A DNA stretch of 64,000 bases from Alphaproteobacteria bacterium (GTDB taxonomy: Bacteria > Pseudomonadota > Alphaproteobacteria > Acetobacterales > Acetobacteraceae), in assembly GCA_026400815.1 (NCBI GenBank), contig JAPLOI010000015.1, positions 1 to 64,000 on the forward strand, in the 5' to 3' direction. How positions within the stretch are numbered: position 1 is the first letter of the stretch; every line of letters starts with the position of its first letter. Positions 1 through 64,000 of the stretch are shown piece after piece. A program made the position numbers and the translations under genes. The notes below the pieces were generated by a model. The model saw only the letters and a list, made by a program, of their open reading frames with translations. It had not been told where the DNA came from and searched no databases.

Positions 1-44
1 GCCACCAGTCTGGATCGAAGGTCATTGGAGAGTGGCTTGCCCAT
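1..44 (-). CDS. IS630-family transposase, N-terminal fragment cut by window edge
   Basis: The minus strand opens with ATG at position 44 and reads MGKPLSNDLRSRLV before the window ends. This resembles the usual opening of IS630-family transposases (M-x-K-x-LS-x-DLR-x-R-[VL]-V), which precedes their helix-turn-helix. Only about 14 codons are visible, so the catalytic DDE domain is not seen and it is unknown whether the element is intact. Its 5' end faces the ugp operon, so the insertion boundary would lie between here and ugpB. The family call is by recognition of a short motif. Confidence 0.45.
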   Translation of the reverse strand, partial: MGKPLSNDLRSRLV

Positions 45-97
45 GCATACTGGCCCCCTGACCAGCCTGCACGGTGAATCACATCTCAACCGCGTCG

Positions 98-138
98 GGG
101 AATCCAATCTGATTCATATCGGACGGCTTTTGCTCTAG
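98..138. repeat. Half of a CTAGAGCA-type alphaproteobacterial palindromic repeat
   Basis: The segment ends in GCTTTTGCTCTAG, the terminal motif of the small palindromic repeats common between alphaproteobacterial genes (arms ending CTAGAGCA). The inner part carries GATTCATATCGGACG. The opposite arm is not evident, so this looks like a broken or half copy. A complete relative lies at 15083-15121, next to the panE-like gene. No gene is seen in 45-236 besides this. Confidence 0.35.
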
Positions 139-182
139 CGCCTCGGGATTCATCACCAATCCGTCTCCGGACTGCCCCACGC

Positions 183-200
183 CTGTCATCGACCGGTGTC
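183..200 (+). promoter_or_regulatory. Weak PHO-box-like direct repeat upstream of ugpB
   Basis: CTGTCAT followed by a 4-base spacer and CGGTGTC has the 11-base period of a PhoB box. The first half matches the consensus CTGTCAT fully, the second only 3 of 7. It ends 36 bases before the ugpB ATG. In E. coli ugp belongs to the Pho regulon, which makes the site plausible, but the match is poor. Confidence 0.25.
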
Positions 201-236
201 TAGAAGGCCGCACCTCACCCGACCCGGAGTCCCGCA

Positions 237-1580
237 ATGAGAATGTTCCGCCGCGCCGCCATGGCGCTTGCGTTCACCACCGCCCTCGGCGTCTCGGCCG
301 ATGCCGGCGCCCAGCAGCGCATCAAGTTCGAGCTGTGGCAGGGCCTGACCGGCGACCTCGGCGAGCGCGTGAACGACGTGTGCAAGCGCTTTAACGAATC
401 CCAGGCCGAATTTGAGATCACCTGCATCAGCCAGGGCAGCTACGACAGCGCGGTGCAGAACGCGATCGCCGCCTTCCGTGCCAAGAAGCATCCAACCATC
501 GTGCAGGTGTTCGATGCCGGCACCACCGACCTGATGCTGTCCGGCGCGTTCTACCCGGCCAAGCAGCTGATGACCGACCATGGCCAGACGGTTGACTGGT
601 CGCGCTATTTCCCCGGCATTGCCAATTATTACGCCACCTCCAAGGGTGAGCTGTACTCCTTCCCGTTCAACTCCTCCACCGCGTTGCTCTACTGGAACAA
701 GGACGCACTGGCCAAGGTGGGCAAGACCGCCGCACCGAAGACCTGGGAAGAGGTTGAAGCCATCTCGCGCGAGCTCAAGAAAACCAACACCCCTGCCCCG
801 TTCTGCTTCGAGCACGACACCTGGCAGATGCTGGAGCAGTTCTCCGCCATTCACGGCCTGCCGATCGCCACCCGTGGCAACGGCTACGAGGGGCTGGACG
901 CCGAGCTGGTGTTCAACAAGACCCGCTTCGTGGACTACGTGAAGTTCCTGAAGAAGGGCCTCGATGAAGGCATCTTCGCGATCAAGGAGAAGGCGCAGGG
1001 TGCCACCATCGGCGAGGCCTTCGCCGCCGGCGACTGCCAGATGACCATGATGTCCGTGGCCGGCCACGGCACCATCGGCAAGACCGCGAAGCCCGGCATG
1101 AACTGGGACGTGGCGATGCTGCCGGTGTACGAGGGCACCAAGCGCACCAACTCCCTGGTGGGCGGCGCCTCGCTGTGGGCGCTGTCGGGCAAGTCCAAGG
1201 ACGAGTATCGCGGTGCTGCGGCGTTCTTCGCCTTCATCGCCAAGCCGGAGAGCGAGGAGTATTTCTCCACCGTGACCGGCTACATCCCGGTGACCATCCC
1301 GGGCTTCAAGTTCATGCAGGACAAGGGCTTCTACAGCCAGTCGCCCTACAAGGGCCGGGAGATCGCTCTGGAGAGCCTGACCGCCAGCGAGGTTACGCCG
1401 GTGAGCCGCGGCATCCGCCTCGGTGGCATGATCCAGATCCGCAAGGAAACCCGGGACGCGCTGCAGGCGATCTTCGCCGGGCAGATGACGGTGGAGGCCG
1501 GGCTGAACCAGGCGGTGGAGCGCGGCAACGCCATCCTGCGCCGGTTCGAGCGCACCTACGCCGGCAAGCAGCTGCCCTGA
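237..1580 (+). CDS. ugpB: sn-glycerol-3-phosphate-type ABC importer, periplasmic binding protein
   Basis: The 447-residue product is a family 1 solute-binding protein that would capture glycerol-3-phosphate or glycerophosphodiesters in the periplasm and hand them to UgpAE. A signal peptide is clear: an arginine-containing start, a hydrophobic core, and an Ala-Gly-Ala cleavage site near residue 25. The mature N-terminus (FELWQGLTGDLGERV) has the UgpB look, and the length fits the family. The next genes are the two permeases and the ATPase in the order ugpB-A-E-C, as in E. coli. A PHO-box-like repeat lies upstream. Substrate specificity is inferred from family and order; other sugar-phosphate ligands are possible. 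Confidence 0.88.
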   Translation: MRMFRRAAMALAFTTALGVSADAGAQQRIKFELWQGLTGDLGERVNDVCKRFNESQAEFEITCISQGSYDSAVQNAIAAFRAKKHPTIVQVFDAGTTDLMLSGAFYPAKQLMTDHGQTVDWSRYFPGIANYYATSKGELYSFPFNSSTALLYWNKDALAKVGKTAAPKTWEEVEAISRELKKTNTPAPFCFEHDTWQMLEQFSAIHGLPIATRGNGYEGLDAELVFNKTRFVDYVKFLKKGLDEGIFAIKEKAQGATIGEAFAAGDCQMTMMSVAGHGTIGKTAKPGMNWDVAMLPVYEGTKRTNSLVGGASLWALSGKSKDEYRGAAAFFAFIAKPESEEYFSTVTGYIPVTIPGFKFMQDKGFYSQSPYKGREIALESLTASEVTPVSRGIRLGGMIQIRKETRDALQAIFAGQMTVEAGLNQAVERGNAILRRFERTYAGKQLP

Positions 1581-1629
1581 TGCCACGCGGCCCGGGGCCT
1601 TCGTGCCCCGGGCCAACCGGCCGACACGC

Positions 1630-2514
1630 ATGGAAAATCGCGCGCATTTCCGCACCCTCTGGCTCGGCGTGGCCCTGATCCTGCCGCAGCTTCTGCTGGT
1701 GCTGACCTTCTTCTACTGGCCCACCGGCGCCGCCCTGTTCTGGGCCTTCACGCTGGAACAGCCCTGGGGCGGCGGCAGCCAGTGGGTCGGGCTCGACAAT
1801 TTCGCCAATGTCTTTTCGGACCCGTTCTACTGGGCCTCGGTCGGGCGCAGCCTGGTGTTCGCCCTCGGTGCCGCCTCGCTGGCCATGGGCATCGCGCTGG
1901 TGCTGGCCCTGTTCTGCGACCGCCAGCTGCGTGGCTACGCCTATTACCGCACCGCGCTGGTATGGCCCTTCGCGGTGGCTGCACCGGCAGCCGCGGTGGC
2001 GTTCCGCTATGTATTCGCGCCGGAAGCCGGCGTGTTCTCGGCGCTGAACCAGATCTATCCCAACATCTGGAACCCGGCCACCAACGGCACCCACGCGATG
2101 ATCATGATCATCGTTGCCTATGGCTGGAAGTACATCGCCTACAACTTCATCTTCTTCCTGGCCGGTCTGCAGTCCATCCCGCGCGCGCTGATCGAGGCGG
2201 GCGCCATGGACGGCGCCGGCGTGCTGCGCCGCATGCGCGACATCCAGCTGCCGCTGCTGGCGCCGACCTTCTTCTTCCTGCTGGTGATCAACCTGACCGA
2301 CAGCTTCGTGGACAGCTTCGGCATCGTGGACATCACCACGGAGGGCGGGCCTTCGAAGGCCACCGAGCTGATGGTGTACAAGATCTATTTCGATGGTTTC
2401 AAAGGCCTGGACTATTCCGGCGCTGCCGCCCAGTCGATCGTGCTGATGCTGCTGGTCATGGGCCTCACCTTCGTCCAGTTCCGTTACGTCGAGCGCAAGG
2501 TGCACTACAAGTGA
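1630..2514 (+). CDS. ugpA: Glycerol-3-phosphate ABC transporter permease UgpA
   Basis: This is an inner-membrane permease of the MalF/UgpA type, 294 residues with about six hydrophobic segments. The first starts near residue 15 (LALILPQLLLVLTFF in its neighbourhood). The cytoplasmic EAA loop that docks to the ATPase is visible as LIEAGAMDGAGVLRRMRDIQLP. ATG at 1630 gives a normal N-terminus; a GTG at 1603 in the same frame would add nine residues. The gene lies 49 bases after ugpB, and its stop overlaps the ugpE start by 4 bases, implying translational coupling. It should form a heterodimer with UgpE. Confidence 0.9.
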   Translation: MENRAHFRTLWLGVALILPQLLLVLTFFYWPTGAALFWAFTLEQPWGGGSQWVGLDNFANVFSDPFYWASVGRSLVFALGAASLAMGIALVLALFCDRQLRGYAYYRTALVWPFAVAAPAAAVAFRYVFAPEAGVFSALNQIYPNIWNPATNGTHAMIMIIVAYGWKYIAYNFIFFLAGLQSIPRALIEAGAMDGAGVLRRMRDIQLPLLAPTFFFLLVINLTDSFVDSFGIVDITTEGGPSKATELMVYKIYFDGFKGLDYSGAAAQSIVLMLLVMGLTFVQFRYVERKVHYK

Positions 2515-3440
2515 TCGAGCGCACACCGTTCCTCAACATCGCCACCCATGCCATCCTGGTGGGTGGGCTGCTGATTGCCTTCCTGCCGATGTGGCTGGTG
2601 TTCGTAGCCGCCACGCTCACCATCGAGCAGATCAATTCCCCGCCGATCTCGCTGATCCCAGGCGGCGAGTTGTTCACCAACCTCTCCGCCGCCTGGAACC
2701 GCGCCGACCTCGGCACCAGGCTGCTTAACTCGCTGTTCGTCGCGGTCGCCGTGGCCGCGGGCAAGATCACCATCGCCTCGCTCACCGCCTTCGCCATCGT
2801 GTTCTTCCGCTTTCCCGGGCGGATGGTGGTGTTCTGGATGATCTTCGTCACGCTGATGCTGCCGCTGGAGGTCCGCATCGTGCCTACCTACGCCGTGGCG
2901 GCGAATGCGCTGGCGCCGCTGCAGGCACTGTTGGACGTGCTGGGAATCGCCTGGCTGTGGCAGGCGGCCACCGGGGTAAAGCTGGCGCTGGAATGGAACC
3001 TGCTGAATTCCTACACCGGCCTGATCCTGCCGCTGGTGGCCACCGCCACCGGAACCTTCCTGTTCCGCCAGTTCTTCATGACCATCCCGGCCGAGATCGT
3101 GGAGGCGGCCCGCATGGATGGCGCGCGCCCGCTGCGCTTCCTGCGCGACATGCTGATCCCGCTGTCGAAAACGAACATCGCCGCGCTGTTCACCATCATG
3201 TTCATCTACGCCTGGAACCAGTACCTCTGGCCCATCCTGGTCACCACCGACCGCGTGAACTACGGCACCGCGGTGATGGAGCTGAAGCGGCTGATCCCCA
3301 CCGCGGCCACCACCGGTGGCGGCACGCCGGACTGGAACGTGGCCATGGCCGGCTGCCTCATCGTGATGCTGCCGCCGCTCGTCGTGGTGGCACTGATGCA
3401 ACGCTACTTCGTCCGCGGCCTGATCGGCGCCGACAAGTGA
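2511..3440 (+). CDS. ugpE: Glycerol-3-phosphate ABC transporter permease UgpE
   Basis: The second permease of the importer is 309 residues, MalG/UgpE type. GTG at 2511 is chosen because it overlaps the ugpA stop as GTGA and places the first membrane segment (HAILVGGLLIAFLPMWLVF) directly after a short basic N-terminus. The EAA loop reads EIVEAARMDGARPLRFLRD. The protein is longer than E. coli UgpE, with a loop around residues 130-165 (ALAPLQALLDVLGIAWLW) between membrane segments. It pairs with UgpA and is energised by UgpC 23 bases downstream. Confidence 0.9.
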   Translation: MIERTPFLNIATHAILVGGLLIAFLPMWLVFVAATLTIEQINSPPISLIPGGELFTNLSAAWNRADLGTRLLNSLFVAVAVAAGKITIASLTAFAIVFFRFPGRMVVFWMIFVTLMLPLEVRIVPTYAVAANALAPLQALLDVLGIAWLWQAATGVKLALEWNLLNSYTGLILPLVATATGTFLFRQFFMTIPAEIVEAARMDGARPLRFLRDMLIPLSKTNIAALFTIMFIYAWNQYLWPILVTTDRVNYGTAVMELKRLIPTAATTGGGTPDWNVAMAGCLIVMLPPLVVVALMQRYFVRGLIGADK

Positions 3441-3463
3441 ATTCCTTCGGAGAGGCATAACGC

Positions 3464-4588
<1,125 letters not shown>

Positions 4589-4685
4589 CGGGGCAAGGCG
4601 GTTTCACTCAACCGTCATCCCCGAGGCGTTCCGCTGTCACGATGACCAGCTATCTCCTGCCCTCCTGATCCCGGACGGGCGATTG

Positions 4686-5603
4686 ATGGCTGGATTTCTG
4701 TTGCGCAAGGCGGCCCGCATGGCCATCACCCTCTGGGTGATCGCCACGGTGGTGTTCGCTGCCACCCGCCTCACCGGCAACCCGATCGACTTCCTGATGC
4801 CCGAAGGGCTCGACTCCGCGTCGCGGGCCGAGATGATTGCCTATTGGGGCCTCGACCGTCCGGTCTGGGACCAATACGTGGCCTACTGGGGCGCCTTGCT
4901 GCGCGGCGATTTCGGGCTCGGCTTCATGGAACGCCGCCCGGTCAGCACCATCTTCGCCGAACGCCTGGGCCAGAGCGCCACGCTGCTGGGCACCACGCTG
5001 CTGGTCACCATCGGCGTCGGCGTTCCGCTGGGCGTGCTGACGGCGATGTGGCGCGGCCGCGCCTTGGGCTCGGCGGTGCTGCTGGTGGCCTTCCTCGGCT
5101 ACGCCATTCCCAACTTCGTCTTCGCCATCCTGCTGCTGCTGGTGTTCAGCTTCCTGCTGAACTGGCTGCCCAGCGCCGGCTCTGCAACCCCGCTGCACTA
5201 CATCATGCCCACCCTGGCGCTCTCGGCCTACTTCGTCGCAGCCCTGGTGCGCTACACGCGCAACGCCATGCTCGATGTGCTGGGCCAGGACTACATGCGC
5301 ACCGCCTGGGCCAAGGGCCTCGCGCCGCATGTGGTGATGCTGAAGCACGGGCTGCGCAACGCGCTCATCCCCGTCATCACCGTGATCGGCCTGCAGATGA
5401 CCACGCTGGTCTCCGGCGCGGTGGTGATCGAGACGGTGTTCAGCTGGAACGGCGTGGGAGACCTGCTGGTGGGCGCCACGCTTCGGCGCGACTATCCCGT
5501 GCTGCAGTTCGGCGTGCTGGTGGTGGCCTTCGCCGTGGTGATGGTGAACACGCTGGTGGACCTCGCCTACGCGGCGGTGGACCCGCGGGTGCGCCTGGCA
5601 TGA
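4686..5603 (+). CDS. DppB/OppB-type ABC permease
   Basis: The 305-residue inner-membrane permease belongs to the peptide/nickel/opine family. It starts with a membrane helix (ARMAITLWVIATVVFAATRL) and has the family's EAA-like loop AWAKGLAPHVVMLKHGLRNALIP and the C-terminal GDLLVGATLRRDYPVL. ATG at 4686 is the start that gives the canonical N-terminus. Its stop overlaps the next permease's start by 4 bases (ATGA). The expected DppD/DppF ATPase genes are absent from this cluster. The substrate is unknown; peptides, opines and glutathione all use this family. Confidence 0.85.
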   Translation: MAGFLLRKAARMAITLWVIATVVFAATRLTGNPIDFLMPEGLDSASRAEMIAYWGLDRPVWDQYVAYWGALLRGDFGLGFMERRPVSTIFAERLGQSATLLGTTLLVTIGVGVPLGVLTAMWRGRALGSAVLLVAFLGYAIPNFVFAILLLLVFSFLLNWLPSAGSATPLHYIMPTLALSAYFVAALVRYTRNAMLDVLGQDYMRTAWAKGLAPHVVMLKHGLRNALIPVITVIGLQMTTLVSGAVVIETVFSWNGVGDLLVGATLRRDYPVLQFGVLVVAFAVVMVNTLVDLAYAAVDPRVRLA

Positions 5604-6490
5604 GCCTCGCCCTGAACACCACGCCGCGCCTGGCGGTGCGCGCCCCGCGCCTGCGCCTCGGCCGCATCGATCCCATGCTGGCCGCTGCCGGCGCGCTGGC
5701 CGTGGTTCTGCTGCTGCTCGCTTTGCTGGCGCCCTGGATCGCACCCTTCGACCCGAACCAGCAGAAGCTGTTGTCCCGGCTGCGGCCCCCGTTGGGCTTC
5801 GACCGCGCCCTGGCGCCGTACTGGCTGGGCACCGACCAGCTGGGCCGCGACATCCTGTCCCGCTGCCTCTACGGCCTGCGGCTCTCCCTAGCGCTCGCCT
5901 TCTTCGGCGGGTTGTTCGGGCTGGTGATCGGCGTGGCCGTCGGGCTCCTCGCAGGTTTGGCCCGCGGCGCGGTGGATACGCTGCTGATGGGCCTGGCGGA
6001 CGTGAAGCTCTCCGTGCCGTTCACGCTGGTGGCACTGCTGGTGATCGCGCTGGCCGGCACCTCCACCCAGGTGCTGCTGGTGGTGCTCGGCCTCGCCTAC
6101 TGGGCGCATTTCGCGCGCCTGGTGCGCGGGCAGGTGATCGCCCTGCGCGACATGCCCTATGTGGAGGCCGCCCGCGCGGTCGGCGCCTCCCCGCTGCGCG
6201 TGGCGCTGCGGCACATGATCCCGAACCTGGTCTCCCCGGTGGTGGTGATGGCCACGCTCAATTTCTCCAATCTAATCCTGCTGGAATCCTCGCTGTCGTT
6301 CCTGGGCATCGGCGTGCAGCCGCCCACCGCGACGCTGGGATCCATGGTGGGCCAGGGGCGCGACTACATGGCCTCCGCGCCATGGGTGGTGGCCGCCCCC
6401 GCCCTGCTGATCGTGATCGTTGCCCTGGTGGCCATGCTGCTGGGCGACTACCTGCGCGACCGCGTCGATGCGCGGCTGCGCGAACGCTGA
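5600..6490 (+). CDS. DppC/OppC-type ABC permease
   Basis: This is the 296-residue partner of the DppB-type permease. The N-terminal region holds a membrane helix (LAAAGALAVVLLLLALLAPW) followed by the DppC hallmark HWLGTDQLGRDILSR-like stretch, here YWLGTDQLGRDILSR. The docking loop reads YVEAARAVGASPLRVALRHM. The C-terminus keeps the typical ESSLSFLGIGVQPPTATLG. ATG at 5600 overlaps the previous stop. The substrate-binding gene starts 1 base after this stop, so the three are co-transcribed. Confidence 0.87.
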   Translation: MSLALNTTPRLAVRAPRLRLGRIDPMLAAAGALAVVLLLLALLAPWIAPFDPNQQKLLSRLRPPLGFDRALAPYWLGTDQLGRDILSRCLYGLRLSLALAFFGGLFGLVIGVAVGLLAGLARGAVDTLLMGLADVKLSVPFTLVALLVIALAGTSTQVLLVVLGLAYWAHFARLVRGQVIALRDMPYVEAARAVGASPLRVALRHMIPNLVSPVVVMATLNFSNLILLESSLSFLGIGVQPPTATLGSMVGQGRDYMASAPWVVAAPALLIVIVALVAMLLGDYLRDRVDARLRER

Positions 6491-6491
6491 C

Positions 6492-8078
6492 ATGTCCGAT
6501 ACCGGAATGGGGATGGAAAAGATGATGCGACGCAGCCTGCTGGCCGCCGCGGCGGCCGTGATGATCGGAGGGGGCGCGAGCGCCCAGGAACTGCGCGTGG
6601 GCGTGCAGAACATGGCCCCGTTCCTGGACCCGGGCCGGGATTTTTCCAATGTCGGCTCGCAGTTCTACGTGAACGCGTTCGATCCGATGATCGGCAAGGA
6701 CCACGCCCGCATCGAAAGCGCCTGGCTGCCCGGCATCGCCACCGCCTGGAAGCAGGTCTCGCCCACCGTGATGGAACTCACCCTGCGCGACGACGTGGTG
6801 TTCCACAACGGCGAGAAGATGACGGCCGAGGACGTGGTGTTCTCGATCGAGCGCATCATCAACCCCACCTTCCCGCCCTACAATGTGCGCAAGCGCGACA
6901 CGCTGCCGAACATCGCCGCGGTGGAAATGGTGGATGCCCGCACCGTGCGCGTGATCGCCGCCAAGCCGGAGCCGCTGTTCGAAACGCTGCTGAACACCCA
7001 GCAGACCATGATCGTGCCGAAGAAATACATCGCCGGCCTCACCGGCGACCCGAATCAGCTCGAGAACACCGATTACGAGGCGTTCGCGCTCAAGCCCGTC
7101 GGCACCGGCGCCTACCGCATCGCCGAATTCGTCCCCAACCAGCGCCTGGTCTATGTCCGCCACGACGCCTACTGGGGCCCGAAGGCACCGCTGGCGAAGG
7201 TCACGGTCACCCGCATCCCCGAACTGTCCTCGCGCATCACCGCGCTGAAGAACGGCGAGGTGGACATCATCACCAACGTCCCGCCGGATCAGCTTTCCGT
7301 GCTCGAAGGCGACGCGAAGCTGAAGGTGGAGGGCATGGTCACCCCCATCTTCCACGTGATCATCTTCAACACCGAGAACCCCAAGATGGCCAACCCCAAG
7401 CTGCGCCAGGCGCTGTCGCTGGCCATCGACCGCAAGACGATGAACGAGGCGCTGTGGGGCGGGCGCGCGGTCGTGCCGAGCAGCCACACCTACCCGCAAT
7501 TCGGCGCGCTCTACATGCCGGAGCTGAGCACCTTCGAATACAACCCGGCGAAGGCGCGCCAACTGCTGAAGGAGGCCGGCTACGACGGCTTCCCGATCCG
7601 CTTCGACACCGGCGCGGCGTACTACACCAACGCCCTGCTGGCGACGCAGGCGATCCAGGAGATGTGGGCCGAGGTGGGCGTGAAGATGCAGATCAACGTC
7701 GACGAGGTCTGGAGCGGCCGGGACCCAACGATGATGGCGCGCAACTGGTCCAACCCGCTCTACTTCCCGGATCCCGTGGGCAGCTTCGGCATCATGTGGG
7801 CGCCCACCGGCAACTCCGCCACCGAAGGCCGCTTCAAGCCCGATGCCGCCTATGAGGCGATGTGGGAGCGCTTCCGCTTCTCCACCGACCTCGCCGAACG
7901 CAAGAAGGCCTATGCGGAGCTGATGGGCTGGATCAAGGAGAACCCGCCGGTCCTGCCGCTCTACCAGCCCTACGAATCCTACGGCCTGCGCCGCGGCGTG
8001 GCCTGGAAGCCGCTGCCGGGGCACATCCCCTACGTGCTGGATTTCCGCGCCGGCAAGCTCGTGCTGAGCGCCAACTGA
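6492..8078 (+). CDS. Family 5 (peptide/opine-type) extracellular solute-binding protein
   Basis: The 528-residue protein is a periplasmic SBP_bac_5 receptor for the adjacent DppBC-type permease. A signal peptide follows a short N-terminal extension (MRRSLLAAAAAVMIGGGASA). Family motifs are LTLRDDVVFHNGEKMTAEDVVFS, split as LRDDVVFHNGEKMTAEDVVF, then PVGTGAYRI, FNTENPKMANPKLRQALS and AIDRKTM. ATG at 6492 gives a 20-base leaderless gap to the upstream gene; ATG at 6513 or 6525 are alternatives that would shorten the N-region. The ligand is not predictable. Its stop overlaps the next gene (a phosphoesterase), tying this importer to phosphodiester cleavage. Confidence 0.83.
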   Translation: MSDTGMGMEKMMRRSLLAAAAAVMIGGGASAQELRVGVQNMAPFLDPGRDFSNVGSQFYVNAFDPMIGKDHARIESAWLPGIATAWKQVSPTVMELTLRDDVVFHNGEKMTAEDVVFSIERIINPTFPPYNVRKRDTLPNIAAVEMVDARTVRVIAAKPEPLFETLLNTQQTMIVPKKYIAGLTGDPNQLENTDYEAFALKPVGTGAYRIAEFVPNQRLVYVRHDAYWGPKAPLAKVTVTRIPELSSRITALKNGEVDIITNVPPDQLSVLEGDAKLKVEGMVTPIFHVIIFNTENPKMANPKLRQALSLAIDRKTMNEALWGGRAVVPSSHTYPQFGALYMPELSTFEYNPAKARQLLKEAGYDGFPIRFDTGAAYYTNALLATQAIQEMWAEVGVKMQINVDEVWSGRDPTMMARNWSNPLYFPDPVGSFGIMWAPTGNSATEGRFKPDAAYEAMWERFRFSTDLAERKKAYAELMGWIKENPPVLPLYQPYESYGLRRGVAWKPLPGHIPYVLDFRAGKLVLSAN

Positions 8079-8941
8079 TGCCGGCGGTGCGCATCGCCGT
8101 GGTGGCCGATATCCACCACGGCGCCAACCACATGACCAAGCTGGGCAGCTCCGCGCTGCCCCTGCTGGCCGAATTCCGCCGCTTCGTGGCCGAGGCCCGG
8201 CCCGATGCGGTGGTGGATCTCGGCGACCGCATCTCCGACAGCAACCGCGATACCGACCTCGTCCTCGCCCGCGAGGTCGCCGAAGCGTTCCGCCCGATGA
8301 ACGTTCCCCGCTTCCACATCTGCGGCAACCACGACCGCGACCACATGGAAGTGGCCGACAATGCCGAACTGCTCGGCCAAGAGCTCGGCAACACCACCAT
8401 CGATCTCGGCGGCTGGCGCCTGGTGCTGTGGCGGGCAGACAGCCGCATCCGCCGCCAGCACCGCGACGGCATGCACGGCTTCGTGCTCGCGGAGGCCGAC
8501 CTGCTCTGGCTCGCCGGCGTGGTGCGCCAGGCCGACCGGCCGTTGGCGATCATGAGCCACGTGCCCGTCTCCGGCCACGCCCAGACCGGCAACTACTACT
8601 TCGAGCGCAACCCGCATCTCTCCACCTATCCCGGCGCGGAGCGGGTACGCGCGGTGCTGCGCATGGCGCGCGTGCCGGTGGTGTGCATCGCCGGCCACGT
8701 GCACTGGAACACGCTCACCACGGTGGACGGTATTCCGCACATCACGCTCCAGTCGCTCACCGAAAGCTTCACCACCCATCCCGCCCCGGCCGCTTCCTGG
8801 GCGCTGCTGGAACTGGACGAGGCGATCAACTGGGAGGTGTTCGGCGAGGACCGCTTCGCCCACCGCCAGGATGCCGCCGCCACGCTGCGCCGCTGGGTGC
8901 CGCCGCTGGCGCCCTTCGCCCCGGCTCCTGACCGCGGCTGA
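8078..8941 (+). CDS. Cytoplasmic calcineurin-like metallophosphoesterase
   Basis: The 287-residue protein has all signature motifs of the two-metal phosphoesterase fold. These are D-x-H at residues 11-13 (VVADIHHG), GD around 50 (VDLGDRIS), GNHD around 83-86, the lone His in MSHVP, and GHVH near the C-terminus. There is no signal peptide, so it acts in the cytoplasm, presumably on an imported phosphodiester or phosphomonoester. ATG at 8078 overlaps the stop of the upstream binding-protein gene (TGATG), which argues for coupled expression. Cyclic-nucleotide or glycerophosphodiester cleavage are both possible; the substrate is inferred only from context. Confidence 0.8.
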   Translation: MPAVRIAVVADIHHGANHMTKLGSSALPLLAEFRRFVAEARPDAVVDLGDRISDSNRDTDLVLAREVAEAFRPMNVPRFHICGNHDRDHMEVADNAELLGQELGNTTIDLGGWRLVLWRADSRIRRQHRDGMHGFVLAEADLLWLAGVVRQADRPLAIMSHVPVSGHAQTGNYYFERNPHLSTYPGAERVRAVLRMARVPVVCIAGHVHWNTLTTVDGIPHITLQSLTESFTTHPAPAASWALLELDEAINWEVFGEDRFAHRQDAAATLRRWVPPLAPFAPAPDRG

Positions 8942-8979
8942 GGCTATCCCCCGGGAGGCACTGCCACGCTGCCTCGGAA

Positions 8980-8997
8980 CGTTCATCGTCCGGTCAC
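8980..8997 (+). promoter_or_regulatory. PHO-box-like direct repeat
   Basis: CGTTCAT-CGTC-CGGTCAC shows two heptamers 11 bases apart, each matching the PhoB heptamer CTGTCAT at 5 of 7 positions. It lies in the only sizeable gap inside the transporter island, 62 bases before the second phosphoesterase gene. It could mark an internal phosphate-starvation promoter. Confidence 0.3.
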
Positions 8998-9059
8998 AGG
9001 CGTGTCGCCGCCCGGGGGGTAAGGCAGCCCCGCTTCCTCACTGCCGCAAGGTTCTCCCG

Positions 9060-9884
9060 ATGCGCCTGATCCAGCTGTCCGACACCCATGTCTCCGCGCA
9101 GCACCGCATGTTCGAGCCGAACATCGAAGCCACCGCGGCGTGGCTGCGGGAGAACGCGCCGGAGCTGATCGTCCATACCGGCGACATGGCGATGGACGGC
9201 GCCGGCGACGTGGCAGACATGGAAGCCGCCGCCGCCTGGCATGCCCGCCTCGGCGCCCAGATCCGCGCCGTCCCCGGCAACCACGACGTGGGCGACACCG
9301 CCGCGATCAAGCCGACGCAGGTGGTGAACGACGAACGCCTGGCTACCTGGCGCAGCCGCATCGGGCCGGACTACTGGGCCGAAGACCGCGGCGGCTGGCG
9401 CCTGATCGGGCTGGACGCGATGCTGCTCGGCACCGGCCACGCCGAGGAGGAACGCCAGTTCGCCTGGCTGGCCGAGGCCCTCGCCACCCCGGCCCCGGTC
9501 GCCGTCTTCCTGCACAAGCCGCTCTTCGTCGACCACGCCGATGAAGGCCCGCGCGGCTACTGGACCGTCACCCCCGCCCCGCGCCGCCGCCTGCTCGATC
9601 TGTTCGCCACCGCCCGCGTGCGCCTGATCGCCAGCGGCCACCTGCACATCCACCGGGATGTGGTGATCGACGGCATCCGCCACGTGTGGGGGCCTTCTGC
9701 CGCCTTCGTCTGCGGCGACAGCCAGGAGCCGGAACTCGGCGGCAGCCGCCAGCTCGGCCTGGTGGAGCATGTCTTCGGCGCCGATGAGGTCACCAGCCGC
9801 TTCATCCGCCCGGAAGACCTCACCGACCACACGATCGAGCCGCATAGCGAAACGCTCTACCCCCGCCCGAAGGTGACGGCGTGA
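9060..9884 (+). CDS. CpdA/Icc-type metallophosphoesterase
   Basis: A second two-metal phosphoesterase, 274 residues, looks closer to the CpdA (3',5'-cyclic AMP phosphodiesterase) and glycerophosphodiesterase branch. Motifs are LSDTH (D8, H10), HTGD (D42), PGNHD (N75, H76), the LHKPLF histidine, and SGHLHIH. No signal peptide is present, so it is cytoplasmic. ATG at 9060 is preceded by a 118-base gap holding a PHO-box-like repeat. Its stop overlaps the next gene as GTGA. It is linked to the second Ugp-type importer, which suggests that imported phosphodiesters are its substrate. Confidence 0.8.
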   Translation: MRLIQLSDTHVSAQHRMFEPNIEATAAWLRENAPELIVHTGDMAMDGAGDVADMEAAAAWHARLGAQIRAVPGNHDVGDTAAIKPTQVVNDERLATWRSRIGPDYWAEDRGGWRLIGLDAMLLGTGHAEEERQFAWLAEALATPAPVAVFLHKPLFVDHADEGPRGYWTVTPAPRRRLLDLFATARVRLIASGHLHIHRDVVIDGIRHVWGPSAAFVCGDSQEPELGGSRQLGLVEHVFGADEVTSRFIRPEDLTDHTIEPHSETLYPRPKVTA

Positions 9885-11047
9885 CGCAGGACCGCGCCGC
9901 GCTGCACCTGCGCGGCATCGGCAAGTCCTTCGGCGCCACCCGCGTTCTGCAGGGCATCGACCTCGCCGCCGCGCCAGGCGAGTTCGTTGCCCTTGTCGGC
10001 CCCTCCGGCTGCGGCAAGTCCACCCTGCTGCGCATCGCCGCCGGGCTGGAGGCGCCGGACGAAGGCGCGGTCGAGCTGGACGGCCTCGATGTCACTGCCA
10101 TGCGCGCCGCCGACCGCGACATGGCGATGGTGTTCCAGTCCTACGCGCTCTACCCGCACCTCACCGCGCGCCAGAACATGGCACTGCCGCTGCTGATGCG
10201 CCGGCTTTCCGCCACCCAGCGCCTGCCCTTCGCCCATCTCGTCCCCGGCGTGCGCAAGCGCCTGACAGCCATCGGCGCGGAGGTGGCCAGCGCCGCCGAC
10301 CTGCTTCGCATCACCCCGCTGCTGGACCGCAAGCCGGCGCAGATGTCCGGCGGCCAGCGCCAGCGCGTCGCCCTCGGCCGCGCCCTGGTGCGCCACCCCC
10401 GCGCCTTCCTGATGGACGAGCCGCTCTCCAACCTCGATGCCGCGCTGCGCGTGCACATGCGCGGCGAGATCGTGGAGCTGCACCGTCGCGCCGGCGTCGT
10501 CACCCTCTACGTCACCCATGACCAGGAGGAGGCGCTGGGCATGGCAGACCGCATCGCCGTGATGCTCGGCGGTCGGATACTGCAATGCGACACGCCCGGC
10601 GTGGTGTATCGCGACCCCGCCCATGTCGATGTCGCCACCTTCATCGGCAGCCCGCGCATCAACCTGCTCCCCGCCCGCATCGAGGGCGGCCGCGCCATGG
10701 TGGGCGGTACCCATTTCGCCTCCGGCCTCGCCCTGGCCGACGGCACCGCGCTGCGCCTTGGCATCCGGCCGGAGAACCTGCGCCTGCACGCCAGCGCCGC
10801 CCCCGGCCGCCTGCCGGTGCGCCTGGTGCGCTGCGAGTATCTCGGCGCCGAGGTCCACGCCCATCTGCACGCCGAACCCGATGCCGGCCCGCTCATCGCC
10901 CGCATGCCCCCGGCGGAGGCCGCCACCCTGGCCGCCCACCCGGCGCTGTTCGTCTCGGCGGAGCCGGCCCATCTGCTGGCCTTCGATGCCGAGGGCTATC
11001 GCCTGCGCCTGCACAGCCCGGCGCGCGAGCCCGCCCATGCAAACTAG
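9881..11047 (+). CDS. Second Ugp/MalK-type ABC importer ATPase
   Basis: This is a 388-residue sugar-phosphate importer ATPase of the UgpC group. Walker [10 protein letters not shown], signature [14 protein letters not shown], Walker [14 protein letters not shown] and the switch His in VTHDQEEAL are all present. Compared with the UgpC at 3464 it carries an insertion of about 25 residues before the signature (SATQRLPFAHLVPGVRKRL). The C-terminal TOBE region is kept. GTG at 9881 overlaps the phosphoesterase stop; the 3' end overlaps the next permease by 11 bases. Confidence 0.85.
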   Translation: MTQDRAALHLRGIGKSFGATRVLQGIDLAAAPGEFVALVGPSGCGKSTLLRIAAGLEAPDEGAVELDGLDVTAMRAADRDMAMVFQSYALYPHLTARQNMALPLLMRRLSATQRLPFAHLVPGVRKRLTAIGAEVASAADLLRITPLLDRKPAQMSGGQRQRVALGRALVRHPRAFLMDEPLSNLDAALRVHMRGEIVELHRRAGVVTLYVTHDQEEALGMADRIAVMLGGRILQCDTPGVVYRDPAHVDVATFIGSPRINLLPARIEGGRAMVGGTHFASGLALADGTALRLGIRPENLRLHASAAPGRLPVRLVRCEYLGAEVHAHLHAEPDAGPLIARMPPAEAATLAAHPALFVSAEPAHLLAFDAEGYRLRLHSPAREPAHAN

Positions 11048-11936
11048 CCTCGCCGCCCGCCTGCGCCGGGCGGAAGCCCTGGCCGCCTGGCGCCTGGCCG
11101 GCCCCGCCGCGGCGCTGATGCTCCTGCTGCTGCTGCTGCCCACGCTGGCGATCCTGGTGCTGTCCTTCACCGATGCCGAGCTCGGCGCCAGCGAGATCAC
11201 CTTCCTGGGGCTGGAGGCCTACACCGACCTGCTCACCGACCGCAGCTTCCGCGGCGCGCTGCGCAACACCGCGGTCTATGTCGTGCTCGTCGCCCCCGCC
11301 TCGATCCTGCTCGGCCTCGGCCTGGCCCTGCTGATCGAGGCGCAGGCGGAAGGCCGGGCCTTCTTCCGCTCGGTATATTTCCTGCCTGTCGTCTCGCTGC
11401 TCGTCGCCATGGCCAGCGTGTGGCAGTACCTGATGCATCCCAGCTTCGGCCCGATCAACCTCGTGCTGCGCATGCTGGGCTTCGCCGGCGTCAACTGGCT
11501 CGGCTCCAGCGACAACGTGCTCTACGCGCTCGCCATCATCGGCATCTGGCAGTCCACCGGCTTCAACATGGTGCTGTTCCTCGCCGGCCTCACCGCCATC
11601 GACCGCACCCTGTATGCCGCCGCCGAGATCGACGGCGCCCGCTCCGCCTGGGAGCGCTTCCGCCTCGTCACCTGGCCCATGCTCGGCCCCACCACGCTGT
11701 TCGTGTTCACCATCTCCGTCATCAGCGCGGTGAAGGTGTTCGAAACCGTCGCCACCCTCACGCATGGCGGCCCGGCCAAGGCCTCGGAAACCCTGCTCTG
11801 GGTCATCTACCGCGAAGGCTTCGTCTACCTCCATGTCGGCACCGCCTCGGCCATGGCGGTGGTGTTCATCGTGCTGCTGCTGGTTCTGATGCTGATCCAA
11901 ACGCGGGTGCTCGACCGGAAGGTGCACTACGGATGA
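11037..11936 (+). CDS. Second Ugp-type ABC importer permease (UgpA-like)
   Basis: This 299-residue MalF/UgpA-type permease has six predicted hydrophobic segments, the first being PAAALMLLLLLLPTLAILVL. The docking loop reads YAAAEIDGARSAWERFRLVTWP. It starts at ATG 11037, inside the 3' end of the ATPase gene, and its stop overlaps the next permease start by 4 bases. It should pair with the UgpE-like permease that follows. Co-location with two phosphoesterases suggests phosphodiester or glycerol-phosphate ligands, but this is inference. Confidence 0.85.
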   Translation: MQTSLAARLRRAEALAAWRLAGPAAALMLLLLLLPTLAILVLSFTDAELGASEITFLGLEAYTDLLTDRSFRGALRNTAVYVVLVAPASILLGLGLALLIEAQAEGRAFFRSVYFLPVVSLLVAMASVWQYLMHPSFGPINLVLRMLGFAGVNWLGSSDNVLYALAIIGIWQSTGFNMVLFLAGLTAIDRTLYAAAEIDGARSAWERFRLVTWPMLGPTTLFVFTISVISAVKVFETVATLTHGGPAKASETLLWVIYREGFVYLHVGTASAMAVVFIVLLLVLMLIQTRVLDRKVHYG

Positions 11937-12748
11937 TGCGCCTCCTGCGCCTTCTCGTGCTGTCCGCCGGTGCCGCCCTGGTGCTGTTCCCCTTCGTCTT
12001 CATGATCTCCACCTCGCTGAAATCCCAGTCGGAGGTGTTCTCCGCCGGGCTCCAGCTCATCCCGGTCACGTGGGACGCGGCGGAGAACTACAGCAAGGCG
12101 TTCTCCCGCATCCCCATGCTGCAGGTCCTCGGCAACGGCGCCCTGGTCTGCGCCCTGATCGTCGTCTTCCAGGTACTGTTCGCCCTGCCGGCCGCCTACG
12201 CCCTGGCCAAGCTTCGCTTCCCCGGCCGGGACGCGCTGTTCGCCCTGGTCATGCTCGGCCTGCTGGTGCCGATCCACGCCATCTCCATCCCGCTCTACGC
12301 CGCCGCCCGCGTCTCCGGCCTGCTCAATACGCTGGCGGTGCTGATCATGCCCTTCACCCTGTCGGTCTTCGCGATCTTCCTGTTCCGCCAGTTCGTGAAG
12401 GCCATCCCAGACGACCTGATCCTCGCCGCTCGCAGCGACGGGCTGTCCGAAAGCGCCATCGTCTGGCGCGTCCTGCTCCCCAATGCCTGGCCGGCCGCCT
12501 CCGCCTTCGCCGTCTTCTCGGTGGTGGCGCACTGGAACGACCTCTACTGGCCGCTGATCGCCATCTCCAAAACCCACCTCGCCACCCCGCCGCTCGGCCT
12601 GCTGTTCTTCCGCGCGGCCGAGGTGGGGGACGACTACGGGGCGCTGATGGCCGCCACCGTCGTGGTCACCGCCCCCCTGGTCCTGTTCTTCCTGTTCGCC
12701 CAGCGCCTGTTCATCGACGGCATGACGATGACCGGCCTCAAGGGCTGA
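11933..12748 (+). CDS. Second Ugp-type ABC importer permease (UgpE-like)
   Basis: The 271-residue permease is of MalG/UgpE type. It opens with a membrane helix (LVLSAGAALVLFPFVFMIST) followed by the family's SLKSQSEVF. The docking loop reads ILAARSDGLSESAIVWRVLLP, and the C-terminus ends TGLKG. ATG at 11933 overlaps the previous stop; an adjacent ATG at 11936 is an equally usable start. It is followed after 31 bases by the binding protein gene, completing an ATPase-permease-permease-receptor order that is the reverse of the first ugp cassette. Confidence 0.85.
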   Translation: MMRLLRLLVLSAGAALVLFPFVFMISTSLKSQSEVFSAGLQLIPVTWDAAENYSKAFSRIPMLQVLGNGALVCALIVVFQVLFALPAAYALAKLRFPGRDALFALVMLGLLVPIHAISIPLYAAARVSGLLNTLAVLIMPFTLSVFAIFLFRQFVKAIPDDLILAARSDGLSESAIVWRVLLPNAWPAASAFAVFSVVAHWNDLYWPLIAISKTHLATPPLGLLFFRAAEVGDDYGALMAATVVVTAPLVLFFLFAQRLFIDGMTMTGLKG

Positions 12749-12779
12749 CCCTCCCTTCCCCCCGCACGGAGCCCACAGA

Positions 12780-14048
12780 ATGAAACGCCGCCACCTTCTC
12801 GCCGCCCCCCTGGCCGCGGGCTTCGCCAGCCTCGCCCCCGCCGCCCGCGCCGCCACCACCGAGATTCTCGTCCACTACCCCATGCCCGGCTTCTTCAAGT
12901 CGGTCATGGACCAGATCTCGGGCGAGTACATGCGCCTGAACCCCGACGTGAAGATCACCTTCGTCTCGCCCTCGCCCACCTATGAGGACGGGCTGCAGCT
13001 CATGCTCCGCCAGTCCGGCACCGCCGAGATGCCCGACATGAGCTTCATCGGCCTCAACCGCCTGCGCGTGCTGGCCGAGCGCAACATCGGCATCGACCTC
13101 ACCCCCTACATCAAGGCCGATCCGGACATTGCCAACGAGGGTTTCTCGGAGCGCCTGCTGAACCTTGCCCGCTTCGGCGGCAAGCAGGTGGGCCTGGCCT
13201 TCGCCACCTCCAACCCGATCTTCTACTACAACGCCGATCTCGTCCGGAAAGCCGGCGGCGACCCGGAGCGCATGCCCACCACCTGGGACGAGGTGTTCAA
13301 GCTCGCCGCCCGCATCCAGGCGCTGGGCGATGGCGTCACCGGCATGTCCTACCGCTGGCAGGGCGATGACTGGATGTTCTCCGCCCTGCTCTTCGGCCAT
13401 GGCGGCACGATGCTGAGCGCCGACGAGAAGAAGGTCGCCTTCAACGGCCCCGAAGGCCTCGGCGCGGTGAAGCTGCTCGACCGCATGGTGAAGGAAGGCA
13501 AGATGCCGTCCTTCTCGTCGGATGCCGCGGTGCAGGGCTTCACCGCCGGCAAGATCGGCCTGTTCTTCTGGACCACCGGCGGCCTACGCTCGATGATCAA
13601 CGGCGTCGGCAGCAAGTTCGAACTGCGCACCACCGCCATGCCGGTGATCGACGCCCAGAACGGCCGCCTGCCCACCGGCGGCAACGCCGCGGTGATGTTC
13701 ACGACGGACGCGAAGAAGCAGCAGGCCGTGTTCCGCTTCCTAAAATTCGCCTCCGGCCCCTACGGCGCCTCGGTCGTCGTGCCCGGCACCGGCTACGTGC
13801 CCAACAACGACCTTGCCCCGAAGGACGACCGCTACCTCGGCAAGTTCTACCCGGCGAACCCGCTCTTCCAGGCCGGCCTCAACCAGATGAACCTGATGAT
13901 CCCCTGGTACTCCTTCCCCGGCACCAACGGCGTGCGCGTTACCCAGACCATGGTCGACAACCTAGCCCTGCTGGTGGAACAGAAGGTCACGCCAGAGGAA
14001 TGCCTGCGCACCATGGCCGCCGAAGTGCAGCGCCTGCTGCCGCGCTAG
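12780..14048 (+). CDS. Second Ugp-type periplasmic solute-binding protein
   Basis: The 422-residue family 1 solute-binding protein has an N-terminal export signal (KRRHLLAAPLAAGFASLAP, cleavage after ARA near residue 25). KRR before the hydrophobic core could make it a Tat substrate. The mature part reads TEILVHYPMPGFFKSVMDQI and later WDEVFKLAARIQALG and GGNAAVMF, consistent with UgpB-like receptors. It ends the 13.8 kb transporter island, and a strong hairpin follows 59 bases downstream. The ligand is unproven. Confidence 0.84.
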   Translation: MKRRHLLAAPLAAGFASLAPAARAATTEILVHYPMPGFFKSVMDQISGEYMRLNPDVKITFVSPSPTYEDGLQLMLRQSGTAEMPDMSFIGLNRLRVLAERNIGIDLTPYIKADPDIANEGFSERLLNLARFGGKQVGLAFATSNPIFYYNADLVRKAGGDPERMPTTWDEVFKLAARIQALGDGVTGMSYRWQGDDWMFSALLFGHGGTMLSADEKKVAFNGPEGLGAVKLLDRMVKEGKMPSFSSDAAVQGFTAGKIGLFFWTTGGLRSMINGVGSKFELRTTAMPVIDAQNGRLPTGGNAAVMFTTDAKKQQAVFRFLKFASGPYGASVVVPGTGYVPNNDLAPKDDRYLGKFYPANPLFQAGLNQMNLMIPWYSFPGTNGVRVTQTMVDNLALLVEQKVTPEECLRTMAAEVQRLLPR

Positions 14049-14106
14049 CCCGGTATCGCCAATTCCACGCTTGCCGGCCCGCGACACCGGGGCCGGCACT
14101 GCGAGC

Positions 14107-14143
14107 AAGCTCCGATCTGGCCGTTGCGCCAGATCGGCCAGCT
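14107..14143 (+). terminator. Strong hairpin after the transporter island
   Basis: CCGATCTGGC and GCCAGATCGG form a perfect 10-base stem around a 6-base loop (14112-14137). It is extended by flanking AAGCT/AGCTT arms with a 2-base bulge. It lies 59 bases past the last receptor stop. There is no T tract on either side, so it may be a Rho-assisted terminator or an mRNA-stabilising end, or part of the decayed IS3 sequence it overlaps. Confidence 0.5.
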
Positions 14144-14214
14144 TGAGCGAATACCGAGGCCGGTCCTGTGTGCCATCGCGGCACCAACCGTTGCCCCGGC
14201 CTCATACCGGCCGC

Positions 14215-14388
14215 CGGCCAGCCCGGCGGCAGCCTCGGCCCCTCGCACCGCCAGATCAGCGCCACCCGCTTGGCATACACATGCCTTCCCTCGGCCCGCA
14301 GCAGCACCGTGATCCGACGGTAGCCGCAACGCCCGTACGTGGACGCCACGCAAACCTGCACCTCGACGCTGCCACGATCGCGCAATGT
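14215..14388 (-). pseudogene. IS3-family transposase OrfB remnant
   Basis: A minus-strand stretch reads VCVASTYGRCGYRRITVLLR, then AEGRHVYAKRVALIWRCEGP. This matches the conserved segment of IS3-group OrfB (Y-GYRRI-x-x-LLR-x-EG-x-x-V-x-x-KRV-x-R-x-x-x-EG). Neither the DDE catalytic core nor an intact N-terminus is present, and no terminal inverted repeats were recognised. It is therefore a short fragment left from an old insertion between the transporter island and the next gene. The rest of 14049-14432 shows no coding potential I can support. Confidence 0.6.
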
Positions 14389-14432
14389 CACTGGACCAAG
14401 GTTCGGCAAAGGCGGGTCCATACCCCTGAACC

Positions 14433-14912
14433 TCACTCTTTCTGAAAAAAATAGTTTCCAAAGACCGCCGAGCTTTGGCCATGCGTGATCGCCGCGGGAC
14501 GCGGGGCTTTCGTGACGGATTCGGGGTGATTTTGGGCGCGTGACCGCATTGGGGGCGCGCGGGCGACCTGGGTGGGGCGGAGTACGGGTGCGCGGTGGCC
14601 GGAGAGGGACATGCCCTCGGCGCGATCGCAGCGCATCAGCCAGCCGAGGCGGGCGCGCAGGCGACGGAATCGGCGCAGGACATACGGGTCCCAGGCGGAG
14701 TCCGGATCTTCGGTGGTGTCCGTGGTGATGGAGAGGAGCCAATCCATGTGCGGGCGGCGCAAGGGGTGGCGCGCATAGGTCGCGACCGAGAGGGCGGCGA
14801 GCAGGGCCAGCAGCAGGAGCTTCAACGTGGCCGGAATCCGGGCGTGCGAGATCGACTGCGCCAGGGGGCGCAGGGCGTCGGCTTCGACCGGAGCGGCGGG
14901 TTGATGTGGCAT
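14433..14912 (-). CDS. Hypothetical Ala/Arg-rich protein with one membrane helix
   Basis: A 159-residue protein from ATG 14912 has one hydrophobic segment (LKLLLLALLAALSVATYARH, about residues 30-49) followed by an arginine-rich tail (VLRRFRRLRARLGWLMR). I do not recognise the family. It shares a layout with the gene at 37336-38031: a proline-rich N-terminus, a leucine-rich segment, an arginine cluster, W-[LI]-MR-x5-GMS, then a Pro/Arg tail with RAPP. A TTGTCA-17-AATAAA promoter-like pair lies upstream (14961-14989). The C-terminal half is low-complexity, so the true stop is uncertain. GTG at 14939 is an alternative start. Confidence 0.42.
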   Translation of the reverse strand: MPHQPAAPVEADALRPLAQSISHARIPATLKLLLLALLAALSVATYARHPLRRPHMDWLLSITTDTTEDPDSAWDPYVLRRFRRLRARLGWLMRCDRAEGMSLSGHRAPVLRPTQVARAPPMRSRAQNHPESVTKAPRPAAITHGQSSAVFGNYFFQKE

Positions 14913-14960
14913 CGCTGGGAATTCCAGCACATGCAACACCGGTGGACCAGAAAATTTTCT

Positions 14961-14989
14961 TTTATTCCGCCAAATTGTTAGTTTGACAA
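14961..14989 (-). promoter_or_regulatory. Sigma-70-like promoter for the small hypothetical protein
   Basis: On the minus strand TTGTCA (14984-14989) is followed after 17 bases by AATAAA (14961-14966). The stretch is unusually A+T rich for this genome. It is placed about 50 bases upstream of ATG 14912, a fitting distance for a leader with start site near 14954. Confidence 0.4.
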
Positions 14990-15014
14990 GAAAAACGGCG
15001 GCCGGAGGGTTGGG

Positions 15015-15121
15015 TTAGAGCGAAAGCCGACCTGATAGGCGGTCGGCCTCCACTCTAGCTCCTTGTTTTAGCGAGCAACTTAAGCCCATCAGATGATCCC
15101 ATCTGATGGGCTGTTGCTCTA
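15015..15121. repeat. Pair of palindromic elements at the 3' end of the panE-like gene
   Basis: Two hairpins lie side by side. GCCGACC/GGTCGGC near 15026-15048 is bounded by TTAGAGC and GCTCTAG-like ends. A perfect 13-base stem AGCCCATCAGATG / CATCTGATGGGCT (15083-15112, 4-base loop) is followed by GTTGCTCTAG. The terminal CTAGAGCA on the minus strand provides the TAG stop codon of the panE-like gene (15119-15121). These resemble the small intergenic palindromic repeats of alphaproteobacteria and probably end the panE transcript. The rest of 14990-15118 is empty. Confidence 0.55.
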
Positions 15122-16102
15122 GGCGGCCGGATACAGCCCCGCCATCCGGGCGCGGACCTTCATCAGCGCCACCATCATGTCCAGCGTCGGCGTGGCGACC
15201 CCGGCCAGGCGGGCGAGGTCGAGCGCGGTGGTGTAGATGCCGTCGATCTCCATCGGGCGGCCCAGTTCCAGGTCCTGCAGGATGCTGGGGCGGTGGGTCA
15301 TGGCGCGGCCGTGTTCGATCTGGCTGTCCACGTCCACTTGCGGGTGGCAGCCCATGGCGGCGGCGATGGCCAGGCCCTCGGCGTAGCTGGCGCGCACCGC
15401 GCGTTCCACGGCGGGTTCCAGGGAATAGGCCTTGGGCGCCACGGCGCCGAGCACGGCGGCCGGGCCGCTGGACAGGTTGCCGACCAGCTTCTGCCACACC
15501 AGGTCGCGGATGCGCGGGCTTTCGTCCACCAGGAAGCCGCCTTCGCGCAGGGGGGCTGCGATGGCGGCCATGCGGGCCGAGAGGCTGCCATCGGGCTCGC
15601 CGAGGAAGAGCCGGCTGCGGCGATGGGCCACCTGGATGACGCCGGGTTCGATCACCGTGCAGGCGGAATAGACCACGCCGCCGATGGCACGGGCGGGCCC
15701 GATCGCATCCCACACCGCGCCGCCGGGGTCGGCCTGTGCCACGCGCCGACCGTCCCAGGGGCCGCCATGGGCGTGGAAATACCACCAGGGGATGCCGTTC
15801 ATCACGAACACCACCGCCGTGTTCGGGCCCAGCAGCGGCGCGATGCCCTGCGCCACCGTGGGCAGCGCCGGGGCCTTCACCGTGACCAGCACGGCATCCT
15901 GCACGCCGAATGCGGCGGGGTCGGAGCCGGCGCGGACGGGGTGGGTGTCTTCCAAATCCGGCGAGACGATGCGGATGCCGCGGGCCTGCATGGCCGCCAG
16001 ATGCGCGCCGCGGGCGATCACCGAGACATCCGCGCCGCCGCGCACCAGACGTGCGGCCAGGTGCCCGCCGATGGCACCGGCGCCGAAAACCGCGATTTTC
16101 AT
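15119..16102 (-). CDS. 2-dehydropantoate 2-reductase family protein (PanE/ApbA)
   Basis: The 327-residue NADP-dependent reductase would convert ketopantoate to pantoate, or reduce a related 2-keto acid. The Rossmann motif AVFGAGAIGGHLAARLVRGG is at the N-terminus. The family lysine region LVTVKAPALP follows, then the catalytic-domain WQKLVGNLSSGP and the C-terminal EIDGIYTTALDLARLAG. The usual pantothenate partner panB is not nearby. It is the last gene of a minus-strand set with a D-2-hydroxyacid dehydrogenase (7 bases upstream) and a cupin, so a catabolic role on a 2-hydroxy/2-keto acid is also possible. The stop codon lies in a palindromic repeat. Confidence 0.75.
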   Translation of the reverse strand: MKIAVFGAGAIGGHLAARLVRGGADVSVIARGAHLAAMQARGIRIVSPDLEDTHPVRAGSDPAAFGVQDAVLVTVKAPALPTVAQGIAPLLGPNTAVVFVMNGIPWWYFHAHGGPWDGRRVAQADPGGAVWDAIGPARAIGGVVYSACTVIEPGVIQVAHRRSRLFLGEPDGSLSARMAAIAAPLREGGFLVDESPRIRDLVWQKLVGNLSSGPAAVLGAVAPKAYSLEPAVERAVRASYAEGLAIAAAMGCHPQVDVDSQIEHGRAMTHRPSILQDLELGRPMEIDGIYTTALDLARLAGVATPTLDMMVALMKVRARMAGLYPAA

Positions 16103-16109
16103 GGCTGAA

Positions 16110-17150
16110 TTAGTCCTTGGGCCAGGGCGCCAGCGCCACGCGCGGCACCACGCCCTCGTTCACGATGTGGCCCGGCCTGGGCCAGTGGCCCCGCAGGACG
16201 GCGCAGAGATTCTCGATGCCGCCGCGCGAGACGTCCTGCCCCGCCTCGATGGAATTGGCGGCCACGTGCGGGGTGGCGATGACGTTGTCCAACTCCAGCA
16301 GGCTCCAGTGCGGCATCGGCGGGTTCTCGGCGAAGACGTCGATCCGCTCGAAGGTGTCCAGCCCTGCCCCGCCGAGATGGCCGCTGCGCAAGGCCGCTTC
16401 CAGCGCTGCCTCGTCCACCAGGCCGCCGCGGGAGGTGTTGATGAACAGGGCGCCGGGCTTCATCGCCGCGAACTCGGCCGCGCCGATCATGTGATGCGTT
16501 TCGGCCGCCAGGGGCAGGTGGAGGGAGACGTAGTCGCTCTCGCGCAGCACCGTTTGCAGGTCGGTCATCTCCACGCCCAGCGACGGGTCTATCGGCGTGG
16601 TGCTGCGCCGTGTGGCCAGCACGCGCAGGCCGAATCCGCGGGCGCGCTGGGCCGTGAGCCGCGCGGAATTGCCGAAGCCCACCAGCCCCAGCGTCTGCCC
16701 GTTCATGCGCCGGTTGCCGCGCGAGACGCCCTGGGCGGCGTTGTAGGCGCCGGCGCGCATGGCACGCTGCATCGGCGGCAGCTTGCGCACCAGGGCCAGC
16801 AGCAGCGCCATGGTGTGGTCTGCCTGCTCCTCGATGCAGAAGGTCGGCACGTTGGTGACGAGGATGCCGCGCTGTTTCGCCAGCGCCACGTCGATCTTGT
16901 CCGTGCCGGTGCCGAGGCGGGAGATCACCCGGCACCGGTTCATCGCCGCCACCACTGGGGTGGGCAGGGAGACGGAGATCGCGAAGACGCCGTCGGCCTC
17001 GGCCACGAGGGGGATCAGCTCCTCCACCGTGTTGGCCTCGGCCTCCTGCGGCACGAGGCCGGCCCGTGCCCATTCCGCGCGCTCGAAGTCGCTGGGCGGG
17101 AACAGTGCGGCGTTCAGGCGGAGAATGCGCAGGCCCAACAGGTCGGACAC
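16110..17150 (-). CDS. D-2-hydroxyacid dehydrogenase (phosphoglycerate dehydrogenase family)
   Basis: The 346-residue NAD-dependent dehydrogenase interconverts a D-2-hydroxy acid and a 2-keto acid. The substrate-domain SRLGTGTDKIDV is followed by the NAD motif GLVGFGNSARLTAQRARGFG, the arginine in INTSRGGLVDEAAL and the catalytic His in IATPHVAANS. GTG at 17150 is chosen because it lies 7 bases after the upstream cupin stop; no ATG sits near, and an earlier start would overlap that gene deeply. No ACT domain is present, so it is not a classic SerA. The substrate is unknown; it likely works with the reductase downstream. Confidence 0.78.
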   Translation of the reverse strand: MSDLLGLRILRLNAALFPPSDFERAEWARAGLVPQEAEANTVEELIPLVAEADGVFAISVSLPTPVVAAMNRCRVISRLGTGTDKIDVALAKQRGILVTNVPTFCIEEQADHTMALLLALVRKLPPMQRAMRAGAYNAAQGVSRGNRRMNGQTLGLVGFGNSARLTAQRARGFGLRVLATRRSTTPIDPSLGVEMTDLQTVLRESDYVSLHLPLAAETHHMIGAAEFAAMKPGALFINTSRGGLVDEAALEAALRSGHLGGAGLDTFERIDVFAENPPMPHWSLLELDNVIATPHVAANSIEAGQDVSRGGIENLCAVLRGHWPRPGHIVNEGVVPRVALAPWPKD

Positions 17151-17157
17151 CGCCGCC

Positions 17158-17658
17158 TCACACCGCGACGTATTTGTGGCGCTTGTAGCTGCCGAGGTTG
17201 AAGCCCTCGATGCGCAGCAGGGTGGTGGAGGCGTCACGCCGCGGCGAATGCAGCACGCCGGGCTCATACGCATAGGCCATGCCAGGGGTCAGCTTGTAGT
17301 CGCGGAGGCGCTTCACGCGGCCGGGCTCGTCCCCGTTCGGCTCGGCCACCTTCTCCCAATCGGTCATGATCGTCTCGCCCGTGGCCTGGCCGTAGATCGC
17401 CCAGGTGGGGCCGTGATCATGCGGCGCGCTGTCCTTGGCGCCATGGTAGCTGTGGGCGAGAATGGCGAACTTGTGGATCGGGTCCTCATAGATCACCTGC
17501 CGCTCCGGCCCATCCGCCTTGATGGTGGCGGCGACGAAAGCCTGGTCCTGCAATACCTCGCGCACCAGCTCGCAGACCTTCTGCCGGCCGCCGGCCCCGG
17601 GGTCGGCCGAAATCGCGGCGGCGCACGCCTTGGCAAAACTCTCCAGCGTGTGAGCCAT
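17158..17658 (-). CDS. Small cupin-fold (cysteine-dioxygenase-like) protein
   Basis: This is a 166-residue cytoplasmic protein with a cupin metal site. The first motif is around residues 75-100 (SAPHDHGPTWAIYGQATGET), with H-x-H histidines and a later Glu. The second motif is near residue 140 (EPGVLHSPRRD), providing the third histidine. It resembles thiol-dioxygenase-like cupins whose substrate is not established. It heads the dehydrogenase / reductase set; a promoter must lie in the repeat-filled gap 17659-17923. I cannot assign a reaction. Confidence 0.65.
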   Translation of the reverse strand: MAHTLESFAKACAAAISADPGAGGRQKVCELVREVLQDQAFVAATIKADGPERQVIYEDPIHKFAILAHSYHGAKDSAPHDHGPTWAIYGQATGETIMTDWEKVAEPNGDEPGRVKRLRDYKLTPGMAYAYEPGVLHSPRRDASTTLLRIEGFNLGSYKRHKYVAV

Positions 17659-17720
17659 GTCATTCCCTCCAGCAACGTCGTTGCAGCAGCCTAGCGCCGA
17701 ACGCGCGCGCGGGGAAGGAA

Positions 17721-17923
17721 GGGAAGGCCAGGGGCTTTGCCCCTGGACCCCACCAGGGACCTGAGGTCCCTGGACCCACATTTGTTCCGCCTTCGGCGGG
17801 AGGGGCCGACCCGGTCTGTGTCGCGCGCCGTGACGGCCCCTCCCGCCGAAGGCGGAAAAGGTCGAGGGGGTCTGGGGCCTAAGGCCCCAGCGGGTCCAGG
17901 GCAGAGCCCTGGCCTTGCTTGCC

Positions 17924-17925
<2 letters not shown>
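17721..17925. repeat. Multi-hairpin palindromic element, copy 1
   Basis: About 200 bases are built of nested hairpins in order. These are CCAGGGG/CCCCTGG, CCAGGGACC/GGTCCCTGG, a long stem whose left arm starts TTCCGCCTTCGGCGGGAGGG and whose right arm is its exact 24-base complement around a 25-base loop, then GGGGCCT/AGGCCCC and CCAGGGC/GCCCTGG. The outer ends AAGGCCAGGG and CCCTGGCCTT are mutually complementary. A second copy lies at 46797-46990. It fills the space between the ppdK stop and the cupin gene. Confidence 0.85.
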
Positions 17926-20605
<2,680 letters not shown>

Positions 20606-20610
20606 GAAGA

Positions 20611-22659
20611 TCAGCCCTCGATGCGTGAGAAATCGGCCGCCATGTTCATGGCCGCCCGCAGATGGAACAGCAATCGCAGCCGATTCTGGCGCAATTCCGG
20701 CCGCTCGGCGTTGACGAGGATCATGTCGAAGAATTGATCGACCGGGCCGCGCAACGCGGCGAGGGATGCCATGGCATCGGTGAATCTTTCGTCGCCAATG
20801 GCCGTTGCCACGTTCGGCCCTACCTGCCCGATCGCCAAAGCGAGGTCGCGTTCGGCGGGTTCCTCCAGCAGCGTGGAGTCGATCGCGCCGTCGAACTCGC
20901 GGCCGTCCTTCTTGGTTTCGATGCGCAGGATGTTGGCGGCGCGGCGAGAGGCGGCGAGCAGGTTGGTGCCGGCTTCCGTGGCCAGGAACTCGCTGACCGC
21001 CGCGGTACGCGCCAGCAGGCGGACGATGTCGTCATCGGCGCCGGCGCCGAGCACGGCGTTCAGCACGTCGTGGCGGGCGCCGTCGGCGCGGAGTTGGACG
21101 CGGAGGCGGTCGAGCAGGAAGTCCAGCACTTCCGGCACCGCCGCGGCATTGGCGTCGCCGGCCGCCCAGCCGGCCGAATCGCGCAGGCCCAGGCGGATAT
21201 TGCCCTCACGCAGGATGCGGATGATGCCCAGCGCCGCGCGGCGCAGCGCGAAGGGGTCGCCGGAGCCGGTCGGCTTCTCGCCCACCGCGAAGAACGAGAC
21301 GATCTGGTCCAGCTTGTCTGCCAGGGCCACGGCCACGCCCACCGGGTTCTCCGGCAGCCCGTCGCCGGGGCCTTTGGGCAAATAGTGGTCGCGCACTGCT
21401 GCTGCCACAGCGGCGGGTTCGTTGTCATGGGTGGCGTAGTAGCCGCCCATCACGCCCTGCAGTTCCGGGAACTCGCCCACCATGCCGGTGGTCAGGTCGG
21501 CCTTGGCCAGCAGCGCCGCGCGTTCGGCGAGCGCCACGTCGGCGCCCACCAGCGGCGCCAGCTTGCCGGCCAGTGCGACCAGCCGTTTCACCCTGGCACC
21601 CTGTGTGCCCAGCTTGGCGTGGAAGGTGATGCCTTCCAGCGCCGCCACCCGGCTGGCAAGGGTGGCGTGCCGGTCCAGGTCCCAGAAATGCCGGGCATCG
21701 GCGAAGCGGGCGCGCAGCACGCGCTCGTTGCCGGCGATGATGGCGTTGCCGCCGTCGCCGGCTTCGATGTTGGCGACGAAGGCGAAGAATGGTGCTGCCC
21801 GGCCCAGCGCGTCGCGCAGCGCGAAGTAGCGCTGGTTCACGCGCATGGAGACCTGCATCACCTCATCAGGCAGGTCCATGTAGGCGGGGTCGATCGCGCC
21901 GATCAGCGGCACCGGCCATTCCACCAGGCCGGCCACCTCGTCCAGCAGCCCCTGGTCTTCCAGCACCGCCAGGCCGCGCGTTGCGGCCAGGCCGGCCAGG
22001 CCCTCGGCGATCATCCGCTTCCGCTCGCCGGCCTGCACCACCACCTGGCGGGCCATCAGTTCCTCGGCCCACTGCGCGCAGGAGGTGACGGTGAAGGCGC
22101 CCGGGGCATGGAAGCGATGGCCCTCGGTCTGGTTGCCGGAGACCAGGCTATGCCCGTCATCCGCGCCATCGCGCAGGTCGAACGGCACCACCGTGCCATC
22201 CAGCACGCAGGTGATCCGGCGCAGCGGCCGCACCCAGGTGAAGCCTGATGTGCCGCCCCAGCGCATGGATTTCGGCCAGGGGAAGCGGCGCAGCAGGCCC
22301 GGCATCACGGAGGCGACGAGGCCTGCCGCCTGCACGCCCGGCACCACGCGTTCCAGCACCCAGAACTCGCCTTCCTCGCGCAGGTCCTCGCGCGGGGCAT
22401 TGAACTTGCGCAGGAAGCCGGCCAGCGCCTGTTCCGGCGCGCTGCGCCGCGGCCCGCGCTCCACGCTGCGGCTTTCCGCCACGCCGGCGGCCACGGTGGC
22501 CACCGCCGCGATCCGGCGCGCGCCGTAGAAGCCCCGCACTTCCGTGGGCGACAGCGGCGCCAGGGCCTCGGTCAGCAGCCGGCAGAGATCGTCCGCCGCC
22601 CGCGCCTGCATGCGCGCGGGGATTTCCTCGCTGAACAACTCGATGAAAAGCTCAGGCAA
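20611..22659 (-). CDS. glyS: Glycyl-tRNA synthetase beta subunit
   Basis: The 682-residue beta subunit of the heterotetrameric glycyl-tRNA synthetase recognises tRNA-Gly, while GlyQ activates glycine. The N-terminus ELFIELFSEEIPARMQ is diagnostic, followed by GRVAALEGITFHAKLG and VGEFPELQGVMGGYYA (HD-domain region). The C-terminus FFDMILVNAERPELRQNRL matches the anticodon-binding end. It uses a TTG start, 4 bases after the vapC stop, with an AAGGA ribosome site 8 bases before it that lies inside the end of vapC. The 733-base separation from glyQ by a toxin-antitoxin pair is unusual. Confidence 0.93.
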   Translation of the reverse strand: MPELFIELFSEEIPARMQARAADDLCRLLTEALAPLSPTEVRGFYGARRIAAVATVAAGVAESRSVERGPRRSAPEQALAGFLRKFNAPREDLREEGEFWVLERVVPGVQAAGLVASVMPGLLRRFPWPKSMRWGGTSGFTWVRPLRRITCVLDGTVVPFDLRDGADDGHSLVSGNQTEGHRFHAPGAFTVTSCAQWAEELMARQVVVQAGERKRMIAEGLAGLAATRGLAVLEDQGLLDEVAGLVEWPVPLIGAIDPAYMDLPDEVMQVSMRVNQRYFALRDALGRAAPFFAFVANIEAGDGGNAIIAGNERVLRARFADARHFWDLDRHATLASRVAALEGITFHAKLGTQGARVKRLVALAGKLAPLVGADVALAERAALLAKADLTTGMVGEFPELQGVMGGYYATHDNEPAAVAAAVRDHYLPKGPGDGLPENPVGVAVALADKLDQIVSFFAVGEKPTGSGDPFALRRAALGIIRILREGNIRLGLRDSAGWAAGDANAAAVPEVLDFLLDRLRVQLRADGARHDVLNAVLGAGADDDIVRLLARTAAVSEFLATEAGTNLLAASRRAANILRIETKKDGREFDGAIDSTLLEEPAERDLALAIGQVGPNVATAIGDERFTDAMASLAALRGPVDQFFDMILVNAERPELRQNRLRLLFHLRAAMNMAADFSRIEG

Positions 22660-22663
22660 CGTG

Positions 22664-23059
22664 TCAGTCCTTCAGCGCGGGTTCGATGTCGGTGTGGATG
22701 AAGTCGTCGCCCTTGAAGAGCAGCCGTTCACCCTCGACCTTGGCGACCGCATAGACCATGCAGTCGCCGAAATTCAGCCGGGCCCGGTGCCGGGCCCGGC
22801 CATAGGAGGCCCAGGCCCGGCGGGCCTCCTGCGCATGGGCCGCGTTCATCGGGCAAACCTCCAGGCGCACCTTTTCGGCAATCAGCCGAAAGATCCGGTC
22901 CGCCTCCGGATCGCCCCTCCGGTCGATCACCATTGCAGCCTCGACCCATGTCGGCGCCGGGATGCGGGGCCGCTGGGCGCGGGTGATCGCATCCAGCATG
23001 CGCGGCGCCTCGGGTTCGACCAGGGCGATGGCCAGGATGGCGGATGCATCGACGATCAC
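22664..23059 (-). CDS. vapC: VapC-type PIN-domain ribonuclease toxin
   Basis: The 131-residue PIN-domain protein has the expected acidic catalytic residues: D4 in IVDASAI, E in TWVEAAMV (about residue 40), and D in NFGDCMVYAVA (about 98) followed by the D of KGDDF. VapC toxins cleave tRNA or rRNA and are held inactive by VapB. It starts at GTG 23059, overlapping the vapB stop by 4 bases, as is usual for the pair. The end of the gene carries the ribosome-binding site of glyS. The toxin class is clear; its RNA target is not predictable. Confidence 0.85.
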   Translation of the reverse strand: MIVDASAILAIALVEPEAPRMLDAITRAQRPRIPAPTWVEAAMVIDRRGDPEADRIFRLIAEKVRLEVCPMNAAHAQEARRAWASYGRARHRARLNFGDCMVYAVAKVEGERLLFKGDDFIHTDIEPALKD

Positions 23060-23331
23060 TGCGGCATTCCGTCCGCGCCATAGATTTCCTCGTGGTCGGC
23101 GCTCGATGTGCCTGGCTCCACGTGGCGCCGAAGCTCATGCCCCAATGCGAGCACCTCGGCGATCAGCGTTTGGCGCTCCACCTCCGCGACAACACGCAGC
23201 CGTTCCTCACGCTCCAGCCGTTCCCGCAGGGCCGTCGTGACGGCCGTTGTCAGGCTTTCGCCCGTCAGCTCCGACAGGCGGGAGGCCAGGGCATAGGCAT
23301 CGTCGCTCTTGATGTTCAGCTGGGAGCCCAT
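23056..23331 (-). CDS. vapB: VapB-type antitoxin
   Basis: The 91-residue protein opens with SQLNIKSDDAYALASRLSEL and LTGESLTTAVTTALRERLER. This is the Rv0623-type ribbon-helix-helix DNA-binding domain that autoregulates vapBC. The charged C-terminal half would wrap the toxin. It is directly followed by vapC with a 4-base overlap and lies 65 bases downstream of glyQ. Two GGTAGAA repeats 21 bases apart precede the ATG and may be its operator. Confidence 0.83.
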   Translation of the reverse strand: MGSQLNIKSDDAYALASRLSELTGESLTTAVTTALRERLEREERLRVVAEVERQTLIAEVLALGHELRRHVEPGTSSADHEEIYGADGMPQ

Positions 23332-23361
23332 GGTAGAAATCTCCACACGCACGGTAGAATA
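23332..23361 (-). promoter_or_regulatory. Direct-repeat operator candidate upstream of vapB
   Basis: On the plus strand GGTAGAA occurs at 23332-23338 and 23353-23359, 21 bases apart (two helical turns). On the minus strand the second copy overlaps TATTCT, a possible -10 box. This placement, just before the vapB ATG, fits autorepression by a ribbon-helix-helix antitoxin. Confidence 0.4.
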
Positions 23362-23396
23362 CGCCTCTGGCGGTGCCACGTCATGCCAATTCGCCC

Positions 23397-24263
23397 TCAG
23401 GCTGCCTGCTCCCCCGCCAGCCACGCCTCGCAGCAGCCCTTCGCCAGCGTGCGCACCCGGCCGATATAGCTGGCGCGTTCCGCCACGCTGATCACGCCGC
23501 GGGCGTCCAGCAGGTTGAACAGGTGGCTGGCCTTGATGCACTGGTCGTAGGCCGGCAGCGCCAGTTTCTCGCCGAGCAGGGCGGCGCATTCCCGCTCCGC
23601 ATCCTCGAAGTGGCGGCCGAGCATCGCGGTGTCGGCGTGTTCGAAGTTGTGGGCGCTGTATTCCTTCTCCGCGCGGAGGAAAACGTCGCCGTACTTTACC
23701 CCGCGCCCGTTGAAATCCAGGTCGTACACCCGCTCCACGTCCTGCACGTACATCGCCAGGCGTTCGAGCCCGTAGGTCATCTCGAAGCTGGGCAGGTCCA
23801 CCGGGATGCCGCCGACCTGCTGGAAATAGGTGAACTGGCCCACTTCCATGCCGTCGCACCAGACCTCCCAGCCCAGGCCCCAGGCGCCCAGCGTGGGGCT
23901 TTCCCAGTCATCCTCCACGAAGCGGAAATCGTGCAGCTTCGGGTCCAGCCCGATCTCGCGGTAGCTTTCCAGCAGCAGCGCCTGCGCATCGGCGGGCGAG
24001 GGCTTCATGATCACCTGGTACTGGTAGTAGTGCTGCAGGCGGTTCGGGTTCTCGCCGTAGCGCCCGTCGGACGGCCGGCGGCTGGGCTGCACATAGGCGG
24101 CCGCCCAGGGCTTTTTCCCCAGCGCGCGCAGCGTGGTGGCCGGGTGAAACGTGCCCGCCCCCATCTCCACATCGTAGGGTTGCAGGATCACGCAGCCCTG
24201 CCGGGCCCAGAAGCCGTGCAGCTTCAGGATAAGGTCCTGAAAACTCAAGGAAGATCGCGTCAT
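23397..24263 (-). CDS. glyQ: Glycyl-tRNA synthetase alpha subunit
   Basis: The 288-residue alpha subunit forms glycyl-adenylate. The sequence is highly characteristic: [60 protein letters not shown] and [16 protein letters not shown] at 24263 gives the canonical N-terminus. It is the first gene of a minus-strand set glyQ-vapB-vapC-glyS-ppdK and is divergent from the DUF2076 gene, sharing a 177-base intergenic region. Confidence 0.96.
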
Positions 24264-24440
24264 CGTCCGCCTGCGGGAAGGAATCGGGCGCACACTAGTG
24301 CCGCAGCGCAGCAAAGAGAAGCGCCGGCGGGGATCATGAGCTGGCGATGAGCAGGATGTAACTTGAACCGCCCCCGCCCCCGGGCCACATCCGGGGGAGG
24401 TTCGACTGCTTTTCGCAACCAGAACCGCACGGGGATTCAG

Positions 24441-25256
24441 ATGACCAACGAGGAACGCGACCTCATCGCCCAGTTCATCCAGCGTGTTGCCGGCACCCCG
24501 GTGCGCGCGCCCGGCTCGGTGCCCAGCACCCTGCCCGCCCAGCAGGCCAAGCCGCCTGTCGATCGGGAGGCGGATGCCCTGATCGCCGAGCTGATGCAGC
24601 GCTACCCCGATGCGCGCTACCGCCTGACGCAGATGGCGTTCGTGCAGGAGCACGCCTTGGCCGAGGCGCAGAACACCATCAACCGCCTGCAGTGGGAGTT
24701 GGAGCAGGCCCGCGCCCAGCAGGGTTATGGCCAGCAGGGCTACGGCCAGCCGCAGGCTCCCGCTGGCTCCCCCTGGGGTGCCGCGGCCCAGCAGCCGCAG
24801 CCCTCGCGCGGGCTGTTCGGTGGGCTGTTCGGTGGCCGCCAGTCTGCCCCGCCGCCGCCGCCGCCGCCGCAGGCGCGCACCATGCCGCCGCCGCAGCCGA
24901 CCTACGCGCCCGGCTACCAGCCCGGCATGTTCCAGCAGGGCGGCGGCTCCGGCTTCCTCGGCTCGGCGCTGACCACCGCGGCCGGCGTGGCCGGTGGCAT
25001 GGTGGTGGGCAACATGCTGATGAACGCCTTCTCCGGCGGCGGTGCCGCCCATGCCGCCAGCGCGGCCTCGGGGGCTGCCGGCTCCACCTGGACCAACCCC
25101 ACCAGCGACCCCTACGCCCAGGGCGGCGAACCCAAGGATGGCGGCTGGCAGCAGCCCACCAGCTACCAGGACACCGCCCAGGACAGCGCCCAGGACGGCG
25201 GCTGGCAGCAGGCCGATAGCGGCTGGTCCGATGCGGGGCCTGACGAAGAGGTCTGA
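24441..25256 (+). CDS. DUF2076 family protein
   Basis: The 271-residue protein has an N-terminal helical domain ([20 protein letters not shown]) and the family's [20 protein letters not shown]. These are followed by a long Gln/Pro/Gly-rich linker (poly-proline around residues 135-143) and a glycine/alanine-rich hydrophobic patch ([20 protein letters not shown]). The acidic Gln/Asp-rich tail contains repeated [11 protein letters not shown]-type units. The function of DUF2076 proteins is not established; the N-terminal half resembles a ligand-binding periplasmic protein, but no signal peptide is visible. A rho-independent terminator follows 27 bases after the stop. Confidence 0.75.
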
Positions 25257-25282
25257 CCTTCCGCCACAGGCATCACCAAAAA

Positions 25283-25319
25283 GGGGCGGCCCCGCCACGG
25301 GCCGCCCCTTCGTTTTTTC
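25283..25319 (+). terminator. Rho-independent terminator after the DUF2076 gene
   Basis: GGGGCGGCCC and GGGCCGCCCC form a perfect 10-base GC stem with a 6-base loop, followed by TTCGTTTTTT. An A tract precedes the stem, so it may also work in the reverse direction. Confidence 0.9.
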
Positions 25320-25406
25320 TTCGGCCGCCTGTCGAAATGGCGGCACCCTGCGGCTCATCGGTTCAGGCGCCGGAAAGCCGGCGCCGTGCCCGAACGGAGC
25401 CGACCC

Positions 25407-25811
25407 ATGCAGTACATGATCCTCTTCAATGAAACCGCCCGCGACTTCGCCCTGCGCAGCGATCCCACCCGCGCGCCCGCCCATATGGGCGCCTGGGCCG
25501 CCTATATCGACGCCATGGCCAAGGCCGGCATCATCGTGCACGGCAACGGGCTGATGCCGCCGGAAACCGGCACCATCGTGCGCGTGCGCAACGGCGTGCG
25601 CTCACTGCAGGATGGGGCCCTGCAGGATGGGGCCCTGCAGGATGGGGCCGTGCAGGATGGCCCCTATGCCGACAGCAAGGAGCAGGTGGGCGGCTACTTC
25701 ATCCTGGAGGTGCCGGACCTCGACACCGCGCTGGAATGGGCCGCCCGCAGCCCCTCGGCCAGCTACGCCAGCACCGAGGTGCGCCCGGTGATGCCGCCGA
25801 TGCCGCAGTAG
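25407..25811 (+). CDS. YCII/DGPF-family protein with an in-frame tandem duplication
   Basis: The 134-residue YCII-domain (DGPF) protein opens with [17 protein letters not shown] and ends with the family's [11 protein letters not shown]. The expected motif DGP-[FY]-A-[ED]-[ST]-KEQ-x-GGY is present as [20 protein letters not shown]. Directly before it a 15-base unit is repeated, giving LQDGA three times and then VQDGP (25605-25664). DGPF proteins are habitually encoded next to group ECF42 sigma factors, as here. Their biochemical role is unknown. Confidence 0.82.
25605..25664 (+). repeat. 15-base tandem repeat, four units, inside the YCII gene
   Basis: The unit CTGCAGGATGGGGCC occurs three times without a mismatch, then a fourth diverged unit GTGCAGGATGGCCCC. 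It keeps the reading frame, adding about 15 residues ahead of the conserved DGP motif. Confidence 0.95.
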
Positions 25812-25813
25812 CC

Positions 25814-27032
25814 ATGCCTACCCCGATCGAAGCCGGTCGGGCGGCGGAGCGGGCGGCGCGCGAGTCCTACGGGCGGCTCGTCGCCCTGCTCGCTGCCCGC
25901 TCCCGCGATGTCGCCGCCGCGGAGGATGCCCTTGCCGAGGGCTTCCGCCTGGCGCTGGAAAACCTGGCCGGCGCGCGGCATCCCGGCGCGGCCGGAAGCC
26001 TGGCTGCTGACCGCCGCGCGCCGCGTGCTGGGCCACCGCGCCCGCCACGCCCAGGTGCGCAACGTAGCCGCAACCGCCCTCGCCCAGCTGGCCGAGGAAG
26101 CGCAAAGCAACCCCGCCGGGGCCACGCCGGACCACCGGCTGAACCTGCTATTCGTCTGCGCCCACCCGGCGATCGACCCGGCCATCCAGGCGCCGCTGAT
26201 GCTGCAGGCCGTGCTGGGCCTGGATGCCGCGCGCATCGCCGCCTGCTTCCTGGTGCCGCCCGCCGCCATGGGCCAGCGCCTGGTGCGCGCCAAGGCGAAG
26301 ATCCGCGATGCCGGCATCGGCTTCGCCCTGCCCGCCCCCGCCGACCTGCCGCCGCGGCTCGATGGCGTGCTGCGTGCCATCTACGCCGCCTACGGCACCG
26401 GCTGGGATGAGGCCTTCGCCGCCGAATCCCGCCATGTCGGCCTGGCCGAGGAAGCCGTCTGGCTCGCCCGGCTGGTGGTGGCCCTGCTGCCCGACGCCGC
26501 CGAGGCCAAGGGGCTGCTGGCCCTGATGCTGCATTGCGAGGCCCGCCGCCCTGCCCGCCGGGACGGGTCCGGCGCTTTCGTTCCACTCGCCCGGCAAGAC
26601 ACGGCGCGGTGGGACCGGCCGATGATGGAAGAGGCGGAGGCGCTGCTGCGGGAGGCCGCCCGCGCCGCCACCCCTGGCCGGCTGCAGCTGGAAGCGGCGA
26701 TCCAATCCGTGCATGCCGAGCGCACCGCCACCGGCCGCACCGATTGGCAGGCCATCGTCGCCCTTTACGGGCTGCTCGCGCAGCTTTCGCCCACCGTGGG
26801 GGTGCAGGTCGCCCGCGCCGCTGCGCTGGCCGAGGCCGGCGATCCCGCCCCATCCCTCGCGCTGCTCGATGCGCTGGCGGCGACCGACTACCAGCCCTGG
26901 TGGGCCTGCCGGGCCCGCGCCCTGACCCTGCTCGGACGCCGGGCAGAGGCCCAGGCCGCCTTCCGCCATGCCGCCGGCTTGTCCACGGATCCCGCGGTGC
27001 GTACCTGGCTCCTGGCCCAGGCCGAAGCCTAG
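25814..27032 (+). pseudogene. ECF42-type sigma factor with apparent frameshift
   Basis: The two halves of an ECF sigma factor lie in different frames. From ATG 25814 the region-2 part reads RESYGRLVALLAARSRDVAA and AEDALAEGFRLALENLAGA. The continuation RGIPARPEAWLLTAARRVLG lies in the next frame, with the switch at 25965-25990. Removing one G there restores an open frame to 27032. The second part has the family's LNLLFVCAHPAI, a sigma-4 helix-turn-helix around LDAARIAACFLVPPAAMGQR, and the long helical C-terminal extension of ECF42 (about 250 residues). The gene lies 2 bases after its YCII partner. It is either decayed or a sequence error. Confidence 0.75.
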
Positions 27033-27037
27033 GCCCC

Positions 27038-27688
27038 CTATTCCGGCTCCCAGTCGCGCTCGCGCATGGTGGAGACCACATCCCGCACCGCGCGCGCGCC
27101 GGGGTCCATCGCCATCCAGTCCACCAGGTGCCGCAGCACGCCCTTGGTGGGCTGGCCCACCATCTCCAGCGCCTCGGCCACGTCGTACCAGCTGAGGTTT
27201 TCCAGTTCGCCGGAGCCGGCCAGCGTGCCAGTCACGTGCTCTGCGTCCACCACCAGGAAGCGGGCATCGAAGCGCATCGGCGAGGATTCCGGCGTGACCG
27301 CGCGGCACAGATAGTCCAGCCCATGCAGGAAGGGCGGCGCGCCCAGCGTCAGCCCGGTTTCCTCGTCCAGCTCCCGCGCCGCGGCGATGCCGATAGCGCG
27401 GGCCAGGGATTCATCGGCGCCGCGCAGCAGCCGCAGCCAGGTCAGCTCCGGCATGTCGCTCGCCGGCGCCACGCCGTGATCCTCGGGATCCACCCGCCCG
27501 CCGGGAAACACCAGGCGGTTGGGCATGAATTTGTGCTTGGCGCCGCGCATGCCCATCAGCACCTCGGCCTTGCGGCTCACCGGTGCCACGCGCAGCACCA
27601 GCAGGCTCGCCGCCGGCTTCGGCACCACCGGCGCGGGTTTCTCGGCTGCTTGGGCAGGGGGCATGGAGGGCGGGGTGGTCTCGGTCAT
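27038..27688 (-). CDS. Nudix hydrolase
   Basis: The 216-residue protein has a recognisable but stretched Nudix box: GGRVDPEDHG, then an insertion of about 30 residues, then AAARELDEETGLTLG (the RE-x-x-EE-x-G core). Such inserts occur in a subgroup related to CoA/NADH pyrophosphatases. ATG at 27688 precedes a proline-rich N-terminus of about 30 residues. It would hydrolyse a nucleoside-diphosphate-linked compound in the cytoplasm; the substrate is unknown. It converges on the sigma-factor gene with a 5-base gap. Confidence 0.75.
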   Translation of the reverse strand: MTETTPPSMPPAQAAEKPAPVVPKPAASLLVLRVAPVSRKAEVLMGMRGAKHKFMPNRLVFPGGRVDPEDHGVAPASDMPELTWLRLLRGADESLARAIGIAAARELDEETGLTLGAPPFLHGLDYLCRAVTPESSPMRFDARFLVVDAEHVTGTLAGSGELENLSWYDVAEALEMVGQPTKGVLRHLVDWMAMDPGARAVRDVVSTMRERDWEPE

Positions 27689-27760
27689 GCGGCACTCCTT
27701 CGCCGCACAGATTGCCCGATCAAGCCGGGCACGCAAACCCTTGGCGCAGGCAAGCGAGTA

Positions 27761-28063
27761 TCAGCCCGCCAGGGTCTCGCGCACTTCGCGCGCCAGGCGC
27801 AGCGCCTCGGGGCTGCCATAGGCTTCCAGGCGCTTGGCCACTTCGCGCATTCCGGCGATCGACCGGGCCGGCTTGCCATACCAGAAGCAGAACGCATCGA
27901 ACCGCGCCATCGCTTCATCATACAGCACGCCCAGTGCCACCGCGGGGTCTGCCTGGCCCATCATCGCGGCATGGTTCTGCTCCGGCACCAGCACCGTCAT
28001 CGGCACCAGCCCCTGGTTGCGGTTTCCGCCGCGAGACCAGTTTCCGCTTCCAGAGAACGACAT
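27761..28063 (-). CDS. Conserved hypothetical protein, 100 residues
   Basis: The small soluble protein begins MSFSGSGNWSRGGNRNQ and has a helical core (VALGVLYDEAMARFDAFCFW) and an amphipathic C-terminus (REVAKRLEAYGSPEALRLAR). I do not recognise a family. The regular codon structure and a start 72 bases upstream of the Nudix gene support it as real and possibly co-transcribed. Confidence 0.55.
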   Translation of the reverse strand: MSFSGSGNWSRGGNRNQGLVPMTVLVPEQNHAAMMGQADPAVALGVLYDEAMARFDAFCFWYGKPARSIAGMREVAKRLEAYGSPEALRLAREVRETLAG

Positions 28064-28126
28064 GCGCGACTCCTCACTTATCCCTGGGACACTGCAGCGC
28101 CAGGGGTGAATAGAGGGTAAAGGCCG

Positions 28127-28969
28127 CTAGACCCTTTTGCGCCGGCGGACCCGCTTCGCGTCATCGCGCGGAAACGCCACGCCGCTGACGGAAACACCGA
28201 GATTCGCCAGCAGCCGGGCCATCTCGATCGCGCAGCGGTAGCCCTCCAGCACCGGGGCCTCCCACCCCATCTCACGCAGCCGGCGCTCGATATGCGGGCG
28301 CATCCAGTACATGGCCGAACACCCCAGGATCAGGCTTTCCGCCCCATCCTCCTCGATCGCCGCCACCGCCTCCGCCACCGCGCGCTCCAGCCATTCGCTG
28401 GTGCCGCCCGCCGCCACCACGGCCTTGGCGGACTGCACGTTCCCCGCGCCCGGGCGAGACGGCCGCGGCAGTGGCGCATCGATGCAGCGCACGCTGGCGC
28501 AGTGCTCCACCATCCGGTAGCGCACCACCAGCTCCGCCATCTGCGCGTTGTGCACCTCCGTCACGTCCAGCACGCTGAACCGGTGCCCCAGCATCCCCGC
28601 CACCACCATCTGCGCATGGGCACACGCCACCACCGGTACGCCGAAGCGCTGCCCGATCTCCCGCGCCTCGATGAACCCGGGATCGCCGCCGCCCAGCAGT
28701 ACCACCGCATCCCAGCGGCCGGACGCACAGACCTCGCGCACGATCGGCAGGCGCATGGCGCCCACGATGGCGAACTCCTCCCGCGTTTCCACGAACGAGT
28801 CCCCGAACGGGCCCACCGGGCCGGGATGCACATCCCAGTCCAGGCCCTGTAGCAGGTGGCCGTAATCCTCGAAGTTGATCAGGCGCGCCTCGCGGGAGGC
28901 GTCGGCCGGGGGGGCATACAGCGCCGAGGTTTCGGCGAAGGTGTAGGGTTGGATCAGCAGCAGGCGCAT
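28127..28969 (-). CDS. Asp/Glu/hydantoin racemase family protein
   Basis: The 280-residue protein is built like the Asp/Glu racemase superfamily. The first half carries the loop VVACAHAQMVVAG with a cysteine, and the second carries SLILGCSAMYWM with the partner cysteine, the pair normally used for proton transfer. ATG at 28969 is preferred over a TTG 12 bases upstream because it directly starts MRLLLIQPYTFAET. It is longer than typical racemases (about 220-250), owing to an N-terminal ASREARLINFEDYGHLLQGL region. The substrate is unknown; hydantoins or maleate-like acids are possible. A hairpin repeat lies just upstream. Confidence 0.68.
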   Translation of the reverse strand: MRLLLIQPYTFAETSALYAPPADASREARLINFEDYGHLLQGLDWDVHPGPVGPFGDSFVETREEFAIVGAMRLPIVREVCASGRWDAVVLLGGGDPGFIEAREIGQRFGVPVVACAHAQMVVAGMLGHRFSVLDVTEVHNAQMAELVVRYRMVEHCASVRCIDAPLPRPSRPGAGNVQSAKAVVAAGGTSEWLERAVAEAVAAIEEDGAESLILGCSAMYWMRPHIERRLREMGWEAPVLEGYRCAIEMARLLANLGVSVSGVAFPRDDAKRVRRRKRV

Positions 28970-28984
28970 GACGGCCTCCAAGCA

Positions 28985-29125
28985 AGAGTCTTCTTTTTGT
29001 GAACAAAAAGAAGCAAAAAAACTTCATTTATTCGCAGTTCCGCCGCCCTGAGCATCACCCCGGGCGGCGGAGGCCGTCAAACATACAAAAGTTTTTTGGT
29101 TCTTTTTTTCAAAAAAGAACCGCTT
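28985..29125. repeat. A/T-hairpin flanked repeat, copy 1
   Basis: The left hairpin is CTTCTTTTTGT/ACAAAAAGAAG (28990-29013). The central GC stem is CCGCCGCCC/GGGCGGCGG (29040-29070). The right block is AAAAGTTTTTT then GGTTCTTTTTT/AAAAAAGAACC (29098-29121). The element fills the gap between the SDR stop and the racemase-like gene start. Related copies lie near 38.8, 44.8 and 48.2 kb. Confidence 0.85.
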
Positions 29126-29131
29126 CCTTCC

Positions 29132-30046
29132 TTACACGGGATCCCAGGTAAACACCTCGCCCGAGCGATCCAGCGGCATGAAGCTGCCCTTCAGCGCCGG
29201 GATGGCGATGTCGCCCACCTGCGTCGGCGTCCATCCGCCTTCGTGGTGCACCCCGCGCACCGGGCGCGAGGAGGACATCAGGAACACTTCGTTGTGCCGC
29301 GTGGCGAAGATCTGGCCCGAGACGCCGGCGCCGCGGTCCGACGTGAGGAACACCGCCATCGGGGCGTTCTTGTCCGGCGTCATTTGCTGGATCTTCTCCA
29401 GCCGCGCCTTCTGCTCCGGCGTGTTCACGGGGATCGAGCCGGTCATGCGGCTCCAGGCGAAGGGCGCGATGCAGTTGCTGCGCACGTTGTAGCGCATCAT
29501 GTCCAGCGCGATGGACTTGGACAGCGCCGTGATGCCCAGCTTCGCCGCCGAGTAGTTCGCCTGGCCGAAATTGCCGATCAGGCCGGAGGTGGAGGACATG
29601 TGCACGAAGGTGCCGCTCTCCTGCTTGCGGTAGTATTCCGCCGCGGCGCGGGAGACGTAGAACGCGCCGGAGAGATGCACGTTGATCACCGAGTTCCAGT
29701 CATCCTCGGTCATCTTGTGGAAGATCACGTCGCGCAGGATGCCGGCGTTGTTCACCACGCCGTCGATGCGGCCATAGGTATCCAGCGCGCACTGCACGAT
29801 GCGCTTGGCCGAATTCCAGGTGGACACGCTCTCGGTGTTGATCACCGCCTGGCCGCCGCGCTGCTCGATGATCGCCTTGGTCTGCTCCGCCGGGGTGGAG
29901 GAGCCGCCATCGCCCGTGACGGACACGCCGATATCATTGATGACGACCTTGGCGCCTTCGCCCGCCATCATGACCGCGATCTCGCGCCCAATGCCGCCAC
30001 CGGCGCCCGTGACCACCACAACCTTGCCTTCGACGATCCCGGCCAT
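29132..30046 (-). CDS. Short-chain dehydrogenase (multifunctional-enzyme type-2 / HSD17B4-like)
   Basis: The 304-residue NAD(P)-dependent SDR has the cofactor motif VTGAGGGIGREIAVMMAGEG, the NNAG motif (VVNNAGILRD) and the catalytic S-Y-K (SSTSGLIGNFGQANYSAAKL). The extended loop after the first helix (VSVTGDGGSSTPAEQTKAII) is typical of the 3-hydroxyacyl-CoA dehydrogenase domain of type-2 multifunctional enzymes. It is divergent from a thiolase/DUF35 pair, so oxidation of a 3-hydroxyacyl-CoA (fatty or steroid side-chain) is the likely role. Confidence 0.82.
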   Translation of the reverse strand: MAGIVEGKVVVVTGAGGGIGREIAVMMAGEGAKVVINDIGVSVTGDGGSSTPAEQTKAIIEQRGGQAVINTESVSTWNSAKRIVQCALDTYGRIDGVVNNAGILRDVIFHKMTEDDWNSVINVHLSGAFYVSRAAAEYYRKQESGTFVHMSSTSGLIGNFGQANYSAAKLGITALSKSIALDMMRYNVRSNCIAPFAWSRMTGSIPVNTPEQKARLEKIQQMTPDKNAPMAVFLTSDRGAGVSGQIFATRHNEVFLMSSSRPVRGVHHEGGWTPTQVGDIAIPALKGSFMPLDRSGEVFTWDPV

Positions 30047-30165
30047 TGTTTCCTCCGCATGACACTCGATGCGCGAACCTAGGCGGCGGCGCGATGGATG
30101 TCGACATTGCGCCCGCTTGCCGATCGCCCTTAGCATCCGTTCCAACAAGACGGGATGGGAGCGAA

Positions 30166-31350
30166 ATGGCCGAAAGAACATTGCGCGGCACGGTCGCGAT
30201 CGTCGGTATCGGCGAGACCACCTATTACCGCCACGGCAAGTCGCCGGACAGCGAGTTCAAGCTGGCACTGCAGGCCATCGTGCGCGCCTGCGAGGATGCC
30301 GGCATTTCCCCGCATGATGTGGATGGCTTCGCCAGCTACGGCGGCGACCGCAGCGACGGGCCGCGCCTGGCGGCGGCGCTGGGGGTGAAGGCGCTGCGGT
30401 TTTCCAACATGTTCTGGGGCGGCGGCGGCGGCGGCGTGTGCGGCGCGGTCGGCAATGCCGGAGCGGCGGTTGCCACCGGCATGGCCGATTGCGTCATCGC
30501 CTTCCGCTCGCTGGCCCAGGGCCAGTATGCCCGCTACGGCCGTGGCGCCCCGGTGGCCACGGTGGGGGGCGAGCAATCCTTCACCGTGCCCTATGGCCTG
30601 ATGTCGCCGGCGCAGATGTTCGCCATGAAGGTCACGCGCTTCATGGCCACGCACGGCATCAATGACAGCGCGCTGCGGGCGATCTCGCTGGCCTGCTACC
30701 ACCACGCGCAGAACAACCCCAACGCGGTGATGAAGGGCCGGCCGCTGACGCCGGAAGGCTACGACGCCTCGCGCTGGATCATCGAGCCGCATTTCCACCT
30801 GTACGATTGTTGCCAGGAGAACGACGGTGCGGCCGCCGTGGTGGTTGTGCCCGCCGATCGCGCCCGCGACTACAAGAACACGCCCGCCTACCTGCTCGCC
30901 TGCGGCCAGGGTGGCGATCACCGCAGCGCCGCCCCGGTGCACAACATGCCGGACTACCCCGGCAGCCACTTCAAGGCGCTCGCCCCGCGCATGTACGACA
31001 TGGCCAAGCTGAGCCCGGCCGAGATCGACATCGTTCAGTGCTACGAGAATTTTACGGGTGGCGTGCTGATGAGCCTGGTGGAGCACGGGCTGGTCAAGGC
31101 GGAAGAGGCGAACGAGGTGCTCACGCCCGAGAACCTCAAGGCCCCGCTTGGCAGCATGCCGCTCAACACCTCCGGCGGCAATCTCGCCGAGTGCTACATG
31201 CACGGGCTGGAACTGGTGATCGAGGCGGTGCGCCAGATCCGTGGCACCGCCATCAACCAGAGCAAGAAGCGGGATACCGCCATCGTCATCGGCGGCCCCA
31301 TGGTCACCCCCGTCAGCTCCCTCATCCTGGGCTCGGAGGCCTCGCTGTGA
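30166..31350 (+). CDS. Thiolase-like protein (lipid-transfer/SCP-x type)
   Basis: The 394-residue thiolase-superfamily protein belongs to the branch that pairs with DUF35 proteins. It opens GTVAIVGIGETTYYRHG and has the glycine-rich loop FWGGGGGGVCGAVGNAGAAV around the usual nucleophile position. It also has YDCCQENDGAAAVVVVPADR and the C-terminal LNTSGGNLAECYMHGL. Members act as thiolases or, with a DUF35 partner, as retro-aldolases on steroid-type acyl-CoAs. The next gene starts by a 4-base overlap and is exactly such a DUF35 protein. Confidence 0.82.
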   Translation: MAERTLRGTVAIVGIGETTYYRHGKSPDSEFKLALQAIVRACEDAGISPHDVDGFASYGGDRSDGPRLAAALGVKALRFSNMFWGGGGGGVCGAVGNAGAAVATGMADCVIAFRSLAQGQYARYGRGAPVATVGGEQSFTVPYGLMSPAQMFAMKVTRFMATHGINDSALRAISLACYHHAQNNPNAVMKGRPLTPEGYDASRWIIEPHFHLYDCCQENDGAAAVVVVPADRARDYKNTPAYLLACGQGGDHRSAAPVHNMPDYPGSHFKALAPRMYDMAKLSPAEIDIVQCYENFTGGVLMSLVEHGLVKAEEANEVLTPENLKAPLGSMPLNTSGGNLAECYMHGLELVIEAVRQIRGTAINQSKKRDTAIVIGGPMVTPVSSLILGSEASL

Positions 31351-31784
31351 GCACGACCTACCTGCCGAAAGGCCTTGCCGCCCCCACCGCAGCCCCCGAT
31401 GGCCTGTCCCAGCCGTTCTGGGACGGCACCCGCCAGGGCAAGCTGATGATCCAGAAATGCCGCGGCTGCGGCGCCCACCAGTGGGGCCCGGAATGGATCT
31501 GCCACCGCTGCCACAGCTTTGACCTCGACTGGGCCGAAGTGAAGGGCCGCGGGCGGATCTACAGCTACGAGAAGCCGCACCACCCCGTGCACCCCGCGCT
31601 GGTCGGCCACGGGCCCTACATCATCGTGCTGGTGGAGCTCGATGGCGTGAACGTTCGCATGCTCGGCAACCTGCTCGGCGATCCCGCGCAGACGGTGGAG
31701 CTGGGCGCGGAGGTGGAGGCGGTGTTCGAACCGCATGACGACGCCGACCCGCCCTACACGCTGGTGCAGTGGAAGCGGGTCTGA
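31347..31784 (+). CDS. DUF35 / Zn-ribbon OB-fold acyl-CoA partner protein
   Basis: The 145-residue protein has an N-terminal helix (GLSQPFWDGTRQGKLMIQKC), a rubredoxin-like zinc ribbon (C-x2-C ... C-x2-C in CRGCGAHQWGPEWICHRC), and a C-terminal OB fold (GRGRIYSYEKPHHPVH). Such proteins form complexes with SCP-x type thiolases and supply the acyl-CoA site. GTG at 31347 overlaps the thiolase stop. A 10-base inverted repeat follows 6 bases after the stop. Confidence 0.85.
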   Translation: MSTTYLPKGLAAPTAAPDGLSQPFWDGTRQGKLMIQKCRGCGAHQWGPEWICHRCHSFDLDWAEVKGRGRIYSYEKPHHPVHPALVGHGPYIIVLVELDGVNVRMLGNLLGDPAQTVELGAEVEAVFEPHDDADPPYTLVQWKRV

Positions 31785-31790
31785 CCGGCC

Positions 31791-31815
31791 GCCGCCGCGC
31801 TACTTGCGCGGCGGC
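31791..31815. terminator. Convergent hairpin between DUF35 and BLUF genes
   Basis: GCCGCCGCGC/GCGCGGCGGC, a perfect 10-base stem with loop TACTT, sits between two converging genes and contains the BLUF stop codon. It lacks a T tract, so any terminating role is uncertain. Confidence 0.4.
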
Positions 31816-32253
31816 AACCAGTGTGGCGCCAGGACTTCGGTCAGGGTGGCGACCAGTTCGGCGGTGCGATACGGCTGCAGCGCCGGCAGGTCAGGGTTGG
31901 TGCGGCGCATCCGCGCCACCTGCGCCTCCGTCACCATGGCCATGTGCCATGAGGCGAACCACCGCGTTTCGGCGGGGCCGCGCTCCACCACGCGGATATC
32001 GGTATGGTGCGGGTCCGCCTGAATGCTGGCAAAGACAGCCTCGACCGCCTCGGCGGGGCCTTCCAGAAGCTGCACGAAATAGGCGCCGTCACAGAATAGG
32101 GCACCTGTGACGCCAAGCTTGGCGTTGCGGCTGCGGGCAACCTCCCCGAATGGCCTGGATATCCCGCTCCCCCGCATCACCGAACGGCACCGCCACGACG
32201 CTATCGTAGACGATCCGGTGCAGCCCTACCGACCCATACGTCCCGACATCCAT
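31800..32253 (-). pseudogene. BLUF-domain blue-light sensor with apparent frameshift
   Basis: A short single-domain BLUF protein is split by one extra base. From ATG 32253 the frame reads VGLHRIVYDSVVAVPFGDAG and ERDIQAI. After the G run at 32144-32147 the next frame continues EVARSRNAKLGVTGALFCDG, AYFVQLLEG and WFASWHMAMV. Deleting one G joins them. The flavin-site Tyr (VYDS), Gln (FVQLLEG) and the semi-conserved Trp/Met (SWHMAM) are all present, so the photoreceptor chemistry is intact apart from the frameshift. It may be a recent loss or a homopolymer sequencing error. Confidence 0.72.
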
Positions 32254-32543
32254 CACGGCACATGCCCCAACTGCCTTCGGTCGGATTCCCAACAGTTTCA
32301 TGATCCCCGAGCCCAGGGCTCACTTCAAGACAAATAAGTGCATACTCATGTAGCTTCGCGAAGGTGGCAGGACAGTGTTGCGTTGCGCGCAGCGATGGCT
32401 GGTTGGCGAACGGGGCTTGCCGTTCAGCGCGGCGCGGGGCCCACGGCCTGGGACAGGATGGCCCCCCGTGCCGCGCAACGGGCGCGCCAGCGCGCCCCGG
32501 AGGCAGCCTGTTGCGTCGAGAATCCTCAGCCGATGGAGGCCGG

Positions 32544-32615
<72 letters not shown>

Positions 32616-32677
32616 TCCGACATCGCCATGATTAGCGGATTCGCCGGATCGTCGCCACCTCTGGCCTGTGGCCGTCT

Positions 32678-33388
32678 TCAGTCCGGCCGGCAGGCCGCCA
32701 CGCTGGCGGCGGCGAAGCCGGCCACGGGGCTGGTGGTGACGGTGATCACCGCCTCGTGGTGCCCGATGCGGAAGGATTGCACCGCCGGCACGCCGGTGAG
32801 GGTGACGGGTGCGGCGAGGCCCTGGCCGGCGAAGGTCACGACCATGGTGCGCGACAAGCCCTCGAACCCCGTCGGTGCGTTGGCCTGGACGCGCACCAGG
32901 CCCTCGAAGAAGGTCGCGGCATCTTCCGGCAGGGCGCGCTCCCCGGGGGTGATGCGGAAGCGACGCACGATGGGCGCGCCGTCGCAGGCGCGGCGGGGGG
33001 CGGCGTCGCGGATCACCTCGGCCAGGCGGTCTTCCGGCAGGCCGGACTCCAGCCGGGCGCGCACCGCGGCAAGCAGCGCAGCCATGCGCCCGGTCGGCAC
33101 CTCCGCCGCGTAGCGGGCGCGGGCGGCGGCAGCCTCGGCATGGGCGGCTTCGGTCTCGCGGGCCAGGCGCTCCGCCTCGGCGGTGCGGGATTGCGCCTCG
33201 CCGCGCGCCGCATCCCGGTCGGCAGCCAGGCGCTCCAGTTCCTCGCGTGACTCCTCGCGGGCGGTGTGGGTGGCGAACAGGCCCACGCCGGCCAGGGCGG
33301 CGAAGAACAGCAGCCACTTGGCGGTGTGGCCCAGCCCGGCGAACAGCCGCTCTCGGCGCTCGCGGGCACGGCGCGTGCGCAGGCTCAT
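32678..33388 (-). CDS. Hypothetical membrane-anchored coiled-coil protein
   Basis: The 236-residue protein has a basic N-terminus (LRTRRARERRERLF), one membrane helix (TAKWLLFFAALAGVGLFAT, about residues 22-40), then a heptad-rich helix (residues about 45-95, ELERLAADRDAARGEAQSRT onward). A globular C-terminal domain contains two cysteines (RRACDGAP and VAACRPD). The topology suggests the C-terminal domain is in the periplasm. I do not recognise a family. It starts 37 bases downstream of the Bug-receptor gene on the same strand. Confidence 0.6.
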   Translation of the reverse strand: MSLRTRRARERRERLFAGLGHTAKWLLFFAALAGVGLFATHTAREESREELERLAADRDAARGEAQSRTAEAERLARETEAAHAEAAAARARYAAEVPTGRMAALLAAVRARLESGLPEDRLAEVIRDAAPRRACDGAPIVRRFRITPGERALPEDAATFFEGLVRVQANAPTGFEGLSRTMVVTFAGQGLAAPVTLTGVPAVQSFRIGHHEAVITVTTSPVAGFAAASVAACRPD

Positions 33389-33425
33389 CGCCCGCCTGCC
33401 GGTCGCATGCCGTGCCCGTGTTGCA

Positions 33426-34400
33426 TCAGCCGTCCAGCGTGATCTTCTTGTCGCGGATCAGCTGGCCGTTGGCGGCGAAGTCCTTCTCGAAATAGGCGAG
33501 CATCTGCTCCGGCGTCTCGGGCGGGACCACCACGTTGATGGACTGCATGCGCTGCAGCATGTCCGGCGTGGCGGCGATCTCGCGGCACTTGGCGTTGAAC
33601 GCCGCGATGATGTCCTTCGGCGTGCCGGCAGGGGCCCAGATGGCGTACCAGATCGGCACGTCGATGCTGGGGAAGCCGGCTTCGGTCAGGGTTGGCACAT
33701 CGGGGAAATCGGGGTGGCGGGTGGGGTAGCTGACGGAGAGCAGCTTCAGCTTGCCGGCCTTGATGTGCGGGATGACGTTGATCTCGTTCATCATGTGGAC
33801 GTTGCCGGCCAGCAGGTCGTTCAGCGCATCGGCACTGCCGCGATAGGGCACGTGCAGGATGTCGATGCCGGCGGCGGCCTTCAGCGCCTCGATGCGCATG
33901 TGGGTGGAGCTGCCGGCGCCGGCGGAGCCGTAGGCGAGCTTGCCGGGGTTCTTCTTGGCGTAGGCGACCAGCTCGGCCATCGTGTTGATGCCCAGCTCCG
34001 GGCGGATGGTGAAGCCGCAGACGAGATCGCCGACGCGCGCGACGGTGACGAGTTCCTTCGGCACGCCGTAGGCGACCTTGCGCAAATGCGGCAGCACGGT
34101 GAGCGGGCCGGCCGGGGTGAGCAGGAAGGTGTAGCCGTCGTTGGCCGACTTCGCGACCGCCTCGGTGCCGATGCCGCCGGCGGCGCCGCCGCGGTTGTCG
34201 ATCACGAAGGGCTGGCCGAAGGCCTGGCCGAGCTTGTCTGCCCAGGGGCGGCCGATGATGTCGGTGGCGCCGCCGGGGGCGTAGGGCAGGATCAGCTTCA
34301 CCGGCTTGTTCGGCCAGGCGCCTTGGGCGCGCGCGGAGGCGGCGCCGAGCACGGCGGGGGCAGCGAGCATGGAGGTGACGAGCGAGCGCCGGCGGATCAT
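33426..34400 (-). CDS. Bug-family (TctC-type) solute-binding receptor
   Basis: This 324-residue periplasmic receptor is of the tripartite tricarboxylate transporter family. It has a twin-arginine-like signal peptide (MIRRRSLVTSMLAAPAVLGA, cleavage after ARA near residue 25), then WPNKPVKLILPYAPGGATDI, NRGGAAGGIGTEAVAKSAND and DVPTLTEAGFP. It is divergent from a second Bug receptor and tctBA, with 195 bases between. It may feed the same TctAB or one elsewhere. Ligands of this family are mostly carboxylates. Confidence 0.85.
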   Translation of the reverse strand: MIRRRSLVTSMLAAPAVLGAASARAQGAWPNKPVKLILPYAPGGATDIIGRPWADKLGQAFGQPFVIDNRGGAAGGIGTEAVAKSANDGYTFLLTPAGPLTVLPHLRKVAYGVPKELVTVARVGDLVCGFTIRPELGINTMAELVAYAKKNPGKLAYGSAGAGSSTHMRIEALKAAAGIDILHVPYRGSADALNDLLAGNVHMMNEINVIPHIKAGKLKLLSVSYPTRHPDFPDVPTLTEAGFPSIDVPIWYAIWAPAGTPKDIIAAFNAKCREIAATPDMLQRMQSINVVVPPETPEQMLAYFEKDFAANGQLIRDKKITLDG

Positions 34401-34595
34401 CGATGAGTCTCCCTGTCGGGCCCGCTTGCTCCGGGCCGCTTGCGGCCGCCGTCATGCCGATTTCCGCCCGCCGGAGCAAGCGCCTCGGTGCTTTGCCGCT
34501 CGACATGGCGCGGCGATCGTTGCAAAGGGGGGCCGCGGGGCGATCCGGGGCAACCGGCGCGAACGGCATCAGCAGCATTTCGGGAGGCAGGTTTC

Positions 34596-35549
34596 TTGCG
34601 CAAACGGACACTTCTGGCCGCGTTCGCGGCGGCGATCGTGATGGCGTTTCCCGCGGCGGCGCAGGAATGGCCGACGCGGCCGGTGAAGCTGGTGGTGAAC
34701 TATCCCGCCGGTGGATCGATGGACGCGATCTCCCGCCCCTGGGCTGAGGCGCTGGGCAAGCGGCTGGGCCAGCCGGTGGTGGTGGAGAACAGGGCCGGTG
34801 CGGCGGGCGCGCTGGGGACCGAGGTGGTGGCGAAGGCGGCGCCGGATGGCTACACGCTGCTCGCCTCCCCGAACGGGCCGCTGGTGCTGCTGCCGGCGCT
34901 GCGCAAGACGCCCTACCAGCCGACGGATGTAACGCCGGTGGGGCCGATGGGCGATTTCGTCTATGGGATCGCGGTGCTGCCGAAGCACGGATTCAAGACG
35001 ATGGCCGACCTGGTGGCCTATGCGAAGAAGAATCCGGGCAAGCTTTCGTACTCCTCCCCCGGTGCCGGTTCCGCCACGCATCTGCGCGGCGAGGCGCTGA
35101 AGATGGTGGCGGGGATCGACATGCTGCACGTGCCGTATCGCACCGGGGCCGAGGCGCTGATCGATTTCCTGGGCGGCACGGTGGATGTGATCATCGACAA
35201 CGTGATGTTCCCGCATGTGCGGGCCGGGCAGGCGACGCTGCTGGCGGTGACATCCGACCGGCGGTTTCCGATGTTCCCCGATGTGCCGACGGTGATGGAG
35301 GCGGGGTTCGACGTGAAGCTGGCGAATTTCGCGGCGATCTTCGTGCCGAAGAACACGCCGAAGGCGATCCAGGACAAGCTGGCCCGGGCGATGGCGGATG
35401 CCAATGCCGACCCGGTGGTGCAGCAGCGGGTGACGCAGGTTGGCTTCTTCCCCACGACCAAGACCGGGCCCGAGCTGGTGGCCGAGATGGATGGCCAGGT
35501 GGCGGAGTATCAGGATTGGGTGAAGAAGACCGGGCTGAAGATCGAGTAG
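34596..35549 (+). CDS. tctC: TctC-type receptor of a tripartite tricarboxylate transporter
   Basis: The 317-residue Bug receptor has a signal peptide (LRKRTLLAAFAAAIVMAFPA, cleavage after AAA). Family motifs are WPTRPVKLVVNYPAGGSMDA, ENRAGAAGALGTEVVAKAAP and DVPTVMEAGFDV. The start is TTG at 34596, chosen because it directly precedes the basic signal peptide n-region and follows a GGGAGG ribosome site by about 8 bases; no ATG or GTG fits. It heads a tctC-tctB-tctA operon. It is a paralogue of the receptor at 33426 on the other strand. Confidence 0.86.
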   Translation: MRKRTLLAAFAAAIVMAFPAAAQEWPTRPVKLVVNYPAGGSMDAISRPWAEALGKRLGQPVVVENRAGAAGALGTEVVAKAAPDGYTLLASPNGPLVLLPALRKTPYQPTDVTPVGPMGDFVYGIAVLPKHGFKTMADLVAYAKKNPGKLSYSSPGAGSATHLRGEALKMVAGIDMLHVPYRTGAEALIDFLGGTVDVIIDNVMFPHVRAGQATLLAVTSDRRFPMFPDVPTVMEAGFDVKLANFAAIFVPKNTPKAIQDKLARAMADANADPVVQQRVTQVGFFPTTKTGPELVAEMDGQVAEYQDWVKKTGLKIE

Positions 35550-35559
35550 GGACGCAGGA

Positions 35560-36018
35560 ATGAGCAAGGGGCCGGGGCTGCGCAGCGGGCAGGACCTGCT
35601 GTGCGGCGTGATGTTCGCCGCCGTGGGGGCGGGCGCGTTGTGGGTGGGGCGAAACTATCCCATGGGCTCCCCGGTGCGGCTGGGCAGTGGGGTGTTTCCG
35701 ATGCTGCTCAGCTACGGGCTGATCGGGGTGGGCGCGATCATCTTCATCAAGGGGCTGCTGACCGACGGGCCGCGGCTGACGGGGTGGGCGTGGCGGCCGG
35801 TGCTGCTGATCACGCTGGCGGCCGTGTGCTTCGCGCTGCTGATCGAGCCGGCGGGGCTGGTGGCGACGATGCTGGTGGTGATGACGCTGGGCGCGCTGGC
35901 GGGCGAGGGGCACAAGCTGCGTGAGCTGGCGATGTTCATGCTGGTGATGATCCTGATGGCGATTGGCATTTTCGTTTGGGGGCTCGGCATGCCGATCAAG
36001 GTGTTCCCGTGGAACTGA
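35560..36018 (+). CDS. tctB: Tripartite tricarboxylate transporter small membrane subunit TctB
   Basis: The 152-residue protein has four predicted membrane segments, for example LLCGVMFAAVGAGALWVG near the start and LAMFMLVMILMAIGIFVWGL at the end. The family's PMGSPVRLGSGVFPMLLSYG lies between the first two. It has low sequence conservation, as expected for TctB, and its place between tctC and tctA secures the call. It overlaps tctA by 10 bases. Confidence 0.85.
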   Translation: MSKGPGLRSGQDLLCGVMFAAVGAGALWVGRNYPMGSPVRLGSGVFPMLLSYGLIGVGAIIFIKGLLTDGPRLTGWAWRPVLLITLAAVCFALLIEPAGLVATMLVVMTLGALAGEGHKLRELAMFMLVMILMAIGIFVWGLGMPIKVFPWN

Positions 36019-37520
36019 GCGATCTCGGATCAAATCTCGCGCTGGGTTTCTCTGTTGCGCTGACGTTCCAGAACCTGTTCTGGTGCCTGGTGGGCACGAT
36101 CGTGGGGACCGCGATCGGGGTGCTTCCCGGGGTGGGGCCGGTGGCGACGATGGCGCTGCTGCTGCCGGCGACGTACTACCTGCCGGCGGAGGGCGCGCTG
36201 ATCATGCTCGCCGGCATCTATTATGGCGCGCAGTACGGCGGCTCGACGACCGCCATCCTGGTGAATTTGCCGGGCGAAAGCTCCTCCGTGATCACGTGCC
36301 TGGACGGGTACCAGATGGCACGGCAGGGGCGGCCGGGGCCGGCCTTGGCGATTGCGGCCATCGGCAGCTTTTTCGCGGGCACGGTGGCGACGATCCTGAT
36401 TGCGGTGGCGGCACCGCCGCTGACCAAGCTGGCGCAGCAGTTCACGCCGGCCGATTACTGCTCCCTGATGGTGCTGGGGCTGGTGACGGCGGTGGTGATG
36501 GCGCATGGCTCCGTGATCAAGGCGGTGGGCATGGTGCTGCTGGGGCTGCTGCTGGGCATCGTGGGCACCGACGTGCAAAGCGGGGCGCTGCGCTACACCT
36601 TCGGCGTGGACATCCTGTTCGACGGCATCAACTTCGTGCCGATCGCCATGGGCGTGTTCGGGCTGAACGAGATCATGGCGAACCTGACCAACAAGGAACG
36701 CCGCGACCTGCTGACCAGCAAGGTTTCCGGCCTGATGCCGACCATGGCGGACCTGAAGATGTCTTTCGGGGCCATGGTGCGCGGGACGGGGCTGGGCAGC
36801 CTGCTGGGCATCCTGCCGGGCGGTGGCGCGGTGCTGGCGAGCTTTGCGGCCTATACGCTGGAGAAGCGCATTTCGAAGACGCCGGAGAAGTTCGGCACCG
36901 GGATGATCCAGGGCGTGGCGGCCCCCGAGAGTGCCAACAACGCGGCGGCGCAGACCAGCTTCATCCCGATGCTGACGCTGGGCATTCCCAGCAATGCGGT
37001 GATGGCGATGATGGTGGGCGGGATGATGATCCACGGGATCATCCCCGGGCCGCAGGTGATGACGGACAAGCCCGGGCTGTTCTGGGGGATGATCGCCAGC
37101 ATGTGGGTGGGGAACCTGATGCTGGTGGTGTTCAACCTGCCGCTGGTGGGCATCTGGGTGAAGATGCTGACGGTGCCGTACCGGCTGCTTTCGATCGCCA
37201 TCCTGTTCTTCTGCTGCATCGGGGTGTACTCGCTGAACAACTCGGCGGACGAGGTGCTGCTGATCGCGCTGTTCGGGGTGGTGGGATACCTGTTCCACAA
37301 GCTGGACTGCGAGCCGGCGCCGATGCTGCTGGGGTTCATCCTGGGGCCGATGATGGAGACCTATCTGCGCCGGGCGATGCTGCTGGCGCGCGGGGATTCG
37401 ACGGTGTTCGTGACCAGCCCGCTGAGCCTGACCTTCCTGGTGATGTCGGTGCTGATGCTGCTGCTGGTGGTGGTGCCGGCGGTGCGCAAGACGCGCGAGA
37501 AGGCGTTCCAGGAGGAGTGA
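36009..37520 (+). CDS. tctA: Tripartite tricarboxylate transporter large membrane subunit TctA
   Basis: The 503-residue multi-pass permease provides the transport channel. Diagnostic stretches are GTAIGVLPGVGPVATMALLL, GGSTTAILVNLPGESSSVIT, MGVFGLNEIMANL and LGIPSNAVMAMMVGGMMIHG. GTG at 36009 starts right before the first segment (LGFSVALTFQNLFW) and overlaps tctB, implying coupling. The C-terminus ends with a short basic tail. A small hairpin terminator follows about 40 bases later. Confidence 0.93.
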   Translation: MELSDLGSNLALGFSVALTFQNLFWCLVGTIVGTAIGVLPGVGPVATMALLLPATYYLPAEGALIMLAGIYYGAQYGGSTTAILVNLPGESSSVITCLDGYQMARQGRPGPALAIAAIGSFFAGTVATILIAVAAPPLTKLAQQFTPADYCSLMVLGLVTAVVMAHGSVIKAVGMVLLGLLLGIVGTDVQSGALRYTFGVDILFDGINFVPIAMGVFGLNEIMANLTNKERRDLLTSKVSGLMPTMADLKMSFGAMVRGTGLGSLLGILPGGGAVLASFAAYTLEKRISKTPEKFGTGMIQGVAAPESANNAAAQTSFIPMLTLGIPSNAVMAMMVGGMMIHGIIPGPQVMTDKPGLFWGMIASMWVGNLMLVVFNLPLVGIWVKMLTVPYRLLSIAILFFCCIGVYSLNNSADEVLLIALFGVVGYLFHKLDCEPAPMLLGFILGPMMETYLRRAMLLARGDSTVFVTSPLSLTFLVMSVLMLLLVVVPAVRKTREKAFQEE

Positions 37521-37523
37521 TAT

Positions 37524-37543
37524 TTGTTCTGATTACGGAACAA
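37524..37543. promoter_or_regulatory. Palindromic site TTGTTC-N8-GAACAA
   Basis: An A/T-rich 20-base inverted repeat lies 3 bases after the tctA stop and before the terminator. It does not fit the alphaproteobacterial LexA site (GTTC-N7-GTTC, a direct repeat). It may be an operator for a minus-strand promoter or simply part of the 3' end structure. Confidence 0.3.
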
Positions 37544-37559
37544 TATAGGCGTGGTGGAG

Positions 37560-37583
37560 CGGCCCCTTCTGGGGCCGTTTTGC
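37560..37583 (+). terminator. Rho-independent terminator of the tct operon
   Basis: CGGCCCC and GGGGCCG form a 7-base GC stem with a TTCT loop followed by TTTTGCT, 39 bases after the tctA stop. Confidence 0.75.
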
Positions 37584-38031
37584 TGACCAGAATGGGTATG
37601 GGCGGGGCGCGGGGCGCGCGGATGGGGGTTTGCGGACGGGACGGGGCCGGGGCGGGGGACATGCCGCGGTTGCGGCTGCCGCGCATGATCCAGCCGCCGC
37701 GGGCGACGAGGCGGCGGATGGCGCGGATTTCGGCTGCGCGGGCGGCTGCTTCCTCGGCCTGTTCCTGGTGCAGGCGCGCGGTGCGGCGGGCCTGGCGGCG
37801 GCGCGGGGTGAGGGCGGCCCAGGTGGCGAGCAGGCCGGCGAGCGGGGTGAGGCTGGGGGTGCGGGGGGTGCCTGCGGGTTTGCCGAGCAGTTCGGCGAGG
37901 ATCTGGTTGAGCAGGGACAGAATCAGGGCTTCCAGCGACTCATGAAGGCGCGCGCCTGCAGGCCGCGCCGGCGCCGCTTGGGCGCCAGGGCGGGCGCAGG
38001 GGCCGGCCGGGGGTGAGGGGTGCTGGGTCAT
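37582..38031 (-). CDS. Hypothetical Ala/Arg-rich protein, possibly leaderless
   Basis: The open frame from ATG 38031 runs on to 37336, but the part beyond the tct terminator (about 37582) is unlikely to be coding, so the end given is approximate. The N-terminal half has a leucine-rich helix (HESLEALILSLLNQILAELL) and a basic amphipathic helix (RQARRTARLHQEQAEEAAAR) followed by GGWIMRGSRNRGMSPAP and a Pro/Arg tail with RAPP. The order matches the protein at 14433-14912, suggesting a loose paralogous pair. TATAAT lies 5 bases before the ATG. Function unknown. Confidence 0.42.
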
Positions 38032-38036
38032 GGGCG

Positions 38037-38067
38037 ATTATATAACTAACGTTTGTTATCGTCGCAA
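38037..38067 (-). promoter_or_regulatory. Promoter placing transcription start at or near the ATG
   Basis: On the minus strand TATAAT (38037-38042) is preceded after 19 bases by TTGCGA (38062-38067). Only 5 bases separate TATAAT from the ATG at 38031, so a start 6-7 bases downstream would give a leaderless message. Confidence 0.45.
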
Positions 38068-38214
38068 GGGAGGGTTTGCGGGTTTTCCGGCAATCGTGAC
38101 ATTTCTGCATCAGCCCCCTCCCCTTACGTAGTGCAGCGGATGGCGCTGTGGCGCGCTGGGGTTACGTTTCGTTTCGGGGGGCCGGCGTGCGGATGATCGA
38201 ATCCGCGTGCGACC

Positions 38215-38705
38215 TTGGAACTGCGGTGCCAATTCCGATGCCTTGGGGGGCGCACCGAGTGATGAGCGAGCTGAGGAAGGAAGGTTGTACCGGCATCGGG
38301 GACCCGGCCGAATGTCGCCCTGGCGACGCTGCGGCCCCCTCCAGACATGCAGGTGCAGGCTTCAACTTCCGCCGGTGCCTTCACCCCCCCACCGGCCTGT
38401 GGGCAGGGTTGCATGGAATCAGGACCGGCTAGGTATTCTTACGCATGCCCGTACGGGCATGCACCTATTACATCTGCGGCGGGGGGCCGGCGACTGGATG
38501 ACTTAAATCCAGGCGTAGACCGCAAGACTACGGCGCGACTCCCGATGCCTTGGGCCAAGCACCGAATTGAGCGTTTGCAGAAGATACGAAGCACCAAAGA
38601 CTTGGATGACAGGACCGAATGCCGCGCTGCGGCACTACGGGCCATTATCGCCGGCAGCCGATGCAAGCTTTCGCTTCCGCCGGAACCTTCGCCAATGCCG
38701 AAGCA
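38215..38705. repeat. Diverged tandem duplication in a gene-poor stretch
   Basis: Two blocks about 310 bases apart (from 38225 and from 38535) share colinear anchors: CCGATGCCTTGGG, GCACCGA, CGAATG-CGC, GCTGCGG, TGCA and CTTCCGCCGG. Both can be read as short peptides with PMPW-x2-HR, but codon structure is poor and no start or ribosome site convinces. A perfect 20-base palindrome lies between the blocks. No credible gene is seen in 38032-38826. Confidence 0.5.
38443..38462. repeat. Perfect 20-base palindrome
   Basis: GCATGCCCGTACGGGCATGC is its own reverse complement over all 20 positions. It could be an operator, a cruciform-forming site or a recombination target. No adjacent gene explains it. 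Confidence 0.85.
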
Positions 38706-38710
38706 GCGAC

Positions 38711-38829
38711 GTTTCTTTTTTTGACAAAAAAAGAAACAGAAACACTTTATCCGTTTGAGGCTGGGAGATCCGGCACATCCACCTCAGACGGATAAAAGTT
38801 TTTTGGTTCTTTTTTTCAAAAAAGAACTA
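38711..38829. repeat. A/T-hairpin flanked repeat, copy 2
   Basis: The left hairpin is GTTTCTTTTTTTGACAAAAAAAGAAAC. The middle stem TATCCGT...TGAGG / CCTCA...ACGGATA is unrelated in sequence to copy 1. The right block is AAAAGTTTTTTGGTTC, with GGTTCTTTTTT/AAAAAAGAAC reaching the serB stop codon at 38827-38829. Confidence 0.85.
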
Positions 38830-39702
38830 TTCTTCCTTTATCTCTTCCTTCTTGTACCCCTGCGCAAACAGCAGAGCCCGAAGCGTGCCGTGCCGCACCT
38901 GCGCGCGCGCCTGGGCGGCGACGATAGGCTTGGCGTGGAAGGCAACGCCGAGGCCGGCGCCGAGGAGCATGGGCAGGTCGTTGGCGCCGTCGCCCACCGT
39001 GAGGGTGGCGGCGAGCTTCACGCCGCGGGTGGCGGCGAGTTCGTTCAGCGCGATGAACTTGGCGTTGGCATCGAGCACGGGTTCGGTGACGGTGCCGGCG
39101 AGGGTATCGCCATCGAGCTCCAGGGTGTTGGCGCGGTGGGTGTCGAAGCCGACCAGCTCGGCGACGCGGCTGGTAAACCAGGTAAAGCCGCCGGAGACGA
39201 GGGCGGTGGTGGCGTTGTGGGCCTTCATGGTGGCGACCAGGGTGCGGGCGCCGGGGGTGAGTTCGGTTTTCGCCCAGGTTTTCTCCAGGGCATCGACGGA
39301 GAGGCCCTTGAGCATGGCGACGCGTTCGCGCAGCGCGGTGGCGAAATCGATCTCCCCGTTCATGCTGCGCATGGTGATGGCGGCGATCTGGTCCTTGAGG
39401 CCGGCATAGGCGGCGATTTCGTCCAGCGTTTCCGAGGTGACGATGGTGCTGTCCATATCGGCGATCAGCACGGCCTTGCGGCGGCCGCGGTTCTTCATCG
39501 GGATCGCGTCGATGGGGTCCGTGCCGATGGCTTCGAGGGCGGCGGCCAAGTCTGGCGGGTTGGTGCAGGGGATGTCGGCGGCTTCGCCGGGGCAGAGGAT
39601 GGTGGGGGTGCCGCCGTGGACCGCGTTGCGGACCCGGTTGATGATGGCCGGGGTGAGGCTGGCGGCTTCGCGGTGGGCGATGATGGTGAGGACGTGGGTC
39701 AT
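38827..39702 (-). CDS. serB: Phosphoserine phosphatase
   Basis: The 291-residue HAD-family enzyme dephosphorylates phosphoserine in the last step of serine synthesis. HAD motif I is LIADMDSTIVTSE (nucleophile Asp), motif II is ALVSGGFTWFT, and motif III is TVGDGANDLPML. The N-terminal 80 residues form the extra ACT-like domain seen in longer SerB proteins. ATG at 39702 gives MTHVLTIIAHRE. It is divergent from miaA. Its stop codon abuts a hairpin repeat. Confidence 0.93.
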   Translation of the reverse strand: MTHVLTIIAHREAASLTPAIINRVRNAVHGGTPTILCPGEAADIPCTNPPDLAAALEAIGTDPIDAIPMKNRGRRKAVLIADMDSTIVTSETLDEIAAYAGLKDQIAAITMRSMNGEIDFATALRERVAMLKGLSVDALEKTWAKTELTPGARTLVATMKAHNATTALVSGGFTWFTSRVAELVGFDTHRANTLELDGDTLAGTVTEPVLDANAKFIALNELAATRGVKLAATLTVGDGANDLPMLLGAGLGVAFHAKPIVAAQARAQVRHGTLRALLFAQGYKKEEIKEE

Positions 39703-39860
39703 GGGCGGGGTATGGAACCGTGGCGCGAAGCGGGCAATACCGGGGGGATGAGCAACACATGGTCGGATATGGTGGTGGTTGAGCTTCCACCCCTCACCCA
39801 ACCTTGGTCCGCGCTGCGGCCCAAGACCCCAAGGGAAGAAGGCATTTTGGCGGGTGATCC

Positions 39861-40823
39861 ATGAGCGGGGCGTTGCCGCATGCGTTGATCGTGGCCGGGC
39901 CGACCTGTTCGGGGAAGTCGGCGCTGGCGCTGGGGCTGGCGGAGGCGCTGGGCGGCGTGGTGATCAATGCGGATTCCATGCAGGTGTATCAGGAGCTGCG
40001 GGTGGTGACGGCGCGGCCGACGCCCGAGGAGGAGGCGCAGGTGCCGCATGCGCTGTATGGCGTGCGCGGGGCGGCGGAGGCGGGGAACGCGGCGTGGTGG
40101 CGCGGGGCGGCGCTGGCGGCGATGGCGCGAGCGCGGGCGGCGGGGAAGCTGCCGGTGCTGTGCGGCGGGACCGGGATGTATTTCTCGGCCCTGGTGGGCG
40201 GGATTGCGGAGATTCCGGAATGCGGCGAGGCGGCGCGGGCGGAGGCGCGGTGGCTGCTGGCCGAGCAGGGGCCGGTGGCGCTGCATGCTTCCTTGGCCAA
40301 GGTGGACCCGGCGACAGCGGCGCGGCTGAAGCCGGCGGACAGCCAGCGGGTGGCGCGGGCCTGGGAGGTGTGGCGCGGCACCGGGCGGGGGCTGGTGGCG
40401 TGGCAATCGGCCAAGGGGGAGGCGGCGCCGTGGCGGTTTTCGGCGATCCTGATCGATCCACCGCGGGAGGCGTTGCGGGCGGCGATTGCGGGGCGGTTTT
40501 CGGCGATGCTGGACCAGGGGGCGCTGGAGGAGGTGCGGGCGCTGCTGGCGCTGGGGCTGGACCCGGCGCTGCCGGCGATGCGGGCGCATGGGGTGCCGGA
40601 GCTTGCGGCGCATCTGCGCGGGGAGCTTTCGCTGGCCGAGGCGGCGCGGCGGGCGGAGCTGGTGACGGGCCAGTACACGAAGCGCCAGGCCACATGGTTC
40701 CGCCACAAACGCATGGCGGACCCTGAGCGCACGCATACGATCAATGCGCGGGTGCGGGATTTTTTGGAATTTTCGGAAAGCGAACGGGCGGAAATCTTCC
40801 GGTTTATTCGCGAAGGCGCTTGA
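39861..40823 (+). CDS. miaA: tRNA dimethylallyltransferase
   Basis: The 320-residue enzyme prenylates A37 of tRNAs reading UNN codons. The P-loop is VAGPTCSGKSALALGLAEAL, followed by VINADSMQVYQELRVVTARP, CGGTGMYFSAL and the C-terminal TGQYTKRQATWFRHKR. The length is usual. It lies 33 bases before ilvB on the same strand and may be co-transcribed with the ilv genes. Confidence 0.95.
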   Translation: MSGALPHALIVAGPTCSGKSALALGLAEALGGVVINADSMQVYQELRVVTARPTPEEEAQVPHALYGVRGAAEAGNAAWWRGAALAAMARARAAGKLPVLCGGTGMYFSALVGGIAEIPECGEAARAEARWLLAEQGPVALHASLAKVDPATAARLKPADSQRVARAWEVWRGTGRGLVAWQSAKGEAAPWRFSAILIDPPREALRAAIAGRFSAMLDQGALEEVRALLALGLDPALPAMRAHGVPELAAHLRGELSLAEAARRAELVTGQYTKRQATWFRHKRMADPERTHTINARVRDFLEFSESERAEIFRFIREGA

Positions 40824-40856
40824 CGCGGCGCAGCGCGGCAGCCTATTGGGGCGCCC

Positions 40857-42686
40857 ATGAGCCAGAACACATCCGCCGACACCACCCTGGACACCGCCCC
40901 GGGTGCCGAAATTCTCCTCCGCGCGCTGAAGGACCAAGGCGTAGAGGTGATCTTCGGCTATCCCGGTGGGGCGGTATTGCCGATCTACGACGCGATCTTC
41001 AACCAGAACGCGATCCGGCACATCCTGGTGCGGCATGAGCAGGCGGCGGTGCATGCGGCCGAGGGCTATGCGCGCTCCACGGGCAAGGTGGGCGTGGTTC
41101 TCGTGACCTCCGGGCCCGGGGCGACCAATGCGGTGACCGGGCTGCTGGATGCGCTGATGGACAGCATTCCGCTGGTGTGCCTGACCGGGCAGGTGCCGAC
41201 GCACCTGATCGGCAATGACGCGTTCCAGGAAGCCGACACGACGGGGATCACGCGGCCGGCCAGCAAGCACAATTATCTGGTGAAGCGCGGGCAGGACCTG
41301 GCGAAGGTTGTGCATGAGGCGTTCTACGTGGCGCGCAGCGGGCGGCCGGGGCCGGTGGTGATCGACCTGCCGAAGGATATCCTGATCGGGCCGGCGCCGT
41401 ATGTGGCGGCCCCGGAGACTCCGCATCGTTCGTATCGCCCGCAGGTGGAGCCGGATGCCGGGCAGATCGCCAAGGCCGTGGCGCTGCTGAAGAGCGCCAA
41501 GCGGCCGGTGATCTACACGGGCGGCGGCGTGATCAATGCCGGGCCCGCGGCGAGCGAGGCGCTGCGCGCGCTGGTGCGCAAGACCGGGTTCCCCTGCACC
41601 TCCACGCTGATGGGGCTGGGGGCGTTCCCGGCGGGAGACCCGTTGTTCCTGGGCATGCTGGGCATGCACGGGACCTACGAGGCGAACCTGGTGATGCATG
41701 GCTGCGATGTGATGCTGAACATCGGGGCGCGGTTCGATGACCGGGTGACGGGGCGGCTGAACGCGTTCTCGCCGGGGTCGAAGAAGATCCATGTGGATAT
41801 CGACCCTTCGAGCATCAACAAGAACGTGCCGGTGGATGTGCCGGTGGTGGGCGATGCCTTGCGGGTGATCCGCGCGATCCTGGCGGCGTGGGATGACGCG
41901 CCGGGCGAGCTGGACAAGCCGGCGATCGCGGCCTGGTGGAAGCAGATCGACGAGTGGCGCGGGATCGACTGCCTGAAGTTCCGGCAGGACATGACCAAGG
42001 GCGCCGTGATCAAGCCGCAATACGCGGTGCAGCGGCTGTATGACATCACGCGCGAGCTGAAGGCCAAGACGGGGCGGGAGACGTTCATCTCCACCGAGGT
42101 GGGCCAGCACCAGATGTGGGCGGCGCAGTATTTCGGCTTCGATGCGCCGAACCGGTGGATGACCTCTGGCGGGTTGGGGACGATGGGCTACGGGCTGCCG
42201 GCGGCGATGGGGGTGCAGATTGCGCACCCGGATGCGCTGTGCATCGACATCGCGGGCGAGGCGAGCATCCTCATGAACATCCAGGAGATGAGCACGCTGG
42301 CGCAGTACCGGCTGCCGGTGAAGGTGTTCATCCTGAACAACCAGTACATGGGCATGGTGCGGCAGTGGCAGGAGTTGCTGCATGGCGGGCGGTATTCGGA
42401 AAGCTACACGGCGGCACTGCCCGATTTCGTGAAGCTGGCCGAGAGCTTCCATGGCGTGGGGCTGCGGGCGAAGAGCGTGGATGAACTGGATGACGTGATC
42501 CGGCAGATGATCGAGATCGACCGGCCGGTGATCTGCGATATCTGCGTGGATGAGAAGGAGAACTGCTTCCCGATGATCCCGTCGGGCGCGCCGCATAACG
42601 AGATGATCCTGGGGCCGGAGCACGGCACCTCGCTGCAGATGGGCGGGGCGAAGGGGCTGACCGACGAGGGGTTGGCGCTGGTGTAG
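40857..42686 (+). CDS. ilvB: Acetolactate synthase large (catalytic) subunit
   Basis: The 609-residue ThDP- and FAD-dependent enzyme makes acetolactate and acetohydroxybutyrate for valine, leucine and isoleucine. The catalytic Glu lies in LVRHEQAAVHAAEGYARSTG, with TSGPGATNAVTGLLDALMDS after it. The ThDP motif is DIAGEASILMNIQEM, with the usual GDG motif varied to AGE. It is followed after 109 bases by the regulatory subunit ilvH and then ilvC. Confidence 0.95.
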   Translation: MSQNTSADTTLDTAPGAEILLRALKDQGVEVIFGYPGGAVLPIYDAIFNQNAIRHILVRHEQAAVHAAEGYARSTGKVGVVLVTSGPGATNAVTGLLDALMDSIPLVCLTGQVPTHLIGNDAFQEADTTGITRPASKHNYLVKRGQDLAKVVHEAFYVARSGRPGPVVIDLPKDILIGPAPYVAAPETPHRSYRPQVEPDAGQIAKAVALLKSAKRPVIYTGGGVINAGPAASEALRALVRKTGFPCTSTLMGLGAFPAGDPLFLGMLGMHGTYEANLVMHGCDVMLNIGARFDDRVTGRLNAFSPGSKKIHVDIDPSSINKNVPVDVPVVGDALRVIRAILAAWDDAPGELDKPAIAAWWKQIDEWRGIDCLKFRQDMTKGAVIKPQYAVQRLYDITRELKAKTGRETFISTEVGQHQMWAAQYFGFDAPNRWMTSGGLGTMGYGLPAAMGVQIAHPDALCIDIAGEASILMNIQEMSTLAQYRLPVKVFILNNQYMGMVRQWQELLHGGRYSESYTAALPDFVKLAESFHGVGLRAKSVDELDDVIRQMIEIDRPVICDICVDEKENCFPMIPSGAPHNEMILGPEHGTSLQMGGAKGLTDEGLALV

Positions 42687-42693
42687 GTCTTTG

Positions 42694-42748
42694 CTTGATC
42701 GCGCGATTCACGTCTCCGGCGGTTCCGCCTCCGACGATCGCGCTCAGG
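42694..42748. repeat. Imperfect palindrome between ilvB and ilvH
   Basis: The segment TTGATCGCGCGATTC...GACGATCGCGCTCA has roughly complementary ends and a central GGCGGTTCCGCC hairpin. It looks like a small intergenic palindromic repeat; it could also modulate expression between ilvB and ilvH. Only one copy was noticed. Confidence 0.35.
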
Positions 42749-42795
42749 TTTCAGACCGCCCTCCCCTTTTCCCTCCGACTTAAGAGACGGACGAT

Positions 42796-43302
42796 ATGAC
42801 CCAGGAACAGCGCAGCGCGACCATTTCCGTGCTGGTGGAGAACGAGGCCGGTATTCTTGCCCGGGTGATCGGGCTTTTCACCGGCCGTGGCTACAACATC
42901 GACAGCCTGACGGTGGCCGCGGTGGACCCGGTGCGGAATGTGAGCCGCATCAATATCGTGACCTCCGGCACCGACATGGTGATCGAGCAGATCAAGGCGC
43001 AGCTGGACCGGCTGGTGCAGGTGTATCGGGTGGCGGACCTTTCCAAGCAGGGGCCGCACGTGGCGCGCGAGCTGGGCCTGATCAAGGTGGTGTGCACCGG
43101 GGCGGAGCGCGTGGAGGCGCTGCGGCTGGCGGAAGCGTTCCGGGCGCGGGTGATCGATGCCACGCTGGAGAGCTTCGTGTTCGAGATGACGGGCAATACC
43201 GACAAGCTGGATGCCTTCATCGAGCTGATGCGCGGGCTGGGGCTGGCGGAAGTGAGCCGCACCGGCGTGGCCGCCATTGCGCGCGGGACCGCGACGATCT
43301 AA
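42796..43302 (+). CDS. ilvH: Acetolactate synthase small (regulatory) subunit
   Basis: The 168-residue regulatory subunit mediates valine feedback on IlvB. The N-terminal ACT domain reads SVLVENEAGILARVIGLFTG followed by RGYNIDSLTVAAVDPVRNVS. The C-terminal domain contains AEAFRARVIDATLESFVFEM. It is a little longer than E. coli IlvH and matches alphaproteobacterial forms. ilvC follows after 43 bases. Confidence 0.95.
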   Translation: MTQEQRSATISVLVENEAGILARVIGLFTGRGYNIDSLTVAAVDPVRNVSRINIVTSGTDMVIEQIKAQLDRLVQVYRVADLSKQGPHVARELGLIKVVCTGAERVEALRLAEAFRARVIDATLESFVFEMTGNTDKLDAFIELMRGLGLAEVSRTGVAAIARGTATI

Positions 43303-43318
43303 GGCCCTTCGGCCATAA

Positions 43319-44365
<1,047 letters not shown>

Positions 44366-44391
44366 GCCGCGCCCTTATCGGACGGACGGGA

Positions 44392-44416
44392 AAGGGGCCT
44401 TCGGGCCCCTTTTTTC
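44392..44416 (+). terminator. Rho-independent terminator after ilvC
   Basis: AAGGGGCC and GGCCCCTT form a stem with the stable TTCG tetraloop, followed by a T tract. It ends the ilv transcript. Confidence 0.92.
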
Positions 44417-44543
44417 GTGCCCGCCTGCGGCGGATGCAACACAGGGAGGCGGTGGCGTTGGCATCCACGGATAGTTGAATGGCATCGGCCGCAACGGCGG
44501 TGCGCGATCGTGTATTGATCGGGCGCGGTGTGGAGATCCTTCG

Positions 44544-44738
44544 ATGGCTACGGTCATTCCCTTTCCGGCCGAGCGGCTGGGCGACTCGGCCGATGCGCTG
44601 TTCCTGGCGCTGATGCAGGGCGACGGGCGCCGCGTGGTGTTCGGGGTGGTGATCCAGTGGCCGGGACGCAACGGCGGCAGGCTGCGGGAGACGGTGCGGC
44701 CGATGTTGGAGGCGGTGAAGGAAGCGGTTCTTTTTTGA
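44544..44738 (+). CDS. Small hypothetical protein (64 residues)
   Basis: A short open frame from ATG 44544 reads MATVIPFPAERLGDSADALF followed by a basic amphipathic region and LRETVRPMLEAVKEAVLF. The ending AVLF-stop is supplied by the start of the hairpin repeat. GC-rich third positions look coding-like. I do not recognise it; the 44417-44543 stretch before it holds no gene. Confidence 0.42.
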   Translation: MATVIPFPAERLGDSADALFLALMQGDGRRVVFGVVIQWPGRNGGRLRETVRPMLEAVKEAVLF

Positions 44739-44835
44739 AGAACCCGTTCTTCGTTTGCGGCCAGGAAGAACGGGTCTTCCCGCCGCAAACGAATGAAGTC
44801 TTTTTTGCTTCTTTTTTCTTCAGAAAAAAGAAGAA
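44726..44835. repeat. A/T-hairpin flanked repeat, copy 3 (reverse orientation)
   Basis: Read on the minus strand, this copy has CTTCTTTTTT/AAAAAAGAAG, then GCAAAAAAGACTTCATTC. A middle stem TTCGTTTGCGG/CCGCAAACGAA is different from the other copies. The end hairpin is GGTTCTT/AAGAACC. It lies between the small ORF's stop and the acyl-CoA dehydrogenase stop, so it is flanked by convergent genes. Confidence 0.82.
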
Positions 44836-44837
44836 TC

Positions 44838-46007
44838 CTACCCTGGAAGCCTGAGCACGTTCTTGGCCAGGATATTGCGCTGGATCTCGTTGCTGCCGCC
44901 ATAGATGGTGGACGGCCGTGCCTGGAGAAACAGGCCGGAGGGGTTCAGCTCCCGGTTGCCCTCCATGGGTTCCAGCAGCGCGGCGTTCTCACCGGCGACT
45001 TCCATCATGGTGTCGGTGATCTTCTGGAACAGCTCGGTCTGGATGACCTTGAGCATGGAGACATCCGGCCCGAGTTCCTCGCCACGGCGGACGACGTCCA
45101 CGTAGGTGGCGTGAAGGGACTTGAGGTCGGCGATTTCCAGCTTGAGGCGGGTATAGCGGTCGATGAAATCGGGGTCTTCGGCGACGCCCATGCGGTCGGC
45201 CAGGGTTTTCAGGCGGTCGAGCGCGTATTGCGAGAGCTTGGCGGAGCCGAGGTAGATGCGTTCGTGGCCCAGCAGGGCCTTGGCCATGGTCCAGCCCTGG
45301 TTGACCGCGCCGACGGTCCATTTCTGGGGGACGCGGACGTTTTCGAAGAAGACCTCGCAGAACTCGTCGTGCAGGTCGATCGTCCAGATCGGGCGGACGG
45401 TGATGCCCGGGGTGTCCATGGGGACGAGGAGGAAGGTGATGCCTTCCTGCTTCTTCGCCGTCTTGTCGGTGCGGACGAGGAGGAAGATCCAGTTGGCGTC
45501 GTTGGCCAGGGTGGTCCAGATCTTGGAGCCGTTGATGATCCAGTCGTCGCCATCGGCCACGGCTTCGGTGCGCAGGCTGGCGAGGTCGGAGCCGGCGTTG
45601 GGCTCGCTGTAGCCCTGGCACCAGATGTGCTCGCCGGCGAGGATCTTGGGCAGGAAGAAGTCGCGCTGATCCTGCGTGCCGTGGGCGATCAGCAGCGGGC
45701 CGACCATGAGGATGCCGTGGTCGTTGGTGCGGGCGACGCCGTGGCGCTCGTACTCCTCGACCATGATGATCTGCTTGCCGGCAGACAGGCCCATGCCGCC
45801 GTGCTCGCGCGGCCAGGAGGGGCAGAGCCAGCCCTGTTCCGCCAGCTTGAAATACCAGACCTGGTTTTCGGACCAGTGCAGGCGCTTGGGCGGGTTGCGA
45901 AGCTCCGGCGGGTAGTTGGCCTCGATCCATTGGCGGATGTGCTGGCGGAAGGCCTCGTCCGACAGATCGTTCAGGTCTTCGGGCTGGTGCGGGGTGACGG
46001 CGGTCAT
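44838..46007 (-). CDS. Acyl-CoA dehydrogenase
   Basis: The 389-residue FAD-dependent dehydrogenase introduces a 2,3-double bond into an acyl-CoA. Family motifs are WCQGYSEPNAGSDLASLRTE (flavin/substrate loop), GSKIWTTLANDANWIFLLVR, and the C-terminal IYGGSNEIQRNILAKNVL. It resembles the FadE-type subunits that form heteromers in bile-acid or steroid and branched-chain acyl-CoA degradation. A second, shorter acyl-CoA dehydrogenase lies at 47012, and an enoyl-CoA hydratase lies between them, suggesting a heteromeric pair. Confidence 0.88.
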   Translation of the reverse strand: MTAVTPHQPEDLNDLSDEAFRQHIRQWIEANYPPELRNPPKRLHWSENQVWYFKLAEQGWLCPSWPREHGGMGLSAGKQIIMVEEYERHGVARTNDHGILMVGPLLIAHGTQDQRDFFLPKILAGEHIWCQGYSEPNAGSDLASLRTEAVADGDDWIINGSKIWTTLANDANWIFLLVRTDKTAKKQEGITFLLVPMDTPGITVRPIWTIDLHDEFCEVFFENVRVPQKWTVGAVNQGWTMAKALLGHERIYLGSAKLSQYALDRLKTLADRMGVAEDPDFIDRYTRLKLEIADLKSLHATYVDVVRRGEELGPDVSMLKVIQTELFQKITDTMMEVAGENAALLEPMEGNRELNPSGLFLQARPSTIYGGSNEIQRNILAKNVLRLPG

Positions 46008-46008
46008 G

Positions 46009-46770
46009 TCAGGCTCCCTTGAAGGCGGGCTTGCGCTTCTGGGCGAAGGCGAGCTTGCCCTCGGCGTGGTCGGCGGTGGTGAACAGGGCGGCCTGGGCGG
46101 TGCGTTCCCATTCCAGGGCGTCCGCCAGGCCGCGGGCGAGGATGCTGCGGGTCATGGCAATCGCCTCCGGGGCGCCCTCGGCGAACTTGGTGGCGCGTTC
46201 TAGGGCCTTTTCCAGGGCGGTGCCGTTGGGGGCGACGTGGTCAATCAGGCCGATGCGCAGGGCCTCCACCGCGTCCACCGGCTCTGCCGAGAAGAACATG
46301 TTGCGCGCCCTGCCCTCCCCGACCCTGCGCGGCAAGGTGTGCATCAGGCCGAAATCGGGGGCCAGGCCGACGCGGACGAAGGGGGTGAGGAACTTCGCGC
46401 CCTCGGCGGCCACGACGCAATCACACGCGATCGCCAAACCCACGCCGGCGCCGGCGGCCCAGCCCTCGACGGCTGACACGAACGGCTTGCCGCTCTCGAT
46501 GATGGCCTTCACCATCGCGTGGGTGATGCGAAACCGCTCCCGCCCCGCGGCGAAATCCGAGCTGTCCATGCCGCTGATGTCGCCGCCGGAGCAGAACTGG
46601 CCGCCAGCGCCGGTGATGACGACCGCGCGGACCGACTTGTCCTTCTCGGCGACCTCCAGCTCCTCAATGAAGCGGGCGCGCATCGCCATGCTCAAGGCAT
46701 TGCGCCTGGCGGGCTCGTTCATCTCCAGCACCAACGTCGCACCCTGGCGGGTGACCGTGAGGAGGCTCAT
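46009..46770 (-). CDS. Enoyl-CoA hydratase/isomerase
   Basis: The 253-residue crotonase-fold protein hydrates 2-enoyl-CoA or acts as an isomerase. The oxyanion-hole segments are AVVITGAGGQFCSGGDISGM and AVEGWAAGAGVGLAIACDCV. The downstream acidic site reads FVRVGLAPDFGLMHTLPRRV, where one of the two usual glutamates appears replaced by Asp. It starts 26 bases after the repeat element and its stop lies 1 base before the acyl-CoA dehydrogenase start, so the two are coupled. Confidence 0.87.
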   Translation of the reverse strand: MSLLTVTRQGATLVLEMNEPARRNALSMAMRARFIEELEVAEKDKSVRAVVITGAGGQFCSGGDISGMDSSDFAAGRERFRITHAMVKAIIESGKPFVSAVEGWAAGAGVGLAIACDCVVAAEGAKFLTPFVRVGLAPDFGLMHTLPRRVGEGRARNMFFSAEPVDAVEALRIGLIDHVAPNGTALEKALERATKFAEGAPEAIAMTRSILARGLADALEWERTAQAALFTTADHAEGKLAFAQKRKPAFKGA

Positions 46771-46796
46771 GCGCTTGGGTGCTCCCAGGTAAGAAA

Positions 46797-46990
46797 GGCC
46801 AGGGGCGCTGCCCCTGGACCCCGCCAGGGACCTGAGGTCCCTGGACCCACATTTGTTCCGCCTTCGGCGGGGAGGGGCCATCGAGGCGGTGGAGAGACCC
46901 GGGCGGCCCCTCCCCGCCGAAGGCGGAAAAGGTAAAGGGGTCTGGGGCCTAAGGCCCCAGCGGGTCCAGGGCAGAGCCCTGGCCTTGCTT
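46797..46990. repeat. Multi-hairpin palindromic element, copy 2
   Basis: This element is nearly identical to 17726-17920 in its outer hairpins. The long central stem starts TTCCGCCTTCGGCGGGGAGG and is a perfect 24-base duplex around an unrelated 25-base loop. Relative to copy 1 one arm has an extra G and the other an extra C, so pairing is kept. It lies between the acyl-CoA dehydrogenase stop and the enoyl-CoA hydratase start, in the same orientation relative to minus-strand genes as copy 1. Confidence 0.85.
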
Positions 46991-47011
46991 CCTGGCCGCG
47001 CCCCAGGCGCA

Positions 47012-48082
47012 TCAGCCTTCGTCGCTGTCGACCGCCAGGGTGGCGAAGCGGGTGCGGTGGAGGGTGGCGGAGCCGTAGAGGTTGCAGAGGACCATGGCTT
47101 TGCGGAGGAAGAGGCCGGGGTCGGCTTCGTCGGTGTAGCCGATGCCGCCGTGGAGCTGGATGGCTTGGCGGCAGACAAGCATGCCGGAGTCTGACGCGCG
47201 GGCTTTGGCGCGGGAGATGGCGGCGAGGCGGGCGGGGCCGGTGAGGCCGTTATCCAGGGCGGCCGCGACGGATTCGACGCTGGCGCGGGAGAGGGAGACC
47301 TGGATCTTGAGGTCGGCGGCGCGGTGCTGGAGGGCCTGGAAGCTGCCGATGGGCTTGCCGAACTGGACGCGGGTTTTGAGGTAGTCGACCGTCATGGTGA
47401 AGACGCGGTCCATGACGCCGAGGAGGCTGGCGGCGGTGGCCAGGGCGGCTTCTTCCAGGGCTTCGGTGAGGTCGCCGGGAACGGGGGTGCAGGGGGCGTT
47501 TTCGAGCGAGAGGGTGCCGAAATTGCCGCCGTCTTGGGTGCGTTCGGTGGTCAGCGTCACGCCGGGGGCATCGCGTTCCACGAGGGCGAGGCCGTCCTTG
47601 CCGGAGACGAGGAAGGCGTCGGCGCCGGCGGCCTGGGGGATGAAGATCTTGCGGCCGTTGGCTGTTCCGCCGGCGGTGGTGGTGTCGCCGCGCGTGTCCA
47701 GCGTGTTCGGCCGTTCCTGCCAGGCGGGGAGGATGAGGCGTTCGCCGGTGAGGATGGCGGTGGCGTGGGGGGTGCCGGCCAGGGCGCGGGCGGCCATGGT
47801 GGCGGAGACGAGGGGTTCCGGGGCCAGGGCCGCGCCGACTTCCTCGGCGATGGCGCAGTATTCGGCCATGCCGAGGGCGGAGCCGCCGGCTTCCTCCGGC
47901 AGGCGCAGGCCGGGCCAGCCCATTTCGCACATCTGCTTCCAGACGGCGCGGTCGAAGCCGGGGTCCTCGAAGCGCAGGGCGCGGATGCGGCGCAGGTCAC
48001 CGGTGCGCGGGGCGAGGCCGGCGGCGCTGTCGCGGATGAGGCGGACGGATTCGGCGCGATCGTCGGAGGAAGCTGCGCTCAT
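47012..48082 (-). CDS. Acyl-CoA dehydrogenase (short, N-terminally divergent)
   Basis: This 356-residue acyl-CoA dehydrogenase homologue belongs to the group that pairs with a partner subunit. The N-terminal domain is weakly conserved, with PEEAGGSALGMAEYCAIAEE. The middle lacks a clear substrate loop. The C-terminal helical domain is typical: VDYLKTRVQFGKPIGSFQAL and CRQAIQLHGGIGYTDEADPG. It probably forms an alpha2-beta2 enzyme with the dehydrogenase at 44838. Confidence 0.83.
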   Translation of the reverse strand: MSAASSDDRAESVRLIRDSAAGLAPRTGDLRRIRALRFEDPGFDRAVWKQMCEMGWPGLRLPEEAGGSALGMAEYCAIAEEVGAALAPEPLVSATMAARALAGTPHATAILTGERLILPAWQERPNTLDTRGDTTTAGGTANGRKIFIPQAAGADAFLVSGKDGLALVERDAPGVTLTTERTQDGGNFGTLSLENAPCTPVPGDLTEALEEAALATAASLLGVMDRVFTMTVDYLKTRVQFGKPIGSFQALQHRAADLKIQVSLSRASVESVAAALDNGLTGPARLAAISRAKARASDSGMLVCRQAIQLHGGIGYTDEADPGLFLRKAMVLCNLYGSATLHRTRFATLAVDSDEG

Positions 48083-48104
48083 GGCGGGTACTTTCAGTAA
48101 GGTA

Positions 48105-48228
48105 GAGTCTTCTTTTTCTGAAGAAAAAGAAGCAAAAAGACTTTATGAATTTGCACCGAGGCCCAGTGTGGACGCTCGGTGCAAAGTCATAAAAGTTTTT
48201 TGGTTCTTTTTTTCAAAAAAGAACCGCT
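48105..48228. repeat. A/T-hairpin flanked repeat, copy 4
   Basis: The left hairpin is CTTCTTTTTCTGAAGAAAAAGAAG. The middle stem TTGCACCGAG/CTCGGTGCAA is unique to this copy. The right block AAAAGTTTTTTGG is followed by GGTTCTTTTTT/AAAAAAGAACC. It lies between the CoA-transferase B stop (48233) and the acyl-CoA dehydrogenase start (48082). Confidence 0.87.
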
Positions 48229-48232
48229 TGCT

Positions 48233-48892
48233 TTAGCCTTGGGTGTGGATCTCGGCCTCGGACTGGGCGCGGACCTGGTCCAGCGTGACGCCCGGGGCGA
48301 GTTCCACGACGACGAAGCCGCGCTCGGTGACATCGAAGACGCCGAGGTTGGTGATGACGCGCTTCACGGCGCCGAGGGCCGTGAGCGGGTAGGTGCACTT
48401 CTTGACCAGCTTCTTGCCGCCGGACTTCGTGCTGTGGTCCATGATGACCCACAGGCGCTTGGCACCCGCGGCGAGATCCATGGCGCCGCCGACGGCGGGG
48501 GCGGCATCGTTTTCACTGGTGGCCCAGTTGGCGATGTCGCCGTTCTCGGCCACTTCGAAGGCGCCGAGGACGCAGAGATCGAGATGGCCGCCGCGGATCA
48601 TGGCGAAGCTGTCGGCGTGGTGGACGAAGCTGCCGCCCTTGCGCAGGGTGACGTGCTGCTTGCCGGCGTTGATCAGCCAGGGGTCGCGCTGGTCTTCGGG
48701 GGGCTTGGGGCCCATGCCGAGGACGCCGTTCTCGGAGTGGAAGACCACTTCGCGGTCCAGCGGCACGTAGTCGGCGATGCCGGTGGGCATGCCGATGCCG
48801 AGGTTGACGTACCAGCCTTCGGGAATGTCCTGCGCGGCGCGCTCGGCCATCTGCAGACGGTCCCAGCCCTTGGCTTGAGGCTTCGCATCCAT
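48233..48892 (-). CDS. scoB: 3-oxoacid CoA-transferase subunit B
   Basis: The 219-residue subunit carries the catalytic glutamate in VVFHSENGVLGMGP. The N-terminus has WYVNLGIGMPTGIADYV; later come HHADSFAMIRGGHLDLCVLG and KRVITNLGVFDVTERG. With subunit A (66 bases upstream) it moves CoA between succinyl-CoA and a 3-oxo or similar acid. The symbol is by family; the acceptor acid could differ (3-oxoadipate, acetoacetate). Confidence 0.88.
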   Translation of the reverse strand: MDAKPQAKGWDRLQMAERAAQDIPEGWYVNLGIGMPTGIADYVPLDREVVFHSENGVLGMGPKPPEDQRDPWLINAGKQHVTLRKGGSFVHHADSFAMIRGGHLDLCVLGAFEVAENGDIANWATSENDAAPAVGGAMDLAAGAKRLWVIMDHSTKSGGKKLVKKCTYPLTALGAVKRVITNLGVFDVTERGFVVVELAPGVTLDQVRAQSEAEIHTQG

Positions 48893-48958
48893 ATGCGTGT
48901 CTCCTGATTTAAGTGCGGCTCGCGCGCTGCGCGCTGCCGCCGCGTTGGGTCACAGGAA

Positions 48959-49636
48959 TCAGAACGGCGGGTCGCCGTAGGGGATGTGGATGACGCGGTC
49001 GACGTAGAGGCCGGGGCACATGATGTGCTGCGGGTCGAGCGCGCCGAGTTCGACGATGTGCTGGGTTTGCACGATCGTGGTCTTGGCGGCGGTGGCCATC
49101 ACAGGATTGAAGTTGCGGCCGGAGAGCTTGAAGGTGAGGTTGCCCCAGCGGTCGGCTTCCCAGGCTTCGACGAGGGCGATGTCGCCGGGCAGGGCGTATT
49201 CCATCACCATCATGCGGCCGTTGATTTCGCGGACTTCCTTGCCCTCGGCCATCTTCGTGCCCACGCCGGTGGGGGTGAAGAAGGCGCCAACGCCGGCGCC
49301 GGCGGCGCGGATGCGCTCGGCCATCGTGCCCTGGGGGACGATTTCCAGCTCGATCTTACCGGCGCGGTAGAGGTCTTCGAAGATGGTGTTGTTGCTGCGC
49401 GGGAAGGAGCAGACCAGCTTGCGGACGCGGCCGTGCTCCATGAGGGCAGTGAGACCGGTGGTGCCGCCGCCGGCGTTGTTGGCGACAACGGTGAGGTCCT
49501 TCACGCCGGTTTCGATCAGCGCGTCGACCAGGGCGTTGGGCTGGCCGACGAGGCCGAAGCCGCCGAGCAGGACCGTCATCCCGTCCTTCACGCCCGCCAT
49601 GGCCTCGGCCATGTTCTGGACGATCTTGTTGATCAT
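48959..49636 (-). CDS. scoA: 3-oxoacid CoA-transferase subunit A
   Basis: The 225-residue non-catalytic partner of ScoB contains VKDGMTVLLGGFGLVGQPNA (CoA-transferase signature region), TVVANNAGGGTTGLTALMEH, CSFPRSNNTIFEDLYRAGKI and FTPTGVGTKMAEGKEVREIN. It begins at ATG 49636 and is the first gene of a minus-strand acyl-CoA catabolism run (scoA-scoB-acyl-CoA dehydrogenase-hydratase-acyl-CoA dehydrogenase). The fatty- or ring-derived acid handled is not evident. Confidence 0.9.
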   Translation of the reverse strand: MINKIVQNMAEAMAGVKDGMTVLLGGFGLVGQPNALVDALIETGVKDLTVVANNAGGGTTGLTALMEHGRVRKLVCSFPRSNNTIFEDLYRAGKIELEIVPQGTMAERIRAAGAGVGAFFTPTGVGTKMAEGKEVREINGRMMVMEYALPGDIALVEAWEADRWGNLTFKLSGRNFNPVMATAAKTTIVQTQHIVELGALDPQHIMCPGLYVDRVIHIPYGDPPF

Positions 49637-49765
49637 GCCGTCGTCATCCTGTTGCTGATGGTCATGCGAGTCCTCCCGGCCCCTTCAGGGGTCAGTCGGT
49701 GCGATCATGGCGCCGGCGGCGCGCGCCCGCAACGGGGGCGCGCCGGGTTTCGGCGATCTGCGGTG

Positions 49766-51016
49766 TTAGAGTTGCGCGTCCGGCGAGAGGACGATGCAGG
49801 TGCCGCGGCTCTTGGCGAGCTTTTCGCAGGCCTGGGTGGCGGCTTCACGCGAGAGGCCGGCGAGGCGGGCGCGGAAGAGCGTGCTGCCACCGCTGCGCAC
49901 GGCGCCGACGGCGGGGCGGGCTTGGGCGAGCACGTCGCGCGCCTGGCCGCGGGCGGATTCGGCGGCGGAGCGGGCCAGGCCCTCGCTGGCGAAGGCGCCG
50001 ACCTGGATGGCCCAGGGGCCGACGGTGCCGGCCACAGCGGCGGGGCGGGATGGCAGGCTGCCGGCCATGGCAGGGGCGATGAGGGAGAAGCCGCGGGCGG
50101 ACTCGGCGGCCGGCGGGGCCGGGGGCGGCGGCGGCGGGGCGGCCATGGCGACGACGCTGGCGCGCGGCGGCATGGCTGGCGGCGGCGGCAGGTTGGAGGC
50201 CGAGACGGTGGAGTCGGCGCGCCGGAAGGCATCCCGGCCTGAGGGCGGGCTGGCCTGGGCGAGGGCGACCGGGGCCGGGTCGCGGCCGCCGCGCGGGTAG
50301 CGCGGGCCGGCGGGGATATCGGTTGGGATCTGGTACATCGCCATCTGCGCGGCCTCGGACTCCCGGTTGGGGCGGTGGTCGGCGATGTAGGGGGCGATCT
50401 TGGCGACGTAGCGGCGGGTTTCGTTGGGCAGGCCGCGATTGCGGATCGCGTAGTCCTCGAAGCGGCGGGGGCCGGCGTTGTAGGCGGCGAGGAAGCCGGG
50501 CGAGCCGTAGAGGTCGTACATTTCCCGGATATAGGCGGTGCCGGCCAGGATGTTGTCGTGCGGGTCGAACGGGTCGTCGTCCAGCCCGTGGCGCATGCGC
50601 AGTTCTTCATAGGTACCAGGCATGACCTGCATCAGGCCCATGGCGCCGGCGCCGGAGGTGGTGAGCTTGCCGCCCAGGTACATCTGGCCGCCGGATTCGA
50701 CGCGCATGACCTCCCGGATCCAGCGTTCCGGCACGTCGAAGCGCGCGGAGGCCTTGGTGATGTAGGGGCCCCAGGGGTCGCCGGGCGGGCCCGGCGGGGC
50801 GTAGTTGCCCTTGGCGCGGGAGGCGTAGTCCGACGCGCTGCGCGAGACCTGGGTCTTGGAGGAGCAGGCGGCGAGCAGGCCGATCGCGGCGAAGCACATC
50901 GCGAGACGCGCGAAGGAACGGAGCCCAGGGGCGCCAAGCCTGGGGGCGCCAAGCCTGGGGGCGCCAAGCCTGGAGGAGCGGACGGTGAGGGCCGGAGACA
51001 GGCTCGGGGACGGCAT
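49766..51016 (-). CDS. Lytic murein transglycosylase with C-terminal SPOR domain
   Basis: The 416-residue cell-wall enzyme has a long N-terminus with RLGAP repeated, then a lipoprotein-type signal ending LAACSS (lipidated Cys about residue 51). The SLT goose-type domain follows: the catalytic Glu lies in WIREVMRVESGGQMYLGGK, then GAMGLMQVMPGTYEELR and FLAAYNAGPRRFEDY. A Pro/Ala-rich linker then leads to a SPOR domain (WAIQVGAFASEGLARSAAES) that binds denuded glycan at the septum. If the lipoprotein start is real, a later ATG (MCFAAIGLLAACSS, about residue 40) would give a normal signal peptide. Confidence 0.85.
   Translation of the reverse strand: MPSPSLSPALTVRSSRLGAPRLGAPRLGAPGLRSFARLAMCFAAIGLLAACSSKTQVSRSASDYASRAKGNYAPPGPPGDPWGPYITKASARFDVPERWIREVMRVESGGQMYLGGKLTTSGAGAMGLMQVMPGTYEELRMRHGLDDDPFDPHDNILAGTAYIREMYDLYGSPGFLAAYNAGPRRFEDYAIRNRGLPNETRRYVAKIAPYIADHRPNRESEAAQMAMYQIPTDIPAGPRYPRGGRDPAPVALAQASPPSGRDAFRRADSTVSASNLPPPPAMPPRASVVAMAAPPPPPPAPPAAESARGFSLIAPAMAGSLPSRPAAVAGTVGPWAIQVGAFASEGLARSAAESARGQARDVLAQARPAVGAVRSGGSTLFRARLAGLSREAATQACEKLAKSRGTCIVLSPDAQL
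50926..50975 (-). repeat. 15-base tandem repeat at the 5' end of the transglycosylase gene
   Basis: Three units of GGCGCCAAGCCTGGG (plus strand) with minor changes encode RLGAP/GLGAP repeats before the signal peptide. Such an extension is odd for a lipoprotein and suggests the true start lies downstream. Confidence 0.8.
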
Positions 51017-51285
51017 GCGGCTCTCTCTCTCCGGCTTGGGCGCGCCGCGGGGGGGGGCGCCCTTGGGGCAACGACACCCGCGGGTAAACTGAGTAGGACC
51101 GGTTACCTGGAGGTATCCGTTGAACGGTATTCACAGGAACTCACTGCAAACCCTTATCCGAAATCCCTTCCCTGGGCAACCTTGTGGCGGCCCTGATCTG
51201 GCCGCAAATGATGGGCAGAACGATGCGGCAAAATCGCGGCGTATGCTAGGAAGTGCCGCGCTGGACGCCGTGAAGGAGATGGCCG

Positions 51286-51756
51286 ATGCCTGTTTTGTCC
51301 CGCCCGATGGTTGCCGCTGCCTGCCTGGTTGCCCTGCTGGGGCTTTCGGCCTGTGCCGGGCCGCGCAACACCAACACCACCTACTCGCCCTCCGATATCG
51401 GGCGCAGCGCGCAGGTGAGCTACGGCGTGATCGTGTCCATGCGGCCGGTGACGATCCAGGGCCAGAGCGGCGTGGGCACGCTGGGTGGGGCGGCGGCCGG
51501 TGGCGTGGCCGGCAGCTTCATCGGCGGCGATCCGCGGGTGAACATCCTCGGCGCGATCGGGGGTGCGATCATCGGCGGGCTGGCCGGGACCGCAGTGGAG
51601 CGTTCGGTGAACACGGGCGAGGCAATGGAGTTCATCATCCGCGAGGATGACGGGCAGACCGTGTCGGTGGTGCAGACCAATGAGGAGCGGTTTCAGGCGG
51701 GCGAGCGCGTGGTGCTGACGCGCGGGGCACGGACGCGCATCGGCCGGGCGACCTAA
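51286..51756 (+). CDS. Glycine-zipper outer-membrane lipoprotein (SlyB/Pcp-like)
   Basis: The 156-residue lipoprotein has a signal with lipobox LLGLSAC (Cys about residue 22), then YSPSDIGRSAQVSYGVIVSM. Two glycine-zipper helices follow (GTLGGAAAGGVAGSFIGGDP and LGAIGGAIIGGLAGTAVERS) and a beta-rich C-terminal domain. AAGGAG lies 8 bases before the ATG. It belongs to the 17-kDa surface antigen/SlyB group of envelope-stability proteins. It is divergent from the transglycosylase; 51017-51285 holds their promoters. Confidence 0.87.
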   Translation: MPVLSRPMVAAACLVALLGLSACAGPRNTNTTYSPSDIGRSAQVSYGVIVSMRPVTIQGQSGVGTLGGAAAGGVAGSFIGGDPRVNILGAIGGAIIGGLAGTAVERSVNTGEAMEFIIREDDGQTVSVVQTNEERFQAGERVVLTRGARTRIGRAT

Positions 51757-51762
51757 TACCAC

Positions 51763-51799
51763 CTGGCGCAATGGCCGACTCTTCCGGCCGTTGCGCCGG
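51763..51799 (+). terminator. Hairpin after the glycine-zipper lipoprotein gene
   Basis: CTGGCGCAATGGCCG pairs with CGGCCGTTGCGCCGG through 13 Watson-Crick and 2 G-U pairs around a 7-base loop. It starts 7 bases after the stop. No T tract follows. Confidence 0.5.
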
Positions 51800-51932
51800 G
51801 GGGTGTCGCGCGCGGGGCTGGCCGGTGGCCGCGCGCACAACAAAGACCCATGCCGGCCCCGTTCGGCACGGGGGATGGGCGGATAGCGGGAACGTCGGCG
51901 CCGCTTGGTTGCCGGCGGCGGGCGGATCGGGT

Positions 51933-52805
51933 ATGGCGCCGCCGATGGAAGGCTCCTCCCACCTGCAGCCCAGCGAGAACGTGGTCCTCGACCTTGCGGC
52001 CGACCAGAGCTGGGGCGAGCGCAACCGGGCCGCCTGGCGCGATGTGTGCGACGGGCTGGCGCAGTGGCGGCTGGTGTGGACGCTGGCCTGGCTGGATATC
52101 CGGCTGAAATACCGCGGATCGGTGCTGGGGCCGTTCTGGCTGACGCTCTCCACCGGCGCGATGGTGGCGGCCATGGGCATCCTGTATGCGGTGCTGTTCC
52201 GGCTGGAGCTGCGCGACTACATCCCCTATCTCGGCCTGTCGCTGGTGCTGTGGGGCTTCGTGGGCGCGCTGGTGAGCGATGCCTGCGGGGCGTTCACGAC
52301 CAACCAGGGGATGATCCGCTCGGTGCGGATGCCGTTCACGCTGTATGCGGCGCGGATCGTGGTGCGCAACCTGATCATCCTGGGGCACAACGCCGTGGTG
52401 GTGGTGGTGGCGAACCTGGTGCTGTGGACCTGGCCACCGGCGGGGGTGGCGTGGCTGGCGCTGCCGGGAATGGTGCTGTGGCTGGCGGTGTCGCTGAGCC
52501 TGGCGCTGCTGCTGGGGGCGCTGTGCGCGCGGCTGCACGACATACCGCCCATCGTGGCCAATGTGATGCAGATGGCGTTCTTCCTGTCCGCCGTGATCTG
52601 GAAGCCGGAGCAGCTGGACGATCGGCAGTGGATGCTGGCGTTGAACCCGTTCTTCTGCCTGCTGGAAGTGGTGCGCGGGCCGCTGTTCGGCACGCCGCCG
52701 AGCCTGCTGGTGGTGGGTTGCGCGCTGGGCTACAGCGCCGTGCTGTTCGCGATCACCTGGCTGGTGTTCGTGCGGGTGCGCGGCCGGATCGCTTTTTGGT
52801 TGTGA
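51933..52805 (+). CDS. ABC-2 type polysaccharide exporter permease
   Basis: The 290-residue inner-membrane protein is of the KpsM/Wzm/TagG type. It has a cytoplasmic N-terminus, the family motif WLDIRLKYRGSVLGPFWLTL, then six hydrophobic segments. The conserved VIWKPEQL and LNPFFCLLEVVRGPLFG follow near the end. ATG at 51933 (or 51945) precedes the conserved part. It works with the ATPase gene 88 bases downstream to export a lipid-linked polysaccharide or teichoic-like polymer. No glycosyltransferase is nearby, so the cargo is unknown. Confidence 0.87.
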   Translation: MAPPMEGSSHLQPSENVVLDLAADQSWGERNRAAWRDVCDGLAQWRLVWTLAWLDIRLKYRGSVLGPFWLTLSTGAMVAAMGILYAVLFRLELRDYIPYLGLSLVLWGFVGALVSDACGAFTTNQGMIRSVRMPFTLYAARIVVRNLIILGHNAVVVVVANLVLWTWPPAGVAWLALPGMVLWLAVSLSLALLLGALCARLHDIPPIVANVMQMAFFLSAVIWKPEQLDDRQWMLALNPFFCLLEVVRGPLFGTPPSLLVVGCALGYSAVLFAITWLVFVRVRGRIAFWL

Positions 52806-52893
52806 TGTCCCACTCCCCTTACGTCGCAGGTTGGTCGATGCCCATAAGCGGGACATCCTGTTTTGGACGGCATGCGCGGGCAGGACGCAGGCA

Positions 52894-53706
52894 ATGACAT
52901 CTTCCATCGACGTCGAAGGCCTGTCGCTCAGCTTTCCGCTGTACCACGGCAATGCGCGCAGCCTGAAAAAGACGGTGCTTTCGACCGTCACCGGGCGGAT
53001 GGCGGCGGATAACCGCAACCGGGTGGTGGTGGAGGCGTTGCGCGACGTGAACCTGGCATTGCGGCCCGGGGACCGGCTGGCGCTGGTGGGCGGCAACGGG
53101 GCGGGCAAGACGACGCTGTTGCGGGCGATGGCCGGGATCTACGAGCCGGTGGCCGGGCGGGTGCGGGTGCAGGGCTCGCTCAACGCGCTGGTGGACCCGC
53201 ATCTGGGCATGAACCCGGAGCTGACCGGGCGCGAGAACATCATGCTGCGCGGCATGTATCTCGGGCTCGACAAGAAAGCGATCGAAGGGCTGGCCGAGGA
53301 TGTGGCGGCGTTCGCGGAGCTGACGGATTTCCTCGACCTGCCGGTGCGGATCTATTCCTCCGGCATGATCGTGCGGCTGGGCTTTGCGCTGGCGACCTCC
53401 GTGCAGCCGCAGGTGCTGCTGATGGATGAGTGGTTCCTGGCCGGCGATGCGGGCTTCATGGAGAAGGCGCGGGTGCGGCTGGAGAACCTGGTGCGGGGGG
53501 TGGAGATCCTGGTGCTCTCCTCCCACGCAACCGACGTGGTGTTGCAGTGGTGCACGCGGGCGCTGTGGATGGACCAGGGGCGGGTACGCGCCGACGGGCC
53601 GCCGGCGGAGGTGCTGTCGGCATACCTGGGGCATCCCGTGCAGCTCTCGGAATGGGCGCAGCAGCGGATGGCGACAACTGGGTCCGACCCGGGGGAGGCC
53701 GGCTGA
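52894..53706 (+). CDS. ABC-type polysaccharide exporter ATPase
   Basis: The 270-residue ATPase is of the KpsT/Wzt/TagH type. Walker A is VGGNGAGKTTLLRAMAGIYE, the signature is the subfamily form YSSGMIVRLGFALAT, Walker B is VLLMDEWFLAGD, and the H-loop is LSSHATDVVL. There is no C-terminal carbohydrate-binding domain, so the exporter is unlike Wzt with O-antigen recognition. ATG at 52894 starts at the conserved TSSIDVEGLSLSF. Its stop overlaps ribF by one base. Confidence 0.88.
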   Translation: MTSSIDVEGLSLSFPLYHGNARSLKKTVLSTVTGRMAADNRNRVVVEALRDVNLALRPGDRLALVGGNGAGKTTLLRAMAGIYEPVAGRVRVQGSLNALVDPHLGMNPELTGRENIMLRGMYLGLDKKAIEGLAEDVAAFAELTDFLDLPVRIYSSGMIVRLGFALATSVQPQVLLMDEWFLAGDAGFMEKARVRLENLVRGVEILVLSSHATDVVLQWCTRALWMDQGRVRADGPPAEVLSAYLGHPVQLSEWAQQRMATTGSDPGEAG

Positions 53707-54626
53707 TGCAGGTGTTCGGCGACTGGCGGGCGCTGCCGGAAGATGCGCGCGGGGCGAGCGTGGCGCTGGGCAATTTCGACGGGGTGCATCGCGGGCATGC
53801 GCAGGTGCTGCGCGCGGCGCATGCGGCGCGGCCGGAGGCGAAGCTGGCGGTGCTGAGCTTCGAGCCGCATCCGCGCGAGGTGTTCCGGGCCGACGATCCG
53901 CCGTTCCGGCTGACGCTGTCGGCCGAGCGGGCGACGGTGCTGGCGGAGCTGGGGGTTTCGTTCGTGTACGAGCTGCCCTTCGATGCCGCCTTCAGCCAGA
54001 TGAATGCCGAGACCTTCGTGGCCGAGGTGCTGCATGACGGGCTCGGGGCGAAGCATTTGGCCTGCGGGCCGGATTTCGCCTTCGGGCACCGGCGCGGGGG
54101 GGACGTGGCGTTTCTGGCGGAGCGGGCGGCGGGGGTGGGGATCGGGCTTTCCGTGGTGCCGCCGCTGTCGGACGCGGAGGGGGCGATTTCGTCCACGCGG
54201 ATCCGGCGGGCGTTGCAGGACGGGTATCCGGAGCGGGCGACCGCGATGCTGGGGCGGCCCTGGGCGATCCGCGGCGTGGTGGCGCATGGCGACAAGCGCG
54301 GGCGGACGATCGGGTTTCCGACCGCGAATGTGCCGCTGGGCCGGCATCTGGAGCCGGCGCGCGGGGTGTATGCGGTGACGATCGCGCTGGAAGATGGTCG
54401 CGTTTGCAAGGGTGTTGCCAATATCGGGCGGCGGCCGACGGTGAACGAGGGGCCGGAGAGCCGGCTGGAGGTGAACCTGTTCGACTTCGCCGGCGATCTG
54501 TACGGGCAGGAGATCGGGGTTTCGCTGGTGGCTTATCTGCGCGGGGAACAGAAATTCCCGGGGCTGGATGCGCTGAAGGCGCGGATTGCCGCCGATGCGG
54601 CGCAGGCGCGGGAACTGCTGGGGTAG
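53706..54626 (+). CDS. ribF: Bifunctional riboflavin kinase / FAD synthetase
   Basis: The 306-residue protein makes FMN and FAD. The N-terminal FMN adenylyltransferase domain has the motif VALGNFDGVHRGHAQVL and SSTRIRRALQDG. The C-terminal riboflavin kinase domain has GRTIGFPTANVPL, GVANIGRRPTVNEG and EVNLFDFAGDLYGQEI. ATG at 53706 overlaps the ABC ATPase stop. It is followed by a long hairpin and then ileS, a common ribF-ileS-lspA order. Confidence 0.94.
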   Translation: MQVFGDWRALPEDARGASVALGNFDGVHRGHAQVLRAAHAARPEAKLAVLSFEPHPREVFRADDPPFRLTLSAERATVLAELGVSFVYELPFDAAFSQMNAETFVAEVLHDGLGAKHLACGPDFAFGHRRGGDVAFLAERAAGVGIGLSVVPPLSDAEGAISSTRIRRALQDGYPERATAMLGRPWAIRGVVAHGDKRGRTIGFPTANVPLGRHLEPARGVYAVTIALEDGRVCKGVANIGRRPTVNEGPESRLEVNLFDFAGDLYGQEIGVSLVAYLRGEQKFPGLDALKARIAADAAQARELLG

Positions 54627-54631
54627 CGACG

Positions 54632-54777
54632 GGAAAAGGAAGCGAAGGGGACACAGAGAGCACAGAGGGCCACAGAGAGCACAGAGGGGTGTTTTCGATC
54701 TGGCCGCCGGTTTCCTGGCTCCGCTTCTCTGTGACCCTCTGTGGTCCTCTGTGCTCTCTGTGACCGCTTCCCTTTGC
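54632..54777. repeat. Long CACAGAG-type inverted repeat
   Basis: Left-arm units CACAGAGAGCACAGAGG (repeated) are complemented by right-arm CCTCTGTGCTCTCTGTG units, extending outward through AAGGAAGCG/CGCTTCCCTTT. The arms are about 50 bases each, and the loop is about 33 bases around TTTTCGATCTGGCCGCC. It fills most of the ribF-ileS gap (54627-54943), which has no gene. This repeat type (CACAGAGG runs) is known from several unrelated bacterial phyla. Confidence 0.88.
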
Positions 54778-54943
54778 CGCCACCGCTCGCCTTGCCGATT
54801 GGGGCACCGGATGGCATGATCGTGGCATGTTTGGGATCGTCATAGCGCGAATTATTCGCCCGGCCTCTCGCTAGAGAGCCGGGTTCGACGCGCGCATTCC
54901 CTACCCCTTTGGCGGCACCTTCCGGCCGCGCGAGACACATCCC

Positions 54944-57772
54944 ATGACCGACAATGCTTCCGCCCCGGCTGCCGGCCGCGACTATCGCAGCACGGTGTTC
55001 CTGCCGAACACGCCGTTCCCGATGCGCGGCGACCTGCCGAAGAAGGAGCCGGGGATGCTGGCCCGGTGGGAGCAGATGGACATCTGGGGCAAGCTGCGGG
55101 CGAAGCAGGGCCGGCCAAGCTTCATCTTGCATGACGGCCCCCCGTATGCGAACGGCAACCTGCATATCGGCACGGCGCTGAACAAGATCCTGAAGGACGT
55201 GGTGAACCGCGCCCGGCAGATGGGCGGCTATGACGCCAACTACATCCCGGGCTGGGACTGCCACGGCCTGCCGATCGAGTGGAAGATCGAGGAGCAATAT
55301 CGCGCCGCCAAGAAGGATAAGGACGCGGTGCCGCTGCTGGAGTTCCGCGCCGAGTGCCGCGCCTATGCCCAGCATTGGATGGGCGTGCAGGAGAGCGAGT
55401 TCCGCCGGCTGGGCGTGCTGGGCAACTGGCCGCAGCGCTATGCCACCATGGACCTGCCGAGCGAGGCGGCGATCTTCGGCGAGATCGGGCGCTTCCTGTT
55501 GAACGGGGCGCTGTATCGCGGGCTCCGCCCCGTGATGTGGTCTCCGGTGGAGAAGACGGCGCTGGCCGAGGCCGAGATCGAATACCACGACCATACCAGC
55601 ACGACGGTGACAGTGCGGTTCCCGATCGTAAGCGGGCCGGTGGCGGCGCTGAACGGCGCGGCGATCCTGATCTGGACGACCACGCCCTGGACCATGCCGG
55701 GCAACCGGGCGATCGCGCTGGGCGAGGACATCGACTACGCCGTGGTGCGGATCGACAGCGCCAAGGAGGGCTCGCTGGCCCAGGCCGGGGAGCGGGTGCT
55801 GGTGGCGCTGGCCCTGCTGCCGCAGCTCTGCGAGGCGGCGGGGGTAGAGACGCACCATGTGCTGCATGTGCACAAGGGGCGCGAGCTGCTGGGCACGGTG
55901 TGCGCGCACCCGATGCGTGGGCGCGGCTATGACCATGATGTGACGGTGTATTCGGCCGAATACGTGACCACGGATGCCGGCACCGGCTTCGTGCACATCG
56001 CGCCGGGCCATGGCGAGGAGGATTTCGAGCTCGGCCGCCAGCACGGCATCGAGGTGCCGGAGACGGTGGGCGAGGATGGCACCTACAATGCCTGGGTGCC
56101 GGGCTTTGCGGGCCAGCATGTTTACAAGGTGGCCGATGCGATGTGCGCGGCGCTGACCGAGGCCGGCGGGCTGATGGCGCGCGGCAAGCTGGTGCATTCC
56201 TACCCGCATTCCTGGCGCAGCAAGGCGCCACTGATCTTCCGCGCGACGCCGCAGTGGTTCATCCGCATGGACGGGCCGGAGGATATTCGCGGCAAGGCGC
56301 TGGAGGCGATCGCGGCGACGAAGTTCGTGCCGGACATGGGGCGCAACCGGATCGGCTCCATGGTGGCGTCGCGGCCGGATTGGTGCATCAGCCGGCAGCG
56401 CGCCTGGGGCGTGCCGATCGCGGTGTTCGTGGAGAAGGCCAGCGGCCAGGTGCTGCGCGAGCAGGCGGTGGTGGACCGGATTGTCGCCGCGTTCGAAACC
56501 GAGGGGGCGGATGCCTGGTATTCGTCGCCGCCCGAGCGATTCCTGGGCGAGGGGCGCAACGCGGCCGACTACGAGCAGGTGTTCGACATCGTGGATGTGT
56601 GGTTCGAGAGCGGCTCGACCCATGCCTTCGTGCTGGAGAAGCGCGGGCTGGCGTGGCCGGCGGATCTGTATCTGGAAGGCTCGGACCAGCATCGCGGCTG
56701 GTTCCATTCCTCGCTGCTGGAATCCGTGGGCACGCGCGGGGTGGCGCCGTTCAAGGCGGTGCTGACGCATGGCTTCGTGATGGACGAGCAGGGCCGCAAG
56801 ATGAGCAAGTCGCTCGGCAATGTGGTCGCACCGCAGGAGGTGAACGACCAGTATGGGGCCGATATCCTGCGGCTGTGGGTGATGTCCTCCGACACCAGCG
56901 AGGACATGCGCATCGGCAAGGAGATCCTGAAGCAGCAGACCGAGCTGTATCGCCGCCTGCGCAACACGCTGCGCTGGCTGCTGGGCTCGCTGGATGGGTT
57001 CAGCGAGGCGGAGCGCGTGGCCGAGGCGGATATGCCGGAGCTGGAGCGCTGGGTGCTGCACCGGGTGGCGGAGCTGGACGCGGTGATGCGCGCGGCCGTG
57101 GAGAGCTACGACTGGACCGGCGTCTATGCCGCCGTGCACAATTTCTGCTCCTCCGATCTCAGCGCCTTCTACTTCGATATCCGCAAGGACGCGCTGTACT
57201 GCGACCGGCCGGACACGCTGCGGCGCCGGGCGACGCGCACGGTGCTGGACCACCTGCATCGCTGCCTGTGCACCTGGCTGGCGCCGGTGCTGGTGTTCAC
57301 CGCCGAGGAGGCGTGGACGGCGCGGTTCGGGGAGAACGCCGGCAGCGAAGCGCGAGGCGCAGACGAATCCGTGCACCTGCACGATTTCCCCGCCATCCCC
57401 GCCGGCTGGCGCGACGATGCGCTGGGGGCGAAGTGGGAGGCGGTGCGCGAGCTGCGCCGGCTGGGGACCACGGAGCTGGAGGCGATGCGGGCGGATAAGC
57501 GCATCGGCGCCAGCACCCAGGCGGCGGTGGTGATGGCGCTGCCCGATGAGCAGGCCGGGCTGCTTTCGGCCGAGGCCTGGGCGGATATCCTGATCGTGGC
57601 CGGTGCCACGGTGGAGACGGCGGCGGTGGCCGGGGCGCGGGCGGCGGTGGCGCCGGGCACGAAATGTGAGCGCTGCTGGAAGGTGCTGCCGGAGGTGGGC
57701 CGCAGTGCCGCGCATCCCGGGCTGTGCGCCCGCTGCGAGGATGCGGTGGAGTCCGGCCTGGTATGCCGATGA
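54944..57772 (+). CDS. ileS: Isoleucyl-tRNA synthetase
   Basis: The 942-residue class Ia synthetase has the HIGH motif in PYANGNLHIGTALNKILKD, the KMSKS motif in GRKMSKSLGNVVAPQEV, and the editing-domain stretch IWTTTPWTMPGNRAIALG. The C-terminal zinc finger is KCERCWKVLPEVG with CARCEDAVESG. The length matches bacterial IleRS type 1. It is followed after 10 bases by lspA. Confidence 0.97.
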   Translation: MTDNASAPAAGRDYRSTVFLPNTPFPMRGDLPKKEPGMLARWEQMDIWGKLRAKQGRPSFILHDGPPYANGNLHIGTALNKILKDVVNRARQMGGYDANYIPGWDCHGLPIEWKIEEQYRAAKKDKDAVPLLEFRAECRAYAQHWMGVQESEFRRLGVLGNWPQRYATMDLPSEAAIFGEIGRFLLNGALYRGLRPVMWSPVEKTALAEAEIEYHDHTSTTVTVRFPIVSGPVAALNGAAILIWTTTPWTMPGNRAIALGEDIDYAVVRIDSAKEGSLAQAGERVLVALALLPQLCEAAGVETHHVLHVHKGRELLGTVCAHPMRGRGYDHDVTVYSAEYVTTDAGTGFVHIAPGHGEEDFELGRQHGIEVPETVGEDGTYNAWVPGFAGQHVYKVADAMCAALTEAGGLMARGKLVHSYPHSWRSKAPLIFRATPQWFIRMDGPEDIRGKALEAIAATKFVPDMGRNRIGSMVASRPDWCISRQRAWGVPIAVFVEKASGQVLREQAVVDRIVAAFETEGADAWYSSPPERFLGEGRNAADYEQVFDIVDVWFESGSTHAFVLEKRGLAWPADLYLEGSDQHRGWFHSSLLESVGTRGVAPFKAVLTHGFVMDEQGRKMSKSLGNVVAPQEVNDQYGADILRLWVMSSDTSEDMRIGKEILKQQTELYRRLRNTLRWLLGSLDGFSEAERVAEADMPELERWVLHRVAELDAVMRAAVESYDWTGVYAAVHNFCSSDLSAFYFDIRKDALYCDRPDTLRRRATRTVLDHLHRCLCTWLAPVLVFTAEEAWTARFGENAGSEARGADESVHLHDFPAIPAGWRDDALGAKWEAVRELRRLGTTELEAMRADKRIGASTQAAVVMALPDEQAGLLSAEAWADILIVAGATVETAAVAGARAAVAPGTKCERCWKVLPEVGRSAAHPGLCARCEDAVESGLVCR

Positions 57773-57782
57773 GGAGCGCAGG

Positions 57783-58292
57783 ATGACTCGGCTGCGCGGG
57801 TTCGGCATCGGGATGGCGCTGGCCATCCTGGTGGCGGACCAGATCAGCAAATGGTGGGTGCTGGAGGTGTTCGACCTGCCGGCGCGGGTTTCAGTGCCGG
57901 TGCTGCCGTTCCTGAACCTGACCATGGTGTGGAATCGCGGCATCACCTTCGGGCTGCTGAGCAGCGATTCCGGCTGGGGCGCGGCGCTGCTGGCCGCTGT
58001 TGCTTTGGGCGTGGTGGTGGCGCTGACGGTGTGGCTGTGGCAGGCCGAGCGGATGGCCGTGGCGCTGGCGCTGGGTGCTGTGGCGGGCGGCGCGGTGGGC
58101 AACGTGATCGACCGGATCGCCTATGGCGCGGTGGTGGATTTCCTGCATGCCCATGCCTGGGGCTGGAGCTGGTACGTGTTCAACGTGGCCGATGCCGCGA
58201 TCGTCTGTGGGGTGGGGCTGCTGCTGCTGGATTCGCTGCTGGCCGGGCGCAAGGATGGCGCGGCCGGGCAAGTGCCGGGGCAGACGCCTTGA
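57783..58292 (+). CDS. lspA: Lipoprotein signal peptidase (signal peptidase II)
   Basis: The 169-residue inner-membrane aspartyl protease cleaves prolipoprotein signals. Four membrane segments are visible. Conserved motifs are VADQISKWWV, the NR-containing TMVWNRGITFGLL, the catalytic Asp in GNVIDRIAYGAVVDFL and the second Asp in YVFNVADAAI. It starts 10 bases after ileS, matching the classic ileS-lspA pair. Confidence 0.95.
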   Translation: MTRLRGFGIGMALAILVADQISKWWVLEVFDLPARVSVPVLPFLNLTMVWNRGITFGLLSSDSGWGAALLAAVALGVVVALTVWLWQAERMAVALALGAVAGGAVGNVIDRIAYGAVVDFLHAHAWGWSWYVFNVADAAIVCGVGLLLLDSLLAGRKDGAAGQVPGQTP

Positions 58293-58324
58293 TGCGGCCA
58301 CGCCTCCCGGCTAATCAGGGGGCC

Positions 58325-58891
58325 ATGCGCATTCCCCAGACCGCCGCGACCCTGGCCCTGACGCTGCCGCTGCTGCTGGGCGGCTGCGGTGAAGACGTCT
58401 CCCGCAGCTTCGGGCTGCAGCGCGACGCGCCGGACGAGTTCCAGGTGACGACGCGGGCGCCGCTGTCCATGCCGCCGGATTTCGCGCTGCGCGCGCCGCG
58501 GCCGGGTGCGGCGCGGCCGCAGGAGCAATCTGGGCCCGAGGCCGCGCAGGCGGTTCTGTCACCGCAGGCCGCGCTGGCCGCCGGGGGGGCGCGCGAGCCT
58601 GGGGTTTCGCCCGGGGTTTCCGCGCTGCTGCAGGCGGCGGGGCCGCAGGTGCAGGGCGATATCCGCGCCAAGGTGGACAGCGAATCGCATCTGGATCGCT
58701 CGCCGTCGGCGCTGGTGGACCGGCTGATGTTCTGGCGCACGCCGCCGAACGAAGGCGGGCTGCAGGTGGACCCGCGGCGCGAGGCGCAGCGCCTGCGCGA
58801 GAACGCGGCGCTGGGGCAGAACGTGGCCGAAGGCGACAGCCGGATCATCCAGCCGCGCAGCCGCGGCCTGATCGACCGGATCTTCCGCTAG
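58325..58891 (+). CDS. DUF3035 lipoprotein
   Basis: The 188-residue outer-membrane lipoprotein candidate has a signal peptide MRIPQTAATLALTLPLLLGG with Cys at residue 21. It is followed by the DUF3035 motif RDAPDEFQVTTRAPLSMPPD. The rest is Ala/Pro-rich, with a conserved VDRLMFWRTPPNEGGLQVD near the end. ATG 58325 gives the standard signal; ATG 58292, overlapping the lspA stop, would add 11 residues. Function unknown; it habitually follows lspA in Rhodospirillales. Confidence 0.82.
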   Translation: MRIPQTAATLALTLPLLLGGCGEDVSRSFGLQRDAPDEFQVTTRAPLSMPPDFALRAPRPGAARPQEQSGPEAAQAVLSPQAALAAGGAREPGVSPGVSALLQAAGPQVQGDIRAKVDSESHLDRSPSALVDRLMFWRTPPNEGGLQVDPRREAQRLRENAALGQNVAEGDSRIIQPRSRGLIDRIFR

Positions 58892-58939
58892 CCTCGGCGT
58901 CCCTCTTCGGCGCAACCGCAAGCTGCGGTAGGATGCGCC

Positions 58940-60583
58940 ATGGACAGCGACTCGCCCGCCGATCTCCGCGCTGAATGGACCCGGCTTGCCGCGTTGGCGG
59001 CCCGGCCAGGGGCGCATGACATCCGCGTGCTTTTCGCGGGTGATCCCGGACGCGCGGTGCGGTTCTCAACGCGGCTGGATGACCTGACGCTCGACTGGTC
59101 CAAGACCGCGATCGATGATGCGGCGCGCGATGCGCTGTTCGGCCTGGCGCGCAAGGCGGGGCTGGAGCGGTTCCGCAACAGGCTGTTCGGCGGCGCGCTG
59201 GTGAACGCGACCGAGGGCCGGGCAGCAATGCACATGGCGCTGCGCGGGCCGGCGGATGCGGGGCTGCTTGCCGGCGCCGAGGATGCGAGCGGGCTGGCGG
59301 CGGCGGAGCGGGCGCGGATGCAACGCTTCGTGGCCGCCGTGCATGACGGCACGCTGCGCGGGGTAACGGGCCAGCGGTTTCAGGCGGTGCTGAACATCGG
59401 CATCGGCGGGTCGGATCTGGGGCCAAGGATGGTGGCCGAGGCGCTGACCATGACCGATGGCGGGGTGATGGCGGCGCATTACCTTTCCAATGTGGATGGG
59501 CATGCCTTCGCCGCCCTGGCGCGCCGGCTGAATCCGGCCACGACGCTGGTGCTGGTGGCGAGCAAGACCTTCACCACGCAGGAAACCATGGCCAACGCGG
59601 CGGCGGCGCGGGCCTGGCTGGCCGCCGCGCTGGGCGAGGCGGCGGTGGGGGCGCATTTCGCCGCGCTTTCCACCAACCATGCCGCGGCGGCGGCGTTCGG
59701 CATCGCGGCGGAGCGGGTGTTCGGGTTCCGCGACTGGGTGGGCGGGCGGTATTCGCTGTGGTCCGCCGTGGGGCTTTCGATCGCGCTGGCGGGGGGGTGG
59801 GACACGTTCCAGGCGCTGCTGGACGGCGCCTGGGCGATGGATTGCCATTTCCGCGATACGCCGCTGGAGGCGAACCTGCCGGTGATCCTGGGGCTGGTGG
59901 GGGTGTGGCATGTGAATGCGCTGGGCTACCGGGCGCAGGCGATCCTGCCGTATGACGCCAGGCTGCACCGGTTCGCGGCGCATCTGCAGCAGCTGGAGAT
60001 GGAGAGCAACGGGAAGTCGGTGCTGCTGGATGGCGGGTCGGTCGGGACCGCGACCTGCCCGGTGATCTTCGGCGAGCCCGGCACGGATGCGCAGCACAGC
60101 TTCATGCAGCTGATCCATCAGGGCACCAGCGTGATCCCCGTCGATTTCCTGCTGGCGGCGCAGGCGGATCATGGGCGCGATGGGGCGCACCGCATCCTGG
60201 CGGCGAATGCCTTCGCGCAGGCCGAGGCGCTGCTGGCCGGTAAGACGCGGGCGCAGGTGGAGGCGGAGATGCGCGCGGCGGGGGCGGATGACGCCGCGGT
60301 GGCCGCGGTGGCGCCGCACCGGGTGTTCCCCGGCAACCGGCCGAGCACCACGATCCTGTTCCGGCGGCTGGATGCGTTCACGCTGGGGCGGCTGGTGGCG
60401 CTGTATGAGCACAAGGTGGCGGTGCAGGGCTGCCTGTGGGGGATCAACAGCTTCGACCAATGGGGGGTGGAACTGGGCAAGGTGCTGGCCTCTGGCGTGC
60501 TGAAGGAGCTGGAGGGCGGGCCGGCGGGGGTGCATGACGGCTCCACGGCGGCGCTGATGGCGCGGTTCGCGGCGCTGCGATGA
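58940..60583 (+). CDS. pgi: Glucose-6-phosphate isomerase
   Basis: The 547-residue enzyme interconverts glucose-6-phosphate and fructose-6-phosphate. PGI signatures are NIGIGGSDLGPRMVAEALT, VASKTFTTQETMANA, FGFRDWVGGRYSLWSAVGLS and GINSFDQWGVELGKVLASGV. The length is usual. Its stop overlaps mutL by 4 bases (ATGA). Confidence 0.96.
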   Translation: MDSDSPADLRAEWTRLAALAARPGAHDIRVLFAGDPGRAVRFSTRLDDLTLDWSKTAIDDAARDALFGLARKAGLERFRNRLFGGALVNATEGRAAMHMALRGPADAGLLAGAEDASGLAAAERARMQRFVAAVHDGTLRGVTGQRFQAVLNIGIGGSDLGPRMVAEALTMTDGGVMAAHYLSNVDGHAFAALARRLNPATTLVLVASKTFTTQETMANAAAARAWLAAALGEAAVGAHFAALSTNHAAAAAFGIAAERVFGFRDWVGGRYSLWSAVGLSIALAGGWDTFQALLDGAWAMDCHFRDTPLEANLPVILGLVGVWHVNALGYRAQAILPYDARLHRFAAHLQQLEMESNGKSVLLDGGSVGTATCPVIFGEPGTDAQHSFMQLIHQGTSVIPVDFLLAAQADHGRDGAHRILAANAFAQAEALLAGKTRAQVEAEMRAAGADDAAVAAVAPHRVFPGNRPSTTILFRRLDAFTLGRLVALYEHKVAVQGCLWGINSFDQWGVELGKVLASGVLKELEGGPAGVHDGSTAALMARFAALR

Positions 60584-62367
60584 GGGCCGGACGCATCCGG
60601 CTGCTGCCGGAAGCGACGGTCAACCGGATCGCCGCCGGCGAGGTGATCGAGCGCCCGGCGGCGGCGCTGCGCGAGCTGGTGGAAAACGCACTGGATGCTG
60701 GGGCTTCGCGCATTGCAGTGGCGATCGATGGCGGCGGGATTGCGCGCATCGAGGTGGAGGATGACGGCTTCGGCATGAGTGCGGCGGAGCTGGCGCTGTG
60801 CGTGCAGCGTCATGCGACATCGAAGCTGGCCGACGACATGCTGGTGCGGATCGAGACGCTGGGGTTTCGCGGCGAGGCACTGCCGAGCATCGGGGCGGCG
60901 GCGCGCCTGGCCATCACCTCGCGCACGCGGGATGGGGACAGCGCGCATACGATCGCCGTGGAAGGTGGCGTGGTGGGGGAGGTGGCGCCTTCCGCCGGGG
61001 CGGTGGGGACGCGGGTGGTGGTGGCCGATCTGTTCTTCGCCACGCCGGCGCGGCGGAAATTCCTGAAGTCGCCGCGGGCGGAGGCCGATGCGGCAGAGGT
61101 GGCGGTGCGACGCCTGGCGATGGCGGCCCCGCAGGTGGCGTTCCGGCTGGAGAGCGACGGGCGGATGCTGTTCGACCTGCCGGCGCAGGACCGGGCCGCA
61201 CGGGTGGCCGCCCTGTTCGGGCCCGAGGCGGCCGGGGTGCTGATCCCGGTGGAGGGGCGCAGGGCGGATGTGGAGGGGGGCGAGATGGTGCTCACCGGCT
61301 TCATCGCCGCGCCCACCGTGACGCGCGCGACGATGGCGGCGCAGGCGTTGATCGTGAACGGGCGGCCGGTGTCGGACCCCGTGCTGCGCACGGCGGTGCG
61401 GGTGGCGTATCGCGACGTGATCGCCTTCGGGCGGCACCCGATCGTGGCGCTTTTCCTGACGCTGGACCCGGAGCAGCTGGACGTGAACGTGCATCCGGCC
61501 AAGGCGGAGGTGCGGTTTCGCTCGCCCGAGGCGGTGCGTGGGCTGGTGATCTCCACCCTGTCGCGCGCATTGGCGGCCGGGGCCGCGGGCGTTGCGGCGC
61601 CGGAGGTGAGCCTGCCGGCGCTGACGCGGTATTCTGGGCTGCCGTTGCGGCGGCCGGTGGCGCCCTCCCCTGCCCCGGCCCGCATGGGGTTCGCCGAGGC
61701 GCGGTTGCCGATGGAGGTGATGCCGGCCGCAAGGGTGCTGCCGCCGGTGGAACTGCGCGAGGTGCCGCCGGCGCATCCGGTCGATTATCCCCTGGGCGCG
61801 CCGGTGGCGCAGGTGCTGGATACCTACATCCTGGCGGTGGCGGCGGATGGCGCGCTGGTGTTGGTGGACCAGCACGCGGCGCATGAGCGGCTGACGCATG
61901 AGGCGTTGCGGGCGCAGCTGCTGGAAGGCGAGGTGCGGCGCCAGGCGCTGCTGATGCCGGCGGTGGTGGACCTGCCACCAGGCGATGCCGCGCGGCTGGT
62001 GGAGCAGGCCGAGGCGCTGGAACAGCTGGGGCTGGAGATCGAGGCGTTCGGGGCCGGCGCGGTGCTGGTGCGGGCGATGCCGGCCGCACTCGGCGCGCCC
62101 GATCCGGGGCCGTTGCTGCGCGACCTCGCCGACGAATTCGCCGAGATGGGCGAAGGGCTGGCGCTGGCGGCGAAGCTGGATGCGGTGGTGGCACGGCTGG
62201 CCTGCCACGGCAGCATCCGCGCCGGGCGGCGCTTGGCGGGGCCGGAGATGGACGCATTGCTGCGCCAGATGGAGGCCACGCCGCGGGCGGCGACGTGCAG
62301 CCATGGGCGGCCGACCTATCTGAAGCTCTCGAAGGCGGAGATCGAGCGGCTGTTCGGGCGGCGGTGA
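60580..62367 (+). CDS. mutL: DNA mismatch repair protein MutL
   Basis: The 595-residue GHKL ATPase couples MutS to strand excision. The N-terminal ATP site is NRIAAGEVIERPAAALRELV followed by ENALDAGASRI, GFRGEALPSIG and GTRVVVADLFFATPARRKFL. A variable linker around residues 330-400 leads to the C-terminal dimerisation domain (VDQHAAHERLTHEALRAQLL). The CHGSIRAGRR and CSHGRPTYLKL motifs resemble those of endonuclease-type MutL C-termini. It overlaps pgi by 4 bases. Confidence 0.95.
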   Translation: MRAGRIRLLPEATVNRIAAGEVIERPAAALRELVENALDAGASRIAVAIDGGGIARIEVEDDGFGMSAAELALCVQRHATSKLADDMLVRIETLGFRGEALPSIGAAARLAITSRTRDGDSAHTIAVEGGVVGEVAPSAGAVGTRVVVADLFFATPARRKFLKSPRAEADAAEVAVRRLAMAAPQVAFRLESDGRMLFDLPAQDRAARVAALFGPEAAGVLIPVEGRRADVEGGEMVLTGFIAAPTVTRATMAAQALIVNGRPVSDPVLRTAVRVAYRDVIAFGRHPIVALFLTLDPEQLDVNVHPAKAEVRFRSPEAVRGLVISTLSRALAAGAAGVAAPEVSLPALTRYSGLPLRRPVAPSPAPARMGFAEARLPMEVMPAARVLPPVELREVPPAHPVDYPLGAPVAQVLDTYILAVAADGALVLVDQHAAHERLTHEALRAQLLEGEVRRQALLMPAVVDLPPGDAARLVEQAEALEQLGLEIEAFGAGAVLVRAMPAALGAPDPGPLLRDLADEFAEMGEGLALAAKLDAVVARLACHGSIRAGRRLAGPEMDALLRQMEATPRAATCSHGRPTYLKLSKAEIERLFGRR

Positions 62368-62428
62368 GGCTGGACAGCGCATCGGTTCGGTGTTGTCGTC
62401 GCTTCCCAAGCGTAACGGGAGAGCGGTG

Positions 62429-62776
62429 ATGGCCGAGAACGACGTGGCGACGCTGGACACGACCTGGAAGAAGATCGTGCAAAAAATCGGCGATCTGGTG
62501 GAGCTGCGCATCGAGACCTCGATCTCCGAGCTGGAGTTCAAGACGGTTGAAGGGCGTCAGGTGCTGCAGCCCAAGGCCGAGACAGCCGAGGGGATCGTCA
62601 CCAAGGTGCGCTTCCTGGAGGGCGATATCACCACGCACATGTCCCCGGCGATGCTCGCAGCGGACAAGGCGGCGCTGATGGAGGCGCACACGCGCCACGT
62701 GGCCGAAAGCCGCGAGATCATCCACACCAACATCAAGGCGATCGCGGATCTCGTCGGCGAGCTCATGAAGAAGTAG
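62429..62776 (+). CDS. Unknown helical protein, 115 residues
   Basis: The small soluble protein begins AENDVATLDTTWKKIVQKIG and has a central patch ELEFKTVEGRQVLQPKAETA. The C-terminal amphipathic helix starts HTRHVAESREIIHTNIKAIA. I do not recognise it. It has no signal peptide or membrane segment. The ATG is preceded by GGGAGAG. It starts 61 bases after mutL and 13 bases before the next unknown gene, so these two form a unit. Confidence 0.6.
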   Translation: MAENDVATLDTTWKKIVQKIGDLVELRIETSISELEFKTVEGRQVLQPKAETAEGIVTKVRFLEGDITTHMSPAMLAADKAALMEAHTRHVAESREIIHTNIKAIADLVGELMKK

Positions 62777-62789
62777 CAGGGGCGCGGCC

Positions 62790-63707
62790 ATGGTTGAGTT
62801 CCGCGACATCGCGCGCAACCTGCTGAGCCTGGAGGTCAATACCGTCGAGAAGGACGGCATGTCGGCGCAGCGCATGCCGACGCCCACCAATGCCATCATC
62901 GACGTGAAGGTGGACTATTTCCGCTACCTGAAGGCGGCGGCTTCGGTGTTCGGCGTGCCCGGCAATCCGCCCTGGGCCTGGGCCGCCGCGCTGTCGGACA
63001 CGTTCGAGTACGGCATCCAGCCCTTCGACACCGCGGGCCAGGCGCGGCGGGCCATGGCGCCGCCCCTCCTGCCGGATGGCAGCGCCGGGCCGCCGCGGGC
63101 GCTGCCGCGCCTCCTGGTGGAGGAGCAGCCAACGCTGGAGCCGGGCGAACTGGAGGCGATGCGCGGCGTGGCGCTGTGGCTGGCCCAGATGCGCGAGCGC
63201 ACGCTGGCGCTGGAGGCCGGGCCGGTGATGCCCGATCGCGGCCTGCCGGGCCCGCCGGTGGGGCGGGAGGGCCCGGGCTGGAGCCGTGGCGACATCGCGC
63301 GCGCCGGGCGGGCCCTGGCGGAGGTGGATTCGGGCGTGCTCTCCCGCATCAAGAACAACTGCGACCAGCTGAAGGGCGTCGTTGTGGAGGTGGACGCGCT
63401 CGGCCCCGTGGAACTGGGCCGCGCGCGGCTCACCCGCACCACTGGCACGGTGTTCGCCACCAACGACTTGGTGCTGCTGCGCAAGACCTGGGATGTCGGT
63501 GCCGAGCGGGTGCTGATGCAGACCGTGGTGCAGTTGGACGGCGACGTGGTGTTCCGCATCCAGACCGGGCTGGACGACGCGAAGCGGCTGGCGCTGCAGG
63601 GCGCGCATCAGGCGGCCGTCGATGCCTCCTTCCGGCAATGGTCGTTCCTGGTGGATACGCTGGGGCGCTGGATCGGCTCGGCGGCCGGCGCGCTGCTGCG
63701 GCGGTGA
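62790..63707 (+). CDS. Unknown protein, 305 residues
   Basis: The protein is not recognised. Visible features are an N-terminal EFRDIARNLLSLEVNTVEKD, a motif NAIIDVKVDYFRYLKAAASV, a Pro/Gly-rich middle (GLPGPPVGREGPGWSRG), and a C-terminal region VLMQTVVQLDGDVVFRIQTG ending in an amphipathic helix (FLVDTLGRWIGSAAGALLRR). The V-x-LDGD-x-V stretch recurs in the next gene. It overlaps that gene by 4 bases. No transmembrane or signal segment is evident. Function cannot be given. Confidence 0.62.
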   Translation: MVEFRDIARNLLSLEVNTVEKDGMSAQRMPTPTNAIIDVKVDYFRYLKAAASVFGVPGNPPWAWAAALSDTFEYGIQPFDTAGQARRAMAPPLLPDGSAGPPRALPRLLVEEQPTLEPGELEAMRGVALWLAQMRERTLALEAGPVMPDRGLPGPPVGREGPGWSRGDIARAGRALAEVDSGVLSRIKNNCDQLKGVVVEVDALGPVELGRARLTRTTGTVFATNDLVLLRKTWDVGAERVLMQTVVQLDGDVVFRIQTGLDDAKRLALQGAHQAAVDASFRQWSFLVDTLGRWIGSAAGALLRR

Positions 63708-64000
63708 GCGAGGCGGCAGCACGCTGGCGGCGGGCGAAGGGGCTGGCGCTGTGGCGGCGCTTCTGGCGCGACGGGGCGGTGGCGCTGGTGCTGGAGGTGG
63801 AGGGGCCGCAGCGGCGCGTGGCCGTGACCGTGATGCTGGACGGCGACATGGTGCTGAGCGTGCCGAAGCAATACGGCCGGGTGGAGGACGTGGCGGCGAT
63901 GGCGCTGCTGCTGCGGCTGCTGCAGGGCCGCATGGCGGCGCTGGGTGCGGTGGCGTTCGGGACGGTGCCGGCGGGGGTGCAGCGCTGGGTGGGTGGGGCC
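63704..64000 (+). CDS. Unknown protein, N-terminal part (cut by window end)
   Basis: GTG at 63704 overlaps the previous stop as GTGA and opens a frame of 99 codons running off the window. It reads SEAAARWRRAKGLALWRRFW, then VTVMLDGDMVLSVPKQYG and a leucine-rich helix. The segment TV-x-LDGD-x-V matches the same motif in the preceding 305-residue protein, so the two may share a domain. No stop is reached. Unrecognised. Confidence 0.55.
   Translation, partial: MSEAAARWRRAKGLALWRRFWRDGAVALVLEVEGPQRRVAVTVMLDGDMVLSVPKQYGRVEDVAAMALLLRLLQGRMAALGAVAFGTVPAGVQRWVGGA

Follow-up and report, generated by a model that had tools for sequence, protein, structure and literature searches.

Two copies of a palindromic element lie between minus-strand genes in the window, by which we mean the whole 64,000-nucleotide stretch of DNA analysed here. 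Copy 1, delimited by its end motifs, occupies positions 17724-17916. The gene upstream of it (17924..20605, minus strand; 893 aa), which we take to be pyruvate phosphate dikinase, has its stop 7 bases beyond the element. The best relatives of its protein are in Crenalkalicoccus, Acidiphilium and Acidocella, and presumably point to the family Acetobacteraceae. The gene downstream (17158..17658, minus strand; 166 aa) is without a Pfam match at 1e-5. Copy 2 (46795-46986) lies between an upstream acyl-CoA dehydrogenase gene (47012..48082, minus strand; PF00441 and PF02771) and a downstream gene assigned by Pfam as enoyl-CoA hydratase/isomerase (46009..46770, minus strand).

The element is about 200 bp in total and consists, in order, of hairpin A, hairpin B, a stem of about 24 bp with its loop, hairpin B' and hairpin A'. 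In copy 1 the left terminal motif AAGGCCAGGG (17724..17733; all parts are given without strand) overlaps the long form of hairpin A (17728..17746), which is followed by hairpin B (17753..17773), the left arm of the central 24-bp stem (17785..17808), a type I loop (17809..17833), the right arm (17834..17857), hairpin B' (17872..17890), the short form of hairpin A' (17896..17912) and the right terminal motif CCCTGGCCTT (17907..17916). Copy 2 is bounded by the same two motifs (46795..46804 and 46977..46986), which enclose hairpin A (46799..46817), hairpin B (46824..46844), the left stem arm (46856..46879), a type II loop reversed relative to the type reference (46880..46904), the right stem arm (46905..46928), hairpin B' (46942..46960) and hairpin A' (46966..46982). 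The end consensus is GGAAGnAAGGCCAGGG, taken from 67 of the 76 ends in 38 copies with a few mis-registered, and these shared terminal inverted repeats are those of a short non-coding element with inverted ends, as in a MITE.

Both copies contain a perfect 24-bp inverted repeat around a 25-base loop (17785-17857 and 46856-46928). The arms read GGCGGGAGGGG/CCCCTCCCGCC in copy 1 and GGCGGGGAGGGG/CCCCTCCCCGCC in copy 2, a compensated G/C insertion. A first-pass annotation of this DNA had described the two copies, their places and all of these stem features, and each could be read in the sequence. The 25-base loop is not universal, because the orthologue of the 46.8-kb copy in G008 (L212) has the same kind of long stem and a loop of only about 7 bases. 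Variation is also visible in the outer parts: L036, L039, L043 and L046 have extra outer hairpins that by eye form one more concentric layer. L029 and L179 each have, within a hairpin of the element, a short GC palindrome (about 20-28 nt, GTCGCGCGAAGGCGCGCGCC-like; variants in L040, L046 and L189), which looks like the insertion of one repeat into another.

When folded as minus-strand RNA the element is predicted to form a cloverleaf, in which A pairs with A' and the three arms are B, the long stem and B'. The predicted energies are -153.7 and -155.6 kcal/mol, with z scores of -10.5 for copy 1 and -11.6 for copy 2, and none of 200 shuffles folded as well. A search of the whole window against Rfam 15 gave no family above the gathering threshold except tRNA elsewhere in the window, and the best sub-threshold matches of copy 1 were mostly microRNA models. 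The consensus for an intrinsic terminator, a GC hairpin followed by a U tract, had no site at 17600-18000, the region of copy 1, and no promoter consensus was found at copy 1.

The first-pass annotation treated the element as a two-copy feature. Both copies are real, and they are members of a family that occupies at least 40 places in this genome, two of which (L044 and L045) are half elements; the count is a lower bound from 40 scored places among 134 candidates. Within 445 kb, in chunks picked for holding copies, the five-part plan turned up 26 times, against none in one first-order Markov copy; one of the 26 (L173) is probably of another kind. Matches were found in all nine genomes of the genus that were searched. 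Across 60 genomes, 25 including the window's own gave some match, all of them in the Acetobacteraceae, and the 24 genomes of other families gave none; in the 16 matching genomes outside the genus many matches are short and cover a single module. Full five-hairpin elements with unrelated stems are present in G012, G019, G028 and, partly masked, G022, and half or four-hairpin forms occur in other genomes. Copies in the relatives combine constant outer modules with a variable inner stem. A pattern for the A hairpin applied to 190 genomes of the class, only three of which (the window's own included) are of the same family, so that the survey says little about the family, matched 48 sites in this genome and one in each of three others, and its reversed control matched once; the three single sites are probably chance. 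A structural finder applied to 400 kb each of several sequences found two elements in G019 and none in the outgroup genome G049 or in Markov copies. A hairpin-cluster finder was uninformative, giving none in G019 and G049 against one in each Markov copy.

Other repeats lie close by. An AT-rich sister element at window positions 48083-48245 has a similar nested-hairpin plan, with AAGCAAG/CTTGCTT-type ends in several copies. It has real T tracts and one terminator-like site. Scoring of 40 places out of 373 candidates in this genome covered this sister family, and at the eight loci that were read the central stems differ and most pair. At L155 (G000:C53:14478-17813) a Y1/RAYT-like transposase gene lies beside GTAGCCCGCATC...GATGCGGGC repeats, which make up a separate REP system, and one GATGCGGGCTAC lies at window position 43991. 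A 17-bp inverted repeat with a 58-base spacer at 54671-54762, in a CACAGAGG-rich stretch, is not of the palindromic element family.

Using a codon-usage gene finder trained on this genome, we placed 28 of the 40 copies between co-directional genes and 11 between convergent ones; no copy had divergent neighbours, and one was undetermined. The co-directional copies are oriented with transcription in 15 cases and against it in 13. After filtering, 100 elements from at most 13 genomes gave 63 co-directional, 28 convergent, one divergent and eight undetermined placements. For comparison, in 21 stretches that were themselves chosen for holding elements, 50 of the 372 pairs of adjacent genes are divergent, and these account for 10,064 of the 55,200 intergenic bases. 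The 63 co-directional elements lie a median of 22 nt from the stop upstream and 50 nt from the start that follows, in agreement with the position between one stop and the next start that had been noted for the two window copies. Convergent gaps barely exceed the element itself, at 202-215 bases in five of six cases and 293 in the sixth.

A Pfam scan of 30 neighbouring proteins, comprising 14 complete co-directional pairs and two single proteins, allowed nine of the 14 pairs to be read as genes of the same pathway or commonly adjacent genes, with the families coming from Pfam and the pairing being our own judgement. These are acyl-CoA dehydrogenase/enoyl-CoA hydratase, two binding protein/permease pairs, permease/ABC ATPase, a CCG/LUD pair of lactate-utilisation type, DXP synthase/FtsJ-S4, RodZ-type/GcpE, phage hub/baseplate V and MoxR-type/DUF58. 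Many copies are therefore probably transcribed within operons.

Comparison of orthologous sites indicates how the copies were gained. In 23 of 24 family loci that have both genes, acyl-CoA dehydrogenase and enoyl-CoA hydratase are separated by about -7 to +44 nt, against 241 nt here; the loci come from 29 loci in 28 of 80 family genomes matching at 1e-60, five of the 29 being left out for having no dehydrogenase. The insertion at 46.8 kb is common to G001, G004, G007 and G008, a bare TGATG overlap is present in G003, G005 and G006, and in G002 the locus is split over contigs. This outgroup pattern shows that the 46.8-kb copy was gained by insertion between abutting or overlapping genes and not by deletion elsewhere. 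The filled site retains both the stop and the start that overlap in the empty site, so that a few target bases were probably duplicated; filled and empty sites are too diverged for the exact bases to be defined. The 17.7-kb site holds the same element in G001 and no element in G008, whilst G003 and G005 hold other hairpin elements with related ends, and G002 has another form with a changed right flank. Same-site occupancy was complete in five close species (54 of 54 comparisons filled), and more distant species gave 58 filled and 17 empty; the choice of loci skews these counts, as most were included because they contain an element and the two window loci supply all 17 empty sites.

Pairing of the central stem is maintained while its sequence changes. 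In the window's clade the inner arm is perfect in 58 of 70 copies (83%) and has one defect in the other 12, against 36% perfect when arms are swapped between copies. The mean number of defects in self and arm-swapped stems is 0.38 vs 10.5 for G003 and G006 together (13 copies), 0.71 vs 4.5 for G005 (seven copies) and 0.43 vs 12.1 for G019 (seven copies), the arm-swapped means of G003 with G006 and of G005 being inflated by unequal arm lengths. Covariation is strongest in the relatives: the seven copies in G019 have seven different stems of about 30 bp, and an alignment of all seven full-length copies (A1) has 98.6% of 211 cells paired, with two-sided change at 24 of 32 pairs and in 52 cells, values reached on every measure by none of 500 shuffles. 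For 13 of the 14 G003/G006 elements (A2), 96.4% of 411 cells are paired and two-sided change affects 12 of 34 pairs and 26 cells, and again no shuffle out of 500 reached these values. For the window's own clade (A3, 43 of 70 stems, restricted to the outer 15 pairs because MAFFT misplaced the G3/G4 difference) two-sided change was found in two pairs, which 103 of 500 shuffles reached, and in six cells, which none of 500 reached; five stems from G001, G004 and G007 had been picked as variants and so favour the count, and the formal covariation count is weak on one measure here. The covariation across copies and the scarcity of broken stems that the first-pass annotation anticipated are both borne out, the former in two other sets of species.

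The kinds of mismatch bear on whether the pairing is that of RNA. In the G019 and G003 with G006 sets together, 78 cells have two-sided change, seven are wobble pairs and 18 are unpaired; wobble thus accounts for two of 211 and five of 411 cells, or seven of 622, with both strands pooled. On the transcribed strand of the 100 filtered elements, G.U and A.C each account for five of 22 mismatches, and before unrelated stem-loops were removed for seven and six of 34. The filter dropped 17 of 117 structures, about 15 of them other stem-loops, some of the AT-rich sister family, and lost two true elements (L226 and L141). Rare wobble and equal counts of G.U and A.C weigh against RNA pairing being what mainly constrains the stems, although the numbers are small. 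Wobble asymmetry as a sign of RNA selection was set aside on the same small counts, which show none.

The loops had been described as unrelated between the two window copies, and this was wrong: they are two of three recurring types (I, II and III), each found in both orientations. Among 61 scorable copies of the 70, the orientation of the loop relative to layer B is even, at 13:14 for type I, 15:15 for type II and 3:1 for type III. We compared 27 orthologous pairs with both flanks matched, which come from 16 loci and are not independent, and found the loop the same in 16, inverted in six and replaced by another type in five. The loop inversions span five loci and the outer layers are unchanged at three of these; examples with the loop inverted and the outer layers in the same orientation are L011 (this genome) vs L177 (G001) and L009 vs L191 (G007). 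The outer layers also flip, with layer B inverted in 10 of 26 scorable pairs and layer A in nine of 27. G019, which is of another genus and assembled in nine contigs, shows both orientations of the loop against layer B (5:2 of seven copies), and one form of A lies on the B side in L240 and on the B' side in L243, L244 and L247. The flips are not an artefact of fragmented drafts alone, because G019 shows both orientations in so few contigs. In L186 (G004:C6:30000-39159) an element joins the flank of the C43 locus of G000 to the 17.9-kb flank; comparison with L169 and the window places the two loci on different contigs in G000, and the junction is either a recombination junction or a mis-join.

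We favour, with a little better than even confidence, the reading that the element is a MITE/REPIN-like interspersed palindromic repeat of the Acetobacteraceae whose arms are kept matched at the level of DNA. It would spread by insertion of symmetrical, hairpin-forming DNA and persist chiefly at landing sites immediately after a stop codon, we propose because insertions elsewhere damage genes or promoters. During replication or repair the arms would fold back and one would be copied from the other by template switching, so that the arms would stay complementary as the sequence drifts and the loop or an inner layer would now and then be inverted; exchange between copies would swap loop types. 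Since most copies probably lie within transcription units, transcripts would carry a very stable multi-hairpin RNA, which would likely act in the manner of a REP, by blocking 3' exonucleases or by weak attenuation between cistrons. Such an RNA role may be a side effect or a later use, and would not be needed for covariation.

According to PMC8604942, short inverted repeats that undergo template switching have their arms homogenised and their spacers inverted; PMC7202029 appears to be on the same subject. Two causes fit real covariation, selection for pairing and arm copying. The first-pass annotation had argued from the compensated change to selection on a folded structure; the pairing is indeed kept, while the inference fails because template switching gives the same pattern and spacer inversion is seen at orthologous sites. 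Arm matching with spacer inversion is the published signature of template switching, and wobble is rare and shows no bias to the transcribed strand; covariation alone is therefore no proof of RNA selection. Spacer inversions were seen at six of 22 orthologous pairs of the same loop type. That frequency seems too low to remove every single-arm mutation unless copying of an arm only is commoner, and selection for pairing may therefore also act. Selection, for instance for mobility, may still be required for so few stems to be broken across an entire genus. Further results run against the MITE/REPIN-like reading: five of the seven G005 stems have one defect, the complete occupancy in close species means that no recent jump was caught, and one filtered element, L154 in G002, is called between divergent genes.

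A cis-acting RNA (a terminator, processing site or mRNA stabiliser), in which selection on the transcribed multi-hairpin makes the compensatory changes, would account for the elements lying just behind stops and never between divergent genes in this genome, and for the very stable predicted fold. Hairpins between binding-protein and permease genes can set unequal expression, and two copies lie between such genes. There is also a precedent in hairpin clusters that act as terminators and nearly all lie within 80 bases of stop codons, in the portion of PMC8355165 that concerns them. This explanation is nevertheless unlikely in view of the scarce wobble and equal G.U and A.C counts given above, the missing terminator consensus at copy 1, the near-equal orientations with respect to transcription and the many copies that seem to be intra-operonic, where a strong terminator would be polar. 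We give similarly low weight to a DNA structure, a cruciform or single-strand hairpin, that is mobilised or inverted by a dedicated enzyme with pairing rather than sequence selected, somewhat like integron attC. The hypervariable yet complementary stems of G019, the near-even loop orientations, the constant outer modules around a variable inner stem and the position right behind stop codons all suit such an enzyme. Against it, none of the 30 scanned neighbour proteins matches a transposase or recombinase family in Pfam, the only Y1 transposase match in a PF01797 search adjoins other repeats, and a 25-base loop between 24-bp arms would be short for conventional invertases. Integron attC sites have conserved R boxes and extrahelical bases.

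Assembly chimeras, by which short-read drafts mis-join near-identical palindromes and create false flips and swaps on an ordinary repeat, are very improbable as the whole explanation. In keeping with such errors, the draft assemblies of G001, G002, G004 and G007 are in 360 to 520 contigs, several of which break off within an element; but both loop orientations are also present in the nine-contig G019, mis-joined whole reads do not make compensated stem changes, and both flanks match in all 27 orthologous pairs. A further possibility, which we hold only tentatively and think rather doubtful, is a structure-only replicator in which complementarity and not sequence is inherited. The central stem could then have almost any sequence provided that the arms match, and the nested layers would flip in place near or at equilibrium, through template switching in replication or a shape-reading enzyme.

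As to what might move the MITE/REPIN-like repeat, a cognate transposase was looked for and not found. This genome's one Y1 transposase match (PF01797) lies beside a different, GTAG-type repeat, and by eye none of the modules of our element is near it. A RAYT as mover in this genome was rejected for the same match, which adjoins GTAGCCCGCATC repeats. Any genes bounded by GGAAGnAAGGCC ends would be candidate movers.

The nearest known kinds are REPINs, REPs and MITEs, among which nested in-place flipping and hypervariable matched stems should be unusual. REPINs are REP doublets that form hairpins, are extragenic and present in many copies, and show compensatory changes that are called common in the relevant passages of PMC3116915. 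Our elements resemble them in having inverted conserved ends around a variable spacer that still pairs and in being extragenic and multicopy, and differ from the doublet described there in their five nested hairpins, their near-perfect central stem of 24-34 bp and the same-site inversion of layers. They differ also in the GTAG/CGTC foot, which was absent from the 67 aligned ends (GTAG was seen by eye only where a stop codon abuts), and in that no matching RAYT was found in this genome; the element thus lacks two tested REP/RAYT hallmarks here, the foot tetranucleotide and a flanked RAYT. REPs, in the part of PMC3733652 that describes their placement, lie mainly between co-directional or convergent genes downstream of coding regions, their termini often supplying the stop codon, and our elements are likewise placed behind coding regions in co-directional or convergent settings. 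The same part of that source regards the frequency of G-T pairing in REPs as an indication that they function as RNA, unlike the rare wobble of these elements, and reports CGTC repeats as missing from the Acetobacteraceae. The ERIC and YPAL MITEs are also similar, being about 100-200 bp long with stable long stem-loops, and YPAL has target duplications of 3-26 bp and filled and empty sites (PMC2229807, in part); in this comparison, by description only, the relevant portion of that account does not mention nested layers or flipping. Arm homogenisation with spacer inversion is what is described for template switching at inverted repeats, where the events covered in part of PMC8604942 occurred at ordinary yeast inverted repeats and here they would affect a whole bacterial repeat family at several nested levels. 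A description of these Acetobacteraceae elements was not found in open-licence PubMed Central text.

It is common to treat compensatory changes as proof that an RNA structure is under selection. In these repeats textbook covariation accompanies in-place inversion of the spacer, the mark of a mutational process that can give covariation without selection, and the family offers many orthologous loci on which selection for pairing and arm copying could be separated. It also shows that an insertion of 240 bp can enter between overlapping genes of an operon and leave both reading frames intact. If the replicator based on structure only were true, natural genomes would be a record of the rates of arm copying and inversion. 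For these bacteria, the element is likely to be a source of both rearrangements and assembly errors.
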